From positions 620,001-684,000 of the forward strand of contig NZ_RSEB01000003.1 of NCBI RefSeq assembly GCF_003933745.1: a stretch of 64,000 bases of DNA. The letters are read 5' to 3'. This stretch comes from Glycomyces terrestris (lineage in GTDB: Bacteria > Actinomycetota > Actinomycetes > Mycobacteriales > Micromonosporaceae). Made by a program: the position numbers and the translations under genes. Every line of letters begins with the position of its first letter. Positions within the stretch are counted from its first letter, which is position 1. A model generated the notes under the pieces. That model saw only the letters and a program-made list of their open reading frames with translations. It ran no database searches and was not told the origin of the DNA. Of this stretch, positions 1-64,000 are shown piece after piece.

Positions 1-891
1 ACGCCCGACCCGATGCTGTTCTCCGCGGGCGAGGACGGCGTGGTCCGCCAGTGGGACCTCACCTCCGGGAGCCTCGTGCAGGAGTGGGACGACCTCGACA
101 TCGGCGGCGTCCACGCGATGTGGGCGACGCCGTCGGAGGACGGCCTCGACTACATCGTCGTCGTCGGCGACGGGTACACCCCGTACCTGTGGACGCCCGC
201 GACCCGGGACTTCGCGGACGTGGGCGCACCCGGGATGGTCCTGGAGGACCTCGTGCAGGGGCAGCGGGCCGGGTCCGTGGACGGCGTCCCCGTGTACGGG
301 GTCTACAACAACGACGAGTTCGAGCTGTACGACCTCGAGGCCCAGGAGTCGCTGGGCCGGTGGCCGCTGCCGGACGGGTACGCGTTCCCGCGGTTGTTCT
401 CCTCGGGCGACGGCCTGTCGATGCACGTCGCCACGGTGACCTCCGAGCAGCAGGTCGACGTGCTCGACGGCGCCACCGGCGAGCCGTGGGGGCTGGGGCT
501 GACGGCCGAGGACATGGCCGGGGTGACGACGGAGGCGTTCGGCGTCGTCTACTACTGGGGCACGCCGTACGCGATGCTGTACGGCAGCGACCGGTACCTG
601 CACTTCTGGGACCTGGACCAGCAGATGCAGACCACGGCGTCGGTCCCGTACGAGGACACCGACGACAACTACCACTTCGAGATGGTGGACACCGCCGACG
701 AGACGGCGCTGCTGTGCCTGACCGACACCGACGAGGCCCGCGCGATCGGCCTCGCCACCGGTGAGGCGACCGAGTTCGTTCCGCCGGACGGCACGCCCAC
801 GAAGCTCGTGAGCGTCGTCGTCGGCGGCCTACAGTACGCCGTCACCGGCGACACCGACGGCGACATTCAATTCTGGAGTCTGGGACAGTGA
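1..891 (+). CDS. WD40/YVTN-type beta-propeller protein, C-terminal part (5' end outside window)
   Basis: The frame is open to the first base, so the true start lies upstream and only about 296 residues are visible. The visible part carries propeller-blade signatures: GEDGVVRQWDLTSG near the left edge, a central HFWDLD blade end, and a closing TGDTDGDIQFWSLG. This is the usual pattern of WD40 repeats used as protein-interaction platforms; in actinomycetes such propellers are often fused to Ser/Thr kinases or NB-ARC ATPases, but that partner domain would lie off-window. The stop overlaps the next start (GTGA), so the two genes are translationally coupled. The specific function is unknown. Confidence 0.75.
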   Translation, partial: TPDPMLFSAGEDGVVRQWDLTSGSLVQEWDDLDIGGVHAMWATPSEDGLDYIVVVGDGYTPYLWTPATRDFADVGAPGMVLEDLVQGQRAGSVDGVPVYGVYNNDEFELYDLEAQESLGRWPLPDGYAFPRLFSSGDGLSMHVATVTSEQQVDVLDGATGEPWGLGLTAEDMAGVTTEAFGVVYYWGTPYAMLYGSDRYLHFWDLDQQMQTTASVPYEDTDDNYHFEMVDTADETALLCLTDTDEARAIGLATGEATEFVPPDGTPTKLVSVVVGGLQYAVTGDTDGDIQFWSLGQ

Positions 892-1397
892 TCATCCTGG
901 TCATCGCGGCCGCCATCGTGGCCGCCGCCACCGCGTACGCCATCTGGGCCGGGAGCAAGGAGCACCGGATCGAGACGACCGCGCACCTGGACGCGCGCGC
1001 GAACGAGGTGTGGGGCGTCCTCACCGACTTCCCGGCCTACGGGGAGTGGAACCCGTTCATCACCGCGGTCTCGGGCCTCCTCGCCGAGGACGAGCGCCTC
1101 GACGTGGTCCTCACGCAGGGCAGCGGGAAGCAGATGGCGTTCAGGCCGCGCGTGCTGCGCGTCTCGCCGGCCCGGCAGATCCGGTGGCTCGGGAAGCTCG
1201 GCCCCGGCGGCCTCCTCGACGGCGAGCACTACTTCGTGCTCGAACCGCAGCAGGACGGCTCGACCGTCCTCACCCACGGGGAGCGGTTCACCGGGATCCT
1301 GGTGCCGCTGCTGGGGGCGACGTTCGCCGACACCGAGCGCGGCTTCACCGCGATGAACGAGGCGCTCGAAGCCCGCCTGAAGACCGTCCTGGGCTGA
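888..1397 (+). CDS. SRPBCC-family (START/Bet v1-like) protein with N-terminal membrane anchor
   Basis: A GTG start overlaps the preceding stop by four bases, giving a two-gene operon. The 169-residue product begins with one hydrophobic segment (about residues 2-20), then a polyketide-cyclase/SRPBCC fold. Recognisable elements are the first strand after the anchor (HRIETTAHLDARANEVWGVL), the family motif DFPAYGEWNPF, and a C-terminal amphipathic helix after FTGILVPLLG. Members bind hydrophobic ligands in a deep pocket and many lack a known ligand. The anchor suggests that it acts at the inner face of the membrane. A strong hairpin follows the stop. Confidence 0.8.
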   Translation: MIILVIAAAIVAAATAYAIWAGSKEHRIETTAHLDARANEVWGVLTDFPAYGEWNPFITAVSGLLAEDERLDVVLTQGSGKQMAFRPRVLRVSPARQIRWLGKLGPGGLLDGEHYFVLEPQQDGSTVLTHGERFTGILVPLLGATFADTERGFTAMNEALEARLKTVLG

Positions 1398-1412
1398 CCG
1401 CGGGCAGTGCTT

Positions 1413-1440
1413 CGCGCCGCGGCCCGAAGGCCGCGGCGCG
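1413..1440 (+). terminator. intrinsic-type hairpin after the SRPBCC gene
   Basis: A perfect 12-bp stem (CGCGCCGCGGCC and its complement) with a CGAA loop lies 16 nt after the stop. It has no U-tract, as is common in actinomycetes. It may also end the converging chaplin-like transcript. Confidence 0.7.
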
Positions 1441-1508
1441 AGTCGTGTGTTCGATTCGCTCGGGTTCCCGCACCGGGTGCGAGCGGCGCGGGTCCCGGAC
1501 CGGGGTCC

Positions 1509-2504
1509 TTAGAGGACGCCCGCGCCGGCGAGCTCGGTCACGCCGGAGAGCGCGTCGGAGGCCGTGTCCGCAACACCTTCGGAGGTGGTGTTGCCGACCA
1601 GGCCGCCGGCGAGGCCGCCGACCACCGGGGCGCCGCTGACGACGCCGCCGACGGTGTCGAGGCCGGGGACGGGGAGGGCCTCTTCGTTGAGGTCCATGTC
1701 CGCGGCTTCGGCGGTGGCGAGCTCCTTGTGGCTGTCGTGCTTGTCGTGCTTGTCGTCGCCGGGGATCTCGGCCTCGGAGCCGCCGTCGCACGAGGCGGTG
1801 GCGACGCCGAGGATCGCGATGGCGTTGCCGCACACGTTGACCGGGGCCTGGATCGGCGCGAACACCTGGTTGCCGTTGCCGAGGCCCACGTTGTCCTGCG
1901 TGGTCAGGTGGCCGGCGCCGCTGTAGTCGGCGTCGGCGCCGCCGTCGCAGTGGGCGTCGGCCGAGCCGCCGACGGCGATCGCGTTGCCGCAGGCGTTGAT
2001 CGGCGCCTGGATCGGCGCGAGCAGCTGGTTGCCCGACAGCGCGCCGAAGTTGCGCTGGGTCGTGGTGTTCCCGCCCGACTCGGCCACCCGGCCCGACTCG
2101 ACCGTCGCGGTGGAGCCGCCGTCGGAGCCGGCCCAGGCGTGCCCGCCGACCGCGGCGGCGATGCCGCTCACGTCGACCGGGGCCTGGATGGGGGCGAACG
2201 CCTGGTTGCCGTTGCCCAGACCGGTGTTGTTCTGGCTGGTCAGGTTGCCCGCGCCGTCGAAGTCGGCCTCCGAGCCGCCCTCGCAGCCGGCGTCGGCGGT
2301 GCCGAGGACGGCCGCGGCGACGCCGCAGATGTTGACGGGAACCTGGATCGGCGCGACGACCTGGTTGCCGGAGACCGCTCCGACGTTGTCCTGGGAGGTC
2401 GTGTCAGGCCCGGTGGCGTGAGCGGTGCCGGCGCCGGCGACGAGGACCGCCCCGACTGCGACGAGTCCGGTCTGCGCGGTCTTGCGAGCCCATGAGTTGT
2501 GCAC
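1509..2504 (-). CDS. chaplin-like secreted repeat protein (four repeats)
   Basis: A 331-residue exported protein with a signal peptide (ARKTAQTGLVAVGAVLV, then AHA|TGP). It has four repeats of about 55 residues, each built as QxNxG-(L/V)-GNQ-APIQxPV, then C-x13-C, then GG. This resembles the chaplin domain (DUF320) of streptomycete hydrophobic sheath proteins, although the Cys spacing is shorter than I recall for classical chaplins. Repeat 2 has Ser at both Cys positions. After the repeats come a His/Lys/Asp-rich stretch and a hydrophobic Gly/Val-rich tail; no LPXTG motif is seen. The start chosen is the GTG preceded by AAGGTGA at 5-nt spacing; a GTG three codons upstream overlaps that site. 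The likely role is in surface coating or aerial growth. Confidence 0.75.
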   Translation of the reverse strand: MHNSWARKTAQTGLVAVGAVLVAGAGTAHATGPDTTSQDNVGAVSGNQVVAPIQVPVNICGVAAAVLGTADAGCEGGSEADFDGAGNLTSQNNTGLGNGNQAFAPIQAPVDVSGIAAAVGGHAWAGSDGGSTATVESGRVAESGGNTTTQRNFGALSGNQLLAPIQAPINACGNAIAVGGSADAHCDGGADADYSGAGHLTTQDNVGLGNGNQVFAPIQAPVNVCGNAIAILGVATASCDGGSEAEIPGDDKHDKHDSHKELATAEAADMDLNEEALPVPGLDTVGGVVSGAPVVGGLAGGLVGNTTSEGVADTASDALSGVTELAGAGVL

Positions 2505-2813
2505 GAAGTTCACCTTTCAGGGAAATGGTTGTTGCTGTTCCATCACGTCCCCCGTGAAGCTCCGTGGCTCCAATGGCTTGTGCGCGTTCGTGGAAGGCGA
2601 GCTGGGTCTCGCCTGAGAACGGGGTGTCATTGAAACCGGGAGAGTTGTGCGGTCGGCGGTCCGTCCGGCAGGGCCTGGCGGCGGGCACGCTCGCGCGGAC
2701 TCGGCGGTGCACCGCCTCGTCGCGTTCGCCTGTCCGCGTCCGGCCCTGGCCCGGACGGACCCGTCGTCCGTGTCGGCCGGGCGCGGCGGGCGCTCCGGCC
2801 GGGTTCGAGCGCC
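2505..2813. other. intergenic region between the two secreted-protein genes
   Basis: The 5' region of the chaplin-like gene is at the left and the 3' region of the smaller secreted gene at the right. A 7-bp-stem hairpin lies at 2774-2801 just beyond the right-hand gene's stop. No convincing gene is present. Confidence 0.6.
2774..2801 (-). terminator. hairpin downstream of the small secreted-protein gene
   Basis: Arms CGGCCGG and CCGGCCG enclose a 14-nt loop that starts 13 nt past the stop at 2814. A second, smaller hairpin (ACGGAC/GTCCGT) lies at 2755-2771. Confidence 0.45.
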
Positions 2814-3236
2814 CTAGAAGGGCAGCGGGACCGGGAGGCCGCCGCCGAGGCCGCCGAGCAGGTCGCCGACGGGCAGGCCGTCGAGCGGGCCGCCCTGCGG
2901 CGCCTGGTCCTGGCCGCCCTTGTTCGGGTTCTCGGTCTTCGCCTCGGCGTCGGGGCCCGAGGGCACCAGCATGTTGAGGCCGGGGACCGCTTCGACGGCG
3001 CTGAGGCCGGGCACCTTGTCGGTGACGCCGCCGGCCACACCGGTGAGCGAGTCCGGGTTCACCGGGAGCGCCCCGAGGGCGTCCGGCGCCGCCGTGACGA
3101 GGTCGCCCGCGCCCTTCTCGGCGTTGTCGTCGACGTCGGCGGCCTGAGCGGCCGTCCCCGCGAGCAGCAGAGCCCCCGTGGCGAGGCCTCCGACGAGGCC
3201 CGCCGTACGCACAGTGCGCATCTTCATCTGCTTCAT
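2814..3236 (-). CDS. small secreted protein of unknown function
   Basis: 140 residues with a clear signal peptide (RTVRTAGLVGGLATGALLLAG, then AAQA|AD). The mature chain is low-complexity: repeated LxxVPGL/PGLxxV segments, a Lys/Asn/Gln-rich linker, and a Gly/Leu/Pro tail ending VPLPF. I do not recognise a catalytic domain and there is no cysteine, so it looks structural. It sits beside the chaplin-like gene on the same strand, which suggests a common cell-surface role. The start is ambiguous: GAAAGG lies 3 nt before the ATG at 3236 and 12 nt before the in-frame ATG at 3227. Confidence 0.6.
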   Translation of the reverse strand: MKQMKMRTVRTAGLVGGLATGALLLAGTAAQAADVDDNAEKGAGDLVTAAPDALGALPVNPDSLTGVAGGVTDKVPGLSAVEAVPGLNMLVPSGPDAEAKTENPNKGGQDQAPQGGPLDGLPVGDLLGGLGGGLPVPLPF

Positions 3237-3504
3237 TTGCCTTTCTTCGTACCGTCCTGGACCGGTCGTCGGCTGGGGAAGCAGCGCGGACCGGACCGCC
3301 GGGCGGTACAAGATCGCTGAATTGTCCGTGGTCGACAAGCGGCTGATGGCGGCGCACGCCGAGGCAGCGCCTGCACATGCGACCCCCAGCCGCGACCGCA
3401 CCGGCTGGATCGCCGGCGGATCGGGGACCGCGCTCGCTGTCCGATGGGCCGGTGACACTCCGGCCCGGCCGCATCGCGTGCGGCCACCCTGACTAACTGG
3501 AGAG

Positions 3505-3567
3505 GCGGGGGCGCGGTTACGCCCAGACGCGAAGAAATTCGAAAAAGATGCGACGTTGCGCCCCCGC
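3505..3567. promoter_or_regulatory. 10-bp inverted repeat flanking an A-rich 43-nt core
   Basis: GCGGGGGCGC at 3505-3514 is matched by GCGCCCCCGC at 3558-3567. The core is A-rich, which is unusual here. It may be a pair of binding sites or an upstream promoter region for the minus-strand secreted gene. Confidence 0.4.
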
Positions 3568-3620
3568 AATGTGAGGATGACGCATATGCCCGAGTCTCAC
3601 GGCGCCCCGGGCAGCGAAGC

Positions 3621-3646
3621 GGCCCTCCGCCGGAAGGCGAAGGGCC
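3621..3646 (-). terminator. dedA terminator hairpin
   Basis: Arms of 11 nt with one mismatch (GGCCCTCCGCC against GGCGAAGGGCC) and a GGAA-type loop lie 25 nt beyond the dedA stop. Confidence 0.6.
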
Positions 3647-3670
3647 GCAACGGGAAAGCTGTGATCTCGG

Positions 3671-4423
3671 CTACCGGACGCGGGGCAGGATCATGGTGTC
3701 GGTGTGCCCGGCGCCGCCGTTCTGGTCCTCGCCGCCTCCGCGCTTCCTGCGGATGATCTTGACGATGCGGGCGACGACGAACCACACGAACAGGCCGCCG
3801 ATGACGACGATGACGATGTTGCTGAGGAGCCCGGAGTACTCCTCGATGACGGGCCGGATCGTCGGACCGAACCCGTAGCCGAGCCCGATCCAGATGCCGT
3901 TCCAGATCACCGAGCCGACGAGGGTGTAGCCGGTGAACTTCCAGAACGGCATCTTCTCGATCCCGGCCGGGACCGAGATCGCGCTGCGCACCAGGGGAAG
4001 GCAGCGCCCGGCCAGGACCGCGATCCCGCCCCACCTGGCGAACACCTTCTCGGCGCGCTCGAAGTCCTTGAGCTCCAGGAGCGGCAGCTTCTCGAACAGC
4101 CACCGGGTGCGCTCGCGCCCGAACGCGTAGCCGACGTAGTAGAGGATGTACGCCCCGGCCATCGAACCCAGCGCGGCGAAGAACATCGCCAGCCAGAAGT
4201 TCATCTTGCCGTCGAAGGCGAGGTACCCGGCCACCGGCAGGATCAGCTCGGAGGGGATAGGGGGGAACACGGACTCGATCATCAAGGCGATGCCGACCCC
4301 GACCTCGCCGAGCTTGTCGATGAGTCCGATCACCCACTGCACGAGGTCGCCTTGGCCCTCGGCGTCGGGGATGTCGGTCGTGGCGGAGGCCGTCGCCAGG
4401 CCCTGGCTGAGGAAGTTCGTCAC
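3671..4423 (-). CDS. DedA/SNARE-associated (VTT-domain) integral membrane protein
   Basis: 250 residues with several membrane segments and the DedA hallmarks: ESVFPPIPSELILP in the first re-entrant region, FGRERTRW after the second helix, then GRCLPLVRSAISVPAGIEKMPFWKF. DedA proteins are linked to undecaprenyl-phosphate and phospholipid recycling, proton-motive-force maintenance and antimicrobial peptide tolerance; the exact substrate cannot be read here. A Gly-rich, basic C-terminal tail is cytosolic. Translation starts at a GTG with no Shine-Dalgarno; a TACGCT hexamer lies exactly 6 nt upstream, so the mRNA is probably leaderless. Confidence 0.88.
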   Translation of the reverse strand: MTNFLSQGLATASATTDIPDAEGQGDLVQWVIGLIDKLGEVGVGIALMIESVFPPIPSELILPVAGYLAFDGKMNFWLAMFFAALGSMAGAYILYYVGYAFGRERTRWLFEKLPLLELKDFERAEKVFARWGGIAVLAGRCLPLVRSAISVPAGIEKMPFWKFTGYTLVGSVIWNGIWIGLGYGFGPTIRPVIEEYSGLLSNIVIVVIGGLFVWFVVARIVKIIRRKRGGGEDQNGGAGHTDTMILPRVR

Positions 4424-4429
4424 GCCGCC

Positions 4430-4435
4430 AGCGTA
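4430..4435 (-). promoter_or_regulatory. -10 box (TACGCT) of leaderless dedA
   Basis: A TANNNT hexamer with 6 nt between it and the GTG start places +1 at or next to the start codon. Confidence 0.6.
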
Positions 4436-4639
4436 TCCGGCTCGCGTTCGGGCCCGCCTCGGTCATCGGGCCGAGGCGGTTCGGCCGCGCGACCGGGACC
4501 GGCGGGCCGCGGCCGCGGCGGGGTTCGGACAGGTGTCGCGCGGGGTGCGGGCCCGGGCCATACTTAGTGGTAATTCCGCGCTTCTCACGGCTCGCAGGCC
4601 CGGACAGCGCACGGCGTATCGCAGGTTGAGGGGGCTTCG

Positions 4640-5791
4640 ATGAGTCGCACGGTCGGGCCGTACAACGATGTCGCGACCATGCGCGTCGAAGGGGCCTACG
4701 AGCTGTGCGAGGGCCTGGACGACGGCGGCCGGCCCGTCCAGATCCTCACGCTCGGCGCCACCTCCTCCAAGGACCCGGCCCGCCGCGGCCTCCTCTCGGA
4801 CACCGTGGCCTGGGCGTACGCGACGGCCGGCCCGGAGGACGCCCCGATCCTCGTGGCCGACCTCGAGGCCGAGCAGCCGTACGTGGTCGTCCTGCACGAC
4901 CCGCGGCTGCGCGGCGCCGACCGGATCATGGACCGGCTCCTGACGCTCGGCCCGGCGACCGGGCCGCTCCCGGTCGGGCCCGCGGCCGCCGCCCAGCGCG
5001 CGGCCCACCAGCTGGCCGCCGCGCAGCGGTCGGCCGCCCCCGCCTCGCCGTCCGGTCCGATGTCGCCGCCCCCGCAGATGTCGCCGCCGGTGGTGATCAT
5101 CGCGCCGCCGAAGAAGCGCTCGCAGCTGGTGCCGATCCTGGTCGGGATCGGCTCGGTCGTGGTCATCCTCGCGCTCGTCGTCGGCGTGTGGGCCCTCATG
5201 TCCGGCGGCGGGGACGAGCCGGACGGGTCGACCGCCGAGACCCCGGACTCGTCCGCGGTCGGCGACGTGACCGAGGCGCCCTCCGAGGGCGGCGAGGAGG
5301 AGCGGCCCGGCGACGAGATCCCGCAGTGGGAGGAGGACGCCGGGGAGGAGCGCGTCGGCGGGACCCTGTTCGCCGAGGACGCGCGCACCCAGACGATCGC
5401 GTTCGCGGGCTGGCCGTTCGCGTTCCGGGTGCCCGGGGGCTTCTCGTGCAGCGAGGACGCGCAGTCGGCGGTGTGCGTCGCCGACGACGGCGAGACGACG
5501 TTCACGGTGGGCTGGGAGGACTGCGGCGGGGGCTGCGCCGAGGCGACCCGGGAGGCGTTGCGGGAGGCGCTGCCGTACCAGCCGCTCCAGGCGTTCCAGA
5601 ACGGGGACATCGGGGTCGCCGAGCGCACCCAGGAGTTCGGGCGCTGGCGCGGCTCGCTGAGCGTGTTCACGACGACCGAGGACGGCGCCTTCCACGCGTG
5701 GGCGACCGTGGACGCGCTGGACTTCCGCTCCGAGGAGGCCTGGCAGGTGTTCAACGACGTGCTCAACCAGGCGATGGCGAAGGCCGCTTAG
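4640..5791 (+). CDS. single-pass membrane protein of unknown function
   Basis: 383 residues; not recognised as a named family. The N-terminal 110 residues form a globular cytosolic region (starting RTVGPYNDVATMRVEGAYELC), followed by an Ala/Pro-rich linker, one membrane helix (VPILVGIGSVVVILALVVG), an acidic extracellular spacer, and a folded domain of about 140 residues with four cysteines that could pair. The topology suggests an intracellular sensor region coupled to an exported domain. A GAGGGGG Shine-Dalgarno supports the ATG. The stop overlaps that of the convergent next gene by four bases. Confidence 0.75.
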   Translation: MSRTVGPYNDVATMRVEGAYELCEGLDDGGRPVQILTLGATSSKDPARRGLLSDTVAWAYATAGPEDAPILVADLEAEQPYVVVLHDPRLRGADRIMDRLLTLGPATGPLPVGPAAAAQRAAHQLAAAQRSAAPASPSGPMSPPPQMSPPVVIIAPPKKRSQLVPILVGIGSVVVILALVVGVWALMSGGGDEPDGSTAETPDSSAVGDVTEAPSEGGEEERPGDEIPQWEEDAGEERVGGTLFAEDARTQTIAFAGWPFAFRVPGGFSCSEDAQSAVCVADDGETTFTVGWEDCGGGCAEATREALREALPYQPLQAFQNGDIGVAERTQEFGRWRGSLSVFTTTEDGAFHAWATVDALDFRSEEAWQVFNDVLNQAMAKAA

Positions 5792-6630
5792 CGCTCGTCC
5801 CAGCTGCGCAGGGCCGCCGCGATCACGTCGGGCGAGGACGGCGCGGTCTGCGGGAGGCCGGGCGTGAGGCCGTGCCGGGCGAGGATCTCGCCGTACATGG
5901 TGCTGCCGTAGGAGCGCAGGAGGTTCTGGGCCGCTTCGCGCTCGTCCTCGCCGAGGCCGGCGCGCACGAGCATCGGGTACTCGAACTGGGCGACCTGGGC
6001 GGCGCCGGCCGGGGCCTGGAGGGTCTCGCCGCCGGCGCCGTTGTGGGCGGCGACCTCGGGGGCGGACATGACGGACAGACCGTCGCCGCCTTCGACGGTG
6101 TGCTCGTCGACGCCGAAGACGATGATCCACATGAGGCTGGCCGCGTGCTGCCGCGGGTCCTGGAGGGACACGTCGGTCTCGTCGGGGAGGACCTGGTCGG
6201 TGCTCTGGCCCTCGGGGAGGGCGAGGCCGACGGCGCTGGAGGCGGTGGACTCCTGGAGGACCTCCCATTCGGCGGCGAGGCCGGTGCCGGGGAGGTTGCG
6301 CCACAGGCCGGTCTCGGGGATCCACACGTCGGCGCCGGCGTCCCCGACGTCGTCGCCTGCCACGGGCACGACGGTGATGTCGGCGCACACGTCGGAGCCG
6401 CGGGAGGGGGCGCCGCCGCCGGCGGCGATGAACTCGTCGAGGACGGCGGCCATCTCGGGTGCGGCCGCGACCTGGAGGTCCACCTCCGTCCCGCAGGACT
6501 GGACGTGGGCGATGGCGGCGTTCAGGGTGTAGGCGGTGACCGGCGCGAAGACGGCGAGCAGCGCCGCGCCTCCGAGGAGGCGGCGGCCCTCTTTCGAGAG
6601 GCGCCCTCGTCTGCGGTGTACGCCTGCCAT
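5788..6630 (-). CDS. exported solute-binding-protein-like protein
   Basis: 280 residues with an N-terminal basic segment and membrane anchor (GGAALLAVFAPVTAYTLNAAI), then a type-2 periplasmic-binding-like domain: VDLQVAAAPEMAAVLDEF, ADVWIPETGLWRN, and a late MLVRAG...AQNLLRSYGSTMYGEILARHGL segment. Comparable domains occur in actinomycete proteins that carry an additional von Willebrand A domain; here only the binding half is present. Two cysteines near the N-terminus of the mature part could pair. The ligand is unknown. TACACT lies 6 nt before the ATG and there is no Shine-Dalgarno, so the gene is probably leaderless. Confidence 0.65.
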   Translation of the reverse strand: MAGVHRRRGRLSKEGRRLLGGAALLAVFAPVTAYTLNAAIAHVQSCGTEVDLQVAAAPEMAAVLDEFIAAGGGAPSRGSDVCADITVVPVAGDDVGDAGADVWIPETGLWRNLPGTGLAAEWEVLQESTASSAVGLALPEGQSTDQVLPDETDVSLQDPRQHAASLMWIIVFGVDEHTVEGGDGLSVMSAPEVAAHNGAGGETLQAPAGAAQVAQFEYPMLVRAGLGEDEREAAQNLLRSYGSTMYGEILARHGLTPGLPQTAPSSPDVIAAALRSWDER

Positions 6631-6636
6631 GTGACG

Positions 6637-6642
6637 AGTGTA
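6637..6642 (-). promoter_or_regulatory. -10 box (TACACT) of leaderless solute-binding-like gene
   Basis: TANNNT hexamer 6 nt upstream of the ATG at 6630. Confidence 0.55.
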
Positions 6643-6786
6643 TGACCTGGCGCAAGCGCAGTCGAGGTCGCGTTTTTCAGTTATCGACTAGGGACGCGGT
6701 GTCATCGCAGTTCAGGCGGGACGTCCGCAGCCGTCCCGGGGCCGGTCGGTTCCGGTCCGGCTCCGGGAGGCGGCGGCGTCCGCGGG

Positions 6787-7146
6787 TCACCGGCGGCGCG
6801 GGCGCCGCTTCGGCGGCGTCAGCAGGTCGGCGACGATCCGCATCGTCTCGGGGACGAGGCGGAAGTAGGCCCACACCCCGCGCTTGTCGCGCTGGACGAC
6901 CCCCGCCTCGGCGAGGATGCGCAGGTGGTGGGAGACGGTCGGCTGGGAGAGCCCGAGGGGCTCGGTCAGTTCGGCGACGCAGGCCTCCTGCTCGGGGGCA
7001 GCCTGGATGAGGCTGATGAGCTGGAGGCGGTTCGGATCGGCGAGTGCTTTGAGGACACCCGCGATGCGCTCCGCGTCGGACTTGGAGAGCGTTTCGCCGC
7101 TGACCGGCGAGACGGGCGTCTCGGCCTCGACGGTGACTCGCACCAT
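6787..7146 (-). CDS. ArsR/SmtB-family winged-helix repressor
   Basis: 119 residues. The core runs from KSDAERIAGVLKALADPNRLQLISLI through the recognition helix LSQPTVSHHLRILAEAGVV to the wing RDKRGVWAYFRLVPE. This matches the ArsR branch that typically carries ACVCDL at the metal site, but here the motif is ACVAEL, leaving one cysteine in the whole protein, so classical three-thiol arsenite sensing is unlikely. The start was chosen at the ATG 8 nt after GGAAGGA; longer versions lack that site. No transporter or reductase gene lies beside it. A perfect 16-bp inverted repeat upstream is the probable autoregulatory operator. Confidence 0.85.
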   Translation of the reverse strand: MVRVTVEAETPVSPVSGETLSKSDAERIAGVLKALADPNRLQLISLIQAAPEQEACVAELTEPLGLSQPTVSHHLRILAEAGVVQRDKRGVWAYFRLVPETMRIVADLLTPPKRRPRRR

Positions 7147-7166
7147 GATCGTGTTCCTTCCGGATT

Positions 7167-7182
7167 GGTTCCAGTCGGAACC
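7167..7182. promoter_or_regulatory. probable ArsR operator (GGTTCC-N4-GGAACC)
   Basis: A perfect 6-bp arm inverted repeat lies 20 nt upstream of the arsR start codon, just before its Shine-Dalgarno, where a repressor would block transcription. Confidence 0.5.
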
Positions 7183-7499
7183 GGATGTCGGCCGCACTGC
7201 CCATTAATCCAGTTCCAACCCTGAATATGCCTCTGCGGTGTGGCCGGGCGGTAACGACGACGCTTCCGGCTCGCAAAGGCTTTCGGTTCCGTTGGATCGC
7301 GAATCGGACTGCACCACGGTTCGGTTCGGATCCACAGCCGAGATTACGCCTGCACTGCCAGCGGGGCCACCGCCGGCACTTGATCGGTTCGCAGGCCGCA
7401 GGACCGGCTATTCAGTTGAAGCCGCACTACCAGGAGATCTATCTAAATCTCCCTATGTTTAAGCGGTTGCCGATTTCACGGCGAGAGCGGATTCACCCC

Positions 7500-7515
7500 C
7501 GTCGATCGATCGACG
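7500..7515. promoter_or_regulatory. 16-bp perfect palindrome in gene-free DNA
   Basis: CGTCGATC followed directly by its complement GATCGACG. It is not adjacent to any start codon, and its function is unknown. Confidence 0.3.
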
Positions 7516-7685
7516 TCCCAATATATAGAACAGCTCTGATTCATGATGTTAGCGCGCACCGGCCCGAAAAGCAGGCCACTGGTGTTTCCACTCGGTTACA
7601 TGAAGTTGAGAAAACCCACATTCGGGACAAGGCGAAGGGCGGGACCGCCCGGTCCCGCCCCGCAATCGCCGCGGAATGCGCCGCG

Positions 7686-8705
7686 TCAGGCCCGCGGGCG
7701 CGCCGTCGAGTCGCGCTCGATGAGCTCGGCGTCGACCGACAGCTCCTGGGGGTACTCGTCGTCCTCGACCAGGGCCGCCTCCAGGGCCTGCACGCCCATG
7801 TCGTGGAGCGGGAGCGCCACGGTCGTGAGCGACGGGGTGAGGTCGCGCACGATCGGGATGTCGTCGAACCCGGCCACCGACACCTGGTCGGGGATGCTCA
7901 CCCCGCCCTCGCGCAGGGCCGTGCACAGGCCCGTGGCCTGCACGTCGGAGGTCACGAACACCGCGGTCGGGAGCCGCTCGCCCTCGAGGAGCCGCCGCCC
8001 GGCCTGGTAGCCGCCGTCGCGGGTGAACTCGGCGGGGACGTGCACGACCTCGGCGTCCTCGGGCAGCGCCGACAGGAACCCCTCGCGCCGCTCGCGCACC
8101 ACCTGGAGCTGCTCGGGGCCGGCCACCACCGCGAACCGCCGGTGCCCCAGCTCGGACAGGAACCGCGCCAGCGCGGCCGCGCCCTCCCGGTTCGCGGGCC
8201 GCACGACCCGCCCCGGCAGGCCCGGCTGCCCCACCGACACCACGGTCGCGCCCAGTTCGAGCAGGTCCGAGAGGTGCTCGGAGAGCCGCTGCTCGGCGGC
8301 CGTGTCGGTGGTCCGCGACCCGGCCACGATGACCGCGCGCGGCCGGTAGCCGCGCAGCGAGTCGAGGTGCTGCACCTCGGAGTCGGGGTCGATGCCGGTG
8401 TCGGCGATGAGGACCCGCACGTTCCGGCGCGCGGCCTCGGCGAGCACGCCGCCCGCGATCTGCCCGAAGTACGGGTCGGTCACGTCGTGCAGGAGCAGGG
8501 CCACGGTCTGGGACGTCGCCCGCGCGAGCACCTGCGCGCCGACGTTCGGGGCGTACCGCAACCGGCGCGCCGCCTCGCGCACCCGCTCGCTCAGCTGGTC
8601 GCTCACCCGGTGCGGGGAGCCGTTGAGCACGCGGGAGGCGGTGGCCACCGAGACGCCGGCGGCTCGGGCGACATCGGCCAGTCGGGCCGGTTGTTTGCGT
8701 TCCAT
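7686..8705 (-). CDS. LacI-family transcriptional regulator
   Basis: 339 residues. The N-terminal HTH is canonical (ARLADVARAAGVSVATASRVLNG), followed by the hinge helix region and a periplasmic-binding-like effector domain with VALLLHDVTDPYFGQIAGGV, AVFVTSDVQATGLCTAL and VSVAGFDDIPIVRDLTPSLTTV. Such proteins usually repress sugar-utilisation genes, but no sugar genes adjoin it, so the ligand is unknown. The start at 8705 is supported by a TAGCCT -10 box 7 nt upstream, implying a leaderless mRNA. It lies 34 nt downstream of the HAD phosphatase gene. Confidence 0.9.
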   Translation of the reverse strand: MERKQPARLADVARAAGVSVATASRVLNGSPHRVSDQLSERVREAARRLRYAPNVGAQVLARATSQTVALLLHDVTDPYFGQIAGGVLAEAARRNVRVLIADTGIDPDSEVQHLDSLRGYRPRAVIVAGSRTTDTAAEQRLSEHLSDLLELGATVVSVGQPGLPGRVVRPANREGAAALARFLSELGHRRFAVVAGPEQLQVVRERREGFLSALPEDAEVVHVPAEFTRDGGYQAGRRLLEGERLPTAVFVTSDVQATGLCTALREGGVSIPDQVSVAGFDDIPIVRDLTPSLTTVALPLHDMGVQALEAALVEDDEYPQELSVDAELIERDSTARPRA

Positions 8706-8712
8706 CCCGCTG

Positions 8713-8718
8713 AGGCTA
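8713..8718 (-). promoter_or_regulatory. -10 box (TAGCCT) of leaderless lacI-family gene
   Basis: TANNNT hexamer 7 nt upstream of the ATG at 8705. Confidence 0.5.
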
Positions 8719-8739
8719 CCCATCTGCGGAAAGCGCTGC

Positions 8740-9606
8740 TCAAGCGGTCCGGAGACGCCGTTCCCTCCACACTCGCCACACCACGTAGGCCACAGCGGCA
8801 ACACCGACGCCGGCGGCCGCGACCTTGAGCCGGTTGGGCTTGGACAGCTGCGGGCGCAGCGCGACGGGCCGCCGGAACGTCAGCTGCGGCCACCCCTCCT
8901 CCTGCGCGAGCCGCCGCAGCCCGCGGTCGGGGTTCACCGCGCGCGGGAAGCCCACGGCGCGGAGCATCGGCTCGTCGGTGATCGAGTCGGAGTACGCGAA
9001 CGACGCCGCGAGGTCGATGCCGCGCTCGGCCGCGAACGCCCGCATCGCCTCGGCCTTCGCGGGCCCGGCCGCGTAGAACTCGATCTCGCCGGTGTAGCGC
9101 CCGTCAGGGCCCACGACCATACGGGACGCGATCACGTCCGTCGCCCCGAGCATGCGCCCGATCGGCGCGACCATCTCCTCGCCCGAGGCGCTCACCAGCA
9201 CCACCGCGCGGCCCGCGGAGCGGTGCGCCTCGATGAGCGCGGCCGCCTCCGCGTACACCGCGGGCGCGATGAGCTCGTCGAGGGTCTCCTCGACGATCGC
9301 CTTCACCTCGTGCGCGGGCCAGCCGCGCGAGAGCTCGGCGACCGAGTCGCGGGTGCGCGCCATCTGCGCCTCGTCGGCCGACCCGCCCAGGCGGAACAGC
9401 AGGTGCGAGTAGCCGACCTTGAGGACGTCGCGGCGGGCGAGCAGGCCGCCCTGGTAGAGGGGGCGCGAGAACGCGAGGCTGGACGCCTTCGCGATGATCG
9501 TCTTGTCCAGGTCGAAGAAGACCGCGCCGCCGCGCGACCGGGCCGGCGCGGGGGCCGGTTCGAGCGAGAGTGCCGGTGAGCCGTTGCGGGGCTCCGCTGC
9601 GTTCAT
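8740..9606 (-). CDS. HAD-IB (SerB-like) phosphatase with C-terminal membrane helix
   Basis: 288 residues. HAD motif I is FFDLDKTIIAK (two catalytic Asp), motif II is VLVSASGEE, and motif III/IV is AYSDSITDEPML. The cap segment between motifs I and II is helical, placing it in the IB subfamily with phosphoserine-phosphatase-like and CicA-like proteins. The last 35 residues contain a hydrophobic helix (VAAAGVGVAAVAYVVWRVW) ending in basic residues, which anchors it to the membrane. The substrate is unknown. A TAGACT -10 box lies 6 nt before the ATG, and radA is transcribed divergently. Confidence 0.85.
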   Translation of the reverse strand: MNAAEPRNGSPALSLEPAPAPARSRGGAVFFDLDKTIIAKASSLAFSRPLYQGGLLARRDVLKVGYSHLLFRLGGSADEAQMARTRDSVAELSRGWPAHEVKAIVEETLDELIAPAVYAEAAALIEAHRSAGRAVVLVSASGEEMVAPIGRMLGATDVIASRMVVGPDGRYTGEIEFYAAGPAKAEAMRAFAAERGIDLAASFAYSDSITDEPMLRAVGFPRAVNPDRGLRRLAQEEGWPQLTFRRPVALRPQLSKPNRLKVAAAGVGVAAVAYVVWRVWRERRLRTA

Positions 9607-9612
9607 GCCGCC

Positions 9613-9618
9613 AGTCTA
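9613..9618 (-). promoter_or_regulatory. -10 box (TAGACT) of leaderless HAD gene
   Basis: TANNNT hexamer 6 nt upstream of the ATG at 9606. Confidence 0.6.
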
Positions 9619-9698
9619 GACAGCGCGGCAAACCCCTTTCGCCCACTTGTCCGTCCGGGCCGCCGACCGTGTCGGGCCGCGCTGTCGGTCCCGGCCCG

Positions 9699-9704
9699 TA
9701 AGCT
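9699..9704 (+). promoter_or_regulatory. radA: -10 box (TAAGCT) of leaderless radA
   Basis: TANNNT hexamer 6 nt upstream of the ATG at 9711; no Shine-Dalgarno is visible. Confidence 0.6.
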
Positions 9705-9710
9705 GGCGCC

Positions 9711-11111
9711 ATGCCGAAGAGCCAGCGAATCGCCTACGCCTGCGGGGCATGCGGGGCCCGCGTCCCCAAATGGGTCGGCCAGTGCCCCGAGTGCGGCGAG
9801 TGGGGCTCCATGGAGGAGACCGCCGCGCCGCCGCGCCAGGCCGCGGGCCCCGGCCCGGCCGCCACGGGCGCGCGCCGGCCCGCGATGCCGGCGTTGCGGA
9901 TCGGCACGGTCTCCGCCGAGCAGGCCGCGAGCCTGCCGACCGGGGTGGGCGAGTTCGACCGCGTCATGGGCGGCGGCATCGTCCCCGGCGGCGTGACCCT
10001 CATCTCGGGCGAGCCGGGCGTCGGCAAGTCGACGCTGCTCCTGGAGGTCGCGCACCGGTTCGGGGAGGCCGGGTACGGGCGCGCGCTCGTCGCCACCGGC
10101 GAGGAGTCGGCGGCCCAGGTGCGCCGCCGCGCCGACCGCACCGGGTGCCTCTCCGAGGAGCTGTACCTGGCGGCCGAGACCGATCTCGGCGCGGTGCTCG
10201 GGCACATCGAGGACGTGAAGCCGGGCCTGCTCGTGCTCGACTCGGTCCAGACGGTGCTCGCCCCCGACACCGACGGGGTCCCCGGCGGCGTCACGCAGGT
10301 GAAGGCGGTTGCCACCGCGATCACGCAGGAGGCCAAGGCGCGCAACATGGCCGTGATCCTCGTCGGGCATGTCACGAAGGACGGCAACATCGCGGGGCCG
10401 CGCGCCCTGGAGCACCTGGTGGACACCGTCGTCCACTTCGAGGGCGACCGGCATTCGATGCTGCGGCTGCTGCGCGGCGTCAAGAACCGCTTCGGGCCCT
10501 CGGACGAGGTGGGCTGCTTCGAGATGACCGAGGACGGCATCGTCTCGCTCGCCGACCCGTCGGGGCTGTTCCTCGACGACGCCCCGACCGAGCCGACGCC
10601 GGGCACGTGCGTCACGGTGACGATGGAGGGCCGCCGGGCGGTGCCGGTGGAGGTGCAGGCGCTGCTGGGGAAGTCGGTGAAGGACGGCGCGATCCCGCGC
10701 CACACGGTCTCGGGGCTCGACCAGGCGCGGTTGAACATGGTGCTGGCGGTGCTCACGCGCCGCGGCGGGATGCGGCTGCTCGACCGCGAGGTGTACGCGA
10801 CGACGATCGGCGGCATCCGCGTGCGCGAGCCCGCTTCGGATCTGGCGCTGGCGCTGGCGCTGGTGAGCGCGGAGCAGGAGATCGCGGTGAGCGCGGACCT
10901 GGTGGCGATCGGCGAGGTGAGCCTGACGGGGCAGGTGCGCCGGACGGTGAACGCGGACCGGCGGGTCAGCGAGGCGGCCCGGCTGGGGTTCAAGACGGCG
11001 ATCGTGCCGAAGGGCTCGGTGTCGGAGCGGCACCGGATCGAGGTGGTCGAGGTGGAGACGATCAACGACGCGAAGCGCGCCGCGGCCCGCACATGGGCGC
11101 GCCGGGGCTGA
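9711..11111 (+). CDS. radA: DNA repair protein RadA (Sms)
   Basis: 466 residues with every RadA hallmark: a four-cysteine zinc finger at residues 11, 14, 25 and 28 (CGAC...CPEC), Walker A GEPGVGKST near residue 100, Walker B LLVLDSVQT, the family motif KNRFG near 258, and a C-terminal Lon-like domain with AVLTRRGGMRLLDREVYATTIGG. RadA is a hexameric DnaB-like helicase that drives branch migration of recombination intermediates with RecA. In many actinobacteria disA (di-adenylate cyclase) follows radA; here the next 318 nt hold no gene. Confidence 0.96.
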   Translation: MPKSQRIAYACGACGARVPKWVGQCPECGEWGSMEETAAPPRQAAGPGPAATGARRPAMPALRIGTVSAEQAASLPTGVGEFDRVMGGGIVPGGVTLISGEPGVGKSTLLLEVAHRFGEAGYGRALVATGEESAAQVRRRADRTGCLSEELYLAAETDLGAVLGHIEDVKPGLLVLDSVQTVLAPDTDGVPGGVTQVKAVATAITQEAKARNMAVILVGHVTKDGNIAGPRALEHLVDTVVHFEGDRHSMLRLLRGVKNRFGPSDEVGCFEMTEDGIVSLADPSGLFLDDAPTEPTPGTCVTVTMEGRRAVPVEVQALLGKSVKDGAIPRHTVSGLDQARLNMVLAVLTRRGGMRLLDREVYATTIGGIRVREPASDLALALALVSAEQEIAVSADLVAIGEVSLTGQVRRTVNADRRVSEAARLGFKTAIVPKGSVSERHRIEVVEVETINDAKRAAARTWARRG

Positions 11112-11429
11112 CGACCGGACTGGTGTGCTCGGGCCGGTGGAGGTGGCCCGGGTCTGCGCGCGGGTCGTCGGGGGCTGATTCTAAGCTGCGCGGGCCCGGG
11201 GCCGGTCGCGGTTGCACTCCGGCGCTGTACTCGGCGAGCCTTCCGGCGAAGATCCTGGGCTGCGCTGGTGCAGCTCTCGTGGTGCCGGGCTTCGGGGCCA
11301 CGCGGGATCGCCGGCCCGGCCTCGCGGGATTGTCGGACCCCTCTGGCACCTTTGACAACCGGGGGCCCACCCCTGGGGCCTGCGCGGCTCGGACCCTGCC
11401 CTGTGGACGGCGGTTCTTACACTCGGTGC
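11112..11429. other. 318-nt non-coding stretch after radA
   Basis: No supportable gene. The right end carries the promoter of the Ser/Gly-rich protein. A TAAGCT hexamer at 11182-11187 could start a short non-coding transcript but has no other support. disA, the usual neighbour, is missing. Confidence 0.4.
11418..11423 (+). promoter_or_regulatory. -10 box (TACACT) of leaderless Ser/Gly-rich protein gene
   Basis: TANNNT hexamer 6 nt upstream of the ATG at 11430. Confidence 0.55.
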
Positions 11430-11807
11430 ATGAGCGGTTCACAGTTCAACGGCTTCCTGGTGGTCGGCGCGATCGCGGTCATCGTGCTGTTCATCGCGAT
11501 CCTCTTCGGGAACGCGAAGGCCCGCAAGGACAAGTCGCCCAAGCGGGACCGCTCGACCTACGACGGCGGCGGCGCCTACACCGCGACCTACGTCGGTGAC
11601 GGCGGCTCCTCCCAGAGCGGCTCCGGCGCCGACTGCGATTCGGGCTCCACCGCTTCCAGCTCCTCCGGCACCTCCTCCTCTTCCACCTCCAGTTCTTCCA
11701 GCGGCTGGAGCTGGGGTTGGGTCGGCGGTGACTCGGGCGGCGGCTGGGGTGGCGGCGGCGACTCCGGTGGCGGAGGCGGCGGCGACGGCGGTGGCGGCAG
11801 CTGCTGA
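11430..11807 (+). CDS. small membrane protein with Ser- and Gly-rich tail
   Basis: 125 residues: one N-terminal membrane helix (GFLVVGAIAVIVLFIAILFG), a short basic stretch (KARKDKSPKRDR), then a tail dominated by Ser runs, a WSWGW patch, and Gly-rich repeats ending GGGGSC with the cysteine as last residue. The tail resembles low-complexity ends of TPM-domain membrane proteins, but no TPM domain is present. The topology suggests a cytosolic disordered tail. No function can be assigned. The start is supported by a leaderless-type promoter. Confidence 0.6.
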   Translation: MSGSQFNGFLVVGAIAVIVLFIAILFGNAKARKDKSPKRDRSTYDGGGAYTATYVGDGGSSQSGSGADCDSGSTASSSSGTSSSSTSSSSSGWSWGWVGGDSGGGWGGGGDSGGGGGGDGGGGSC

Positions 11808-11928
11808 GCCCGGCCGGATCGCCACCGGCGGTCTCGCCGAGCCGCACGGACTCCGGCCGAGCAGCGCGCCGCATCGTGCGACCGCCGGCCTCGGCTCCGC
11901 GTCGGCAGGGGCGCGCCCTTCCGGACCG

Positions 11929-12378
11929 CTACTTGGTCAGGACCAGGGCGACGATCGAGACGACCAGGCTGAGGATGCCGGCGATCTGGGCGGCGATCTC
12001 CAGCGGTGACGAGCGCCGCGGGCCGGCCGGTTCCGGGCCGGCCGACTGGGAGGGCGTGACGCCGTACGGGACCGCGCCGTCGTAGACCACGGGCCGCGCG
12101 GCCGGGAGGCCGCGAGCGGTCATGGCCACCAAGGCGATCCACAGCGCGAGGAAGGCGACGAGGCCCGACCACACGCCCGTGCTCGCCTGGTTCATGTAGG
12201 ACACCACCGCGATCGCGAACGACGCGACCGTGAGCACGCTGACGGCCGTGATCGCGAACGCGCCGTGCGCCCGCGCGTCGCCGCGCTGTTTCCGCTTGCG
12301 GTTCATGGAGATCGGTACCGCGATGAAGGTGGCGATGAGTCCGGCCACGACGGCGATGACGGCGTAAGCGATGAGCAT
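11929..12378 (-). CDS. small polytopic membrane protein, unknown function
   Basis: 149 residues with four predicted membrane helices: one at the N-terminus (IAYAVIAVVAGLIATFIAV), two central ones and one at the C-terminal end (AAQIAGILSLVVSIVALVLTK). A proline-rich loop of about 35 residues separates helices 3 and 4. The short basic segment NRKRKQRGD after helix 1 indicates that loop is cytosolic. AAAGG lies 7 nt before the ATG. I do not recognise a family. Confidence 0.6.
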   Translation of the reverse strand: MLIAYAVIAVVAGLIATFIAVPISMNRKRKQRGDARAHGAFAITAVSVLTVASFAIAVVSYMNQASTGVWSGLVAFLALWIALVAMTARGLPAARPVVYDGAVPYGVTPSQSAGPEPAGPRRSSPLEIAAQIAGILSLVVSIVALVLTK

Positions 12379-12410
12379 GGGCAGCCTTTCTCTTCAGAAC
12401 AGGATGCCAG

Positions 12411-12427
12411 GCGCGCGCCCCGCGCGC
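12411..12427 (-). terminator. hairpin after the first LAL regulator
   Basis: GCGCGCG, CCC loop, CGCGCGC, located 42 nt beyond the regulator's stop. Confidence 0.5.
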
Positions 12428-12468
12428 AGTCCTCAATGCAGGCGGGATTTTCGCGGGTGCAGCGGCGT

Positions 12469-15195
12469 CTACAGGCCCAGCTTGGCGAGTTCGGTGCGGG
12501 AGGCCACGCCGAGCTTCGGGTACGCCTTGTACAGGTGGTACCCGGCGGTGCGGGGGCTGAGGTAGAGCTGCTCGCCGATCTCGCGGTTGCTCAGGCCCGC
12601 GGCGGCGAGGCGGACCACTTGGAGCTCTTGGGGAGTGAGCCTCCCGGCGAGGTCGGGGGCGGCCTCGACGGGGCCGGCGTCGCCCGCGGCGCGGAGTTCG
12701 CGCCGGGCCCGTTCGGTCCACGGCTCGGCGCCGAGGCGTTCGAACACCGCTGCGGCCGAACGCAGGCGGCTTTTCGCCTCCGTGACGCGGCGGGCGCGGC
12801 GGAGCCATTCGCCCAGGAGGAGGTCGGTGCGGGCGGTCTCGAACGGGAAGCCGTCGGCGTCGCGGTGGAGTTCGGCGGCGCGCTCGAAGTGGGCGCCGGC
12901 GGCGTCGTCGGGGGCGAGGAGGCCGCGGAGGCGGGCGACGAGCGCCGCGGAGTGGGTCTCGCCGGTGGCCTCGGCCCACTGCGTGTACCAGGCGAACAGG
13001 GCCGTGACCCGGTCGGGTTCGCCGGCGCGCACGGCCGCCTCGACGGTGTCGGGGACGAACTGGATGATGTCGGCGGGCCCGGTCGAGTCGAAGCCGGCCA
13101 TGAGGCGGTCGAGCGCTTCCTCGTTGCGGCCCAGGGAGAAGTCGAGGAGCCCTTCGGCGACGTCGATCTTGACGGCGGTGTCGGCGGGCGCGAGTTCGCG
13201 CATGGTGTCGGCGAGTTCGGCGACGCGTTCGCGGTCGCCGCGGAGGGCCGCGATCGGGGCGAGGACGTAGGCGCGGGCCTTGACGGTGCCGATGAGCTGG
13301 CCGATCTCGACGGCGAGGTCGATGAGGTTCTCGGCGAGCGCTTCGGCGTCCTTCCAGCGGCCGCGGTGGAACTCGGTGACGGCGTTCATCATGAGCAGGC
13401 GCGGGAGGGCGCCGGCGGCGCCGGTCTGGCGGGCGAGGCGGACGGCGGTGGCGGCGGTGTGCTCGGCGGCGGCGATGTCGCCGAGGAGGGTCTGCCACCA
13501 GGCGACCATGGCGCGGTCCTCGGCGGAGACGGCGTCGCCGAAGCCGACGTGGATGTCGATGAGGCGGCGGAGCGCGGCGACCCCGTCGGCGACCGAGACG
13601 GCGCAGGAGCGGTTGAGGCCGGCGGTGGCGGTGGCGAGGTCCCTGACCCACGGCGAGTGGTCGATGCGGAGGCGTTCGGCGTGCTCGGCGGCGACCTCGG
13701 CGCGGGAGAAGTCCCCGGTCTGCCAGGCGAGTTCGACGGCGCGGAACAGCGGGTAGCCGGCGGCCTCGGGCTGGGCGGCCGTGTAGTGGTCGGCGGCCTC
13801 CATGTAGAGGCGGTAGGAGCCGCGGACGTCGTTGTTCCAGGCGGCGACGCCGGCGGCGACGAGGGTGGCGCGGGCCAGGATCGCGCGGTCCTCTGTGGAC
13901 CGTGTGATGTGGCCGTAGAGCTCCCACGCCTTGGGGCCGTGGCCGGCCGCGGCGGCGGCTTCGGCGGCGCGGAGGAGGCGGCGGCCGCGTTCGGGGCCTT
14001 CGGGGGTGAAGGCGGCGGCGCGTTCGAAGGTCGCGTACTCGACGCCGAGGCCGCCGCAGGTGGAGGCGCATTCCGCGGAGGCTTCGAGGGCGGCGGCGAT
14101 GGCCTCGTCGGGGCCGGTGGCGGCCGCGGCGAGGTGGAAGGGCCGGCGGTGGTCGTCCGGTTCCATGACGTCGGCGAGGACGCGGTGCGCTTCGAGCCGC
14201 CGGTACACGGGCGCGCCCTGGTAGGCGGCGGACCGGATGAGGGGGTGGCCGAACGTGAAGCGGCCGCCCTGGAAGCGCACGAGGTCGTCGGCCTCGGCGG
14301 GGGCGAGGTCGGTGAGCTGGGCGCCGAGTTTGGCGGCGGCGTCGAGGACGAGCGCGGTGTCGGCGGTGTCGTCGGCGGCGATGAGCAGCAGGAGGGTGCG
14401 GGTGGTCTCGGGGAGGCCGCCGATGCGGTCGCCGAAGACCTGCTTGAGGCGGGTGGTGGTGGAGCGGGCGCCGGTCCAGTCGGCGGCGAGGCGGGTCTCG
14501 GCCTCGGCGGCGGGGAGTTCGAGGAGGGCGAGCGGGTTGCCCTCGGCGGAGCGGAGGACGCGGCCGCGCGCGTCGAGCGGGAGGGTGCCGAGCCGGTCGG
14601 AGAGGAGCGCCCCGGCGGCGGCGTCGTCCAAGGGCCCCAGCGGCATCTCGTCGAGGCCGGGGGTGGGGAACGGGGGCGCGTAGCCCTCCCGCACGGTGAG
14701 GAGCATCGCGACGGGCTCGGCGGTGAGGCGCTTCGCGATGAAGAGGAGGACGGCCGCGGAGTCGGGGTCGAGCCAGTGGGCGTCGTCCACGATGCACAGC
14801 ACGGGGCGCTTCGCGGCCGCGGCGCCGAGGAGGCTCAGGGCCGCGAGGCCGACGGTGAAGCGCAGGTCGCCGGGGGGCGCGGCCTTGTCGGGCGCGGGCG
14901 AGAGGCCGAGGGTGCGGGAGAGGACGCACGCGTGGTGCTCGGGGACGGCCTCGAGGTGCCCGGCGAGCGGCAGCAGGAGCGCCTGGAGGCCCGCGAAGGA
15001 CCAGGAGTGCTCGGATTCGACGCCGGTGCAGCGCAGCACGGTGAAGTCCGCGGCGGTCTCGGCGGCCGCCGCCACCAGGCTCGACTTGCCGATGCCGGCC
15101 TCGCCGCGCACCACGAGCGCCGACCCGCGGCCCTCGCGGGCGCGGGCGAGGCGGTCGGCGAGGGCGGCGGTCTCCGTGTCGCGTCCGTACAGCAC
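12469..15195 (-). CDS. LAL-type (large ATP-binding LuxR) transcriptional regulator 1
   Basis: 908 residues. The N-terminal AAA/STAND ATPase has Walker A RGEAGIGKSS near residue 30 and Walker B VLCIVDDAHWLD. A long helical, TPR-like middle follows, and a C-terminal LuxR HTH (LTPQELQVVRLAAAGLSNREIGEQLYLSPRTAGYHL) binds DNA. LALs activate sugar, antibiotic and efflux genes on ligand binding. The start is a GTG with TACCGT 7 nt upstream; a much longer open frame upstream overlaps the FMN reductase and is rejected. It is paralogous to the regulator at 17479-20292, and both lie near MFS transporter genes. Confidence 0.9.
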   Translation of the reverse strand: MLYGRDTETAALADRLARAREGRGSALVVRGEAGIGKSSLVAAAAETAADFTVLRCTGVESEHSWSFAGLQALLLPLAGHLEAVPEHHACVLSRTLGLSPAPDKAAPPGDLRFTVGLAALSLLGAAAAKRPVLCIVDDAHWLDPDSAAVLLFIAKRLTAEPVAMLLTVREGYAPPFPTPGLDEMPLGPLDDAAAGALLSDRLGTLPLDARGRVLRSAEGNPLALLELPAAEAETRLAADWTGARSTTTRLKQVFGDRIGGLPETTRTLLLLIAADDTADTALVLDAAAKLGAQLTDLAPAEADDLVRFQGGRFTFGHPLIRSAAYQGAPVYRRLEAHRVLADVMEPDDHRRPFHLAAAATGPDEAIAAALEASAECASTCGGLGVEYATFERAAAFTPEGPERGRRLLRAAEAAAAAGHGPKAWELYGHITRSTEDRAILARATLVAAGVAAWNNDVRGSYRLYMEAADHYTAAQPEAAGYPLFRAVELAWQTGDFSRAEVAAEHAERLRIDHSPWVRDLATATAGLNRSCAVSVADGVAALRRLIDIHVGFGDAVSAEDRAMVAWWQTLLGDIAAAEHTAATAVRLARQTGAAGALPRLLMMNAVTEFHRGRWKDAEALAENLIDLAVEIGQLIGTVKARAYVLAPIAALRGDRERVAELADTMRELAPADTAVKIDVAEGLLDFSLGRNEEALDRLMAGFDSTGPADIIQFVPDTVEAAVRAGEPDRVTALFAWYTQWAEATGETHSAALVARLRGLLAPDDAAGAHFERAAELHRDADGFPFETARTDLLLGEWLRRARRVTEAKSRLRSAAAVFERLGAEPWTERARRELRAAGDAGPVEAAPDLAGRLTPQELQVVRLAAAGLSNREIGEQLYLSPRTAGYHLYKAYPKLGVASRTELAKLGL

Positions 15196-15202
15196 GGCTC
15201 CA

Positions 15203-15208
15203 ACGGTA
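15203..15208 (-). promoter_or_regulatory. -10 box (TACCGT) of leaderless LAL regulator 1
   Basis: TANNNT hexamer 7 nt upstream of the GTG at 15195. Confidence 0.5.
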
Positions 15209-15269
15209 CCGCCGCCCGTCCGGTTCGCCCCGGATCCGGCCCGGCCGGCTGGGGCCGGCCCGCGCCCGG

Positions 15270-15872
15270 CTAGAACGGGCTCGGCATGGGGCTCGCGGCG
15301 CGCGCGTTCGCGAGGGCCCGGCCCCACCAGTGGAGCTCGTCGAGGAGCGTCTTCGCGGCCGGCTCGTTCTCCTCGAACTTGGTGAACTCGCCGCGCTCGT
15401 CGAAGTGCTGGTAGAAGCGCGGGAACGAGATCGAGTTGCGGATCGTCAGGGTGCGCAGCTCGGGGAAGATCTGGCGCAGGTGCTGGGCCGCGTTCTGGCC
15501 GCCGGAGAGCTTGCCGCCGTAGGTGATCATCGCGACGGGCTTCGCGGCCCACTCGTTCATGTAGTAGTCGATCGCGTGCTTGAGGGACGCCGGGATCGAC
15601 ATGTTGTACTCGCCCGAGACGACCACGAACGCGTCGGCGCGGTCGAGGCGCTCGGCGAGGGCCGCGACGGGCGCGGACCGGTCGGCGTCCGTGGACCACA
15701 TGTCGTGCTCGGCGAGGTGCTGGGGCAGGTCGGCGTCGAGCAGGTCGATGACGTCGACGTCGAAGCCGCCGTGCCCGCGGGCGACCCCGGCGATCCAGTT
15801 CGCGGGGGCGGGCGCCCAGCGGCCTTCGCGGGTCGAGCCGATGATGACGCCGAGACGCAGTTTGTCGCTCAT
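15270..15872 (-). CDS. NAD(P)H-dependent FMN reductase (flavodoxin-like)
   Basis: 200 residues, a complete NADPH-dependent FMN reductase fold. The phosphate-binding loop is GSTREGRWAPA after the first strand, and the family motif is GEYNMSIPASLKHAIDYY. It reduces flavin, or quinone and azo compounds, with NAD(P)H in the cytosol. AAGGA 7 nt before the ATG supports the start. It lies between LAL regulator 1 and the divergent MFS gene, so it may help detoxify compounds that the transporter handles. Confidence 0.88.
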   Translation of the reverse strand: MSDKLRLGVIIGSTREGRWAPAPANWIAGVARGHGGFDVDVIDLLDADLPQHLAEHDMWSTDADRSAPVAALAERLDRADAFVVVSGEYNMSIPASLKHAIDYYMNEWAAKPVAMITYGGKLSGGQNAAQHLRQIFPELRTLTIRNSISFPRFYQHFDERGEFTKFEENEPAAKTLLDELHWWGRALANARAASPMPSPF

Positions 15873-15935
15873 GTTCGGTTCCTTCGCAGTCGGTGCGGTT
15901 CGGGTCCGAAGGTACGGACGGACCGACGTGGGCGA

Positions 15936-15958
15936 CATCTGTCGACCGACTGGGCGGC
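15936..15958. promoter_or_regulatory. shared upstream element (copy 1) before the MFS gene
   Basis: CATCTGTC-N3-CGACTGGG, about 100 nt upstream of the MFS start. The same split motif occurs at 20356-20378 in the intergenic region of the second LAL/MFS pair, which makes it a candidate operator for these regulators. Confidence 0.45.
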
Positions 15959-16045
15959 GACTGTATCCGCAGGTGACGGAAGGAGGCGGGCGACCGGTCG
16001 GGGCGGCCGGTCGGTCGACGGATGCGGGCCCGGTCGGTCCGTTCG

Positions 16046-16051
16046 TAGCGT
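16046..16051 (+). promoter_or_regulatory. -10 box (TAGCGT) of leaderless MFS gene
   Basis: TANNNT hexamer 7 nt upstream of the ATG at 16059; identical hexamer and spacing to the half-MFS gene at 20494. Confidence 0.55.
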
Positions 16052-16058
16052 GGCGGCC

Positions 16059-17432
16059 ATGATTGCAGAGACGGCGGCCCCTGAGGCCGCGACCAGGACC
16101 GATTGGGCGGCGATCGGCGCCGTCGGATTCGCGCAGCTCGTGGTGGCGGGCGGCATGTCGAGCCTCGCGGTGGCGCTGCCCGCGATCCGCACCGAGTTCG
16201 CCGTGACCGAGGCGGCGACGGCGTGGGTGCTCCTCGCCTACGCCCTCCCCATGGGCGCGGTGGCGATCGCGGCGGGCCGGCTCGCCGACCGGGCCGACCT
16301 GCGGGCCGTGTCCGTGTTCTCCATGGCCGCCTTGCTGGTCGGCTCCGTGGCGGCCGCGCTCGCGCCCTCGTTCGGCACCCTGCTGGCCGCGCGGGCGTTC
16401 GCCGGCCTGCTCGGCGGGATCCTGTTCGGGATGACGGGCCGGATCATCGTCACCTCGGCGTCGGCGCAGCAGCGCGGCCGGGCGATGTCGGCGATCGCAC
16501 TGCTCATGACGGTGGGCGGCATGGGGATGGTCGGCGCGGGCGGGTTCGTGATGGCCGCGTTCGAATGGCAGGGCCTGTTCTGGGTGCTCGCGGCGATGGC
16601 CGCGGCCTCGCTGGCGTGGCTGGCGGTCTCGGTGCCCTCCAACGGGACCGGGCTGCCGCGCCCGGACCGGCCGCTGCTGGTGGACACGCTCACCTCGGGC
16701 GGCGCGATCGCCGCGTTCCTGCTCGCCTTCGAGTACGTCGACACGGCGCCGTGGATCTCGCTGGGCGCGCTGGCGGCGAGCGCGGCGCTGGCGGCGGTGT
16801 GGGTGCGGCAGCCGACGTCGGCGGCGACGGTGGGCCTGCTGCGGTCGCCGCAGGTGGCCGGGGCGCTGCTGAGCCTGACGCTGCTGTCGGGGGTGACGGG
16901 CCTGCTGAACTTCTCGCTGCCGTTCCTGCTCACGGACGTGCAGCGGGTGCGCCCGGAGCTGGTGTCGACGGTGATGCTCACGTTCATCGGCGGGGTGGCG
17001 CTCATGACGCCGCTCGCGGGCTGGCTCGCCGACCGGTTCGGGCCGGGCCGGGTGTCGCTGGCGGGCGCGGGCCTGGTGATCGCGGGAATCGTGCCGCTGC
17101 TGTTCGTGGACGCCTCGACGGGCCTGGTCGACCTCGGGGTGCGGATCGGGCTGCTGGGCTCGGCGTTCGGGATCTTCAACAGCCCCATGAACACCTACCT
17201 GCTGTCGTCGGCCCCCGCGGAGCAGTCGGGGACGGCGGGCGCGTTCATGGCGACGACCCGCACGATCGGCACCTCGCTCGGCCCGGTCCTGGCCGCGCTC
17301 GCCTGGGGCCTCGGCGCGACGGCGGTGGACGGCTACCGGCTCTCGGCCTGGACGGTGGCGTTCCTGCTCCTCGCGGGCGCCGCGCTCCAGGCGACGACCC
17401 GCCCGTGGCGGGCCCCGGCCCCGGCGGCGTGA
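16059..17432 (+). CDS. MFS transporter (drug efflux-like)
   Basis: 457 residues with about twelve membrane helices and the MFS loop 2-3 motif (GRLADRADLRAV) after the second helix, with the repeat-half equivalent GWLADRFGPGRV after helix 8. Motif C-like glycines occur in helix 5 (TVGGMGMVGAGGFVMA). These features fit proton-coupled drug efflux permeases. It is divergent from the FMN reductase and LAL regulator 1, which probably control it. Its own start is probably leaderless. Confidence 0.88.
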   Translation: MIAETAAPEAATRTDWAAIGAVGFAQLVVAGGMSSLAVALPAIRTEFAVTEAATAWVLLAYALPMGAVAIAAGRLADRADLRAVSVFSMAALLVGSVAAALAPSFGTLLAARAFAGLLGGILFGMTGRIIVTSASAQQRGRAMSAIALLMTVGGMGMVGAGGFVMAAFEWQGLFWVLAAMAAASLAWLAVSVPSNGTGLPRPDRPLLVDTLTSGGAIAAFLLAFEYVDTAPWISLGALAASAALAAVWVRQPTSAATVGLLRSPQVAGALLSLTLLSGVTGLLNFSLPFLLTDVQRVRPELVSTVMLTFIGGVALMTPLAGWLADRFGPGRVSLAGAGLVIAGIVPLLFVDASTGLVDLGVRIGLLGSAFGIFNSPMNTYLLSSAPAEQSGTAGAFMATTRTIGTSLGPVLAALAWGLGATAVDGYRLSAWTVAFLLLAGAALQATTRPWRAPAPAA

Positions 17433-17438
17433 ACGACG

Positions 17439-17462
17439 CGGCCCGGTCCGCGCTGCGGGCCG
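17439..17462. terminator. bidirectional hairpin between MFS and LAL regulator 2
   Basis: Arms CGGCCCG and CGGGCCG with a 10-nt loop, in the 46-nt convergent gap. Confidence 0.5.
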
Positions 17463-17478
17463 GGTCGCGTTGCGCTGC

Positions 17479-20292
17479 TTAGAGGTCGAGCTTGGCGAGT
17501 TCCGTGCGGGAGGAGACGCCGAGCTTCGGGTAGGCGTTGTACAGGTGGTAGCCGACCGTGCGGGGGCTGACGAACAGCTGCTCGCCGATCTGGCGGTTGG
17601 TGAGGCCGTCGGCGGCGAGGCGCACGACCTGGAGCTCCTGCGGGGTCAGCAGTTCGGCGAGGTCGGGCTTGGCCTGGACGGCGGTCGAGTCGCCCGCGGC
17701 GCGCAGTTCCCCCTGGGCCCGCTGGGTCCACGGGACCGCGCCCAGGCGCTCGAAGACCTCGGTGGCCTCGCGCAGGTGGGCGCGGGCCTCGTTGATGCGG
17801 CGCACCCGGCGCAGCCACTCGCCGTAGACGAGCTCGGTGCGGGCCCGCTCGAACGGGTCGATGTCGTCGGCGCGGTGCAGCTCCACGGCCCGCGCGAAGT
17901 GCGTGCCGGCCTCGGCCTCGGTCGCCATGAGCGCCCGGCAGCGTTCGACGAGCGCCTCCCAGTAGGAGCGGCCGGTCGCGTCGGCCCAGTCGGCGAACCA
18001 GTCGAAGGCCTCCTTGACCTCGGCGAGCCGCCCGGCCCGGAACGCGGCCTCGACCAGGGTCGGCACCTGCGTCAGGACCTCCATCGGGGTCACGCCCTCG
18101 GCGATGCGCAGCAGCCGGTCGAACGCGGCCTCGTACCGTCCCAGCCCGAGTTCGAGCAGGCCGAGCGCCGTGTCGGCGGGGATCACGGAGTCCTCGGGGG
18201 CGTCCTCGATCGCGGCCGCCACGAGTTCGCGGCAGCGCCGCTCCTCGCCGCGGATCGCCGCGATCGGCAGCAGCACCCAGATGCGGCCCTGCATGAGGGC
18301 GCGGCGGTCGTTCTGCTCGTGGGCGAGCTCGATCGCGCTCGTCGCGGACGCCTGCGCGTCCGCGTACCGTCCATAGTGGAACTGCGTCTGGGCCTGCACG
18401 AGGAGCGCCTGCACCAGGGGGCTCATCGCGCCCCGCTCACGGCACCAGCGCACCTGCTCCGACGCCGCCTGGTACGCGGCCGGCACGTCCCCGGCGAGGA
18501 ACCGCCAGCGCGCGGCCAGGACCTGGTCGAACGCCTGGAAGTCCTCGTGGAGGGGCTGGTAGTAGTCGTAGAGGGAGCGGAGGGCGTCGACGGCTTCGCC
18601 GGCGGTGTCGTCGGGCTGGCGGTTGAGGCCGGCGGCGGCGCGGGCGAGGCGGCGCACCCAGGCGTTGTTGGAGCCGCCGTACTTGGAGGCGAGGCCGGAG
18701 GCGTACTTGACCTTCGCGAAGTCGCCTGTCTCCCAAGCGTTCCAGACGCCGCGGAGGAGGGGGTAGCCGGTGTTCTCGTGGCCGGTGGCGGCGTAGTGCT
18801 CGGCGGACTCCATCCAGACGTCGAAGCCCTTGGAGTGGCCGGCCCAGGAGAGGACGGTGGCGCGGATGAGGGCGGTGCGGGCGAGGAGGACGTGGTCGTC
18901 GGTGAGGCGTTCGGCGGCCTCGGCGAGTTCGACGGCCTTGCCGGTCATGCCTGCGGCGTAAGCGCATTGGGCGGCCTCGACGAGGCGGCGGGCGCGTCGC
19001 TCGTGGTCGGGGGTGAAGCTGGCGGCGCGTTCGAGGGCGGCCATCTCGGCGACGCAGCCGCCGCGTTCGGCCTCGTAGGAGGCGATGGCCTCGAGGGCGG
19101 CGGCGGCCTTCTCGTCGAGGCCGGTGGTGGCGGCGGCGAGGTGTCGGGCGGCCCGGATGTCGTCGTCGCCGAACGCCTCGGAGAGCGCGCGGTGGGCTTC
19201 GATGCGGCGGGCGCGCGGCGCGGAGTGGTATGCGGTGGAGCGGATCAGGGGGTGGACGAACTCGATGCGGCCGCGGTGGTAGCGGAGGAGGTCGTCCACT
19301 TCGGCGGGTTCGAGGTCGGCGAGGCTGGAGCCCATGCGGGCGGCGGCTTCGGCGATGACGGCGGTCTCGCCGGTCTCCTCGGCGGCGGCGAGCAGCATGA
19401 TGGTGCGCGTCGACTCGGGGAGGGCGATGATGCGCTCGGTGAACGCCTGCTTGATGCGCGAGGTGGTGGAGTAGCGGCTGTTGGAGGTGTCGGCGCGCAG
19501 CAGCGACTCCTCGTTGTCGGCGGCGGGGAGCTCGAGGAGCGCCAGGGGGTTGCCTTCGGCCATGCGCAGGATCCAGTCGCGGCTGGTGAAGGGGATCTCG
19601 TCGGCGCGCATGTCGAGGATGGCCTGGGAGGAGTCGAGGTCGAGGGGGCCGAGGGTGAGTTCGGGGATGCCGGGGGCGGGGAAGTCGGGGGCGAAGCCGT
19701 CGCGGACGACGAGGACCATGCCGATGGACTCGGTGGAGAGGCGGCGGGCGGCGAAGAGGAGGGCGTTCGTGGAGTCGCGGTCGAGCCAGTGGGCGTCGTC
19801 GATGACGACGTACACGGGCTGCTTGGCGGAGGCGTCCACGAGGAGGTTGAGGAGGGCGAGGCCGACCTGGAGGGAGTGGGCGCGGCCGGTGCCGTCGGCC
19901 ATGCCGAGGGCGGTGCGGAGGGCGTCGGCCTGGGCGGCGGGGAGGCGGTCGAGGCGGTGGAGGAGGGGGTGGAGCAGCATCTGGAGTCCGGCGTAGGACC
20001 AGGTGTGCTCGGCTTCGACGCCGAGGGTGCGCAGGACGGTGAAGCCGGCGGCGCGGGGGATGACGGCGTCGACGATGGCGGACTTGCCGATGCCGGGTTC
20101 GCCGCGGACGACGAGGGCGCCGCCGTGGCCGACGCGGGCGCCGTCGAGGAGGGCTTGGACGGTGTCGAGTTCGCGGTCGCGGCCGTAGAGGACGGCGCGC
20201 TGGGCGGGGGCCGGGGATTCGCCGTAGTCCGGGGCGGCGTCGTCCCGGGTCTCGCGCAGGGACTGCGGGGCGGGGCCGGAAGCAGGCGACAC
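17479..20292 (-). CDS. LAL-type (large ATP-binding LuxR) transcriptional regulator 2
   Basis: 937 residues with the same architecture as regulator 1: Walker A RGEPGIGKSA, Walker B VYVVIDDAHWLD, a long TPR-like centre, and a C-terminal LuxR HTH (LTPQELQVVRLAADGLTNRQIGEQLFVSPRTVGYHL). The last 56 residues are nearly identical to those of regulator 1, showing a recent common origin, while the middles have diverged. The start was chosen at the GTG 5 nt after GGAG, with TACGCT further upstream; an ATG at 20358 has no ribosome site. It is divergent from a half-length MFS gene. Confidence 0.9.
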   Translation of the reverse strand: MSPASGPAPQSLRETRDDAAPDYGESPAPAQRAVLYGRDRELDTVQALLDGARVGHGGALVVRGEPGIGKSAIVDAVIPRAAGFTVLRTLGVEAEHTWSYAGLQMLLHPLLHRLDRLPAAQADALRTALGMADGTGRAHSLQVGLALLNLLVDASAKQPVYVVIDDAHWLDRDSTNALLFAARRLSTESIGMVLVVRDGFAPDFPAPGIPELTLGPLDLDSSQAILDMRADEIPFTSRDWILRMAEGNPLALLELPAADNEESLLRADTSNSRYSTTSRIKQAFTERIIALPESTRTIMLLAAAEETGETAVIAEAAARMGSSLADLEPAEVDDLLRYHRGRIEFVHPLIRSTAYHSAPRARRIEAHRALSEAFGDDDIRAARHLAAATTGLDEKAAAALEAIASYEAERGGCVAEMAALERAASFTPDHERRARRLVEAAQCAYAAGMTGKAVELAEAAERLTDDHVLLARTALIRATVLSWAGHSKGFDVWMESAEHYAATGHENTGYPLLRGVWNAWETGDFAKVKYASGLASKYGGSNNAWVRRLARAAAGLNRQPDDTAGEAVDALRSLYDYYQPLHEDFQAFDQVLAARWRFLAGDVPAAYQAASEQVRWCRERGAMSPLVQALLVQAQTQFHYGRYADAQASATSAIELAHEQNDRRALMQGRIWVLLPIAAIRGEERRCRELVAAAIEDAPEDSVIPADTALGLLELGLGRYEAAFDRLLRIAEGVTPMEVLTQVPTLVEAAFRAGRLAEVKEAFDWFADWADATGRSYWEALVERCRALMATEAEAGTHFARAVELHRADDIDPFERARTELVYGEWLRRVRRINEARAHLREATEVFERLGAVPWTQRAQGELRAAGDSTAVQAKPDLAELLTPQELQVVRLAADGLTNRQIGEQLFVSPRTVGYHLYNAYPKLGVSSRTELAKLDL

Positions 20293-20355
20293 GGCGACTC
20301 CATCCTCAGGACGACCGGGGACGTCTCCAGCGTATCCAGGGGACCGGGCGGGCTG

Positions 20356-20378
20356 CATCTGTCATTCGACTGGGGTGG
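20356..20378. promoter_or_regulatory. shared upstream element (copy 2) between LAL 2 and half-MFS
   Basis: CATCTGTC-N3-CGACTGGG, matching 15936-15958 at 16 of 16 fixed positions. A partial third copy (GTCGTTCGACTGGGG) lies at 20446-20460. Confidence 0.45.
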
Positions 20379-20480
20379 GCGGGGCCGGGTCTGACCTGGT
20401 GGAACGACTGGTATGACCGGGCCGGGGGACCGGTCGCCGGGACCGGTCGTTCGACTGGGGCGCGGGGGCGGGCGCGCGCT

Positions 20481-20486
20481 TAGCGT
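20481..20486 (+). promoter_or_regulatory. -10 box (TAGCGT) of leaderless half-MFS gene
   Basis: TANNNT hexamer 7 nt upstream of the ATG at 20494. Confidence 0.5.
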
Positions 20487-20493
20487 CGTCGGC

Positions 20494-21099
20494 ATGACCG
20501 TTTCGATGGAGACCCAGGGCGCCGCGGCGACTGCCGGGCGCCGTCCTGCACCCCGGCGCTGGGCGACGGCGCTGTGGGCGGCGTTCGCGCAGGCCGTGGC
20601 GTTCGCGGCGGGGGCGGTGACGGCGTTCCTCGCGGCCGACGTGTCGGCGGGGTTCGCGGCGGGGGCGGGTTCGCGGCTGTGGCCGTTGGGCGCCTTCGCG
20701 ATCGGTTTCACGGCTGCGGTGAGCACCGTGCCGCGGTCGGGCCCGTTGGGGAGGGCTCGCGCGGTGGGTGCGGTCGGCGCCGGCGCTGTCGCGTTGTTGG
20801 CACTGGCGGTGGCGCTGGCGCCGGGTTTCCTGTTCGCGGTGGCGGCGGCGGGGCTGCTGGGGGCCGCGGCGGGGGCCGTGGTGGCGGTGTCGGGCCGGGT
20901 GCTGGCGGCGGTGGAGGTCGGGGACGGTTCGGCGTCGGTGGCCTTGTCGGCGGCGTCGCTGCTGGTCGGGATCGCGGCGGGGGTGTTCGCGCTGCTGGCG
21001 CTGCCGCTGTACGGGTGGCGGGGCGTGTTCGGGCTCTTGGTGGTGGTGGCGGTGCTGGCGGCGTGGAAGTTCGCCGAGCATGTGCCGCGCGACACCTAG
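20494..21099 (+). CDS. six-helix membrane protein, half of an MFS transporter
   Basis: 201 residues with six membrane helices and no second half. The pattern follows the N-terminal bundle of an MFS protein: helix 1 AVAFAAGAVTAFLAA, a short charged loop (PRSGPLGRARAV) where motif A would lie but with its DR residues lost, then helix 6 starting GWRGVFGLLVV. It ends with a normal stop and is followed by a strong terminator, so it is not simply cut by the window. It could work as a dimer, or it could be a decayed transporter. LAL regulator 2 is divergent. Confidence 0.6.
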   Translation: MTVSMETQGAAATAGRRPAPRRWATALWAAFAQAVAFAAGAVTAFLAADVSAGFAAGAGSRLWPLGAFAIGFTAAVSTVPRSGPLGRARAVGAVGAGAVALLALAVALAPGFLFAVAAAGLLGAAAGAVVAVSGRVLAAVEVGDGSASVALSAASLLVGIAAGVFALLALPLYGWRGVFGLLVVVAVLAAWKFAEHVPRDT

Positions 21100-21235
21100 T
21101 GTTAGCGAACTGTGACGTGAGGTTCGCCCGGGTGCGGTGCGCGCTTTGCGGTTCCGATGTCACGATGAGTCGTCCGGGTATTCGGAGGTTTTACCCGGCG
21201 CGGGCACCGGCCGTCCTGTGGCGGTGTCCGAAGGA

Positions 21236-21265
21236 GGCCCTGGGGAGGTTCGAGACCCCAGGGCC
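21236..21265 (+). terminator. strong hairpin after the half-MFS gene
   Basis: Perfect 10-bp stem GGCCCTGGGG/CCCCAGGGCC with a 10-nt loop, followed by TTCGCTTTG. The 315-nt gap also has a weaker hairpin (CCGGGTA/TACCCGG) near 21174-21199 and no gene. Confidence 0.7.
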
Positions 21266-21382
21266 TTCGCTTTGCCCTGGGCGGCAAGGGTTCATCGGCG
21301 GGATGCGATGTGTCGGCGCGGTGGGACGGTGGGGCGGCGCACCGGCCGCGGTCGGTCCGGCGGGCTTCGGCCGGACCGGTTC

Positions 21383-21419
21383 CTGAAGGGAGCTTCAGGC
21401 GGCTTCAGCTGGGCTTAAG
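21383..21419. repeat. cluster of CTTCAG-type direct and inverted repeats at the 3' end of the HMG-CoA lyase gene
   Basis: CTGAAG at 21383, CTTCAG at 21393 and 21403, CTTAAG at 21414: roughly one helical turn apart. The same hexamer at 11-bp spacing is the core of the 85-bp units at 51301-51555. Confidence 0.45.
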
Positions 21420-22332
21420 GCCGGGGTGTCAGGCTGGTTCTGGGTCCGGCGCGGAGGACCCCGGATTCGAGGGGCCGGCCGACGATCTCCTGCGCGAGTT
21501 CGGCGGTGCGGATGAGGGCGTCGAGGTCGACGCCGGTGTCGACGCCCATGTCGTGGAGCATGTGCACGACTTCCTCGGTGGCGACGTTGCCGGAGGCGCC
21601 GGGGGCGAAGGGGCAGCCGCCGATGCCGCCGACGCTGGCGTCGAACTCGGTGATGCCGCGGTCGAGCGCGGTGAGGAGGTTCGCGAGGGCGGTGCCGCGG
21701 GTGTCGTGGAAGTGCATGAGCATCGGCAGGTCGGGGCCGGCCGAGGGCTGGACGGCGTCGAGGAGTTCGGTGACGCGCCGGGGGGTGCCCATGCCGGTGG
21801 TGTCGCCGAAGGCCACGCGTCCGGCTCCGGCCTCCTGGGCGGCCTCGACGATGCGGGCGACCTTCGCGGGCGCGATGTCGCCTTCGAAGGGGCAGCCGAA
21901 GCTGGTGGCGATGATGACCTCGATCGCGGCGAGGCGCTCCTTGGCGAGCGCGCAGATGTCGGGGAGCTCGGCGAGGGATTCGGCGACGCTGCGGCCGATG
22001 TTGGCCTTGTTGTGGGTCTCGGAGGCGGAGACGACGACTTCGACGGCGGTGAAGCCGGCGTCGAGGGCGCGCTCGACGCCGCGGCGGTTGGGGGCGAGCG
22101 CGGAGTAACGGATGCCGGGGTGCTTCTCGACGGCGGCCCAGACCTCGGCGGCGTCGGCCATCTGCGGGACGGCCTTGGGGCTCACGAAGCTGACGGCTTC
22201 GATGCGGGAGAGGCCGGTGCGCGCGAGCGCGTCGATGAGGCGGATCTTGTCGGCGGCGGGCACGGGGGGCTCGTTCTGGAGCCCGTCGCGCGGGGCGACC
22301 TCTCTGAGCGAGACCCGTTCGGGCTGATGCAT
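21415..22332 (-). CDS. mvaB: hydroxymethylglutaryl-CoA lyase
   Basis: 305 residues, a full-length HMGL-type TIM barrel. Motifs are EVAPRDGLQNE at the N-terminus (metal- and acyl-binding Asp-Gly), GDTTGMGTP, HFHDTRG (metal ligands) and the catalytic loop GGIGGCPFAPGASGNVATEE with the active-site Cys. The enzyme cleaves HMG-CoA to acetoacetate and acetyl-CoA, the last step of leucine degradation. GGAG 6 nt before the ATG gives the start. Other leucine genes are not adjacent; the TetR gene upstream on the same strand may control it. Confidence 0.92.
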   Translation of the reverse strand: MHQPERVSLREVAPRDGLQNEPPVPAADKIRLIDALARTGLSRIEAVSFVSPKAVPQMADAAEVWAAVEKHPGIRYSALAPNRRGVERALDAGFTAVEVVVSASETHNKANIGRSVAESLAELPDICALAKERLAAIEVIIATSFGCPFEGDIAPAKVARIVEAAQEAGAGRVAFGDTTGMGTPRRVTELLDAVQPSAGPDLPMLMHFHDTRGTALANLLTALDRGITEFDASVGGIGGCPFAPGASGNVATEEVVHMLHDMGVDTGVDLDALIRTAELAQEIVGRPLESGVLRAGPRTSLTPRP

Positions 22333-22404
22333 CGCCGACTCCGTCCGTCGTTGGACCGCTTACCCGCCCATGCTAACCCGCGCTCCCGAATGACGGGACG
22401 CCCT

Positions 22405-22553
22405 GCGCCGCCCGGAGGGCGGGTGGGCGGGCTCCCCGTATTGCCATCCCGAACCCCCACCCTCCCTGGGGAAGAATAAGGTGCCATCCTCCCGCCCGGG
22501 TCCGACAGAAACGGCCCCCGAAGGCCCCGTTGTCGCCCAGACGAGTGAGCGGG
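22405..22553 (+). repeat. dispersed element, copy A
   Basis: The first 103 nt (22405-22507) are identical, in inverted orientation, to 28413-28515; about 45 more nt are partly conserved. Compared with copy C (56540-56640), 84 of 101 positions match without gaps, and 11 of the 17 changes fall in a 17-nt middle segment. It begins with a CCGCCC-GGA-GGGCGG hairpin; GACA and TGTC arms bracket a further small hairpin in the 3' part. It lies in the 397-nt gap between the HMG-CoA lyase and TetR genes. Confidence 0.75.
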
Positions 22554-22623
22554 AGGGGCGGGCCGGGAGGCGGCCGGATCGGGCGGCCAGGCCGCCGATT
22601 CAGGGAGCGGGTCGAGCCAGGGC

Positions 22624-22753
22624 GGCGGCGCGGAGCGGCCGAGCCGGGTCCGAGAGCGGGTCGGTCAGCCGGGGTCGAGGACTCTCAGGGCGGCGCGGAG
22701 CGGCCGAGCCGGGTCCGAGAGCGGGTCGGTCAGCCGGGGTCGAGGGCTCTCAA
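22624..22753. repeat. 65-bp tandem duplication covering the 3' end of the TetR gene
   Basis: Two nearly identical 65-nt units (22624-22688 and 22689-22753). The second contains the last codons of the TetR gene, so the first is a duplicated gene end plus flank. Confidence 0.7.
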
Positions 22754-23326
22754 GGCGGCGGCGCGGAGGAGGGCGGCGGTCTCGTCGGCGCTGACCTCCT
22801 GGCCGAGGGAGAGGTACGGCGTGGAGTTCATGAGGCCGAACGCGCCGTGCGCGAGCACGCGGGCCTGCTCCGGCTTGAGGCCGTCCCGCAGCCGGCACAG
22901 GACGCCCACCCACTCCTCGACGTAGACGCGCTGAAGCTTGCGCACCTGCCGCCGCGGCTCCTCGGGCAGCCGGTCGAGCTCGTGGAGGTGCAGGATGACG
23001 ATCTCGGGCGAGTCGATGACGACCTCCAAATGGAAGTCGACGAGCGCTTCGAGCGCGGCCTGCGGGTCCTCGGAGTGCACCGACGCCCAGTGGCGGCCGC
23101 CCGAGAGGAGGCGCTCGGAGACGGGGATGAGGGCGTCGGCGAGCATCTGCTCCTTGCCGCCCTTGAAATGGTGGTAGAGGGCCGGCCCGGTGATGGAGGC
23201 GGCCGCGCCGATGTCGTCCATCGAGACGCCGTGGTAGCCGTGCTTGGCCAGCAGCTTGACCGCGACGTCGAGGATCTCGCGGCGTCGCTTGGACCCGCCT
23301 CGTGCATCTGCCGTTTGCTTTTCCAC
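22730..23326 (-). CDS. TetR-family transcriptional regulator
   Basis: 198 residues. The N-terminal HTH is VSMDDIGAAASITGPALYHHFKGGKEQML; a helical ligand domain follows, with VDFHLEVVIDSPEIVILHLHELDRLPE. The overall shape resembles actinobacterial TetR proteins that respond to acyl-CoA thioesters, which would suit the HMG-CoA lyase gene downstream, but this is inference. The GTG start has TAACCT 7 nt upstream and no Shine-Dalgarno. Its last codons lie inside a 65-bp tandem duplication. Confidence 0.88.
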   Translation of the reverse strand: MEKQTADARGGSKRRREILDVAVKLLAKHGYHGVSMDDIGAAASITGPALYHHFKGGKEQMLADALIPVSERLLSGGRHWASVHSEDPQAALEALVDFHLEVVIDSPEIVILHLHELDRLPEEPRRQVRKLQRVYVEEWVGVLCRLRDGLKPEQARVLAHGAFGLMNSTPYLSLGQEVSADETAALLRAAALRALDPG

Positions 23327-23333
23327 TCAGATG

Positions 23334-23339
23334 AGGTTA
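23334..23339 (-). promoter_or_regulatory. -10 box (TAACCT) of leaderless tetR-family gene
   Basis: TANNNT hexamer 7 nt upstream of the GTG at 23326. Confidence 0.5.
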
Positions 23340-23530
23340 CTCGGGCGTACTCCCGCGAGCATGGAGCAAAAGCCCACTTTCCCGGGAGGCCACCGCCCCA
23401 GGACGCGACGGGGGTGTGCGGCAGCGGGGGCGCCCGGTCGGAGACGAACGCCCGCGGCGCACGGGTGCCGGCCCGGAGACGGGCGCACCGAGCGGCCGTC
23501 AGCAGCGGACCCGTCCCCCGGACGCGCTTC

Positions 23531-23560
23531 GGCCGCGTCCCCCGTGCACGGGACGCGGCC
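23531..23560 (-). terminator. hairpin downstream of the MscS-like gene
   Basis: Perfect 11-bp stem (GGCCGCGTCCC/GGGACGCGGCC), 8-nt loop, 57 nt past the stop. Confidence 0.6.
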
Positions 23561-23616
23561 GTTGCGGTCGAGCAGCGCGGGTCGGGAGACCGGACACATG
23601 GACTCCCGGCGTGACG

Positions 23617-24477
23617 CTAGCGTTCCGGTTCGATGCGGCCCTGGGTGCCCTCGCCCATCGCGCCGGTCTCCCCCATGGCGGGCGCGCCCGCCGCGGGCGC
23701 CCCGGTGGGCGGCATAGGCTCGCGGACCTGCGTGTTCGTCGCGGCGCCGTACCGCTCCGAGGTGTACGTCTGCGACATCGACGACGTCGCGTCCTTCGAG
23801 CGCGGCTCCTGCATGTTCTCCTTCATGCGCCCGGCCTCGGCCTCGGCGCCCGAGAGCATCCGCTCCCAGCGCTCGCGCATCGGCGAGACGAGCCCGCCGC
23901 CGACGCCCACGATCGTGACGCCCGCGATGATCGCGAGGACGGTCCACATGATCGGCGTCGTCACGGTGGTGGCGATGCCGACCTGCCCGAACGCGGCGAC
24001 CGCGCCGAAGAAGATGATCGCGACCTGGCAGATGCGCGCCACGGTCTTCCCGTAGTTGGTGTTCTCGAGCGTGCCCGAGACGATGTTGAACACCGCGTTC
24101 GCGATCGCGAAGGCGACCACGACGATGACGAGTGCGACGAACAGCATCGGCAGCCAGCCGACGATCTGGTTGAGCAGCGTCGACACCGGGTTGGTCCCGA
24201 ACGCCCCGAACGCGAGCTGCAACGTGAACAGCAGCAGCATGTAGTAGACGACCTTGCCGAGCAGGTCGCTCAGCTCGAACTTGCCGGTGTACCGGCGCAG
24301 CCCGGAGCGTTCGCCGACCCGGTCGAGGCCGACCTTGTTGAGCAGTTTCCCGACGAGGCGGCCGATCCACTTGGAGATGAACCAACCGATGACGAGAATG
24401 GCGAGGAATGCCAGCGCACGCGGCACGAACGCGACGACGCTGTCCATCATGTTCTGGAAGCTCTGCGTGAAGTTCAT
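23617..24477 (-). CDS. mechanosensitive-channel-type membrane protein (conserved TM-helix family)
   Basis: 286 residues. Five membrane helices start with ALAFLAILVIGWFISKWIGRLV, and the family's repeated G-rich helices follow (VGWLPMLFVALVIVVVAFAIANAV). The pattern matches the conserved TM-helix family related to MscS, without the MscS beta domain. The C-terminal 75 residues are hydrophilic and Met/Pro/Gly-rich (GAPAAGAPAMGETGAMGEG). The likely role is osmotic or membrane-tension response. TACGGT lies 6 nt before the ATG, so a leaderless mRNA is expected; an open frame extends upstream but only through low-complexity DNA. Confidence 0.8.
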   Translation of the reverse strand: MNFTQSFQNMMDSVVAFVPRALAFLAILVIGWFISKWIGRLVGKLLNKVGLDRVGERSGLRRYTGKFELSDLLGKVVYYMLLLFTLQLAFGAFGTNPVSTLLNQIVGWLPMLFVALVIVVVAFAIANAVFNIVSGTLENTNYGKTVARICQVAIIFFGAVAAFGQVGIATTVTTPIMWTVLAIIAGVTIVGVGGGLVSPMRERWERMLSGAEAEAGRMKENMQEPRSKDATSSMSQTYTSERYGAATNTQVREPMPPTGAPAAGAPAMGETGAMGEGTQGRIEPER

Positions 24478-24483
24478 ACCCCG

Positions 24484-24489
24484 ACCGTA
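24484..24489 (-). promoter_or_regulatory. -10 box (TACGGT) of leaderless MscS-like gene
   Basis: TANNNT hexamer 6 nt upstream of the ATG at 24477. Confidence 0.6.
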
Positions 24490-24579
24490 AGCCGGATAGC
24501 GGCCTTGTTCAGGCGATTCGCTCGATTGGCGGCCGACACTGGTGTAATAAGGCCGCGTTTCGCCCGGTCGGGGCCCGGT

Positions 24580-24745
24580 TTCTCGCCCAGGCCGGGTTTC
24601 CCGATGAGCCGGTCGCTGTCCCTCGCTGGGCCGGGTGCCCGGTTCGCCCGTGGGCCGACCGCGCTGATCCCTTACAGCCCGGGTGCCCGGTTCACCGTGA
24701 GTTTCCCGCTGGGCCGGTTGCCCGGTTCCCAGTGAGCCGGGCGCG
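24580..24745. repeat. degenerate short repeats containing GTGCCCGGTTC
   Basis: At least three imperfect units of 35-50 bp, each with GGGCCGG and GCCCGGTT blocks (about 24625, 24674 and 24708), fill most of the 296-nt gap between dcd and the MscS-like gene. No gene is present in the gap. Confidence 0.5.
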
Positions 24746-24773
24746 CAGGCCCGCCGCTGAGCCGCGCGGTCCC

Positions 24774-25349
24774 CTACGTGGGCCAGGTGCGCCAGTGCAT
24801 CCACGACTTCGAGGGCGTGGGGCCGCGCTGGTCCTGGTAGCGGGAGAAGTTCGCGCCCTGCCCGTACGGCTTCTCGGCGGGGCTGGAGAGCCCGAAGAGG
24901 CACAGCTGCCCGATCTTCATGCCCGGCCACAGCGTGATCGGCAGGTTCGCGACGTTGGAGAGCTCGAGCGTGACGTGCCCGGAGAAGCCCGGGTCGATGA
25001 ACCCGGCGGTGGAGTGGGTGAGCAGGCCGAGGCGGCCGAGGCTGGACTTGCCTTCGAGGCGCGCGGCGAGGTCGTCGGGGAGGGTGATGACCTCGAGCGT
25101 GGAGGCGAGCACGAACTCGCTCGGGTGGAGGACGAACGGCTCGTCGCCGCCGACCTCGACGGGCGAGGTGAGCTCGTCCTGCTGCTGGGAGGGGTCGATG
25201 TGGGTGTACTTCTGGTTGTTGAAGACCCGGAAGCGGCGGTCGAGGCGCACGTCGATGCTGGAGGGCTGCACGAGCTCCTCGTCGAACGGGTCGATGCCGA
25301 GCCGGCCCGACTTGACGGCGTCGAGGATGTCGCGATCGCTGAGCAGCAT
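24774..25349 (-). CDS. dcd: dCTP deaminase (possibly bifunctional, dUMP-forming)
   Basis: 191 residues, the full length of the family. Motifs are [47 protein letters not shown] (the catalytic Glu sits in TLELSN) and MKIGQLCLF. The trimeric enzyme converts dCTP to dUTP and, in actinobacteria, often directly to dUMP, feeding thymidylate synthesis. TAGCCT 6 nt before the ATG indicates a leaderless transcript. It follows the GT-C-like gene on the same strand with 32 nt between. Confidence 0.95.
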
Positions 25350-25355
25350 GCGCCC

Positions 25356-25361
25356 AGGCTA
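25356..25361 (-). promoter_or_regulatory. dcd: -10 box (TAGCCT) of leaderless dcd
   Basis: TANNNT hexamer 6 nt upstream of the ATG at 25349. Confidence 0.6.
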
Positions 25362-25381
25362 ACCGGCCTGGGCCGCGACCG

Positions 25382-27517
25382 TCACTCAGGCTCGGGGGGC
25401 ACGGCGTATGCCACTGTGCCGAGCTCGGTGTACTCCCAGCCGGGCGGCACGAGGTCGGCGCACTGGTCGAGGTCCTCGGCGCAGACGATGGCGTCCATGT
25501 CGGCGGGGTCGGCGCCGGGGCGACCGGGGACGACGGAGGCGAGGGGGTGGATGTCGGCGTCGGGCAGGAGGATCCACCACGGGTACTCCCACGAGTCGTT
25601 GCTCTGCACGAGGCCGACGTGCTCGGGTTCGACGGCGTTCACGGCAGCGGCGGCGGCCTCGTACTGGGGGAGCCATTCGAGGCGGCGCACGAACCGCTCC
25701 TCCATGTCGGTGAGGCTGAAGACCGACCAGGCGCCGGTGAGCCGCCGCGGGTAGCCGTACGCGACGGTGAGGAGCCCGGCGATCGAGGCGAGGACGGCGA
25801 CCGCGGAGATCACCGAGATCGCGGCGCGGCGGCGCCGCTTGTCGCGCGCGGAGGTGGCGATGCCCTTGACGAGCGCGGCCGCGAGGACCCCGGCGGCGGG
25901 GGCGCCGAGGACGACGAGGAAGACGACGAGCCGGTTGATCCACGGCTGCCAGGCGACGGTGCAGGCGACGGCGAGGAACGCGAACGCGAGCGCCCCGGCG
26001 TAGGCGCGGCGCAGCCCCGGGCCCTTGACCGCGAACCAGGCGAGGCCGGCGAGGGAGGCGAGGCCGGTGAGGGGGAACGCGGCCCGGTCCTCGTCGGGGT
26101 ACCAGGCGGGCACCGGGAACTCGGTGGTCATGAACGTGATCCGCGGGTCGTCCGGGTCGACGCCGAGGGCGTGCGCGAGGCCGTTGATCGCGGCGGCGGT
26201 GGCGTCGGAGAGGAAGAACAGCGGCGTGTCGAGCCCGGTGTGGGCGATGTGCAGGGCGTTGACGAGGAGCAGGCGCGGGTCGGCGGTCTGGACGCCGATG
26301 GAGTCGCGGAGCATGGGCGGGCCGAGGGGACTGCCGAACGCCTCCTGCATGCGGGCGAGGAAGGGCCCGGCGACGGCGAGCATGAGGGCGATGACGGCGA
26401 GCGAGGCGAGGACGGTGCGGCCGCGGGAGGCCCAGGCGCGGGAGGCGTCGGCGCGCGAGCAGCGGGCGGGGCTGCGTCCGCACAGGCAGGGGCGGCGGCG
26501 CTGGCCGTCGCGCACGAGCCGGCCGATGCCCCAGATGAGGAGGAGCGGGGCGGCGGCGAGGAGCCCGGTGGTCTTGGTGACGGCGATGAGGCCGAGGGCG
26601 AGCCCGAGGTAGAGGGCGTCGGTGCCGGGGGCGGCGGCGCGGAGCGCGGCGCCGTGGGCGTCGCCCGGGCGGGTGAACTCGTCGAGGACGACGGTGGCGA
26701 GGGCGGCGACCCAGGCGGCGTTCACGAGGTCGACCTGGGTGGAGGTGGCCTGGAGGAGGATCTCGGGGGTGGTGGCGAGGAGGAAGACGGTGGCGAGCTG
26801 GGCGAGGGGGCCGCCGCCGAGCTGGGCCGCGATGCGGGAGGCGGCGAGGAGCGCGCCGACGCCGGCGAGGTACTGGAGGAGGTTGTAGGCGCCGTCGCCG
26901 CCGGAGACGAGCCGGAGGTGGGTGAGGAGGTATTCGGCGCCGGGGCCGAGGTCGACCTGGCGGTGGATCTCGGTGGCGTAGACGGCGACGGAGGCGTGCT
27001 GGACCCAGTGCTCGATGCGCGGGAGGTGGTAGGTCAGGGAGTCGAAGTTGTTGGGGGAGGAGGCGACGGCGAGGACGGCGGCGCTGACGGCGAGGATCGC
27101 GATGACGCAGCCGAGGGCCCACTGCCAGGCGGGGGCCGCGGCGGCGGCGCTCTTGGTGCGCCTCCAGGTGCGGCGGGTGGCGCCGCGGCGGGAGCGCAGC
27201 TCCTCGCGGAGGACGTCGAGGGACTGGACGCGGAGCCCGTCGGGGTCGACGTCCTTGACGCACCTGACGACGACCGCGGCGGCGGTGGCGAGGGTCGCGC
27301 CGATCCAGGCGGCGACGACGGTGCCCGCGGTGAGCGCGGTGAACGCCGAGGCGGCCTCGACGACGGCGATCGCGAACGCGCCCAGCAGGATCGATGCGCG
27401 GATGAGGGCCAGGCGGGCGGGGGCGAGGACCGCCCCTTCGCGGGGCCGCAGGGCGTAGGCGAGCGCCGGGAGCAGGGCCAGGAGCCACAGGACGAGCAGC
27501 ACCGCTCTATTCAACAC
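25382..27517 (-). CDS. polytopic GT-C-fold glycosyltransferase-like membrane protein
   Basis: About 711 residues with a dozen or so membrane helices. The first large outward loop has the signature NNFDSLTYHLPRIEHWVQHASVAVYATEIHRQVDLGPGAEY, typical of lipid-linked-sugar-dependent GT-C enzymes (GT39/83-like). A Cys/Arg-rich cytosolic loop (CLCGRSPARCSRADASRAW) sits mid-protein, and the C-terminus is a soluble, likely exported domain. It would attach sugars from polyprenyl-phosphate donors at the outer membrane face. The divergent GT2 gene could make that donor. The GTG start used here leaves 53 nt for the divergent promoters; a TTG at 27568 is possible. Confidence 0.7.
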   Translation of the reverse strand: MLNRAVLLVLWLLALLPALAYALRPREGAVLAPARLALIRASILLGAFAIAVVEAASAFTALTAGTVVAAWIGATLATAAAVVVRCVKDVDPDGLRVQSLDVLREELRSRRGATRRTWRRTKSAAAAAPAWQWALGCVIAILAVSAAVLAVASSPNNFDSLTYHLPRIEHWVQHASVAVYATEIHRQVDLGPGAEYLLTHLRLVSGGDGAYNLLQYLAGVGALLAASRIAAQLGGGPLAQLATVFLLATTPEILLQATSTQVDLVNAAWVAALATVVLDEFTRPGDAHGAALRAAAPGTDALYLGLALGLIAVTKTTGLLAAAPLLLIWGIGRLVRDGQRRRPCLCGRSPARCSRADASRAWASRGRTVLASLAVIALMLAVAGPFLARMQEAFGSPLGPPMLRDSIGVQTADPRLLLVNALHIAHTGLDTPLFFLSDATAAAINGLAHALGVDPDDPRITFMTTEFPVPAWYPDEDRAAFPLTGLASLAGLAWFAVKGPGLRRAYAGALAFAFLAVACTVAWQPWINRLVVFLVVLGAPAAGVLAAALVKGIATSARDKRRRRAAISVISAVAVLASIAGLLTVAYGYPRRLTGAWSVFSLTDMEERFVRRLEWLPQYEAAAAAVNAVEPEHVGLVQSNDSWEYPWWILLPDADIHPLASVVPGRPGADPADMDAIVCAEDLDQCADLVPPGWEYTELGTVAYAVPPEPE

Positions 27518-27570
27518 GACCCGGTCCGGCGGGCGGCGCTGCGGAGGGCTCGCGTTATGGTTATCCAATC

Positions 27571-28311
27571 GTGTTCGAACGCGCGGGGATGGAGCAGCGG
27601 ATGCTGTTGTCGGTACTCGTCCCGGTATTCAATGAGGAACGCCTCGCAGCTGGGACGTTGAAAGAGCTGCTCGCGGTGGACTTCCCCGGTGAGACGGAGA
27701 TCGTCGTGGTCGACGACGGCTCGCGGGACCGGTCCTGGGAGGTCCTTCAATCCTTTGAGGACAATGCGCGGATCCGGCTGATCCGCCACGACCGCAACCG
27801 CGGCAAGGGCGCCGCGATCCGCACCGCCGCGAAGGCCGCCAACGGGGACCACATCGTGGTCTTCGACGCCGACGGCGAGTACGACGCCGCCGACCTCCCC
27901 CGCCTGCTCGTGCCGGTCATGGAGGGCAAGGCCGAGGTCGTGTACGGTTCGCGGTCGTTCGGCTCCCACTCGGCCTATTCGTTCTGGTACGTGATGGGCA
28001 ACAAGGGGATCACGCTTGCCGCGAACATCCTGTTCAACTCGTACATCTCCGACCTCGAGACCTGCTACAAGCTGCTGCCGCGCCAGATGTACCTCGACCT
28101 GAACATCCGCTCGGGCGGGTTCGGGATGGAGGCCGAGCTGACGGCGAAGCTCCTCAAGATGGGCGTGCGGCCCTACGAGGTGCCGATCTCGTACACCGCG
28201 CGCAGCCGCGAGGAGGGCAAGAAGATCACCTGGACCGACGGCGTCCAGGCCCTCTGGCTCCTCGGCCGCGAACGCGTGCGCCGCTCCCGCCGCCCCGCGA
28301 TCGGCCGCTAG
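27571..28311 (+). CDS. GT2 glycosyltransferase, dolichol-phosphate-mannose-synthase-like
   Basis: 246 residues (from GTG 27571; an ATG at 27589 is an alternative). The GT-A fold shows LSVLVPVFNEE, VVVDDGSRDRSWEVL, GKGAAIRTAAKAANGDHIVVFDADGEYD (the metal-binding DxD-like motif) and FGMEAELTAKLLKMG. Such enzymes transfer a sugar from a nucleotide donor to polyprenyl phosphate. No C-terminal membrane helices are present, so it is cytosolic or peripheral. TATGGT lies 9 nt before the GTG. Its divergent partner is the GT-C-like gene, a logical user of the lipid-linked sugar. Confidence 0.85.
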   Translation: MFERAGMEQRMLLSVLVPVFNEERLAAGTLKELLAVDFPGETEIVVVDDGSRDRSWEVLQSFEDNARIRLIRHDRNRGKGAAIRTAAKAANGDHIVVFDADGEYDAADLPRLLVPVMEGKAEVVYGSRSFGSHSAYSFWYVMGNKGITLAANILFNSYISDLETCYKLLPRQMYLDLNIRSGGFGMEAELTAKLLKMGVRPYEVPISYTARSREEGKKITWTDGVQALWLLGRERVRRSRRPAIGR

Positions 28312-28366
28312 GCCGAACCGGCCGCACCACCGCCGCGCTCGGCGGCGAACCGGCGGGGCACTCGCC

Positions 28367-28515
28367 TCCGCTCGCCTGATCGGGTGACAAGTGGGCATTC
28401 GGGGGCCGTTCTTGTCGGACCCGGGCGGGAGGATGGCACCTTATTCTTCCCCAGGGAGGGTGGGGGTTCGGGATGGCAATACGGGGAGCCCGCCCACCCG
28501 CCCTCCGGGCGGCGC
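28367..28515 (-). repeat. dispersed element, copy B
   Basis: Inverted relative to copy A and identical to it over 103 nt (28413-28515). It fills the gap between the converging GT2 and lutC genes and begins 5 nt beyond the lutC stop, so it would be transcribed as the lutABC 3' end. Confidence 0.75.
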
Positions 28516-28519
28516 GGGT

Positions 28520-29158
28520 TCAGTCCAGGATCACCACGTCGAGCCGGCGCGGGCCGTGGACGCCCTCGACGCGCTGGAGCTCGATGTCGCTCGTCGCCGA
28601 CGGGCCCGAGATCCAGGTCTGCGGGGCCCTCGGGTCCAGGTGCGGCAGCGCCTCGGCGAGGTGGCCCCAGATCTGGTCCCGGCGCACCACCACCACATGG
28701 TGGTCGGGCACGAGCGTGAGCGCGCGCCGGCCCTGGACCTCGCCCGCGTCGAGCATGATCGTCCCCGAGACCGCCACGGCCGCAGCGCAACCGGTGAGCA
28801 CGGCGTCGACCCCGTCGAGCTCCTCGACCGTCAGCCCGCGGTCCTCCACGAATTCCGCGCCGCCGCGCCGCCACTCGGCCGGCAGGTCCGCCGGGACCGC
28901 CACCCGCCGCGCGCCCGCGAGGGCGTCCTCGATCGCGGCCGCGCCGCGGTGCACGTTCGCCTTGTAGTCCACGAGCCGGTCCACGAGCATCGCCACGACG
29001 TCGGTCCCGGCGTCGAGGGCCCGCCGGTACTCGCGCGGCACCGCCGGCGCGGGCGAGGCGCCCTCCAGCGCGGTGCGCATCCTCGCCAGGATCTCGTCGC
29101 GGGCGCTGCCCGGCCCTCCGCCCGGGGCGCCGGCCGGTCCGCTGCGCCGTGCGCTCAT
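28520..29158 (-). CDS. lutC: lactate utilisation protein LutC (LUD domain)
   Basis: 212 residues. An N-terminal helical part (RDEILARMRTALEG) is followed by the LUD domain: VDAVLTGCAAAVAVSGTIMLDAGEVQGRRALTLVPDHHVVVVRRDQIWGHLAEALP and a C-terminal WISGPSATSDIELQRVEGVHGPRRLDVVIL. LutC is the third subunit of the LutABC L-lactate dehydrogenase complex, which oxidises L-lactate to pyruvate with iron-sulfur electron transfer. The ATG overlaps the lutB stop (ATGA), showing translational coupling. Confidence 0.92.
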   Translation of the reverse strand: MSARRSGPAGAPGGGPGSARDEILARMRTALEGASPAPAVPREYRRALDAGTDVVAMLVDRLVDYKANVHRGAAAIEDALAGARRVAVPADLPAEWRRGGAEFVEDRGLTVEELDGVDAVLTGCAAAVAVSGTIMLDAGEVQGRRALTLVPDHHVVVVRRDQIWGHLAEALPHLDPRAPQTWISGPSATSDIELQRVEGVHGPRRLDVVILD

Positions 29159-30576
29159 CGCTCGCGCTCCTTCCACCAGTCGCGGAACGACTCCTTCGGC
29201 GGCACCGGCAGGTCCCGGCTCACCGTCCACTTCGAACCCGGGAACGGCAGTCGTCCCAGGAAGCCCTTGCGCCGCCACGGCATCGACCCGATCCGGGCCG
29301 CCCGCAGAGCGGCCCGCCACAGGCGCGGGCGGGACATGACCGCCTCGGCCGCGCCCATCGCCGCCCGCTCCCCCGCCTCGTGCGGGCCCTGCTGGCGCAG
29401 GTGCACCAGCACCTCGGGGATGTTGATCTTGACGGGGCACACCTCGTAGCAGGCCCCGCACAGGCTCGACGCGTACGGCAGGTCGTCGTGCCGACCCGGC
29501 TCCAGCTGCGGGGCCAGGATCGCGCCGATCGGCCCCGGGTAGACGTGCCCGTACGCGTGCCCACCGGTGCGCTCGTACACCGGGCACACGTTCAGGCAGG
29601 CCGAGCAGCGGATGCACGAGAGCGCCTGGCGGCCGGTCTCGTCGGCGAGCACGGTCGTGCGGCCGTTGTCGAGGAGGATCACGTGCACGTCCCGCGGCCC
29701 GTCGCCCTCGCGCGCCCCGGTCCACACCGAGGTGTACGGGTTCATCCGCTCCCCGGTCGAGGACCGCGGCAGCAGCTGCATGAACACCTCCAGGTCCGCG
29801 AAGGACGGCAGGAGCTTCTCGATTCCCACGATGCTGATGAGCGTCTCGGGCATCGTCAGGCACATGCGCCCGTTGCCCTCCGACTCGACCACGACGAGCG
29901 ACCCGGTCTCGGCCACCGCGAAGTTCGCCCCCGAGACCGCGACCTTCGCCGACAGGAACCGCCGCCGCAGGTGCAGCCGCGCGGCCTCCGCCAGCGCGGC
30001 GGGGTCGTCGGTGAGCCCGGCGGGGGCGTCGCCCATCCGCTGGTCGAAGATGTCGCGGATCTGGGTGCGGTTGTAGTGGATCGCGGGCACGAGGATGTGG
30101 CTCGGCCGGTCCTCGGCGAGCTGCACGATGAGCTCGGCGAGGTCGGTCTCGAACGCCTTGAGGCCCTGGGCTTCGAAGTGCTCGTTGAGCTCGATCTCCT
30201 GGGTGGCCATCGACTTGACCTTGACGACCTCGTCGGCGCCGGCCTCGCGCACGAGCCGCGCGGCGATCTCGTTGGCCTCCTTGGCGTCGCGGGCCCAGTG
30301 GACGGTGGCGCCGGCGGCGGTGGCGTGCTTCTCGAACTCGACGGCGAGTTCGGGGAGGCGACGCTGCACGGTCGCCTTGATCGCGGCGGCGGTGTCGCGC
30401 AGCTGCTCCCAGTCGTCGAGTTCGGCGGCGACCTTGGCGCGCTTGCCGCGGATGGTGCCGGTGGCGTGGGCGAGGTTGGCGCGCAGCTGCGGCATGCCGA
30501 GGGCGACCTTGGCGGCCTTGGGGAACGGCGCGTCGGCGGGGATGAGGGAGGCGGCCGGGACGATGTCGGTGCTCAT
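29155..30576 (-). CDS. lutB: lactate utilisation iron-sulfur protein LutB
   Basis: 473 residues. The N-terminal LUD-like region (ANFAVAETGSLVVVESEGNGRMC) is followed by a two-cluster ferredoxin domain with CIRCSACLNVCPVYE and CGACYEVCPVKINIP (two 4Fe-4S sites), and a C-terminal basic segment. LutB passes electrons from L-lactate oxidation within LutABC. The ATG at 30576 overlaps the lutA stop (ATGA). The order lutA-lutB-lutC is the conserved one. Confidence 0.95.
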   Translation of the reverse strand: MSTDIVPAASLIPADAPFPKAAKVALGMPQLRANLAHATGTIRGKRAKVAAELDDWEQLRDTAAAIKATVQRRLPELAVEFEKHATAAGATVHWARDAKEANEIAARLVREAGADEVVKVKSMATQEIELNEHFEAQGLKAFETDLAELIVQLAEDRPSHILVPAIHYNRTQIRDIFDQRMGDAPAGLTDDPAALAEAARLHLRRRFLSAKVAVSGANFAVAETGSLVVVESEGNGRMCLTMPETLISIVGIEKLLPSFADLEVFMQLLPRSSTGERMNPYTSVWTGAREGDGPRDVHVILLDNGRTTVLADETGRQALSCIRCSACLNVCPVYERTGGHAYGHVYPGPIGAILAPQLEPGRHDDLPYASSLCGACYEVCPVKINIPEVLVHLRQQGPHEAGERAAMGAAEAVMSRPRLWRAALRAARIGSMPWRRKGFLGRLPFPGSKWTVSRDLPVPPKESFRDWWKERER

Positions 30577-31286
30577 GCGGTGCTCGCGAGGATCTCGGCG
30601 TAGTGGATGGGGCGGGGGCCGCGGGCGGCGCCGGTGCGTTCGAGGCGGTTGACGCCGCCGCCGATGTGGGTGAGGCACGAGTTGTCGGCGGCGGCGAGGT
30701 ACTCGGCGCCGGTGGCGGCGGCGTTGGCGCACTTGTCGGCGAGCATCGCGGAGGAGACCTCGGCGTTCTTGAGCGCGAAGGTGCCGCCGAAGCCGCAGCA
30801 CTGGTCGGCGGCGGGAAGGTCGACGAGTTCGATGCCGCCGACGGCGCGCAGGAGCCGGAGGGGCTTGTCGCCCAGGCCGAGTGCGCGGGTGCCGTGGCAG
30901 GTGGGGTGGTAGGTGACGGTGTGGGGGAAGTGCGCGCCGACGTCCTCGACGCCGGCGACGTCGATGAGGAACTCGGAGAGTTCGTGCACGCGCTGCCCGA
31001 TCGCCGAACCGGTGAGGTGGGGGTACTGATCGCGGGCCATGGCGGCGCAGGAGCCGGAGGGGGTGACGATCGCGTCGTAGCCGCCGAAGACCTGCTCGAA
31101 GGAGCGGGCGAGTCTCGCGGCGTCCCGCTTGTAGCCGGAGTTGGCGTGCATCTGGCCGCAGCAGGTCTGCGCGGCGGGGAAGTCGACCTCGTAGCCGAGC
31201 CGCTCGAGGATCGCGACGACCGCTTTGGGCGTCTCGGGGAAGAGCGCGTCGTTGACGCAGGTGATGAACAGCGCTACGCGCTTCAT
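30573..31286 (-). CDS. lutA: lactate utilisation protein LutA (CCG-domain Fe-S oxidoreductase)
   Basis: 237 residues with two cysteine-rich CCG domains: CCGQMHANSG plus the preceding ITCVND, and CHGTRALG plus DQCCGFGGTF. This is the arrangement of LutA/GlpC-like heterodisulfide-reductase-type subunits. It is first in the operon, with AGAGGTGA before the ATG. Next to an L-fucose oxidation operon that yields L-lactate, it probably serves sugar breakdown as well as external lactate. Confidence 0.94.
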   Translation of the reverse strand: MKRVALFITCVNDALFPETPKAVVAILERLGYEVDFPAAQTCCGQMHANSGYKRDAARLARSFEQVFGGYDAIVTPSGSCAAMARDQYPHLTGSAIGQRVHELSEFLIDVAGVEDVGAHFPHTVTYHPTCHGTRALGLGDKPLRLLRAVGGIELVDLPAADQCCGFGGTFALKNAEVSSAMLADKCANAAATGAEYLAAADNSCLTHIGGGVNRLERTGAARGPRPIHYAEILASTA

Positions 31287-31490
31287 CGCGCGGTCACCTC
31301 TTCTCTTCGGCGCCGCCCGGGCGGTGCCCGGTCGGCGGTGTCGTCGGTTGTCGTCGTTCGGTTGTACCCGCTCGCCCGGTCGGCAGGCCCCGGAACGGGG
31401 CCGCCGGCCGCAGTCGGTGGTCGCCTCGGCGAGCGGCCGGGTGCGGCCGGGTCGCGTCGCGGGCCGGCCTCGGTCAAGGGCCGGATCGGG

Positions 31491-32306
31491 TCAGCGGCTC
31501 GCCTTGGCGCGCTTGGGTTTCGCGGTGGCCTCGGCGTTGGCGGCGGTGAAGGCGGCGGCGTGCCTGACCCGGGATCGTTCCAGGTGGCGGCGCATCGCCG
31601 TTTCAGCGGCAAGCGGTTTCCGAGCAATGATAGCCTCCGCGACCGCGAGGTGCTCGGCCTCGGTCTCCCCGATCGACTCCGGCGCGATGTACGCCCGGTG
31701 AAGATGCAGGTGGGCGTCGAGCCGCCGGATCGCGCGCGCGATCTGCACGCTCCCGCTCAGCGCCGCCACCGTGTCGTGGAACCGCCGGTCCGCCTCGGTG
31801 AACGCGAGCTTGTCCGCGCCCGGCTCCGGCGTGCGCGCCGCGTCCAGCAGCGCGGCCGCCTCCTCGAACGCCGCCGACCCCGTCGCCGCGACCGCCCCCC
31901 GCGCGTCCAGCTCCGACTCCCGCTCGGCCGCCCGCCGGGCCGCGAGCGGCTCCAGCATCATCCGCAGGTCGAACAGGTCCGCGAACTCCGCGGCCGACAG
32001 CAGCGGCTCCACCGTGTACCCGCTCAACGGCCGCCGCGCCAGCAGCCCCTCGGACTCCAAGCGCGCCAACGCCTCCCGGATCGGCGTCTGCGAGAACGCG
32101 AGCTCCTTCGCCATCCCGTCGATGCTCAGCTTCGCCCCCGGCGCGAGCTCCGAGCGGATGATCCGCGCCTTCAGCTCCGCGTACGCGTCGTCGGCCAGCG
32201 TGCGCTTCGCGCCCCCCGCCGCCCGGGCTTCACCGCCCGGCCGCCTCCCGGCCGCCGCGTCTTCCGCCGGAGTTCGCGATCCGGCGCCGGTAGCTCTCGC
32301 TGTCAT
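31491..32306 (-). CDS. GntR-family (FadR/FCD) regulator of the fucose/lactate island
   Basis: 271 residues. After a disordered 33-residue N-terminus comes a winged HTH (LADDAYAELKARIIRSELAPGAKLSIDGMAKELAFSQTPIREALARLESEGLLARRPLSGYTV) and an FCD all-helical effector domain with FHDTVAALSG and HLHLHRAY, residues that often hold a metal. The start is an ATG with TAGGAT 7 nt upstream. That hexamer lies in a perfect palindrome shared with the divergent operon, so the protein likely represses both its own gene and the fucose operon. The ligand is unknown; a pathway acid such as fuconate is plausible. Confidence 0.88.
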   Translation of the reverse strand: MTARATGAGSRTPAEDAAAGRRPGGEARAAGGAKRTLADDAYAELKARIIRSELAPGAKLSIDGMAKELAFSQTPIREALARLESEGLLARRPLSGYTVEPLLSAAEFADLFDLRMMLEPLAARRAAERESELDARGAVAATGSAAFEEAAALLDAARTPEPGADKLAFTEADRRFHDTVAALSGSVQIARAIRRLDAHLHLHRAYIAPESIGETEAEHLAVAEAIIARKPLAAETAMRRHLERSRVRHAAAFTAANAEATAKPKRAKASR

Positions 32307-32313
32307 GCCGATA

Positions 32314-32325
32314 ATCCTATAGGAT
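32314..32325. promoter_or_regulatory. GntR operator containing back-to-back -10 boxes
   Basis: ATCCTATAGGAT is a perfect 12-bp palindrome. Read on either strand it ends in TAGGAT, a TANNNT -10 box: on the minus strand 7 nt before the gntR start, on the plus strand leading to the fucose operon. One bound dimer would shut both promoters. Confidence 0.65.
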
Positions 32326-32393
32326 AGTGTCCCGAGGGACGTCCGGACGCGGACCAACCCGGAGAAACACCCCCATATGTCATTGGAGACCCC

Positions 32394-32405
32394 GTGAGCG
32401 CTCAC
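32394..32405. promoter_or_regulatory. 12-bp perfect palindrome at the start codon of the fucose operon
   Basis: GTGAGCGCTCAC begins at the GTG start codon itself. It could be a secondary operator or a translation-affecting hairpin; coincidence is possible. Confidence 0.3.
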
Positions 32406-33380
32406 CAGTCCGCGCTGCCGGTTCGGCGGCTGGGTTCCACCGACGTCACCGTCACGGCCGTCGGCCTCGGGTGCGCCCCGCTCGGCGGGCTCTTCACCCC
32501 CGTCGACCCGGTGACCGCGACCGCCACCGTCGACACCGCGTGGGCCGGCGGCATCCGCCACTTCGACACCGCGCCCCACTACGGCGCCGGACTCTCCGAG
32601 ACCCGGCTCGGCAACGCCCTCGCCCCCCGTGACCGCGCCGACTACACCCTCTCCACCAAGCTCGGCCGCGTCCTCGTCGACCACGAGGGCCAGTGGGACC
32701 TGTGGGCCGAGCCCAACGGCAAGCGCGCCGAGTTCGACTTCTCCTACCGCGCCGCCCACGACTCCTACCACGGCTCCCTCGAACGCCTCGGCGCCGACCG
32801 CGTCGAGATCGGCCTCATCCACGACGCCGACGACCACCGGGACGCCGCCCTCGAAGGCACCTACCGCGCCCTCGCCGAACTCAAGGCCGGCGGGCGCATC
32901 GGCGCGATCGGCATCGGCATGAACTCCACCGACGCCGCCGCCGACCTCATCGAGCGCGCCGACTTCGACACCGCCCTCATCGCCGGCCGCTACACCCTCC
33001 TCGACCAGTCCGCGCTCGACCGCCTCTACCCCCTCTGCCGCGAACGCGGCGTCTCGGTCATCGCCGCCGGCGTCTTCAACTCCGGCATCCTCGCCGACCC
33101 CAAACCCGGCGCCACCTTCAACTACGCCGCCGCCGACCCCCGCATGGTCGCCAAGGCTCAGGCGATCGCGGCCGTCTGCGAGCGCCACGACACCCCCCTG
33201 CGCGCCGCCGCGCTCCAGTTCACCGCCGCCCACCCCGCGGTCGCGTCGATCCTCGTCGGCGCGCGCAACCCCGAAGAGGTCGACGACGCCCTCGCGATGT
33301 ACGCCTATCCCATCCCGGGCGCGCTGTGGCACGACCTCAAGCGCGCCGGACTGCTGGCCGAGGAGGCACCCGTCCCATGA
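32394..33380 (+). CDS. aldo/keto reductase, probable L-fucose dehydrogenase
   Basis: 328 residues, an AKR barrel with the catalytic tetrad visible: Asp and Tyr in HFDTAPHYGAG, Lys in LSTKLGRV, His in IGLIHDADDH. The C-terminal region (AALQFTAAHPAVASILVGARNPEEV) is typical of the D-threo-aldose / L-fucose 1-dehydrogenase group. In the oxidative pathway it converts L-fucose to L-fuconolactone with NAD(P)+. GGAG precedes the GTG start by 6 nt. Its stop overlaps the next start (ATGA). Function is inferred from family and operon. Confidence 0.85.
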   Translation: MSAHQSALPVRRLGSTDVTVTAVGLGCAPLGGLFTPVDPVTATATVDTAWAGGIRHFDTAPHYGAGLSETRLGNALAPRDRADYTLSTKLGRVLVDHEGQWDLWAEPNGKRAEFDFSYRAAHDSYHGSLERLGADRVEIGLIHDADDHRDAALEGTYRALAELKAGGRIGAIGIGMNSTDAAADLIERADFDTALIAGRYTLLDQSALDRLYPLCRERGVSVIAAGVFNSGILADPKPGATFNYAAADPRMVAKAQAIAAVCERHDTPLRAAALQFTAAHPAVASILVGARNPEEVDDALAMYAYPIPGALWHDLKRAGLLAEEAPVP

Positions 33381-34228
33381 CGACCCCGCTCGTCATCGAT
33401 GCGCACCACCACGTCTGGACTTCCGACTACCCGTGGCTCGCAAGCAAGCCCGAGTTCGCGCCCATCCGGCGCGACTACGGCGTGGCCGACCTGCGCGCCA
33501 ACCTCAAGGCCGCCGGCGTCGACCGCACCGTCCTGGTCGAGGCCGACTGGGGCCACCCCTCCGAGACCGTCGAGTTCCTGCACCTCGCGGGCGCCACCGA
33601 CGAGATCGCCGGCGTCGTCGGCTTCGCCGACCTCACCGACCCCGGACTCGGCGCCACCCTGGCCCGCTACGCGAACCACCCCCGCGCCCGCTACCTCGTG
33701 GGCGTGCGCGACCAGGTCCAGGGCCGCCCCGACCCCGGGTTCCTCGCCCGGCCCGAGGTCGTCCAGGCCCTGAAGACCGTGAGCCAGCACGTGCCCACCT
33801 TCGACCTCGTCGTCCGCGTCGACCAGCTCGCCGCCGCCGCCGAAGCGGCCGCCGCCGTCCCCGAGCTCACCTTCGTCCTCGACCACCTCGGCAAGCCCCA
33901 GGTGCGCGACGGGGACGCCGGACTCCGCGCCTGGCGCGAGGCCGTCACCCCGCTCGCCAAGCGCCCCAACGCGGTCGCGAAGCTCTCCGGGCTCGTCACC
34001 GAGGCCGACTGGGAGCGCTGGCAGCCCGCCGACCTGCGCCCGTTCGTGCAGGCCGCGCTCGAACTGTTCGGCCCCGACCGCCTCATGTTCGGCTCCGACT
34101 GGCCCGTCTGCGAACTCGCCGCCACCTACACGCAGGTCAAGGACGCCCTCACCGAGGTCCTCGGCCGCCCCGACCCCGACATCCTCGGCGGCACGGCCGC
34201 CCGCGTCTACCAGCTAGGAGCGCAATGA
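33377..34228 (+). CDS. amidohydrolase-family lactonase, probable L-fuconolactonase
   Basis: 283 residues, amidohydrolase-2 fold. It begins IDAHHHVWTSDYPWL (metal-binding HxH), has FVLDHLGKPQ mid-chain and RLMFGSDWPVCELAATY near the end (catalytic Asp). This is the pattern of the L-fuconolactone and L-rhamnonolactone hydrolases of COG3618, which open the sugar lactone to the aldonic acid. It is ATGA-coupled on both sides, to the dehydrogenase and to the FAH-family hydrolase, matching the pathway order. Confidence 0.87.
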   Translation: MTTPLVIDAHHHVWTSDYPWLASKPEFAPIRRDYGVADLRANLKAAGVDRTVLVEADWGHPSETVEFLHLAGATDEIAGVVGFADLTDPGLGATLARYANHPRARYLVGVRDQVQGRPDPGFLARPEVVQALKTVSQHVPTFDLVVRVDQLAAAAEAAAAVPELTFVLDHLGKPQVRDGDAGLRAWREAVTPLAKRPNAVAKLSGLVTEADWERWQPADLRPFVQAALELFGPDRLMFGSDWPVCELAATYTQVKDALTEVLGRPDPDILGGTAARVYQLGAQ

Positions 34229-35055
34229 AGTACCTCCGCATCGGACAGCCCGGCTACGAGACCCCCGTGGCGCTCCACGAGGGCAAGTACTACGACCTCT
34301 CCGGTCCCATCGGCGACATCGACGGCGACTTCCTCGCCCGCGGCGGCGTCAGGACCACCGCCGGGTTCCCCGAGATCGACATCGCGGGCGAGCGGATCGC
34401 CCCGCCGATCGCCAAGCCGAACGCGATCGTGTGCATCGGCATGAACTACGCCGCGCACTGCGCCGAGTCCGGCGCCGAGCCGCCCGCCGAGCCGGTCGTG
34501 TTCTACAAGCACCCCAACACGATCGTGGGCCCGCACGACGACGTCCAGATCCCCCGCGGCTCCACCCGCACCGACTGGGAGGTCGAGCTCGGCGTCGTCT
34601 TCGCCAAGCCCGCGTCCTATCTGGAGTCCGAGGAGGCGGCCCTCGACGTGATCGCCGGGTTCGTCGTCGCCAACGACCTCTCCGAGCGCGAGTTCCAGAT
34701 CGAGCGCTCCGGCGGCCAGTTCTCCAAGGGCAAGGCCTGCCCCACCTTCACCCCGCTCGGCCCCTGGCTCGTCACCCCCGACGAGATCGACGACGTCCAG
34801 GGACTCCGCCTGTGGTCCAAGGTGAACGGCGAGCCGCGCCAGGATTCGACTTCGAAGGACATGATCTTCTCGGTCGCGCAGATCATCCACCACATGTCGC
34901 AGTTCATGGCCTTCGACGCCGGCGACCTGCTCCTCACCGGCACCCCCGAGGGCGTCGCCCTCTCCGGCCGCTTCCCCTACCTCAAGGCCGGCGACACGGT
35001 CGAGGTCGGCATCGAGGGCCTGGGCGCCACGAAGAATCCGACGGTGCAGGCGTGA
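34225..35055 (+). CDS. fumarylacetoacetase-family hydrolase, probable 2,4-diketo-3-deoxy-L-fuconate hydrolase
   Basis: 276 residues. The FAH core has [29 protein letters not shown], the metal-binding [10 protein letters not shown] and [32 protein letters not shown], ending [15 protein letters not shown]-family members cleave C-C bonds in beta-diketo acids. In this operon the expected reaction is cleavage of 2,4-diketo-3-deoxy-L-fuconate to pyruvate and L-lactate. TAGGAG precedes the ATG, which overlaps the preceding stop. A 40-nt gap separates it from the dehydratase gene. Confidence 0.87.
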
Positions 35056-35095
35056 GCGGCCCCGACGCGCATCCCGACACCGACCGGGGTGCGCG

Positions 35096-36388
35096 GTGAC
35101 CATCACCGCCGTGGACGTGGTCGACGTCCGCTTCCCCACCTCGCGCAGCCTCGACGGCTCGGACGCGATGAACCCCGACCCCGACTACTCCGCCGCCTAC
35201 GTGGTCCTCCACGCCGACGACGGCCGCGAGGGCCACGGGTTCACCTTCACCATCGGACGCGGCAACGACCTGTGCTGCGCCGCGATCGAGACGCTCAGCG
35301 AATGGGTCGTCGGCTTCGACGTCCACACCCCCGCCGACCTCGGCGACCTCTACCTGCGCCTCACCCGCGACTCCCAGATCCGCTGGCTCGGCCCCGAGAA
35401 GGGCGTCATGCACCTCGCGGCCGCGGCCCTGGTCAACGCCGCCTGGGACCTCGCCTCCCGCCGCGCCGGCCTGCCGCTGTGGAAGTACCTCTCCTCGCTC
35501 ACCCCCGAGGAGGTCGTCTCCTGCGTCGACTGGCGCTACCTCTCCGACGCCCTCACTCCCGAAGCGGCCCTGGAGATCCTGCGCGCCGCCGAACCCGGCA
35601 AGGCCGAGCGCGTCGCCGAGGTCGAGCGGCACGGCTACCCCGCCTACACCACCTCCCCGGGCTGGCTCGGGTACTCGGACGAGAAGGTCGTGCGCCTCGC
35701 CCGCAAAGCGGTCGCCCAGGGCTACCGGCAGATCAAGCTGAAGGTCGGCGCCGACCTCGAGGACGACCGGCGCCGCTTCGCCGCCGCCCGCGCCGCCGTC
35801 GGCCCGCACATCCGCATCGCCGTCGACGCGAACCAGCGCTGGGACGTCGACCAGGCCGTGGAGTGGGTCAAGGCCCTCGCCGAGTTCGACCCGTGGTGGG
35901 TCGAGGAGCCCACCAGCCCCGACGACGTCCTCGGCCACGCCGCGATCCGCGAGCGCCTCGCGCCCGTCAAGATCGCCACCGGCGAGCACGTGCACAACCG
36001 CGTCATGTTCAAGCAGCTCCTCCAGGCCGGCGCGATCGACTTCCTGCAACTCGACGCCGCCCGCGTGGCCGGCGTCAACGAGAACCTCGCCGTCCTCCTC
36101 CTCGCCGCCAAGTTCGGGACCCCGGTATGCCCGCACGCCGGCGGCGTGGGCCTGTGCGAACTCGTCTGCCACCTCTCGATGTTCGACTACACCTCGGTGA
36201 GCGCCTCCATGGAGGACCGCGTCATCGAGTACGTCGACCACCTGCACGAGCACTTCGCGGCGCCCGCGGTCATCGCGGACGGCCGCTACCTGGCCCCGAC
36301 CGCCCCCGGGTTCTCCGCCGAGATGAAGCGGGAGAGCCTCCATCGCTTCGCCTACCCGAACGGTCCTGAATGGAGAGCAGACGCATGA
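35096..36388 (+). CDS. L-fuconate dehydratase
   Basis: 430 residues, enolase superfamily (mandelate-racemase type). Catalytic elements are IKLKVG (general-base Lys pair), [24 protein letters not shown] and [13 protein letters not shown]. The N-terminal [16 protein letters not shown] and the C-terminal [17 protein letters not shown] segments are close to human ENOSF1, an L-fuconate dehydratase, as I recall its sequence. The product is 2-keto-3-deoxy-L-fuconate. This gene anchors the pathway assignment. It starts at a GTG and overlaps the next start (ATGA). Confidence 0.93.
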
Positions 36389-37125
36389 GCGGATTCGAAG
36401 GCCTCACCGTGGCGGTCTCCGGCGGCGCCTCCGGCATCGGCGCGGCCGCCGCGGCCGCGTTCGCCGAGCGCGGCGCGAACGTGGCGGTCCTCGACGTCAA
36501 CCCCAGCCCCGACCACTGGTCCCGCACCTGCGACGTGGCCGACGACTACCAAGTGCGCCAAGCGGTCGCGGCCGTCGTCGAGCGCTTCGGCGGGGTCGAC
36601 GTGCTCGTCAACAACGCCGGGATCGGCGCGGTCGGCACCGTCGAGGAGAACTCCGACAAGCAGTGGTTCCGGGTCCTGGACGTGAACCTCATGGGCATGG
36701 TGCGCCTCTCCCGCGCCTGCCTGCCGCACCTGCGCGAGTCGCCGTCCCCGGCGATCGTCAACACCTCCTCGATCGCCGCCACGGCCGGGCTCGTCAAGCG
36801 CGCGCTGTACTCGGCGTCGAAGGGGGCCGTGCACTCCCTGACCCTCGCGATGGCCGCCGACCATGTGGCCGAAGGCATCCGGGTCAACTGCGTCAGCCCC
36901 GGCACCGCCGACACCCCGTGGGTGCAGCGCCTCCTCGACCAGGCCGAGGACCCGGCCGCCGAGCGCGCCCGCCTCGAGGCGCGCCAGCCCACGGGCCGGC
37001 TCGTCTCGCCCGAGGAGGTCGCCGCCGCCATCGTGTTCCTCGCCGACCCGGCCAACCGGGCCGTCACCGGCGTCTGCCTCCCGGTCGACGGCGGCGTGGC
37101 CGGCCTGCGGATCGTCAAGGGCTAG
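36385..37125 (+). CDS. short-chain dehydrogenase, probable 2-keto-3-deoxy-L-fuconate dehydrogenase
   Basis: 246 residues, classical SDR: nucleotide-binding [19 protein letters not shown], and the catalytic Ser-Tyr-Lys in [10 protein letters not shown]...[10 protein letters not shown], then [11 protein letters not shown]. It oxidises the 4-hydroxyl of 2-keto-3-deoxy-L-fuconate with NAD+, giving the diketo acid that the FAH-family enzyme splits. The ATG at 36385 overlaps the dehydratase stop and has GGAGA upstream. It is the last gene of the operon; two hairpins follow. Confidence 0.88.
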
Positions 37126-37143
37126 CGGCGGGAACGTGACCCG

Positions 37144-37185
37144 CCGTCCCTGAGGGGGACGGCCGCGCCGCTCGCGGGGCGCGGC
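37144..37185 (+). terminator. two hairpins ending the fucose operon
   Basis: CCGTCCC/GGGACGG (37144-37162) and GCCGCGCC/GGCGCGGC (37162-37185), 19 nt after the last stop. Confidence 0.6.
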
Positions 37186-37263
37186 CCGGCGCGTGATACC
37201 CGCTGCGGGCGCTCGGGACTGCGATGCTGCTTCGGACCGATCCCCGAGCACCCATGGAGTGAC

Positions 37264-37827
37264 ATGACCGAGGACATGCTGACCGCGAAGATCGCCCACG
37301 GCTTCGACCACCTCGACGCCGACGGCGACGGCCTGCTCAGTGAGGACGACCACGTCCTGCTCGGCAAGCGGGCCGCCGCCGAACTCGGGCACGCGCCCGG
37401 CTCCCCCGAGGAGTCCTGGATCATCAACGCCTACTTGGCCATCTGGAACGGCCTGCACCGCCCGCACCTGCCCGAGGGCATCGACGCGATCGACAAGGCG
37501 ACGTTCGTGGCCTCGACCCGCACCCTCGCGGAGGACCCGGAGGCGGCTGAGGCCACTGTCGGCCAACTGGCCCGCACCTTTCACGCCATCGCCGACGCCG
37601 ACGCCTCCGGAGACGTCAGCCGCGAGGAGTTCAAGTCCTTCTCCCGCTCCCACTTCCCGGGCCTGAGCGACGAGGACATCGCCACCGCGTTCAAGCACCT
37701 CGACCTCGACGGCGACGGCACCCTCACTGAGGAGGAGTTCGTCGCCGCGATCGTCGAGTACTGGTCGAGCACCGACCCGGACGCGCCCGGCAATTGGTGG
37801 ATGGGCGAACCGGTGTACGCGCGCTGA
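37264..37827 (+). CDS. calerythrin-like EF-hand calcium-binding protein
   Basis: 187 residues. Three intact EF loops are visible: DADGDGLLSEDD (residues 18-29), DADASGDVSREE (about 112-123) and DLDGDGTLTEEE (about 148-159). The position of EF2 is degenerate, as in calerythrin and the streptomycete CabB/CabC group, which buffer or signal calcium in the cytosol. GGAG 4 nt before the ATG gives the start. The stop codon is already inside the first unit of the tandem array that follows. Confidence 0.9.
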   Translation: MTEDMLTAKIAHGFDHLDADGDGLLSEDDHVLLGKRAAAELGHAPGSPEESWIINAYLAIWNGLHRPHLPEGIDAIDKATFVASTRTLAEDPEAAEATVGQLARTFHAIADADASGDVSREEFKSFSRSHFPGLSDEDIATAFKHLDLDGDGTLTEEEFVAAIVEYWSSTDPDAPGNWWMGEPVYAR

Positions 37828-38076
37828 GACAGGCGGTGTCGCAGCGAGTGAACGCGCGCGGATGGCGGCGTCGCAACGCGTGAACACGCTGAGGCAGGCG
37901 GCATCGCAGCGCGTGATCGCGCGCTGAGACAGCGGCGCCGTAGCGCGTGAACGCGCTGAGGCAGGCGGCGCCGTAGCGCGTGAACGCGCTGAGGCAGGCG
38001 GCGCCGCCGCGCGTGAACTCGTGCTGAGACAGGTGGTGTCGCGCGAGTGAACGCGCGCGGATGGCGGCGTTTCGGC
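37820..38076. repeat. tandem array of about eight 31-36-bp units
   Basis: Consensus core GAGGCAGGCGGCGCCG followed by AGCGCGTGAAC, about 33 bp. Two nearly identical neighbouring units (37921-37990 region) and more divergent ends point to growth by slippage. It is not a CRISPR, since there are no unique spacers. The array and following DNA to 38255 contain no gene. Confidence 0.7.
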
Positions 38077-38204
38077 GCAACGCTGCGCATGCGGTGGCGC
38101 ATCATGGATTCGCGGGCCGGGCCGCGGCGAGGTGGCGCTGAGCCCGGCCTGCGCCCTACCCGGGCGGCGAACCGCGACCGGCGCAGTCCCCCATGGGGGG
38201 AAGC

Positions 38205-38238
38205 GCCCGGTCGGGGGCCCACCAACCCCCGACCGGGC
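38205..38238 (-). terminator. strong hairpin after the small-gene pair
   Basis: Perfect 13-bp stem (GCCCGGTCGGGGG/CCCCCGACCGGGC) with an 8-nt loop, 18 nt past the stop at 38256. Confidence 0.75.
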
Positions 38239-38255
38239 CATAGGGAGGATGAAAG

Positions 38256-38528
38256 TCAGGTGTTGCGGGGGTTCGCCACGAGCGCCTTGGCCCGCTCCAG
38301 GATCCAGGGGCACCACTCGTCGTTCCGCCACGCGCCGAACCACTCCGGCACCGCCTCGGGCTCGTCGAAGTAGCGGCAGATGACGCGCGGGCCCGCGCCG
38401 TCGTTGCAGTCGATCCGGTACTCCGCCGGACCCAGGGGGTGCCCGCCCGAGCGAATCCCCAAGCGGTACAAGGAGAACACCGCCGGGCCCCGGGTGAAGT
38501 CGCCCAGCCAGTCGTCGCCGTCACCCAT
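38256..38528 (-). CDS. small hypothetical protein (90 residues)
   Basis: Not recognised. It is acidic and Trp-rich (DDWLGDFTRG, WFGAWRNDEWCPWILERA), with two cysteines far apart. It is cytosolic by composition, with no signal or membrane segment. Its ATG overlaps the stop of the upstream gene by 8 nt, so the two are co-translated. It lies in a lower-GC accessory stretch, ends at a strong terminator, and has no neighbour that suggests a pathway. Confidence 0.55.
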   Translation of the reverse strand: MGDGDDWLGDFTRGPAVFSLYRLGIRSGGHPLGPAEYRIDCNDGAGPRVICRYFDEPEAVPEWFGAWRNDEWCPWILERAKALVANPRNT

Positions 38529-38853
38529 CGCAGTGCCGTTCACGCCGGGGCGCGGGCCGCGCCGGCACCGACTGGTCGCCGTTGTGGAAGACATGGAACG
38601 CCCACGCCCGCAACCACTCCCGCGCCCGCTCCGGAGCCGACCGCCACTCCTCGCCCCAGGTGGCGTGAAGGCAGCCGGAGGTCAGGCCCGAGACGATCAG
38701 CACGATGTCGGCCGCATTGTCGGTCATGTAGACCTGGAACGAATCCGGCGACACCGGCCCGGAGGCCCGGACGGTGTAGCTCCTGCGCCCGTCACTGAAC
38801 CGCCCGCGCTCCAACGCGGCCAGGTCCGCGACGCTCAGTCTCGCCTTGCCCAT
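38521..38853 (-). CDS. small hypothetical protein (110 residues)
   Basis: Not recognised. It starts MGKARLSVADLAALERGRF after a clear GGAGGA site at 6-nt spacing. The central region is beta-rich (RRSYTVRASGPVSPDSFQVYMTDNAADIVLIVSG), then a helical HATWGEEWRSAPERAREWLRAW segment, ending in a basic tail. No signal or membrane helix is present. It is coupled to the following 90-residue gene by an 8-nt overlap. Both are probably accessory genes of the 37-41 kb region. Confidence 0.6.
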   Translation of the reverse strand: MGKARLSVADLAALERGRFSDGRRSYTVRASGPVSPDSFQVYMTDNAADIVLIVSGLTSGCLHATWGEEWRSAPERAREWLRAWAFHVFHNGDQSVPARPAPRRERHCDG

Positions 38854-39194
38854 CGGTCTTCCTCCATTTCGGACTCGGTCAGGGAACTGTCGGATATCCG
38901 ATGGAATCGCATCGGAGTGCCGGTCGAACCCACCTTCGGCCACGGCACTCCGATGCCCCCATCAAGCGGCTCGGGCTTCAAGGCCGTTGCGCTTGATTCG
39001 AAGGTATGGCCGTTGAGCTGGGAAAACAAGACGGCGCGTGCTAGCAGTTGCTTAGCCCCAACCACCGACCCACAAATTTTGGGGGCCAAAGTTTTGGAGT
39101 AAAACCTTTGTGGCCCTTATTTACTGGTATTTCGCTCAAGTTCAGGACATGCCATCATGGAGTCCCACTAAGCGCGGTTATCGGAGGTTCGGGG
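38854..39194. other. 341-nt intergenic region with a long inverted repeat
   Basis: A 14-bp perfect inverted repeat (GCATCGGAGTGCCG at 38909, its complement at 38943-38956, 20-nt loop) and a 10-bp palindrome CGGATATCCG at 38891 lie on the left. On the right, an A/T-rich stretch with two TTTTGG blocks and CCACAAA/TTTGTGG arms (about 39069-39114) is a likely control region for the XRE gene. Confidence 0.5.
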
Positions 39195-40028
39195 ATGATC
39201 CGATTGAAGCTCATGAAATGGCTAGTCGCGATCCTGATGCGAGATGCGAGGGATGCAGCCGGCGTCACCCAGAAGGGCGCGGCCCTAGCCCTGGGTGTCA
39301 CCCCGAACACGATCTACAACTGGGAGCGGGGCACCCACCACCCGCCCTACGGGGCGATCGCCAAGGTCGCCGAGGTCTACGGCCTGGACGCCGAGCTGAA
39401 GTTCTACCTGGAACTCATCCTGGAGGGCAACGACCACCGTGTCCTGGAAGCCCACCCCCGACTCCACGCGATCGCCCTCGCCAAGGCCGAGCAGAATGCC
39501 GGAATCATCTTCAAGTACGAGCCCTTCCTCATCCCAGGTCCGCTCCAGACTCGGGCCTACCACTTCCTAGTTCTCAAGGTCGCCGAGAAGCTGACCGACC
39601 TCGTGGCCGAGCAAGGCTGGACCTTCAAGGAGGGCCGTCGAACCCTACTTCGAGCCCGCGAGCCGGGGCCGCAAATCCAGTACCTGATCGGCGACAGCGC
39701 GATTTACCACCTTCAATCACTGCCCGAGGCAGTGCGCCGGGAACTGGTCAGCGACATGCTCGGACAAGACTCGCTCGCCAATATCGAAATTCGAGTCATC
39801 AACCAGTTTCATCCAGCTCGAAGCACGCCGATCGACGTCTATCAAGGCGGCGGCGCGGAGGTCAATCTCCCGGTCTTCGTTTACTCGGAGGGATTCCCCA
39901 ACCGGAGCTGGTGCATCGAGGAGGAGCACCTGGTCTCCCTGTACCATGAGGCCGGTCAGGCCATGTGGCAAATCGGGATACCGTTGAAGGAGTTCCTCAA
40001 TGAATACTGCCGTGACCTCCTGGCGTAA
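39195..40028 (+). CDS. XRE-family regulator with C-terminal Scr1-type (DUF5753) domain
   Basis: 277 residues. The N-terminal HTH is VTQKGAALALGVTPNTIYNWERG; the C-terminal DUF5753 domain is recognised by EQNAGIIFKYEPFLIPGPLQTRAY, GDSAIYHLQSLPEAVRRELV and SWCIEEEHLVSLYHEAGQAMW. Such genes are numerous in actinomycetes, paired with a DUF397 gene, and act in a Scr1/Scr2-like regulator system, some tied to development. GGAGG 8 nt before the ATG fixes the start; an open frame upstream has no ribosome site. It overlaps the next gene by 29 nt. Codon use is less GC-rich than in the neighbours. Confidence 0.85.
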   Translation: MIRLKLMKWLVAILMRDARDAAGVTQKGAALALGVTPNTIYNWERGTHHPPYGAIAKVAEVYGLDAELKFYLELILEGNDHRVLEAHPRLHAIALAKAEQNAGIIFKYEPFLIPGPLQTRAYHFLVLKVAEKLTDLVAEQGWTFKEGRRTLLRAREPGPQIQYLIGDSAIYHLQSLPEAVRRELVSDMLGQDSLANIEIRVINQFHPARSTPIDVYQGGGAEVNLPVFVYSEGFPNRSWCIEEEHLVSLYHEAGQAMWQIGIPLKEFLNEYCRDLLA

Positions 40029-40353
40029 GAGCACTCGCAGCGGTGGCACCAACCAGTCGAACTGCGTCGAACTTCGCCGCGCCTGGCGGAAGAGCTCCCG
40101 CAGCGGCTCCACGAACACCTCCTCCTGCGTTGAGGTGGCCCATTGCTCCGAAGACGGCTTCCACCTGCGGGATTCCAAGCTCGGCGAGGACTCGCCCGTC
40201 TTCGACCTCGCGCTCAAGGACTTCCGTGCCCTCCTCGGCGCTGCCGGGTTAGATACCCAGAAATCAAGAAAGGGCCGAGCGAACTCGCTCGGCCCTTGGT
40301 GTTCATGGGTAGGAGCGAAAGTTCCACATAAGACTTGGCACCGCCAAGGGTAG
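40000..40353 (+). CDS. DUF397 protein with duplicated N-terminal motif
   Basis: 117 residues. The DUF397 motif W-RKS-RSG-TN-SCVE occurs twice in tandem (SWRKSTRSGGTNQSNCVEL and AWRKSSRSGSTNTSSCVEV), followed by HLRDSK and FDLALKDFRALL, where normal family members end. The frame then runs on for about 35 residues through a perfect terminator hairpin before its stop, so the native stop has perhaps been lost. It overlaps the XRE gene by 29 nt and is its usual partner. Confidence 0.75.
   Translation: MNTAVTSWRKSTRSGGTNQSNCVELRRAWRKSSRSGSTNTSSCVEVAHCSEDGFHLRDSKLGEDSPVFDLALKDFRALLGAAGLDTQKSRKGRANSLGPWCSWVGAKVPHKTWHRQG
40272..40295 (+). terminator. hairpin inside the extended DUF397 reading frame
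   Basis: Perfect 10-bp stem GGGCCGAGCG/CGCTCGGCCC with AACT loop, followed by TTGGTGTT. Confidence 0.75.
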
Positions 40354-41114
40354 AGGTTGACAAAAGCACTGAGGGCCGTTCATCCCTTCATCTGTTCATC
40401 CATGGGCCGCCGCGGTCGGTGACCGTCTCGGGGCCCGACCATTCACTGCTCACCCTGTTTGACCTGTTCGGCCTGCTCGACGCGTTGTCGAGAATCCGGT
40501 TAGCTGTTAGCTCCAATCGGCTCGGACTGGCCTTGTCTTGTGGTCTTGGTTCTGCGGTCTTGGTTTGTGGTGGTCTCGATTTGTTGCGGGCGGCCGTCCT
40601 CGTCAGGGCGGCCGCCCGCACGCTCCGCGGAGCGGTGGTACCGGCGGGGACCCGAGCGCGGGCGGCTTCCCGCGCTCGGGCCTCGGTATGGCGACGTTCG
40701 CGAATCCCCCTCTGTCGCCGCCATCCCGCCGATACCGGATGGCGTTTTTGCTATCCACTACAACAGAATGGGCCAGTGAGTGTCGAATGTGAACTTCATA
40801 CTTGTGGATAACTTCGCAGAATGCCTGGTCAAGGGCCTGCCTTCGAGTTGGGCGACAGGGTGGGGATACTGCGGCCCGAGCACCTTGGGCGCGATCGCGC
40901 ATGGGTGCGAGCCGCCAGGGCCGTCCGATGCGCTCGTCCAGTGCCTCGGGTGCACTCCCGCTCGGTGCGAGGTGCCGTGACCGCCTCCGCCACGACAGGC
41001 GAGATCCCCGGCTCGATCACCTGGGTGCCCGCACCCGTCGAATGACGGGCGGGGCCCGGTCCTGTCCGGCGCTCCCGTTCCTGGGCGGTGACAGCTCGCC
41101 GATAGGCTTGGGAC
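40354..41114. other. 761-nt gene-free region with several hairpins
   Basis: T/G-rich short repeats (two GGTCTTGGTT blocks near 40551-40570) are followed by a 10-bp-stem hairpin at 40586-40619 and a 12-bp perfect stem (CCCGAGCGCGGG, CGGCTT loop) at 40651-40680. The sequence then becomes A/T-richer up to about 40850. Short frames here lack ribosome sites. It may hold a structured transcript or be decayed acquired DNA. Confidence 0.45.
41103..41108 (+). promoter_or_regulatory. -10 box (TAGGCT) of leaderless MDMPI-family gene
   Basis: TANNNT hexamer 6 nt upstream of the ATG at 41115. Confidence 0.6.
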
Positions 41115-41837
41115 ATGGACGGTGCTTCATATCTGCGGTGTTTTCGACGCGAGATGGACGCGTTCCGCGAGTGCGTCGCCTCGGGCGACCTGGGGGCGTC
41201 GATCGCGTACCGGGAGGAGTTCGCGGAGCCGATCGACCTCGCCGGGCTGGCGCGCGCGGTGGGGCACTCGAACCTGTTCACCGCCGCGTGCGTCGCCGAG
41301 TGGACCGGGGGCGACACGCCCCCGGACGGCGCGCCGCCGCTGGCGCCCCAGGACCGCGGCGAACTGCTCCGCTGGCTCGAAGGGACCGCGGAGCTGCTGG
41401 TGATGTCCCTCGACGTCGATCCCGAGACTCCGGCCTGGGGGCACTTCACGCCGCCGAACGCCGGGTACTGGCAGCGGTCGATCGCGGTCGAGACGATGCT
41501 GCACCGATGGGACGCGCAGCAGGCCGTCGGCGACCCGGCCCCGCTGGACCCGGACCTGGCCGGCGCGGGCGTCTCCGAGGTCCTCGATGTGCTGGCCCCC
41601 AAGATGGTCGGGGTCGGCAAGGCCTGGCCGCCGGACGCCTGCGTGAAGTTCAACGCCTCCGACAGCGGCGAGTGGTGGATCTACGGGCCGGGCGACCCGG
41701 TGGCCGACGTCCACGGCACCGCCGGAAACCTGCTGCTCATGCTCTGGGGCCGCCTGACGAAGGACGACCCCTCGCTGACCTGGGAGGGCGACCGGATCAC
41801 GGCGCTCTCGGTCCTCAAGGGGCCCTTGACCTACTGA
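41115..41837 (+). CDS. mycothiol-dependent maleylpyruvate-isomerase-family (DinB-like) protein
   Basis: 240 residues. The DinB-like four-helix part shows VGHSNLFTAACVAEWTG and SIAVETMLHRWDAQQAVG, whose His residues bind the metal in this family. The C-terminal MDMPI domain (VKFNASDSGEWWIYGPGD...VHGTAGNLLLMLWGRL) is complete. Members use mycothiol, the actinobacterial thiol, for isomerisation or conjugation; the actual substrate is unknown. A leaderless promoter is predicted. It overlaps the convergent TetR gene by 7 nt. Confidence 0.88.
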   Translation: MDGASYLRCFRREMDAFRECVASGDLGASIAYREEFAEPIDLAGLARAVGHSNLFTAACVAEWTGGDTPPDGAPPLAPQDRGELLRWLEGTAELLVMSLDVDPETPAWGHFTPPNAGYWQRSIAVETMLHRWDAQQAVGDPAPLDPDLAGAGVSEVLDVLAPKMVGVGKAWPPDACVKFNASDSGEWWIYGPGDPVADVHGTAGNLLLMLWGRLTKDDPSLTWEGDRITALSVLKGPLTY

Positions 41838-42418
41838 GCCGCTGATGGGGCCGGGCGGGCCGCGCCCGCGCGGAAGCCGTCGATCATGAGGTCGAACCAG
41901 CGCTCGCGGACCGCAGGCGGCTGGTCCACCGGCACGGTGACGAAGAACAGCTGGCAGTCCTCGAGGCTGAGGTCGGGCCGGACCGTGCCCTCGGCCTTGG
42001 CCGCGTCGATGAGGCGCTGCATCGCGGCCTCGCCGCGGCGGCGGTCCTCGTCCTCGTGGTAGTCCGCGCCGAGCGAGCGGGCGGCGGCCTTCATGGCGAG
42101 GTTGCTCGCGGCCTCCTCCATCACGATCCGCGCGAAGGCCGTGAACTCGACGATGGCGCTCGCGCCGGCCTCGACGCGGTCCCCGGCGGCCTCGGCCGCC
42201 TCCCGCAGCGCGCCGAAGCACTGCTCCAGGACGGCCACGACCAGGTCCTGCTTGGTGGGGAAGTGCCGGTAGAGGGTGCCGACGGCCACGCCGGCGTCCT
42301 CGGCGATGGACTCCATCGGCACCTCGGGTCCGCGGGCCATGATCTGGCGGTTCGCGGCCTCCATGATCTTCGCGCGGTTCCGCGCGGCGTCGGCGCGCAT
42401 CGGCCGTGCCTCGGGCAT
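41831..42418 (-). CDS. TetR-family regulator of the divergent SDR gene
   Basis: 195 residues. HTH: ESIAEDAGVAVGTLYRHFPTKQDLVVAV; the C-terminal helices include an ARSLGADYHEDEDRRR turn and a WFDLMIDGFRAG end typical of drug-responsive TetR proteins. GGAGA 4-5 nt before the ATG marks the start. Two palindromes in the 116-nt divergent region are its probable operators, so the SDR gene is the likely target. Confidence 0.9.
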   Translation of the reverse strand: MPEARPMRADAARNRAKIMEAANRQIMARGPEVPMESIAEDAGVAVGTLYRHFPTKQDLVVAVLEQCFGALREAAEAAGDRVEAGASAIVEFTAFARIVMEEAASNLAMKAAARSLGADYHEDEDRRRGEAAMQRLIDAAKAEGTVRPDLSLEDCQLFFVTVPVDQPPAVRERWFDLMIDGFRAGAARPAPSAAQ

Positions 42419-42473
42419 CCGGTCTCCTCTCCCCGCGAAGCATCATAGGCGGTCCTGCGGATTTGCCATAACC

Positions 42474-42512
42474 TGAATCATGGTTCATGATAAAAATGAA
42501 GCCAGGTTCATT
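42474..42512. promoter_or_regulatory. tandem TetR operators between tetR and SDR genes
   Basis: TGAATCATGGTTCA (42474-42487, imperfect) and AATGAA-N6-TTCATT (42495-42512, perfect arms), centres 23 bp apart, in an A/T-rich segment that also carries the SDR -10 region. Confidence 0.6.
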
Positions 42513-42534
42513 TTACCGACCGCAAGGAGCCGAC

Positions 42535-43449
42535 ATGGGCCGCACATGGAGCACCGCCGACATCCCCGACCAGACCGGGCGGGTCTTCCTCGTCACCGGG
42601 GCGAACTCGGGCCTCGGCCTGGAGACCAGCAAGGCCGTGGCGAGGCGCGGCGCGAAGGTCGTCATGGCCGTGCGCAACGCCGCCGCGGGCAAGGCCGCCG
42701 CCGCGGCCATCGCCGACGAGGTGCCCGGCGCCGACCTCGACGTGCGCACGCTCGACCTCGCCGACCTCGACTCGGTGCGCGCCTTCGCCGACGCCTTCGA
42801 GGGCCGCCTCGACGTGCTCGTCAACAACGCCGGCATCATGGCCCCGCCGCGCTCGCTCAGCCCGCAGGGCCACGAATCCCAGTTCGCCACCAACCACCTC
42901 GGGCACTTCGCGCTCACCGGCCTCCTCCTCGACCGGCTCGGCGGCGACGACCCGCGCGTGGTCACCGTCTCCTCGCTCGCACACGGGCACGGCCGCATCC
43001 ACTTCGACGACCTCAGCGGCGAACGCGGCTACACGCCCGTGCGCTACTACGGCCAGTCCAAGTTCGCGAACGCCCTCTTCGGACTCGAACTCGAACGCCG
43101 CTTCCGCGCCGCCGGGAGCGGCGCCAAGAGCCTCATCGCGCACCCGGGGCTCTCCGCCACCGGGCTGCTGCGCAGCACCAGCACCCTGATCCGCGTCGTC
43201 GGCCGGATGGTCGTGCCGCTCACCACCCAGTCCGCCGCCGCCGGCGCGCTCCCCCAGCTCTACGCCGCCACCGAACCGAAAGCCGAAGGGGGCCAGTACA
43301 TCGGCCCCGACGGCAGGGGCGAGCGCAAGGGCGCCCCGGCCGTCGTCAAGTTCGTGCCGCAGGCGTACGACACCGACACGGCCCGCCGACTGTGGGACGT
43401 CTCCGAGCAGCTCACCGGCGTGAAGTACCCGCTTCCCGCTGCGGCGTAG
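42535..43449 (+). CDS. short-chain dehydrogenase (retinol-dehydrogenase-like)
   Basis: 304 residues. The cofactor site is VTGANSGLGLETSKAVARRGA with the NADP-favouring AVRNAAAGKAAA; NNAG follows, and the catalytic part is VSSLAHGHGRI...YYGQSKFANALFGLEL. This is the extended SDR type often annotated as retinol or protochlorophyllide-like dehydrogenase; the substrate is unknown. AAGGAG 5 nt before the ATG gives the start. It is under predicted control of the divergent TetR. Confidence 0.9.
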   Translation: MGRTWSTADIPDQTGRVFLVTGANSGLGLETSKAVARRGAKVVMAVRNAAAGKAAAAAIADEVPGADLDVRTLDLADLDSVRAFADAFEGRLDVLVNNAGIMAPPRSLSPQGHESQFATNHLGHFALTGLLLDRLGGDDPRVVTVSSLAHGHGRIHFDDLSGERGYTPVRYYGQSKFANALFGLELERRFRAAGSGAKSLIAHPGLSATGLLRSTSTLIRVVGRMVVPLTTQSAAAGALPQLYAATEPKAEGGQYIGPDGRGERKGAPAVVKFVPQAYDTDTARRLWDVSEQLTGVKYPLPAAA

Positions 43450-43467
43450 GGAAACCGGGAGCGCGGC

Positions 43468-44445
43468 TCAGGAGCCGTCGCCGAGGGCGTCGCCGGGACC
43501 GGACGCGGCGCCGCCCTCGCCGGCAGCGCCGCCCGCCGGACCGCCGAGCGAGCCGCCCACGGAGCCGCCGATGGAGCCGTCCACCGGGCCGCCGACCGTG
43601 CCCTCGGCCGAACCGTCGACCGGGCCGTCGTCAAGGGCGAAGCGCAGGTAGCGTTCGGCGGAGCGGCGCAGCGCCGCGCTGCCGTCCGCCACCACCACCC
43701 GGCCCCAGAACGCGCCGTACACCCGGTCGAACGCGAACCGCTCCATCAGCGCGATCGCGCGCCGGATCGTGCGCGGCCGCTCCGGGATGTAGTTCGGGAA
43801 CGAGTACATGAACGTGAGCCAGCGGGTGTCGGCCACCACGCCGAAGATGTCGCCGCTGAACAGCGCCCCGCGCCCGTCCGGGTCGCCGCTCCAGTGCAGC
43901 ACCGAACCGCCCTCGAAATGCGTGCCCGCGTTCACGAGCGTGAGGTCCGGCGCGATGGCCCGGGTCTCACCCGACCAGAACTCGACCACCGGATCGGGCC
44001 GGCCCACCCACTCGCGGTCGGCCTCGTGCACGTAGACGGGCGCGCCGAAGACCCGGCCCCACTCCGTCATCGCGCCGTAGAAGTGCGGATGGCTCACCGC
44101 GACCGCGCTCACACCGCCGAGCGACTCGACCTCGCGGACCAGGTCGTCGTCCAGGTAGCCGAAGCAGTCCCACAGCACGTTCCCGTGCGGGGAGCGGATC
44201 AGCAAGGCGCGCTGGCCGACCGCGAACGACGGGGCCGCGCCGACGCCGATCACGCCCGGGCCCTCCTCCTCGATCCGCCCGCGGTGACCGGCGACACGGA
44301 GGTCGTGCAGGGTCGTCCACTGCTGACCGTCCGCCGGGAGGTACTGCCGCTCGTCCAGGCAGATCGGGCAGTCCTCGCGGGCCGCGCCGTACTGGACCCC
44401 GCAGGTGCGGCACACCGGCAGGCGGGCGCCTTCGATCCTCGACAT
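43468..44445 (-). CDS. metallo-beta-lactamase-fold protein with N-terminal zinc ribbon
   Basis: 325 residues. The first 40 residues form a zinc-ribbon-like CRTCGVQYG...CPICLDERQ. The lactamase-like core follows: VLWDCFGYLDDDLVREVESLGGVSAVAVSHPHFYGAM, then THFEGGSVLHW and GALFSGDIFGVV. The usual HxHxDH is here HPHFYG, so one metal site may be altered. The last 50 residues are a Gly/Ser/Asp repeat of the type GPVDGSIGGSVGG, low-complexity and probably disordered. AAGGGGA 5 nt before the ATG supports this start over one seven codons upstream. Confidence 0.78.
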   Translation of the reverse strand: MSRIEGARLPVCRTCGVQYGAAREDCPICLDERQYLPADGQQWTTLHDLRVAGHRGRIEEEGPGVIGVGAAPSFAVGQRALLIRSPHGNVLWDCFGYLDDDLVREVESLGGVSAVAVSHPHFYGAMTEWGRVFGAPVYVHEADREWVGRPDPVVEFWSGETRAIAPDLTLVNAGTHFEGGSVLHWSGDPDGRGALFSGDIFGVVADTRWLTFMYSFPNYIPERPRTIRRAIALMERFAFDRVYGAFWGRVVVADGSAALRRSAERYLRFALDDGPVDGSAEGTVGGPVDGSIGGSVGGSLGGPAGGAAGEGGAASGPGDALGDGS

Positions 44446-44719
44446 GCGAATCCCCTTCAGCTCCAACGGGTCCGCGGCGGACCCGCCGGGGACCGAGCGT
44501 AGGCCCCCGCGCCCGCCCGGTCATCGTCCCGCGGCCCCGGGCCCGCCGGGACCTTCGTCCTACGACCCGTGTGGGGAACGTGACCGGTATCGCTGAGTGT
44601 CGATGCAGCTCATCGATGTTGCGTCGCAAACCACACCATATATACCGACCTGATAACAAATTCGGTCCAGTTCGGGTGTGGCGTGCTCAAAATTCACTTT
44701 GACCGGCGAACATCCGTAT
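44446..44719. other. divergent control region with an A/T-rich segment
   Basis: Around 44625-44700 the sequence is strikingly A/T-rich for this genome (TATATA, GATAACAAATTC). It most likely carries the PAP2 promoter. No gene is present. Confidence 0.45.
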
Positions 44720-45826
44720 ATGTCTTCTGAATCGAACCGGTCTACGACCCCGCGCCGGAGCGCGAACATAACGGACCGAGGTGTAACAGTCAGCGACAAG
44801 TCCGTAGTGAAGCAGCTGGTGACGCCGCTGCGCCGTTACATTCCGGTCGGCTGGTTCGATTGGGAGCCGTTCGGCGAGCGGCCCAAGAGCTGGTGGCCGG
44901 ACATCATCATGTTCGCGGTGTTCCTCGTCATCACCGTCCTCCTCATGTTCCCCTCCCCGCTGGTGACCCTCGACCACGAGGTGCGGATGTGGACCGTGGA
45001 GCACAAGATCCAGTGGCTGTGGGACTTCGGGCGCACGATCGCGATGGTCGGCGAGGGCGAGGCCGGCGCCTCGGTCGGCCTGGCGTTCTCGGTGTGGTGC
45101 GCGCTGCGCTCGCGGAGCATCCGGCCGATGCTCATGTTCGTGCTCTCGTTCATGACGCTGGCGATCATCCTGGGCATGAAGCACTGGCTGGGCCGGCCGC
45201 TCTCGCAGCACCCGCTGCGGCTCGCGGAGGTCTCCCCCGACGGGCCGATGCTGTTCACGTACTACCTCGAAGGCGGCGGCGGGGTCGCGCCCGCGACCGC
45301 GTACCCCTCGGGGCACGCGGTGAACTCGATCCTGCTGTTCGGCCTCATCGTGATGCTCGTGGGCGGGCTGCTGCCGAAGTGGCTGCGGCTGACGCTGCTC
45401 ATCGCGCCGCCGAGCATGGTGTTCCTCGGCCAGCTCTACAGCGGCCAGCACTGGCTCACCGACTCGATCGCCGGGTTCCTCCTGGGCATCCTGATCATCC
45501 GCTCCGCCAAGCGCGTCGACTGGCACAACGTGCCGATCGGGCCGCTCATGGTGTTCGAGCCGGCCACTCGCAAGACCATCCTCATCGCGACGATCCTGCT
45601 CATCGGCGTGGCGATCACCCCGAACCTGCCGCTGGAGCAGGCGCTCGTGCTCGCGGCCGTGCTGCCGGTGATCGGCCTGGTCTGGCTGGGGCTCAGCATC
45701 CGCGCGAAGAAGCGCCAGGACGCGGCCCTGGAAGCGGCCCTGGCCGCGGAGGCGGCCGAGAGCGGGGGGCCGCAGGCGGCCCCCGGGATCCCTAGCCAGC
45801 CGTCAGATAGTCGCCCGCGAGCTTGA
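44720..45826 (+). CDS. PAP2-superfamily membrane phosphatase
   Basis: About 368 residues, with six central membrane helices and the three phosphatase motifs: KHWLGRPLS, YPSGHAVNS and SGQHWLTDSIAG (catalytic His residues in motifs 2 and 3). The first 65 residues are cytosolic and the last 60 are charged and disordered. It hydrolyses lipid phosphates such as undecaprenyl pyrophosphate or phosphatidic acid. The ATG start has no good ribosome site; a GTG at 44678 is possible. The 3' end overlaps the convergent purM gene by 35 nt. Confidence 0.85.
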   Translation: MSSESNRSTTPRRSANITDRGVTVSDKSVVKQLVTPLRRYIPVGWFDWEPFGERPKSWWPDIIMFAVFLVITVLLMFPSPLVTLDHEVRMWTVEHKIQWLWDFGRTIAMVGEGEAGASVGLAFSVWCALRSRSIRPMLMFVLSFMTLAIILGMKHWLGRPLSQHPLRLAEVSPDGPMLFTYYLEGGGGVAPATAYPSGHAVNSILLFGLIVMLVGGLLPKWLRLTLLIAPPSMVFLGQLYSGQHWLTDSIAGFLLGILIIRSAKRVDWHNVPIGPLMVFEPATRKTILIATILLIGVAITPNLPLEQALVLAAVLPVIGLVWLGLSIRAKKRQDAALEAALAAEAAESGGPQAAPGIPSQPSDSRPRA

Positions 45827-46871
45827 CGCCGGCGCCGCCCTCGGTGACCTCGCCGATCGTCCACGCCTCGACGTGGCGGGCGGTGAGCACCGCGAGCGAG
45901 CGGTCGACCTGGTCGGGCGCGACGATCGCGACCATGCCCACGCCCATGTTGAACGTGCGCTCCATCTCCTCGATGCCGATGCCGCCGGTGCGCTGCACCA
46001 TGTCGAACACCGGGTTCGGGGTCCAGGTGCCGCGGTCCACCTCGATCTGGAGGCCCTCGGGGAGGGACCGGACCAGGTTGCCCGCGAGCCCGCCGCCGGT
46101 GATGTGCGCGAAGGCGTGCACGTCGCACTCCTTCGCGAGCTCGAGGCAGTCCTTCGCGTAGATGTGGGTGGGGGTCAGCAGCTCCTCGCCGAGGGTGCGC
46201 TGGTTCCCGAACTCGGGCACCACGGTGCCCAGGTCGAGCTTGCCCACGCCGAACAGGGCCTCGCGCACCAGCGAGAAGCCGTTCGAGTGGAGGCCGGAGG
46301 CGCGCATGGCGATCGCGATGTCGCCGGCCTTGACGCGCTCGGGGCCGAGCAGCTGGTCGGCCTCGACGACGCCCACGCCCGTCGCCGAGATGTCGTAGTC
46401 GTCGGGCTTCATGACGCCCGGGTGCTCGGCGATCTCGCCGCCGATGAGGGAGCAGCCGGCGTAGCGGCAGCCGTCGGCGATGCCCGCCCCGATGTCGGCG
46501 ATCTTCTCCGGCACGACCTGGCCGGTGGCGATGTAGTCCAGGAGGAACAGCGGCTCGGCGCCGCACACCACGAGGTCGTCGACGACCATGGCGACGAGGT
46601 CGATGCCGACCGTGTCGTGGATGTCGAGCTTCTGCGCGATCACGAGCTTGGTGCCGACGCCGTCGGTGGAGGAGGCCAGCAGCGGCTTCCTGTACTTCTC
46701 GGTGTCGAGCGCGAACAGGCCGGCGAACCCGCCGATACCGCCCACGACCTCGGGCCGGATCGTCTTCTTGATCGAGGGCTTGAGCGCCTCGACGGCCCGG
46801 TCCCCGGCGTCGATGTCGACGCCCGCGGACTGGTAGGAGATCGTCTTCTGAGTGGTGGTGCCGCTGCTCAC
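45792..46871 (-). CDS. purM: phosphoribosylformylglycinamidine cyclo-ligase (AIR synthetase)
   Basis: 359 residues. Motifs are YQSAGVDIDAGDRAVE, STDGVGTKLVIAQ, GIDLVAMVVDDLVVCGAEPLFLLDYIATG, GGEIAEHPGVM, ASGLHSNGFSLVR and AHITGGGLAGNLVRSLP. The enzyme makes aminoimidazole ribonucleotide with ATP in de novo purine synthesis. The GTG start overlaps the purF stop (GTGA), so both are translated as a pair. The 3' end overlaps the PAP2 gene on the other strand. Confidence 0.96.
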   Translation of the reverse strand: MSSGTTTQKTISYQSAGVDIDAGDRAVEALKPSIKKTIRPEVVGGIGGFAGLFALDTEKYRKPLLASSTDGVGTKLVIAQKLDIHDTVGIDLVAMVVDDLVVCGAEPLFLLDYIATGQVVPEKIADIGAGIADGCRYAGCSLIGGEIAEHPGVMKPDDYDISATGVGVVEADQLLGPERVKAGDIAIAMRASGLHSNGFSLVREALFGVGKLDLGTVVPEFGNQRTLGEELLTPTHIYAKDCLELAKECDVHAFAHITGGGLAGNLVRSLPEGLQIEVDRGTWTPNPVFDMVQRTGGIGIEEMERTFNMGVGMVAIVAPDQVDRSLAVLTARHVEAWTIGEVTEGGAGVKLAGDYLTAG

Positions 46872-48418
46872 GCTGTGGTCCCTTCCCGCACTTGCGTGCT
46901 CGCTTCGGTGGATCGCTTCGACTGGGTCGCTGAGGACCGTGCAGTGGGTGAATGAGACGCGGCAGACTGGGGCTGCGGTTCCATCAGGTGCTTGCCGATG
47001 AGGTCGGCGGCGGGCAGCTCGATCGGGTAGTTCCCGTCGAAGCAGGCCATGCAGAGGCGGGACGCGGGCTGCTCGGTGGCGCGGACCAGGCCGTCCATCG
47101 AGACGTAGCCGAGGGAGTCGGCGCCGATCTGGGCGCGGATGCCGTCGACGTCGAGCGAGCCGGCGATGAGCTCGGCGCGGGTGGCGAAGTCGATGCCGTA
47201 GAAGCACGGCCACTCCACCGGCGGCGCCGAGATGCGGATGTGGACCTCGACGGCGCCCGCTTCGCGGAGCATCCGCACGAGGGCGCGCTGGGTGTTGCCG
47301 CGGACGATCGTGTCGTCGACGACGACGAGGCGCTTGCCCTTGATCTGGTCCACGAGCGGGTTGAGCTTGAGGCGGATGCCGAGCTGGCGCAGGGACTGCG
47401 AGGGCTGGATGAAGGTGCGGCCCACGTACTGGTTCTTCGTGAAGCCCTGCCCGTACGGGATGCCCGACTGCTCGGCGAAGCCGATCGCGGCCGGGATGCC
47501 CGACTCGGGGACGCCGATGACGAGGTCGGCCTCGACCGGGTGCTCCTTGGCGAGGGTGCGGCCGATCTCGACGCGGGTGGCGTAGACGTTCCGCCCGGCG
47601 AGCTTGGTGTCGGGGCGGGCGAGGTAGACGTACTCGAACAGGCAGCCCTTGGGCTCGGGGTTCGCGAAGCGGACCGAGCGCAGGCCGTGCTCGTCGATCG
47701 TGATGAGCTCGCCGGGCTCGACCTCGCGCACGAAGTGGGCGCCGATGGTGTCGAGGGCCGCGGTCTCGGAGGCGACGGCCCAGCCGGAGGCGAGGCGGCC
47801 GAGGACGAGCGGGTGCACGCCCTGCGGGTCGCGGGCGGCGTAGAGCGTGTTCTCGTCCATGAAGACGAGGCAGAACGCGCCGCGCAGCTGCGGGAGGACC
47901 CGCTCGGCGGCCGCGGCGACGGACTCGTCGGGGCGGGCCGCGAGGAGCGCGGTGATGAGGTGCGTGTCGGAGGTGGTGCCGCCCATGTCGAGGCCGAGGC
48001 GGTCGACCTCCTTCAGGAGGTCGGCGGTGTTCACGAGGTTCCCGTTGTGCGCCAAGGCGATCGCGGTGCCCGTGGAGGTGGAGCGGATCGTGGGCTGGGA
48101 GTTCTCCCAGGTGGGGGCGCCGGTGGTGGAGTACCGGGCGTGGCCGATGGCCAGGTGGCCCTGGAGGGGCGCGAGGGTGGACTCGTCGAAGACCTGGGCG
48201 ACGAGGCCGAGGTCCTTGTAGACGACCGTGCGAGCGCCGTCGGAGACGGCGATGCCCGCTGCCTCCTGGCCGCGGTGCTGCAACGCGTAGAGCCCGAAGT
48301 AGGTGAGTTTCGAGACCTCTTCCCCGGGGGCCCAGATGCCGACGACGCCGCAGGCGTCGCGAGGACCGGGATTGTCGGGATCGAGTTCCGTGGTGAGTCG
48401 ACCGTCACCTCGGGCCAC
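46868..48418 (-). CDS. purF: amidophosphoribosyltransferase
   Basis: 516 residues. The glutaminase begins at Cys23 after a 22-residue propeptide (RDACGVVGIW), with HRGQEAAGIA and GHARYSTTG. The phosphoribosyltransferase domain has the PRPP loop VVVDDTIVRGNT, and cysteines near CLFEYVY and RLCMACFDGNY fit the 4Fe-4S type. It catalyses the first committed step of purine synthesis. About 40 C-terminal residues are a Ser/Thr-rich extension. The GTG start follows GAGGAG, part of which can pair in a small upstream hairpin. Confidence 0.96.
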   Translation of the reverse strand: MARGDGRLTTELDPDNPGPRDACGVVGIWAPGEEVSKLTYFGLYALQHRGQEAAGIAVSDGARTVVYKDLGLVAQVFDESTLAPLQGHLAIGHARYSTTGAPTWENSQPTIRSTSTGTAIALAHNGNLVNTADLLKEVDRLGLDMGGTTSDTHLITALLAARPDESVAAAAERVLPQLRGAFCLVFMDENTLYAARDPQGVHPLVLGRLASGWAVASETAALDTIGAHFVREVEPGELITIDEHGLRSVRFANPEPKGCLFEYVYLARPDTKLAGRNVYATRVEIGRTLAKEHPVEADLVIGVPESGIPAAIGFAEQSGIPYGQGFTKNQYVGRTFIQPSQSLRQLGIRLKLNPLVDQIKGKRLVVVDDTIVRGNTQRALVRMLREAGAVEVHIRISAPPVEWPCFYGIDFATRAELIAGSLDVDGIRAQIGADSLGYVSMDGLVRATEQPASRLCMACFDGNYPIELPAADLIGKHLMEPQPQSAASHSPTARSSATQSKRSTEASTQVREGTTA

Positions 48419-48426
48419 TGCAACTC

Positions 48427-48440
48427 CTCAGTTGGCTGAG
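48427..48440 (-). promoter_or_regulatory. hairpin overlapping the purF ribosome site
   Basis: In the mRNA sense, CTCAG-CCAA-CTGAG ends inside the GAGGAG Shine-Dalgarno, so pairing would hide it. The upstream 48441-48708 stretch carries no gene, only the purF 5' region. Confidence 0.35.
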
Positions 48441-48708
48441 CAAAGGTATGCCTCGCAAGGTCCGCCGTGGCCCGGTGAGAGCACCACGCGTTCATCTGCG
48501 CGACCTCTGTCAGTCTATCGGACCTGCGGGAAGTCGCCACCGTCCAACGAGCGCGGGTGTGTGCCGTGCCCCTCCCCGACACGGTGAAACTCAGCGCATT
48601 TCCGCCCAGCGAGGCCGGTATCACCGGGCGGCGCACTGGAAGGCGGCGCCGGGCGGTCGCCCCGCCCATCGGTCACCATGAGCGCCGGACGTCACCCCGC
48701 CCGCAAGG

Positions 48709-50670
48709 TCACCAGGAGCGCGGGCGGTCGTCCCACTCGCCCCAGCCGCGGCGCTCGGTGCGGCGCGAGTCGGGGTCGTCGGGGTCGGCGTCCGGCTGGG
48801 CGCCGTACGGCGCCTGCGGCTGGGACGGGTCGCCGTACTGCGGCATCGGGCGGGTGCCGCCCGGCTGCTCGGTCGGCGGCGCGTACGGGTCGCGGCGCAT
48901 CGGCTGGCTCTGGTAGCCCGCGGGCTCCTGGGGCGCGCTCGGCGAACCGTGGGCGCCGTAGCCCTGGCCGGGCTGGCTCGGGCCGCCGAACCCGGGCGAG
49001 CCGGGGCCGTACTGCGGCTGGCTCTGCTGGCCCTGCGGCGCGCTCGGGCCGCCGTAGCGCGGCTCGGACGGCGGCGGCACCAGGCCCGGGTTCTGCGGCT
49101 CGAACATGCCGCCGGGGGGCGGCGGGGTCGGGGCCGGGTGCGGGCGGGTCGCGCCGAGGTCCCCGTACGGGCTCGGCGACGGCCGGCCGGCGTCGGAGAA
49201 CGAGCCGGTCGGCGTCGGGCCCGGGTGGGGGCGGGTCGCGGCCGGGTCGGCGCCGAACGCGCCGGTCGGCGACGGGTGCGGGCGGGTGGCGTCGGCGCCG
49301 AAGGAGCCGTGCGGGGCCGCGGGCGGCTGGTTCGACAGGTTCGCCTGCGGCATGATCTGGGTCGCGTCGGAGGAGCCGGGGCCGCCGGGGGTCTTCACGA
49401 CCGGGAGGATCGTGGTCCCGTCGGGGCCGACCGGCCCGGCCGGAGGCGGGGCGCCGAAGCCGGACTGCGGCATGACCTGCGTGGAGTCGTTGCCGCCGTA
49501 AGCGGGTCCGAACTGGGTCGCCGCGGCGGGGTCGACGAGGCCGCCGGGGTGGATCATCGTGGGCGCGTCGGAGCCGGGCGCGGGCCCGGCCTGGTAGACG
49601 CCGGGCGTGCCGACCTGGGCGGCGGTGGGCGTGTGCTCGGGCGGGCCGTCGGGGGCGAAGGACTCGCCGTCGTCCTCTTCCTTGTCCTTGCCGCCGCGCA
49701 GCAGGAAGACGATGCCGACGATGCCGCCGACGACGAGCAGGGCGCCGATGATGATGAGGGTCAGCAGCGTGCCGGAGATGCCGGCCTCTTCGGGCTCGTC
49801 GGTCTCCGAGGGCTCCTCGCTCGCGGGGGGCGCGCTGGAGGCCGCGGCGGAGGTGGTCTCCTCGACCTCGGCCTGCGCGAGGGAGACGTTGAGGTTGAAC
49901 TCGCCGGACTCGACCGTGAGCTCCTCCGTCTTCTCCTCGAAGCCCTCCTTGGTGATCGTCATGGTCATGTCGCCGGGGGCGATCGGGTTGCCGTCGCCGG
50001 TGATCGTGAAGGCGCCGTCGCCGCCGGTCTCGGTCTCGTGCTCCTCGCCCTCGCCGTCGGAGAGGACGACCTTCGCGCCCTCGACGGGCTCGCCGTTCGA
50101 GGTGACGGTGCCGGTGATCTGGGTGACGGCGTTCTGGGCGTGGCCGATGACGGTGACGTTGGTGGAGGTGTCGCCGCCGTTGTACTTGACCTTGAACTCG
50201 CCCATCTCCTGCTCGCCCTCGGGGAGGTCGGAGTCGGGGTAGGGGTTCACGAGGAAGGTGATGGTGCGCTGCTGGCCGCCGGGGACGTCCTCGCACTTGA
50301 CCGAGGCGTCGCCGGTGATGGTGCAGCCGCCGCCGTCCTGGACGGTGAGGTAGGCGTAGTCGTCGAGGCCGTTGAGCTCGGCCGAGACGTCGGCGTCCTT
50401 GCCCATCGGGTCCTGGTGCCAGGCGGTGAGGGTGACGGAGACGGAGGCCGGGGAGCCGCCGATGTCGATCATCGGGTTCTGGCTGTTGATCTGCGCCGAG
50501 AACTCGCCCTGCTGGGCCGCCGCGGCCTGCGGGAACGCGAGGACGCCGAGCAGCAGGACGCCGGCCGTCGCGGCGAGTCCGGCCAGGCGCGAACCCAGGC
50601 CGACCCCTCGCCTGCGCCGGGACGGCGGGACGTTACTCTGGGTCCCGCTCGGTTCGGCCGCTCCGGTCAT
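48709..50670 (-). CDS. exported surface protein with carboxypeptidase-regulatory-like domain and disordered cytosolic tail
   Basis: 653 residues. The signal segment is LAGLAATAGVLLLGVLAF|AAAAQQ. The extracellular part ends in a CarboxypepD-regulatory-like beta-sandwich (TQITGTVTSNGEPVEGAKVVLSDGE...FTITGDGN). A Glu/Ser/Thr stalk, one membrane helix (LLTLIIIGALLVVGGIVGIVFLL) and a 300-residue Pro/Gly/Gln-rich cytosolic tail follow. The tail repeats DSTQVMP / DATQIMP and ATRPHP motifs, resembling phosphothreonine-type sites. GGAGGGG precedes the ATG. It lies inside the purine gene cluster but has no evident metabolic link. Confidence 0.78.
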   Translation of the reverse strand: MTGAAEPSGTQSNVPPSRRRRGVGLGSRLAGLAATAGVLLLGVLAFPQAAAAQQGEFSAQINSQNPMIDIGGSPASVSVTLTAWHQDPMGKDADVSAELNGLDDYAYLTVQDGGGCTITGDASVKCEDVPGGQQRTITFLVNPYPDSDLPEGEQEMGEFKVKYNGGDTSTNVTVIGHAQNAVTQITGTVTSNGEPVEGAKVVLSDGEGEEHETETGGDGAFTITGDGNPIAPGDMTMTITKEGFEEKTEELTVESGEFNLNVSLAQAEVEETTSAAASSAPPASEEPSETDEPEEAGISGTLLTLIIIGALLVVGGIVGIVFLLRGGKDKEEDDGESFAPDGPPEHTPTAAQVGTPGVYQAGPAPGSDAPTMIHPGGLVDPAAATQFGPAYGGNDSTQVMPQSGFGAPPPAGPVGPDGTTILPVVKTPGGPGSSDATQIMPQANLSNQPPAAPHGSFGADATRPHPSPTGAFGADPAATRPHPGPTPTGSFSDAGRPSPSPYGDLGATRPHPAPTPPPPGGMFEPQNPGLVPPPSEPRYGGPSAPQGQQSQPQYGPGSPGFGGPSQPGQGYGAHGSPSAPQEPAGYQSQPMRRDPYAPPTEQPGGTRPMPQYGDPSQPQAPYGAQPDADPDDPDSRRTERRGWGEWDDRPRSW

Positions 50671-50895
50671 CTACATCCCCTCCTGGGCATGTGCTTCCTA
50701 CGCCGGCCCGCGGCGGTCCGCAGCGGGCAGGCACGACGAACCCACGGAAGCGGGCCGTCGTCGCCACTATGCCTGGTCTCATTTCGGTTACGGGACCGGG
50801 GTGCGGACGGTGCCGCGGGCGATCAGTCGGCGGCGATCATCGCCGTTCGGCAACGTGCCGTAACGGGCAGTCTAACGTGACCGGGAGGTCTCTCC

Positions 50896-51297
50896 GTGGA
50901 CGCTGTGGCCGACGCCATCGCGGCGATCGACAACGACGAGGTGCCGGACAAGGACACCTTGAAGGCGGCGGTGCGGGAGCTGCTGCGCGCCCTGGCCGCC
51001 AAAGCCCCTGGTCACTCGGTGGAGGTGCGGGTGCCGCCGTACGGGGCGGTCCAGTGCGTCGAGGGCCCGCGCCACCGGCGGGGCACGCCGCCCAACGTCA
51101 TCGAATGTCAACCGCTCGTGTTCGTCGAACTCGCGGCCGGCCGCACCGCCTTCGCCGACGCCGTGGCCACGGGCCGCGTCTCCGCCTCCGGCCAGCGCGC
51201 CGACCTCACCGCGGTCCTTCCCCTGACCGGCCCCCACGGCGAGCCCCTCGGCGACGAAGCCGGCGCAGAAGAAGCAGCAGAAGAAGAAGAGGTATAG
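50896..51297 (+). CDS. sterol-carrier-family protein (bacterial SCP ortholog)
   Basis: 133 residues. It begins with a helical VADAIAAIDNDEVPDKDTLKAAVRELLRALA, then the beta-rich SCP core (HSVEVRVPPYGAVQCVEGPRHRRGTPPNVIECQPLVFVELAAGRTAF), ending in an acidic tail. This small family is habitually found among actinobacterial purine genes; its role is unknown, though the fold binds lipids. GGGAGG precedes the GTG and TAACGT lies 17 nt upstream. The 85-bp tandem array starts 3 nt after the stop. Confidence 0.85.
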   Translation: MDAVADAIAAIDNDEVPDKDTLKAAVRELLRALAAKAPGHSVEVRVPPYGAVQCVEGPRHRRGTPPNVIECQPLVFVELAAGRTAFADAVATGRVSASGQRADLTAVLPLTGPHGEPLGDEAGAEEAAEEEEV

Positions 51298-51300
51298 CGG

Positions 51301-51555
51301 CTTCAGCTCCGCTTCAGGAACCCCCGGCTAGCGTTGCAACCGGGGGCCCTTTCCCAGCCGGGACCTGCGCCTTTCGCGTGCGCCGCTTCAGCTCCCCTTC
51401 AGGTACATCCCGCTACCGTGGAAACCGGGGGCCCTTCCCCGGCCGATACCCGGGCCTTTCGCGTGCGCCGCTTCAGCTCCCCTTCAGGTACGCCCCGCTA
51501 CCGTGGAAACCGGGGGCCCTTTCCCAGGCGATGCCTGGCCCGTTCGCATGCGCCG
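51301..51555 (+). repeat. three tandem 85-bp promoter-like units
   Basis: Exactly three units (51301-51385, 51386-51470, 51471-51555). Each starts CTTCAG-N5-CTTCAG (11-bp period), then after 11 nt a TANNNT hexamer (TAGCGT at 51329, TACCGT at 51414 and 51499), then a GGGGGCCC block and a small hairpin whose arms differ between units (AGGC/GCCT in unit 3, CCCGG/CCGGG in unit 2). The spacing suits a response-regulator-activated promoter pointing to higher coordinates. Confidence 0.7.
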
Positions 51556-51560
51556 CAACA

Positions 51561-51593
51561 CGACCGCCCCGGCGCGCAGCGCCGGGGCGGTCG
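51561..51593. terminator. strong bidirectional hairpin between the 85-bp array and purL
   Basis: Perfect 15-bp stem (CGACCGCCCCGGCGC and its complement) with a GCA loop. It lies 18 nt past the purL stop and 5 nt past the array, so it can end transcripts from both sides. Confidence 0.8.
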
Positions 51594-51611
51594 TGGTCGT
51601 GCGGTGTGTCG

Positions 51612-53885
51612 TTACTCGCCGAGGCGGGCGCCGATGCGGCCCTTGAAGGCGGCGTCGATCTCGTCCCGGGTGATGTCGAAGTGGTCGCGGAGGTGGAGGC
51701 CGTCGGTGTTCGCGTCGGCCACGCCCAGCGGCGTGATCGGCAGGCCGCGGGACTCGCAGGCGGTGCGCACCGCGAGTTCCTGGCCGCGCGGGATCACCAC
51801 GAGCACCCGCCCGGACGACTCCGAGAACAGGTACGTGAACGGGTCGGCGCCCTCCGGCAGGAGGATCTGCGCGCCCATGCCCGAGAAGCTGATCGCCTCG
51901 ACCAGCGCCTGGGCGAGCCCGCCCTGCGAGAGGTCGTGCGCGGCGGCCAGCTGCTCGGTCTCGGCGAGGCGCGAGAGCAGGTCGGCGAGCTTCATCTCGT
52001 GGTCGAGGTCGACCTTCGGCGGCACGCCGCCGAGGTGGCCGTGCTTGACCGAGGCCCACTCCGAGCCCGAGAGCTCCTCGTGCGTGGTGCCGAGGAGGGC
52101 GATCGTGTCGCCGGTGCGGCCCAGGCCGAGCGGGATGCGGCGGGCCACGTCGTCGATGACGCCGAGCACGCCGATGACGGGCGTCGGGTGGATCGCTTCG
52201 CGGCCGGTCTGGTTGTAGAACGAGACGTTGCCGCCGGTGACGGGGATGCCGAGCTTCTGGCAGCCGTCCGCGATCCCGGTGACGGCCCGTTCGAACTGCC
52301 ACATCACGTGCGGGTCCTCGGGGGACCCGAAGTTCAGGCAGTCGGAGACGGCGATCGGGGTGGCGCCGGTGACGGCGACGTTCCGGTACGCCTCGGCGAG
52401 GGCGAGCTGCGCCCCGAGGTACGGGTCGAGCCGCGCGAAGCGGCCGTTGCCGTCGAGGGAGATCGCGATGCCGACGCCGGTGCGCTCGTCGAGCCGGACG
52501 ACGCCCGCGTCGTGCGGGGTGCCGAGGACGGTGTTGCCGAACACCGAGGAGTCGTACTGCTCGGTGATCCACGACTTGTCGCACAGGTTCGGGCTGGCGG
52601 CCATGTCGAGGACGGTCTGGCGGATCTCCTCGGCGGTGGTCGGGCGCGGGAGGGTCTCGGCGCGGTCGACCGCGATGAGGCCCAGGTCGTTCGGTTCGGC
52701 GATGGGCCGGTTGTAGACCGGGCCCTCGTCGGCGAGCGACTTCGGCGGGACGTCGACCACGGTCTGGCCGTGGAAGTCCACGACGAGGCGGCCGGAGTCG
52801 GTGACGGTGCCGATCGCGGTGGCGAGCAGGCCCCAGCGGTGGGCGCGGGCGAGGACTTCCTCGGCCTTCGCCGGGTCGACGATGAGGAGCATGCGCTCCT
52901 GCGACTCGGAGGCGAGGATGTCGTGCGGCTCCATGCCCTTGGCGCGCAGGGGGACCAGTTCGAGGTCGACGTGCATGCCGCCGTCGCCGGCGGCCGCGGT
53001 CTCGCTCAGGGCGCAGGTGAGGCCCGCGCCGCCGAGGTCCTGGACGCCGACGACGAGGCCGGCGTCGAACAGTTCGAGGCACACCTCGATGAGGAGCTTC
53101 TCGGTGAACGGGTCGCCGACCTGGACGGACGGGCGGGCGTCGTCCTCGCCGGACTCCGAGAAGGTCGCGGAGGCGAGGACGGACACGCCGCCGATGCCGT
53201 CGCGGCCGGTCTTGGCGCCGAGGAGGATCACGATGTTGCCGGTGCCGGAGGCCTGCATCGACTGGAGGCGCGAGCGGGGCAGGACGCCGACGCTGAGCGC
53301 GTTGACGAGCGGGTTGCCCTGGTAGCACGGGTCGAAGTAGGTCTCGCCGCCGATGTTCGGCAGGCCCACGCAGTTGCCGTAGTGGCCGATGCCGTCGACG
53401 ACGCCCGGGAGGACCCGGGCGGTGTCGGGGTGGTCGATGGCGCCGAAGCGGAGCGAGTCCATGACGGCGATCGGGCGGGCGCCCATCGCGATGATGTCGC
53501 GGATGATGCCGCCGACGCCGGTGGCCGCGCCCTGCTTGGGCTCGACGTACGACGGGTGGTTGTGCGACTCGACCTTGAACGTGACGGCGATGTTGTCGTC
53601 GATGGCGACGACGCCGGCGTTCTCGCCGATCCCGGCCAGCAGGCGCGGGGTGCGCGGGTTCTTCTCGTTGAACTGGCGCAGGTGCACCCTGCTCGACTTG
53701 TACGAGCAGTGCTCGGACCACATGATCGAGTACATGGCGAGCTCGGACTGGGTGGGGCGGCGGCCGAGGATCTCGCGGATCCGCTGGTACTCGTCCTCTT
53801 TCAGGCCAAGCTCGGCCCAGGGCTGCTTCTCGTCGGGGGTCGCCTCGGCGACGCCGACGGTGTCCACGGCGACGTATTGGCTCAT
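51612..53885 (-). CDS. purL: phosphoribosylformylglycinamidine synthase, large subunit
   Basis: 757 residues, the small (non-fused) PurL type that needs PurQ and PurS. Motifs are [72 protein letters not shown] and [15 protein letters not shown]. It converts FGAR to FGAM with ATP and ammonia passed from PurQ. The ATG overlaps the purQ stop (ATGA). It belongs to the purS-purQ-purL operon. Confidence 0.97.
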
Positions 53886-54565
53886 CGTCTCGCTCCCTCG
53901 CTGAGGTGGGCCAGGACCGAGGCGACGATCCCGAGGCCGTCGGTGGACGGCCCGGTGAGCGCCTCGACGGCGTGCTCGGGGTGGGGCATGAGGCCGACGA
54001 CGTTGCCGGCCTCGTTCGCGACCCCGGCGATGTCGCGCATCGAGCCGTTCGGGTTGTCGAGGTACCGGAAGACGACCCGGCCGCTCGCTTCGAGCTGGTC
54101 GAGGGTCGCCTCGTCGGCGACGTACCGGCCCTCGCCGTGCTTGGCGGGGAAGACGACCTCGGCCTCGGGCGCGAACGCGGAGGTCCACGCGGTGCGGGCG
54201 GTCTCCACGCGCAGGCGCGCGGGGCGGTTGCGGTAGCGCAGGTGCGCGTTGCGCACGAGGGCGCCGGGCAGCAGGTGCGACTCGCACAGGACCTGGAAGC
54301 CGTTGCAGACGCCGAGGACGGGCATCCCCTGGGCGGCGGCGGCCTTCACGGTGTCCATCACCTGGCTGAAGCGGGCGATGGCGCCGCAGCGCAGCGCGTC
54401 GCCGTAGGAGAACCCGCCGGGCAGCCAGACGCCGTCCACGCTGTGGATCTGGGTGTCGTCGTGCCACAGCGCCACCGGCTCGGCGCCGCCCAGGTACACC
54501 GCGCGGGCGGCGTCCCGGTCGTCGAGCGAGCCGGGGAACGTGACGATCCCGATGCGCGCGCTCAT
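53882..54565 (-). CDS. purQ: phosphoribosylformylglycinamidine synthase, glutaminase subunit
   Basis: 227 residues, class I glutamine amidotransferase. The nucleophile is in [13 protein letters not shown] and the catalytic His/Glu in GLMPHPEHA. It starts [15 protein letters not shown] as usual for PurQ. It supplies ammonia to PurL. ATGA overlaps occur with both purS (upstream) and purL (downstream). Confidence 0.97.
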
Positions 54566-54822
54566 GCCGCCTCGACCGGGTCGCGCTCCACGGACACGGT
54601 GAAGCTCTCGATGACGGGGTTGGCCAGGAGCTGGTCGGCGATGACGCGCGACTGCTCCTCGACGTTCTGGGCGTTCTCGTCGAATTCGATCTCGACGCGC
54701 TTGCCGATCCTCACCGACGCCACGTCGGTGACGCCGAGGCGGGGCAGCGCCCCGAGGACGGCCTCGCCCTGGGGGTCGAGGATTTCGGACTTCAGCATCA
54801 CGTCGACCACTACACGGGCCAC
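54562..54822 (-). CDS. purS: phosphoribosylformylglycinamidine synthase subunit PurS
   Basis: 86 residues. It reads [30 protein letters not shown], then [13 protein letters not shown], the complete PurS fold that bridges PurL and PurQ. The GTG chosen has AGGAG 7 nt upstream; a longer version from 54843 would swallow that site. The stop overlaps the purQ start. Confidence 0.94.
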
Positions 54823-54879
54823 GGTCGCACTCCTGTCGGTCACATGGACGGGACAACAGGACCAGCATATTCACCGGCG

Positions 54880-54923
54880 GTGACCTGGGCCAGCGCCGCG
54901 TAACGGGGTCGGTGCCAGGTCAC
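54880..54923 (-). terminator. possible hairpin after purB
   Basis: 9-bp inverted repeat GTGACCTGG/CCAGGTCAC with a 26-nt loop, 7 nt past the purB stop. The long loop makes this weak. Confidence 0.35.
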
Positions 54924-54929
54924 AGCCGA

Positions 54930-56348
54930 TCAGAGGATGCCGGCGGGCCGGTAGGCGGCCGCCTCGGGGTGCGCTTTCGCCGCTTCGGCCACCCTTTCGG
55001 CGACACGGTCGACCTGATCGCCTGCGGCGCCGGTGAATTCACCCGTATTCGCGACGAGCGCGTCGAGGCCGGCGCGGTCGAGGGGCAGGCGGGGGTCGGC
55101 GGCGAGGCGGTCGAAGAGGTCGTTGCCGCGCTGGCCCTCCTCGCGCATGGCGCGGGCGACGGCGACGGCGTGCTCCTTGATGGCCTCGTGGGCGTCTTCG
55201 CGGCCGGCGCCCTGCTTGACGGCCTCCATGAGGACCTTTGTGGACGTCAGGAAGGGGAGGTAGCGGTCGAGTTCGGCGCCGATGACGGCCGGGTAGGCCC
55301 CGAAGTTGTCGAGAATCGTGAGGAATGTCTCATAGAGGCCGTCGACGGCGTAGAAGAGGTCGGGGAGGGCGACGCGGCGGACCACCGAGCAGGAGACGTC
55401 GCCTTCGTTCCACTGGTCGCCGGCGAGCTCGCCGAGCATGGAGGCGTAGCCGCGGGCGACGACGGCGAGGCCGTTCACGCGCTCGGAGGAGCGGGTGTTC
55501 ATCTTGTGCGGCATGGCGGAGGAGCCGACCTGGCCGGGCATGAAGCCCTCGGTGGCGAGCTCGGCGCCGGCCATGAGGCGGATGGTGAGCGCGGCCGAGG
55601 AGGGCGCGGCGACGGCTTGGACGAGGGCGGTGCCGACCTCGTAGTCGAGGGAGCGCGGGTAGACCTGGCCGACGGAGTCCATGACGCGCTCGAAGCCGAG
55701 GTGGCCGGCGATGCGGCGCTCGAGTTCGGCGAGCTTGGCGGTGTCGCCGTCGAAGAGGTCGAGCATGTCCTGGGCGGTGCCGACCGGGCCCTTGATGCCG
55801 CGGAGGGGGTAGCGGCGCAGGAGGTCCTCGATGCGGTCGTGGGCGGCGAGGAGCTCCTCGGCCCAGGTCGCGAAACGCTTGCCGAGGGTGGTGGCCTGGG
55901 CGGGGACGTTGTGGCTGCGGCCGGCCATGACGAGGTCGCGGTACTGCTCGGCGCGGGCGGCGAGGCGCACGAGGGCGGCGACGATGCGGTCGCGGACGAG
56001 TTCGAGGGACTGGCGGACCTGCATCTGCTCGACGTTCTCGGTGAGGTCGCGGCTGGTCATGCCCTTGTGGATGTGCTGGTGGCCGGCGAGGTCGGAGAAC
56101 TCCTCGATGCGGGCCTTGACGTCGTGCTTGGTGACGCGCTCGCGCTCGGCGATCGAGGCGAGGTCGACCTGGTCGAGGACGCGCTCGTAGGCGGCGACGA
56201 CGCCGTCGGGGACGGTGACGCCCAGGTCGTGCTGCGCTTGGAGCACGGCGAGCCAGAGCCGCCGCTCGGCCTTGATCTTGCCGACGGGGTCCCAGATGTT
56301 GCGCATAGGGGCGGAGGCATAACGCTCGGCGAGCACATTCGCAGTCAC
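54930..56348 (-). CDS. purB: adenylosuccinate lyase
   Basis: 472 residues. It has the fumarase-superfamily signature GQVGSSAMPHKMNTRSSE and the lyase regions HQHIHKGMTSRDLTEN and AGRSHNVPAQATTLGKRF. The enzyme releases fumarate from SAICAR and from adenylosuccinate, so it acts twice in purine synthesis. The start is a GTG with no clear Shine-Dalgarno. A 32-bp perfect palindrome lies 12 nt upstream and probably controls it. Confidence 0.95.
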   Translation of the reverse strand: MTANVLAERYASAPMRNIWDPVGKIKAERRLWLAVLQAQHDLGVTVPDGVVAAYERVLDQVDLASIAERERVTKHDVKARIEEFSDLAGHQHIHKGMTSRDLTENVEQMQVRQSLELVRDRIVAALVRLAARAEQYRDLVMAGRSHNVPAQATTLGKRFATWAEELLAAHDRIEDLLRRYPLRGIKGPVGTAQDMLDLFDGDTAKLAELERRIAGHLGFERVMDSVGQVYPRSLDYEVGTALVQAVAAPSSAALTIRLMAGAELATEGFMPGQVGSSAMPHKMNTRSSERVNGLAVVARGYASMLGELAGDQWNEGDVSCSVVRRVALPDLFYAVDGLYETFLTILDNFGAYPAVIGAELDRYLPFLTSTKVLMEAVKQGAGREDAHEAIKEHAVAVARAMREEGQRGNDLFDRLAADPRLPLDRAGLDALVANTGEFTGAAGDQVDRVAERVAEAAKAHPEAAAYRPAGIL

Positions 56349-56360
56349 GGGGCAATGATG

Positions 56361-56392
56361 ACACCGTCTGTACAGGCCTGTACAGACGGTGT
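56361..56392. promoter_or_regulatory. 32-bp perfect palindrome upstream of purB
   Basis: Left arm ACACCGTCTGTACAGG, right arm its exact complement, no mismatch. Inside are two CTGTACAG palindromes. It is a candidate operator, or a 14-bp stem with a GGCC loop in the purB leader. Confidence 0.65.
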
Positions 56393-56539
56393 TCCTGGTC
56401 AGGGCCTCGCCCACATCCCGGCCGCGCCGATTTCGCGCACGCGTGCATGCTGCGGCCGGAGCGCGGCGCCCGCAGGGCGCTCGCGCCTGGGCGCCGCGCG
56501 CTTGGCGCTGGCATTCGGCGCGAGCGCCGCGGGCGCGCT

Positions 56540-56685
56540 CCGCCCGGAGGGCGGGTGGATGGGGTAGGAGGTGTTCCATCCCGAACCCCCACCCACCCCG
56601 GGGAAGTATGAGGTGCGATCCTCCCGCGCGGGTCCGACAGGAACATGCCCTCGCGAGGCCCGTGTCCCCCGAAGAGGGGATCGCC
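56540..56685 (+). repeat. dispersed element, copy C
   Basis: The 101-nt core 56540-56640 aligns with copy A (22408-22508) without gaps. 17 differences, 11 of them in the 17-nt middle (56559-56575). The ends, the CCGCCC-GGA-GGGCGG hairpin and the CCATCCCGAACCCCCACCC block are unchanged. It lies in the 421-nt divergent gap between purB and purD. Confidence 0.7.
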
Positions 56686-56757
56686 CGCGAGGGGGACTCG
56701 GGGTTCCAGTAAGCGGAACCACTCGGCGTGGCGGTTAACCAGCACGTATCCGCCCCG

Positions 56758-56763
56758 TAAACT
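56758..56763 (+). promoter_or_regulatory. purD: -10 box (TAAACT) of leaderless purD
   Basis: TANNNT hexamer 6 nt upstream of the GTG at 56770. Confidence 0.65.
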
Positions 56764-56769
56764 GGCCCT

Positions 56770-57990
56770 GTGCGAGTACTCCTGATCGGCTCCGGCGGCC
56801 GCGAGCACGCCCTCGCGGCGGCCCTGGCCGCGGACGAATCCGTCACCAAGCTCATCTGCGCTCCGGGGAACCCCGGCATGGCCGCGCTCGGCGAGTGCGT
56901 GCCGGTGAACCAGACCGACCCCGCCGCGGTGGCCTCCCTGGCCGTGACCTCCGCCGCCGACCTCGTGATCGTGGGCCCGGAGGCCCCGCTCGTGGCCGGC
57001 GTCGCGGACGCGGTCCGGGCGAAGGGCATCCCCGTGTACGGTCCCGGCGGCGAGGCCGCCCGGATCGAGGGGTCGAAGGCGTTCGCGAAGGAGGTCATGG
57101 CCGCCGCGGGCGTGCCGACCGCCGCCGCGCGCGTCTGCCGCACCCGCGAGGAGGCCGAGGCCGCGCTCGACGAGTTCGGCGCGCCCTACGTCGTCAAGGA
57201 CGACGGCCTCGCCGCCGGCAAGGGCGTCGTCGTCACCGAGGACCGCGAGCAGGCGCTCGCGCACGCGCTCGACTGCGAGCGCGTGGTCATCGAGGAGTAC
57301 CTCGACGGGCCCGAGGTCTCCCTGTTCGTGATCGCCGACGGCACCAGCGCGAAGCCGATGCTGCCCGCGCAGGACTTCAAGCGCATCGGCGAGGGCGGGA
57401 CCGGCCCGAACACCGGCGGGATGGGCGCGTACACGCCGCTGCCGTGGGCCCCGGACGACCTGGTCGCCGAGGTCATGGAGCGCGTCGCGAAGCCGACCCT
57501 GGCCGAGCTGGCCGGGCGCGGCATCCCGTTCGTCGGGACCCTGTACTGCGGTCTCGCGCTGACCTCGAAGGGCCTCAAGGTCGTCGAGTTCAACGCGCGC
57601 TTCGGCGACCCGGAGATCCAGGCGGTGCTGGCGCTGCTGGAGACGCCGCTCGGGCAGCTGCTGTACGCGGCCGCGACCGGCAAGCTCGCCGACTTCGGCT
57701 CGCTGTGGTGGCGCGAGGGCGCGGCCGTGTGCGTCGTGGTCGCGAACGAGGGCTACCCGGGCACGCCGGTCACCGGCCGCCCGCTGTACGGCGCCGACGC
57801 CGAGGGCGTCCTCCACGCCGGCACGGCCCTCGACGCCTCCGGCCAGCTGATCGCCACCGGCGGCCGGGTCCTCGGCTGCGTGGGCACCGGCAAGTCCGTC
57901 GCCCAGGCCCGCCAGGAGGCGTACGCGATCACCGAGGGCATCAAGCTCGAAGGCGGCTACTTCCGCCGCGACATCGCCGCGAACATCTAG
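56770..57990 (+). CDS. purD: phosphoribosylamine-glycine ligase (GAR synthetase)
   Basis: 406 residues. It starts VLLIGSGGREHALAAAL, has GPEAPLVAGVADA, the ATP-grasp KDDGLAAGKGVVVT and EEYLDGPEVSLF, and the GD-E metal region VVEFNARFGDPEIQAVLALL. It joins glycine to phosphoribosylamine, step two of purine synthesis. It has a GTG start with a leaderless promoter. A perfect terminator follows. purC, often near, is absent. Confidence 0.97.
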   Translation: MRVLLIGSGGREHALAAALAADESVTKLICAPGNPGMAALGECVPVNQTDPAAVASLAVTSAADLVIVGPEAPLVAGVADAVRAKGIPVYGPGGEAARIEGSKAFAKEVMAAAGVPTAAARVCRTREEAEAALDEFGAPYVVKDDGLAAGKGVVVTEDREQALAHALDCERVVIEEYLDGPEVSLFVIADGTSAKPMLPAQDFKRIGEGGTGPNTGGMGAYTPLPWAPDDLVAEVMERVAKPTLAELAGRGIPFVGTLYCGLALTSKGLKVVEFNARFGDPEIQAVLALLETPLGQLLYAAATGKLADFGSLWWREGAAVCVVVANEGYPGTPVTGRPLYGADAEGVLHAGTALDASGQLIATGGRVLGCVGTGKSVAQARQEAYAITEGIKLEGGYFRRDIAANI

Positions 57991-58001
57991 ACACTGCCGC
58001 G

Positions 58002-58033
58002 AAGGCCGCGACCCCGCTCGGGGTCGCGGCCTT
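58002..58033 (+). terminator. purD terminator
   Basis: Perfect 14-bp stem (AAGGCCGCGACCCC and complement) with a GCTC loop, 11 nt past the stop. Confidence 0.85.
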
Positions 58034-58214
58034 CTGCCGCATCGCCCTCGATGTGAAGAACAGCCCGAGTCGGATAGCCGACAACACCGATTCCCAAGCC
58101 GTACGGGTGATTTCGCGTCCACAACAGGCAGTTAGTCTTTAGCTTCCATCCGGAGTCGACCGCTCACACGCTGTCGGATGGGTTCCGCCCTCCCCTCGCA
58201 CCAGGAAGCTCCTC

Positions 58215-60788
58215 GTGCCCATGTTCAACAGAGATGACTGGCCCGTTGCGGAGCAGTTCGCAGCGGACCACATGCGCCACCTCGGATTCAAAGACGCGAA
58301 AACCACCAGCGCCGGTGCCGACGGCGGCATCGACGTCGAAGCCGCTGCCGCCGTAGCCCAGGTGAAACACTGGAACAAGACCGTGACGCGGCCGGACATC
58401 CAACGCCTGAACGGCGCTGCTCCGGCGAACACCGCGCGGCTGTTCTACGCGGCTTCGGGTTTCACGAGAGACGCTCGGCTGTTCGCAGACGAGCAGAAGA
58501 TCGCCCTCTTCACCTATGACCTCGAGACCCAGGAAGTGGAGCCGGTCTCGATGTCGGCAATTCGCTTGGATGCCGCCCTCACATCGCCGATCCAAAAGTC
58601 GATTGCCGCAGCCCCCGCCTCCGCCCCTGGCTTCTACTCGACGCCGCCTCGGGTGCAGCCTCCGGCTCCGCATCCTCGGGCGGTGCAGTCAGCCCCGAAC
58701 GCACGGCCACTGAGGTGGTACTACTACGTTGCCGGGTTCACTGTCAGCGCCTTCGCATGGATCGCATTCCTTCACGCCTACTCGAAGACCGCCGATCCCC
58801 GCTGGCGCACGGCTGCGATCGCCTTCGGCGTCTGGTGCCCGATCCTCTATGCCCTGATCGCGATCTTCTCACCTGCGGACCAACCGGAGACCACGTCGGC
58901 CGATAGGTCCCTCAGCCCCGGACAGGCTGTCGTGGCCGCCGTCGCGCTCGCCGCCACGGCGCTCGCCATCCTCCTGCTCACAGCGGCCCGCAACGAGGTC
59001 CTCGATCCCTGCCTCCGCCGACCGCTCAGCGCTTCGCATGATCGGCTGACGCCGACTCCCACCGCAGACCTCGACCCGGCGCAGCCGACGTCTTCCCTGG
59101 ATCATTCGGTGCGGATACCGCCTCCTGCCGGGCCCTCCGCCCGCCGTGCATGGCAGAAGCCGAGTACAGGAGTGCTCATCAGTTCGATCATCTGGGCACT
59201 GAGCCCGTTCTACACGCTCGGCCTCGGAACACCGATCACGTTCCTGATCGCTGCTGTGCGGCGTCCGAGCTGGGAGAACTTCACTTCCATGGCCGCATAC
59301 CTCGGTGTCATCGTCTACTGGTTCGCCAGCACGAACGATGCCTCCACGACAGTGCACATGCTGGTGTGCTGGCTCGGTGCGAACGCCCACACGTTCCTCG
59401 TCCGCCGCCGAGTCTGGTACCTGCGTCCTGCAGTACCGACCCCAGTCGGATCGCAGCCGGGGCGACCGGCTGCGGAACCCGCAGTGTTATCCGAAGCCCT
59501 CGCAGCGCCGCTAGACGGTGAGGCGTTCTCGGCTTGTGGGGCAGGACATGCAGCGGGGGCCGCCGCGGCCGGAGCCGAGTTCGGAGCCGGGGATCGTGAG
59601 GACCTTGATGCCGGCGCGTTCGAGGCGGCCGTTGGTGACCGTGTTGCGCTCGTAGGCGACCGCCACGCCGGGGGCGAGGGCGAGGGTGTTGTTGCCGTCG
59701 TCCCACTGCTCGCGCTCGGCGGTGACGACGTCGCGCTCGCCGGTGTGGATGATCTCGATCTCGGGGACGCCGATGGCGTCGGCGGCGGCGTCGAGGAAGC
59801 GGCGCGGGCCCTCGATCGCGATGCGGTCGCCGTCCGGGGTGATCGTGTACGACTCCAGGCGCTGGGCGGCCGGCGCGTAGATGACCATGCGGTCGCGGTC
59901 GACCATCGTGCACACCGTGTCCAGGTGCATCGTGGCGCGGCGCTGCGCGATCGGGACGGCGAGGACCGTGTGGATCGTGCCGCGCTCGAACACCTTGCGC
60001 GCCAAGCGCTCCACCCCGGCGGGCGTGGTGCGCTCGCCGACGCCGACCGCGAGGACGCCGGGGGCGAGCGCGAGGACGTCGCCGCCCTCGAGGTGCTCCA
60101 GGGACGGGTCGTAGAGCTTCGGCACGTCGGCGAAGCGCGGGTGGTGGTGGTAGATGATGCCCGTCAGGGTCGTCTCGCGGCGGCGGGCCGGCATCGCGAG
60201 GCTGGTGACGGCGACGGCGTCGCCGATCCACACCGAGGAGTCGCGGGTGAACATGGTGTTCGGCAGCGGGTCGACCACGAACTCCGTGGCGCGCATCATG
60301 CGGTGCCGCAGGCTGCTCGACGGCCCGAACTCCTCCTTCGTGAGGCCCTCGACGAGGACGGCGGCGAGCCGCTCGGGGTCCAGACCGGAGAGGTAGGCGG
60401 CGAGTTCGCGGCCGAGGGTCTGGCCCAGGCGCGGGTCGGCGGCGACGCCGACCGTGACCGCCTCGCGGGCCTCGTCGAGTTCGAGGCATTCGCGAAGCAG
60501 CACACTGAGGTACAGGACCTCGACGCCGTGTTCGAGGAGGACCCCGGCGAAGCGGTCGTGCTCCTCCTGGGCGCGCTCGACCCACGGGACGCCGTCGAAG
60601 AGGAGGGCGCCGTTGTTGCGCGGCGTCAGGCGGCGCAGCTCCCCGGCGGGGCGGTGGAGCATGACGCTGCGAAGGCGGCCCACCTCCGAATCGACTCCGT
60701 ACGCGGGCGCGGCATCAGCACTCATGGCCTGAGCGTAGACGCGCCGGGGACAGAGATCAACTTTTCTCTGTTAACGTGGACAGACTGA
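58215..60788 (+). CDS. Mrr-like nuclease-domain membrane protein whose frame runs through antisense arcA
   Basis: The first 110 residues look like an Mrr/restriction-endonuclease-like fold: [14 protein letters not shown], then [20 protein letters not shown] with a D...QxK catalytic set. Six membrane helices follow (from [19 protein letters not shown] to [11 protein letters not shown]). Convincing protein ends near residue 430 (about 59505). The only in-frame stop is at 60788, after crossing the whole arcA gene in antisense, so either the native stop was lost by a rearrangement or the C-terminal half is not real. The GTG start has AGGAA 8 nt upstream. Codon use is less GC-biased than in the neighbours, suggesting transfer; a role in foreign-DNA response is possible. 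Confidence 0.5.
59511..60725 (-). CDS. arcA: arginine deiminase
   Basis: 404 residues. Signatures are [21 protein letters not shown], the substrate-binding [42 protein letters not shown], and the catalytic Cys in [10 protein letters not shown] (Cys392 by homology). It hydrolyses L-arginine to citrulline and ammonia. arcB and arcC, which would complete ATP-generating arginine fermentation, are not adjacent, so the role may be nitrogen supply or acid tolerance. TACGCT lies 6 nt before the ATG. Confidence 0.95.
60732..60737 (-). promoter_or_regulatory. arcA: -10 box (TACGCT) of leaderless arcA
   Basis: TANNNT hexamer 6 nt upstream of the ATG at 60725. Confidence 0.6.
60751..60770. promoter_or_regulatory. 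inverted repeat in the arcA/PAS divergent region
   Basis: CAGAGA-N8-TCTCTG, just upstream of the arcA -10 box; a candidate operator. Confidence 0.4.
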
Positions 60789-60816
60789 GCGTAACCACTA
60801 CCCCCGGGACGCCCAA

Positions 60817-61278
60817 TTGACGCAACTCGAACTGGTCATCCCGCTCCGGGCCTCCGCGCCCGGGCCCGATGGCAGGAGGCTCGACCCGGCACTGGCCACC
60901 TGGCGTGCCGCGGTCTCAGCGAGCGCCGACGCCTGCATGCTGCTGGCCGCCGACACCAGGGTCGTCGCGGTCTCGCGCGCCGCCCGGCACCTGCTGGGCC
61001 TGCGCGCCGACGTCGAGCACCACATGCCCCGCTTCCTCGACACCGGCCTGCGGTTCCTGGACTTCACGGCCGGCGCGCACCCGCTCGTCGACGCCGAGCT
61101 GGCGCGGCTCGCGCCCGTGCAGGCGCTCCAGACCGACGCGCTCGAACGCAGCCTCATGCGCATCGAGCACCGCGGCGTGCACCGCACCTTCGACGTGACG
61201 GCCTCGCCGCTGCACTCGCCGCCGCGCCTCGACGCGATCGGGTCGCTGGCGTTCCTCACCCCGATCGGGCCGTCCTGA
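60817..61278 (+). CDS. PAS-like domain protein
   Basis: 153 residues. The segment from ASADACMLLAADTRVVAVSRAARHLLGL has the opening strand and helix pattern of a PAS fold, and the rest (RGVHRTFDVTASPLHSPP...SLAFLTPIG) gives the later strands. No output domain is attached. A TTG start is inferred because no ATG or GTG precedes the fold; its ribosome site is poor. It is divergent from arcA with 91 nt between and ends 8 nt from the converging membrane gene. Ligand and partner are unknown. Confidence 0.6.
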   Translation: MTQLELVIPLRASAPGPDGRRLDPALATWRAAVSASADACMLLAADTRVVAVSRAARHLLGLRADVEHHMPRFLDTGLRFLDFTAGAHPLVDAELARLAPVQALQTDALERSLMRIEHRGVHRTFDVTASPLHSPPRLDAIGSLAFLTPIGPS

Positions 61279-61286
61279 TGCGGCCC

Positions 61287-63299
61287 TTACGGGTTGAGGT
61301 CGTAGACGATCGCGTCATCGGTGCGCTCGACCTCGACGCCGAACGGCTCGGCCTCGGTGTCCAGGCCCGCCCAGTCGCTGCCGGGGAGCCAGCCGGGGAC
61401 GACCACGACGGTCTCGACACCCGCCTCGCGCAGGCCCGCGATCGCGTCCTCGCTCGGGAACGACTTCGACAGGTCCCGCAGCTCGGAGGTGCCGGCCGGG
61501 GTGAACGCGGCGCTGCCGTTGACCATCTCCGGGAAGCCGTCCACGGTCCAGAACTGGACGCGCGTGTCGCGCCCGTCCGAGGGCAGGAACATCACCGGAC
61601 CGTCCAGTGAGGACACGTCGAGCGGGGCCGGGTCGGGCGCGTGCAGCTCGGGGACCATCAGGCCCTCCCAGAGCACGAACACCAGCGGCGCGAACAGGAG
61701 CGCGTGCACGCGGCGCGGCGCCTTCTCCTCGAATCGCTTGTCCACGCGGGACTCGTGCGCGACGGCGTCCGCGTCGTCGGCCAGGCGGGTGAGCGTGCCC
61801 GCGGCCAGGACCGCCAGCAGCAGCGAGATGTAGAGGACCATGCGGCCGGTGGTGCGCACCGCGTCGAAGCCCGGCGCGTACTCGTACAGCAGCCCCCACG
61901 CCCAGCGGCCGTCGTCGAGGAAGTTGGGGCCCATGGCGAGCGCGGTGAACACGGCGATGCCGAGCGCGATCCAGGCCCGCTGCCAGCGCGACCAGGAGGA
62001 CCAGATGAGGCCGGCGACGGCGAGCGCGAGGACGGTGAAGCCGACCAGGAGCGTCTGCTCGGGCGGCCACGTCAGTTCGGCGCGGGCGGCCTCGTGCGCC
62101 GCGCCCCACAGGCGCGACTCCTCGGGCGCGATGATGAAGCTCTGCCAGCTGGGGCTGAAGAACTGCACGTAGTCCCAGCTGCGCACCGTCTCCGGGTACG
62201 CCTGCGCGACCGAGGCGTGGCGGTCGGCGATCCACAGGACGCCGAGGCTGAACACGGTGCCGCCGGCGCCGTCGGCGGCGACGGTGCGCCAGGTGAGCGC
62301 GGGCCGCTTCACGAGCCAGGTGAGGCCGACGACGACGGCGATCGCGAGCATGAGGTACACGAACGTGAGGCCGAGCGCGACGCCGATCGAGAACTGCCAC
62401 AGGGCGACCAGCCAGCCCGCGAGGATCCAGCCGGGGCGCTGGCGCTCGGGTCTGAAGCCGCCGCGCAGGGACCAGCCGTGGCCGCGGGCGAGCATCGCCA
62501 GGGAGAGGGCGATGGCGCCGGAGGAGAGGACGTTCAGGTGCCCGAGGTGGGCGAGTTTCCAAGGGGCGTAGGCGAAGGCGGCGGCGCCGACGGCGGAGCC
62601 GGCGACGCGGGCGCCGAGCTGGCGCAGCAGGGCGTAGCCGCCGAGGAAGGCGAGGGCGAAGGTGGCGATGAAGAGGACGTTGTAGACGGCGAGGTTGCTG
62701 GGGCCGTCGACGGCGAGGAGGGCGGCGGGGGCGTAGCCGAAGAGGGTGTCGGTGAACAGGAACGAGTCGGGGTTGGGCCAGAAGCTGTTGGTGGTCCAGA
62801 TGCCCTGCGGGTCGCCGCGCAGCGACTCGCCGAGCCAGGCGAGCGTGTACGCCTGGAGGAGCGGGTCGCCGAGGTCGTGGGGGATGGCAGTGGTGAGGTT
62901 CTTGGCGAGGGGCCAGGTCATGGCGACGGCGAGGAGGGCGCTGAACAGCGCGGCGAGGGTCCACTCGGAGCGGGCGGCGCGGGCGGCCAGGCGGCCGGCG
63001 CGGCGCAACCGGCCGGGCGGGGCCGCCGCGGGGGCGGGGGTCGCTCCGGCGGCGAAGCGCCGCCAGCGCTCGTGGTCCTCGGGGGCGTCCTCGTCCTCGG
63101 CGGCGGCGTCGGGGCCGGTCTGCTGCTTCCCGGGTTCGGTCGGCGGCCGTTCGGGATCGGTGCCGGACGGCGCCTCGTGTGCGGGGTCGGCGTCCGGCCC
63201 GGGCCGAGTGCCGGTCCCGGCCGTGGTCGGCGCGGCGGCCTGGGGCTCGCGCCCGTCGCCGTCGTCGGGCTCGGTGGAGTCGCGCTCGGTGATCGCCAT
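61287..63299 (-). CDS. large polytopic membrane protein, GT-C-like
   Basis: 670 residues. The first 115 are a disordered, Pro/Asp/Thr-rich cytosolic tail; about ten membrane helices follow, and a C-terminal exported domain of about 130 residues (VMFLPSDGRDTRVQFWTVDGFPEMVNG...VETVVVVPGWLPG). The first outward loop has HDLGDPLLQAYTLAWLGESLRG, whose acidic residues resemble the GT-C catalytic loop of lipid-linked glycosyltransferases. No sugar genes adjoin it. It could be a mannosyltransferase-like enzyme; the assignment is by topology only. Confidence 0.65.
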   Translation of the reverse strand: MAITERDSTEPDDGDGREPQAAAPTTAGTGTRPGPDADPAHEAPSGTDPERPPTEPGKQQTGPDAAAEDEDAPEDHERWRRFAAGATPAPAAAPPGRLRRAGRLAARAARSEWTLAALFSALLAVAMTWPLAKNLTTAIPHDLGDPLLQAYTLAWLGESLRGDPQGIWTTNSFWPNPDSFLFTDTLFGYAPAALLAVDGPSNLAVYNVLFIATFALAFLGGYALLRQLGARVAGSAVGAAAFAYAPWKLAHLGHLNVLSSGAIALSLAMLARGHGWSLRGGFRPERQRPGWILAGWLVALWQFSIGVALGLTFVYLMLAIAVVVGLTWLVKRPALTWRTVAADGAGGTVFSLGVLWIADRHASVAQAYPETVRSWDYVQFFSPSWQSFIIAPEESRLWGAAHEAARAELTWPPEQTLLVGFTVLALAVAGLIWSSWSRWQRAWIALGIAVFTALAMGPNFLDDGRWAWGLLYEYAPGFDAVRTTGRMVLYISLLLAVLAAGTLTRLADDADAVAHESRVDKRFEEKAPRRVHALLFAPLVFVLWEGLMVPELHAPDPAPLDVSSLDGPVMFLPSDGRDTRVQFWTVDGFPEMVNGSAAFTPAGTSELRDLSKSFPSEDAIAGLREAGVETVVVVPGWLPGSDWAGLDTEAEPFGVEVERTDDAIVYDLNP

Positions 63300-63512
63300 G
63301 GGGTTCCCGCGGTCTCGGCTCGGTGCTGTCTCAGGGCACATCCTACGGACGGTCGCGTTCCGGTGGTCGAGCGCATGAGGACCGTGCGCGAATCGGATGG
63401 GGGCCGGGCCGTCACCTTTCGGCCGCCGGTTCGTTGAACGGGGTTGAGACCTGATTCCCGCGGTGGATCGGGTCGGTACCCACGACGGAATCGCGGTTGG
63501 AGAGACGCAGGC

Positions 63513-64000
63513 ATGGGAAGACACACCACGAAGCTCGGTCAGCAGTCCCGGGCTCAGACGCGTCCCCCACTGCCGTACCCGGTGAACGACGGCCGGGTGG
63601 CCCCGGCGATCCAGGAGGCCATGGACCGGCGCGCGCAGCGCCGGCGCTCGCGCCTGGCGGCGCTCTCGGCAGCGGCGGTGCTGGCGGCGGGCGGGGCGGC
63701 CGGGATGAGCATGGCCACGGCCGAGGAGCCCGAGGCGGGCACCGGCAGCGAGATCGTCTTCAGCGGCGACTGCGGCACGCTCGGCCTGCTGTCGGCCTCC
63801 TCGATCCCCGACGCCTCGGAGCTGACGGTCGAGGAGGGCTCCCAGGTGCGGTACACGAACCGCTTGGGCGCCAACGCGGAACTGCACGTGGGCGACGAGG
63901 TCTACGACATCTCCGACGGCTCGACCCAGGTGTTCGAGATGAACCGGTCGGCCGAGGTCGCGATGGTCCCGCAGTGCCACGGCCTGTTCGCCGAGTACGA
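63513..64000 (+). CDS. membrane-anchored exported protein, N-terminal part (3' end outside window)
   Basis: About 162 residues are visible. It starts MGRHTTKLGQQSRAQTRPPLPY after GGAGA, with a basic stretch (RRAQRRRSR) before one hydrophobic segment (LAALSAAAVLAAGGAAGM). The exported part has IVFSGDCGTLGLLSASSIP, a beta-rich VEEGSQVRYTNRLGANAELHVGDEVYD and VAMVPQCHGLF, suggesting a disulfide-linked, cupredoxin-like beta-sandwich. The remaining part and the stop are beyond the window. Function unknown. Confidence 0.7.
   Translation, partial: MGRHTTKLGQQSRAQTRPPLPYPVNDGRVAPAIQEAMDRRAQRRRSRLAALSAAAVLAAGGAAGMSMATAEEPEAGTGSEIVFSGDCGTLGLLSASSIPDASELTVEEGSQVRYTNRLGANAELHVGDEVYDISDGSTQVFEMNRSAEVAMVPQCHGLFAEY

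Follow-up and report, generated by a model that had tools for sequence, protein, structure and literature searches.

A 64,000-nucleotide stretch of the Glycomyces terrestris genome (the window) contains three copies of a short, non-coding repeat that belongs to a wider family. The copies of this family vary by presence or absence, share a near-invariant core and rigidly spaced boxes, and display a promoter-like geometry. The explanation that we favor, tentatively and from sequence comparison, is that the repeat is a mobile non-coding cis element in which a lineage-specific, stress-type promoter would fire into an invariant G-rich segment.

Two of the copies are perfect inverted repeats, as an earlier sequence-only reading had described: positions 22405–22507 are the reverse complement of 28413–28515 over 103/103 nt and the identity ends exactly there on both sides. 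For the third copy, which starts at 56540, that reading had counted 84 matches over 101 nt; an ungapped placement gives 83/100, while the 17 mismatches, 11 of which fall in one 17-nt block, were as reported. With respect to the predicted genes all three copies are intergenic, and each carries the proposed GACA...TGTC arms in the form GACA-N23-TGTC. In whole-genome blastn searches the perfect copies each gave an E value of 2.8e-48 and the third copy 1.3e-23. The covariance model matches in the window (22443–22547, 28373–28477 and 56575–56679) place the 3′ limit of the homologous element ~40 nt beyond the one first given. The features are as follows.

22405..22547, plus strand: element copy 1, long variant, between the TetR gene (22730–23326, minus) and the HMGL-like gene (21415–22332, minus)
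22405..22442, plus strand: 5′ extension of the long variant in copy 1 (GC hairpin and G-rich stretch), missing from the short variant
22444..22465, plus strand: copy 1 core, 22 nt, CCRTCCCNANCCCCCACCCNCC, with a G-rich complement
22484..22508, minus strand: copy 1 promoter-like motif YTGTCG.ACCC-N6-nAnnnT, directed at the core and then the HMGL-like gene
22504..22534: copy 1 GACA-N23-TGTC arms
28373..28515, minus strand: element copy 2, long variant, between the GT gene (27589–28311, plus) and the LUD gene (28520–29080, minus)
28455..28476, minus strand: copy 2 core
28412..28436, plus strand: copy 2 motif, TTGTCGGACCC-N6-GAGGAT
28386..28416: copy 2 GACA-N23-TGTC arms
56540..56679, plus strand: element copy 3, between an adenylosuccinate-lyase-like gene (54930–56306, minus) and purD (56770–57990, plus)
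56576..56597, plus strand: copy 3 core
56616..56640, minus strand: copy 3 motif, CTGTCGGACCC-N6-GAGGAT
56636..56666: copy 3 GACA-N23-TGTC arms

Read in its own direction, the element spans ~95–145 bp and consists of an optional 5′ extension (GCGCCGCCC...GGGCGGGTGGG, the GC hairpin of the sequence-only reading), the 22-bp core, which is C-rich on one strand and G-rich on the other, GGGG no more than a few bases away, a segment of variable sequence and finally ...GGGTMCGACA-N23-TGTCACCCGAACGAGTG. A search of five other genomes that tolerated up to three core mismatches returned 91 places (reversed control, 7), at which the 20 fixed core positions had zero (40 places), one (33), two (12) or three (6) mismatches; hence 73/91 places differ from the core at one position at most. 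Among 115 gapless Glycomyces cores most fixed positions are dictated by the pattern used to find the copies, but of those not so forced, position 9 is A in 115/115, position 7 is C in 112 and position 22 is C in 114, while position 8 is nearly free. The GACA/TGTC arms are present in 94 of the 117 Glycomyces copies found via the core and are exactly 23 nt apart in 84 of these 94; the 23 bases between them vary in sequence.

The limits of the moving unit are indicated by nine duplicate pairs (>88% identical, within G017, G013 and G011), which start 0–8 nt before CC[AG]TCCC and end 94–103 nt past it, near TGTCACCCG(A). Exceptions are one pair in G006 and the pair in the window, whose two perfect copies were collapsed to one entry in this comparison; these are of the long variant, and the identity of the window pair stops at GACA. 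The near-constant ends argue for a moving unit of ~95–110 bp in the short variant. They are not mutual inverted copies of each other, and no terminal inverted repeats were found.

Searches beyond the window bore out the proposal of a dispersed element and extended it to further copies in this genome (5.24 Mb, 15 contigs) and in other Glycomyces. blastn located seven more places at E<1e-4 (10 in total), and a covariance model, built from 27 of 35 copies with 8 diverged copies left out, located 22 copies at E<0.01. The strict core is present in 17 of them, the others being L098, L101, L103, L106 and L107. By the same model other Glycomyces genomes contain 0–46 copies; by a degenerate pattern 19/22 Glycomyces genomes are carriers and G001, G003 and G020 are non-carriers. 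In a second genus of the same family 12 of 67 genomes have 1–16 copies and 55 have none. Across the family 33/354 genomes and 3/44 genera were positive, although two single matches in genus g4 are no more than the reversed control yields (3 matches). The core is rare overall, as it was found in 2 of 396 genomes of a phylum sample, the present one included.

A one-genome-per-species scan gave at least 115 stretches with the exact core pattern, and these reach far outside this family. Carriers among the 80 titles listed are Glycomyces, Streptomyces, Paractinoplanes, Actinokineospora, Gaiella, Thermoleophilia, Holosporales, Planctomycetota, Chloroflexi, Patescibacteria and unclassified MAGs, which amounts among these titles to at least five named phyla, partly from MAGs. 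All 23 carrier genomes counted contain the pattern, 1–52 times each, and the reversed control was 0 in all 23; the Holosporales genome G061 holds 52 copies in 0.8 Mb. Genomes with several copies of the core are those titled Holosporales, Patescibacteria, Planctomycetota, Chloroflexi, Thermoleophilia, Streptomyces and Paractinoplanes. Outside the core and GGGG the flanks differ between lineages, and the distribution is therefore not explained by a single contaminating source. A viral origin was also considered and rejected, as the viral contigs of IMG/VR gave 0 exact core matches.

Comparison with syntenic relatives showed the same junctions filled or empty between species. The genes around copies 1 and 2 are collinear in G010, G013, G016 and G008 (HMGL-like, TetR, mscS, dcd, 25382–27502, GT and LUD, where mscS and dcd are the names given by the sequence-only reading), and the 12.5–12.8 kb neighborhoods of these genomes contain no core. 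Since order and orientation are kept in all four, the inversion of the 6-kb block that the inverted copies were thought to permit was not seen. At the copy 1 junction, coreless in the four relatives, TetR and HMGL are separated by 397 bp here versus 59–66 bp in G010 and G013. The copy 2 junction is coreless in these four genomes and in G019; it measures 208 bp here and 24 bp in G010, the genes overlap in G013 and G019, and in G008 and G016 the junction is longer yet still without a core. Both perfect copies are most simply read as gains in this lineage. A copy after the LUD gene is, however, also found in G004 and G021 (3 of the 21 genomes with that gene, own included), so copy 2 may instead be old and lost elsewhere. 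Some copies are old and kept at orthologous sites: L091/L032, L107/L033, L031/L048 and L099/L046 share positions, as do copies beside purD-type genes, and relatives of copy 3 adjoin homologous genes in other Glycomyces.

The polymorphism at the same junction, the near-constant unit boundaries, the rigid GACA-N23-TGTC and the patchy occurrence in the second genus are what would be expected if the element were a MITE-like insertion, with the core and TGTC arms serving as sites of a trans-acting transposase or recombinase and the likeness to a promoter being incidental. We consider this account rather unlikely. The terminal inverted repeats are missing; no target-site duplication was resolved, as the flanks of the coreless junctions are too diverged to read it, the nearest LUD genes being at most 90% identical; the exact core did not occur in IMG/VR; and two candidate movers are absent from the own genome. 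The Y1 (RAYT) transposase domain PF01797 is missing from the present genome and from 6/10 element-bearing Glycomyces genomes tested (own included). Among carriers it is absent in G000, G002, G004, G011, G013, G017, G061, G062, G063, G068 and G073 and found in G006, G008, G012, G015, G065, G070, G071, G074 and G079, and it is found in the non-carriers G001 and G003. The reverse transcriptase domain RVT_1, likewise missing from the present genome, was not detected in 8/8 element-bearing Glycomyces tested nor in G062, G063, G071, G073 and G079; it was found in carriers G061, G065, G068, G070 and G074 and in non-carriers G001 and G003. These absences make RAYT and reverse transcriptase unlikely as movers in Glycomyces. 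The suggestion of a REP/MITE-like element therefore stands as far as the element is repeated and polymorphic at the same junction, and fails on the terminal inverted repeats and on the Y1/RAYT gene in the own genome.

The neighboring genes gave no recurrent transposase among those scanned, which included low-copy and array loci (10 proteins each). A Pfam scan of 110 of 144 neighbors (34 were left out) yielded no family with more than three members. In an all-against-all blastp of 505 neighbors, the largest of the top 15 clusters comprised 19 proteins from 16 loci and lay outside the Pfam scan; the remaining top clusters (4–7 proteins) appear by eye to be one locus in several species.

In Glycomyces the promoter-like geometry YGTC-N12-nAnnnT, directed at the core, is present in 116/117 copies; mononucleotide shuffles predict 2.3 and dinucleotide shuffles 2.2, and in the opposite direction it occurs in 1/117. 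Because the copies are related by descent, such counts measure conservation and not independent occurrences. The motif logo reads YTGTCG(G/T/C)ACCC-N6-[GAC]A-N3-T-N-G. The mycobacterial RecA-independent promoter consensus is reported as tTGTCRgtg-8 nt-TannnT (PMC5656591), and PafBC is reported to serve that promoter type after activation by ssDNA (PMC11804915). The spacing of the Glycomyces motif is that of PafBC DNA-damage promoters as judged from these sequences. In the -10-like box of 115 copies the A and the T are 100% conserved and the first base is T in 0/115, and the window has no site of the strict form TTGTCR-N11-TAnnnT; the promoter may therefore be a weak one, or the spacing may serve another protein. 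A second leftward TAnnnT lies just past GGGG in 94/117 Glycomyces copies (13.6 expected).

An 11-mer shared with the motif also precedes the repair gene alkZ. In 494 kb of Glycomyces loci, i.e., sequence around elements, the 11-mer TTGTCGKACCC was found 44 times in elements and twice elsewhere, both times before AlkZ-like glycosylase genes (identified by Pfam on the own-genome orthologue); two diverged copies had been listed by the script as elsewhere. One occurrence in the window, at 11330, is outside any element. The strict TTGTCR-N11-TAnnnT has six sites in the Glycomyces loci: two before alkZ, one before an impB/mucB/samB-family gene, one before a peroxiredoxin gene and two with no clear gene.

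The sequence-only reading had also allowed for a structured RNA, in which the GACA/TGTC hairpin would be conserved. An orthologous pair, L099/L046, does show a compensatory change inside a perfect hairpin. No Rfam family matched in the window at gathering cut-offs, however, and when six loci were searched against Rfam by E-value, no hit fell on an element. Hairpin energies, computed for 49 of 78 unique copies, were barely under those of shuffles (mean z -0.38 for the whole and -0.45 for the inner hairpin, thus about -0.4; flank control -0.02), and RNAalifold, run on both strands and per lineage, found little structure. In the covariation check that the reading had called for, 88 gapless Glycomyces copies gave no nested Watson-Crick helix with covariation, and only isolated pairs show a Watson-Crick excess (z 3.6 and 2.8); this is the first of the two findings that the reading had named as jointly refuting it. 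On these four tests we reject a structured RNA for Glycomyces and give the idea almost no credence. Its other suggestion, a protein-bound site, is backed by the rigid spacings (23 nt between the arms in 84/94 copies; the TGTC/AnnnT geometry in 116/117). Rigid spacing with variable letters fits proteins on DNA better than RNA.

Promoter-like sequences of other kinds accompany the core in other lineages, in sets that include loci L202, L204, L209, L213, L219 and L223, assigned without record titles. Leftward TAnnnT past GGGG is present in 21/22 copies of the Paractinoplanes set (2.8 expected) and in 12/17 of the Gaiella/Thermoleophilia/unclassified set (1.4 expected); in Patescibacteria its presence in 11/11 copies is near chance (7.7 expected), and it is found in 0/13 Planctomycetota, 0/10 G062 and 0/8 G065 copies. 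These counts took 22/28 copies of the Paractinoplanes set and 8/9 of G065, the rest being without GGG. In the Paractinoplanes genus the TAnnnT -10 is joined by CTTGACA and by TT[GA]TCCACA, a DnaA-type box. Across the Paractinoplanes set the latter occurs in 22/28 copies and TGTCAAG in 18/28, the two being 20–21 nt apart in 15/19 paired copies. CGGCAC/CGTCAC-type direct repeats precede TAnnnT, by eye, in the Gaiella/Thermoleophilia set.

In AT-rich carriers promoter-like sequence also points in the opposite direction. TGnTAnnnT stands just before the core in 10/10 G062 and 20/20 G061 Holosporales copies, with TTAA-N7-TTAA, a CtrA-type box, upstream in 9/10 and 20/20, and TTGnnn-N16-TnTAAT-N5 stands before the core in 6/11 Patescibacteria copies. 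Together with a terminator-like hairpin seen by eye downstream in G061, these sequences suggest a multi-copy small RNA transcribed in the opposite direction, whose 5′ end would lie at the C-rich core (CCAUCCCNAACCCCC...) and which would act via pairing or as a protein decoy. The Planctomycetota copies, by eye, are without upstream conservation, the Glycomyces copies are without conserved RNA structure and there is no Rfam match, and we regard such an RNA as decidedly unlikely.

Under the explanation that we favor, a stress-type promoter firing into the core, the lineage-specific boxes would form a regulated promoter pointing at the core, the Glycomyces boxes having the layout and the 11-mer of a PafBC (RecA-independent DNA-damage) promoter. 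Transcription would then cross the core, reading the C-rich strand as its template, and the early portion of the RNA would read GGGNGGGUGGGGGUUNGGGAYGG. Either this RNA or the G-rich strand that it displaces could fold into a quadruplex or, in alternation, pair with the adjacent CCCC, and the most likely use would be a damage-triggered opening of the site, for the element's own copying or for a host reaction there. Against this explanation stand the missing leftward TAnnnT in the Planctomycetota, G062 and G065 sets, the opposite direction of the promoter-like sequence in the AT-rich lineages, the interrupted G-run at 15/34 G062 places and the lack of a clear orientation preference relative to neighboring genes. 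Around 67 Glycomyces copies with a gene on either side the neighbors are convergent in 22 cases, divergent in 15 and co-directional in 30 (20 against and 10 with the copy), and around 43 non-Glycomyces copies the figures are 10, 6 and 27; a further 4 copies fall within predicted genes, and 66 are close to the end of a locus. These mixed orientations make it unlikely that driving the neighbors is the general purpose. From copies 1 and 3 the predicted promoter would read into the HMGL-like and the adenylosuccinate-lyase-like gene.

A G4 pattern is present in 111/117 Glycomyces copies, although this is largely implied by the core pattern that found them. The G-rich strand might make the element a quadruplex recombination hotspot that, like Neisseria pilE, promotes gene conversion between copies; the predicted RNA polarity agrees with the pilE model, in which the RNA of the G4-associated sRNA locus is on the C-rich strand (PMC3547852). 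We judge this very improbable. The scanned neighbors include no variable-gene family, and A9 is invariant (115/115) even though it lies outside the G-runs. Moreover, G062 has CCATCCA at 15/34 places, interrupting a G-run; the core must therefore also be read by sequence, and a plain quadruplex reading of it is weakened.

A bolder proposal, which we offer as unlikely, is a new class of mobile DNA built on a near-invariant 22-bp G4-capable core across at least five named phyla, in which the stress or cell-cycle promoter would differ from lineage to lineage (of the PafBC type in Glycomyces, with DnaA-type boxes in the Paractinoplanes genus and with CtrA-type boxes in Holosporales), and which would be opened by transcription on damage or replication and copied by a core-recognizing machine. 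A multi-copy, 22-bp non-coding core that is near-constant in bacteria as unrelated as AT-rich symbionts and GC-rich soil actinomycetes does imply a shared recognizing machine, and with 19/22 carriers in Glycomyces and 12/67 in the other genus a partner gene should be findable by genome comparison. If the damage-promoter reading is true, mobility or recombination would be linked to the PafBC response, and the element would extend transcription-gated G-rich DNA to a bacterial case beyond Neisseria that can be tested.

The element is real and apparently mobile, and it could be assigned to none of the families tested, i.e., REP/RAYT, retroelement, Rfam RNA and TIR-type MITE; its novelty is judged from these failed family tests and from the limited collection of papers searched, in which we found no earlier description. 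REP/RAYT elements are short, dispersed and intergenic. The present element is likewise short, dispersed and mostly intergenic, but has rigid boxes rather than a REP palindrome and no Y1 gene in its own genome. MITEs are short, non-coding and filled or empty at the same junction between species; unlike them, the element is without terminal inverted repeats and its core is conserved across phyla. The GGGNATC quadruplex repeats of Xanthomonas and Nostoc (PMC4692102) are similarly G-rich, dispersed and mostly non-coding, but they are simple 7-nt repeats, whereas in the element a single, non-repetitive core is accompanied by fixed partner boxes. The pilE sequence is a locus for pilin variation; the element is present in 1–52 dispersed copies per carrier genome counted and has a fixed 22-bp core, in some copies with a broken G-run. 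With the PafBC-dependent RecA-NDp/P1 promoters of actinobacteria (PMC5656591, PMC11804915) the element shares a TTGTC-type box, 8 nt and nAnnnT; it differs in that the first -10 base is never T and in that the motif lies in a repeat, not before repair genes, and is directed at the core. It also has the 11-mer in common with two alkZ-type promoters of Glycomyces.

Two genomes from the genus Paractinoplanes carry a tandem array of the core itself, the near-invariant 22-nt C-rich sequence at the centre of the dispersed element: it is present four-fold, with a period of 25 bp.

Four-fold core arrays in the Paractinoplanes genus
Locus L376, ~8230-8330, genome G514: four-fold core array
Locus L377, 8216-8315, genome G536: four-fold core array

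Other repeats accompany the core elsewhere. In the Streptomyces-type loci L117, L143, L196 and L197, copies of the repeat CAGCCCGTCCGGCGTTTGAGGACGAG lie on both sides of the core, and the strings searched were printed in none of the papers that our literature search covered. Inspection by eye of the Holosporales MAG JAIRNI01 (L131, L140, L113) revealed one core copy followed by several ~200-bp tandem units, GGGGATTCTCGCAC..., along with CtrA-type boxes and a terminator-like hairpin. In the Patescibacteria locus L236 a second AAGGGGCAGGGT, which lacks a core of its own, is located ~120 nt downstream of one core.

Within the window, a tandem duplication (~22625-22750) covers the 3'-terminal part of the TetR gene along with its downstream sequence, with GACCCCGGCTGACCGACCCGCTCTCGG... 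present twice; no such duplication was seen in the corresponding stretches of the Glycomyces relatives G010, G013 and G008 (all by eye). Also noted by eye was a 32-bp perfect palindrome, ACACCGTCTGTACAGG/CCTGTACAGACGGTGT, at 56361-56392, flanked by the adenylosuccinate-lyase-like gene on one side and element copy 3 on the other. This palindrome is possibly an operator.
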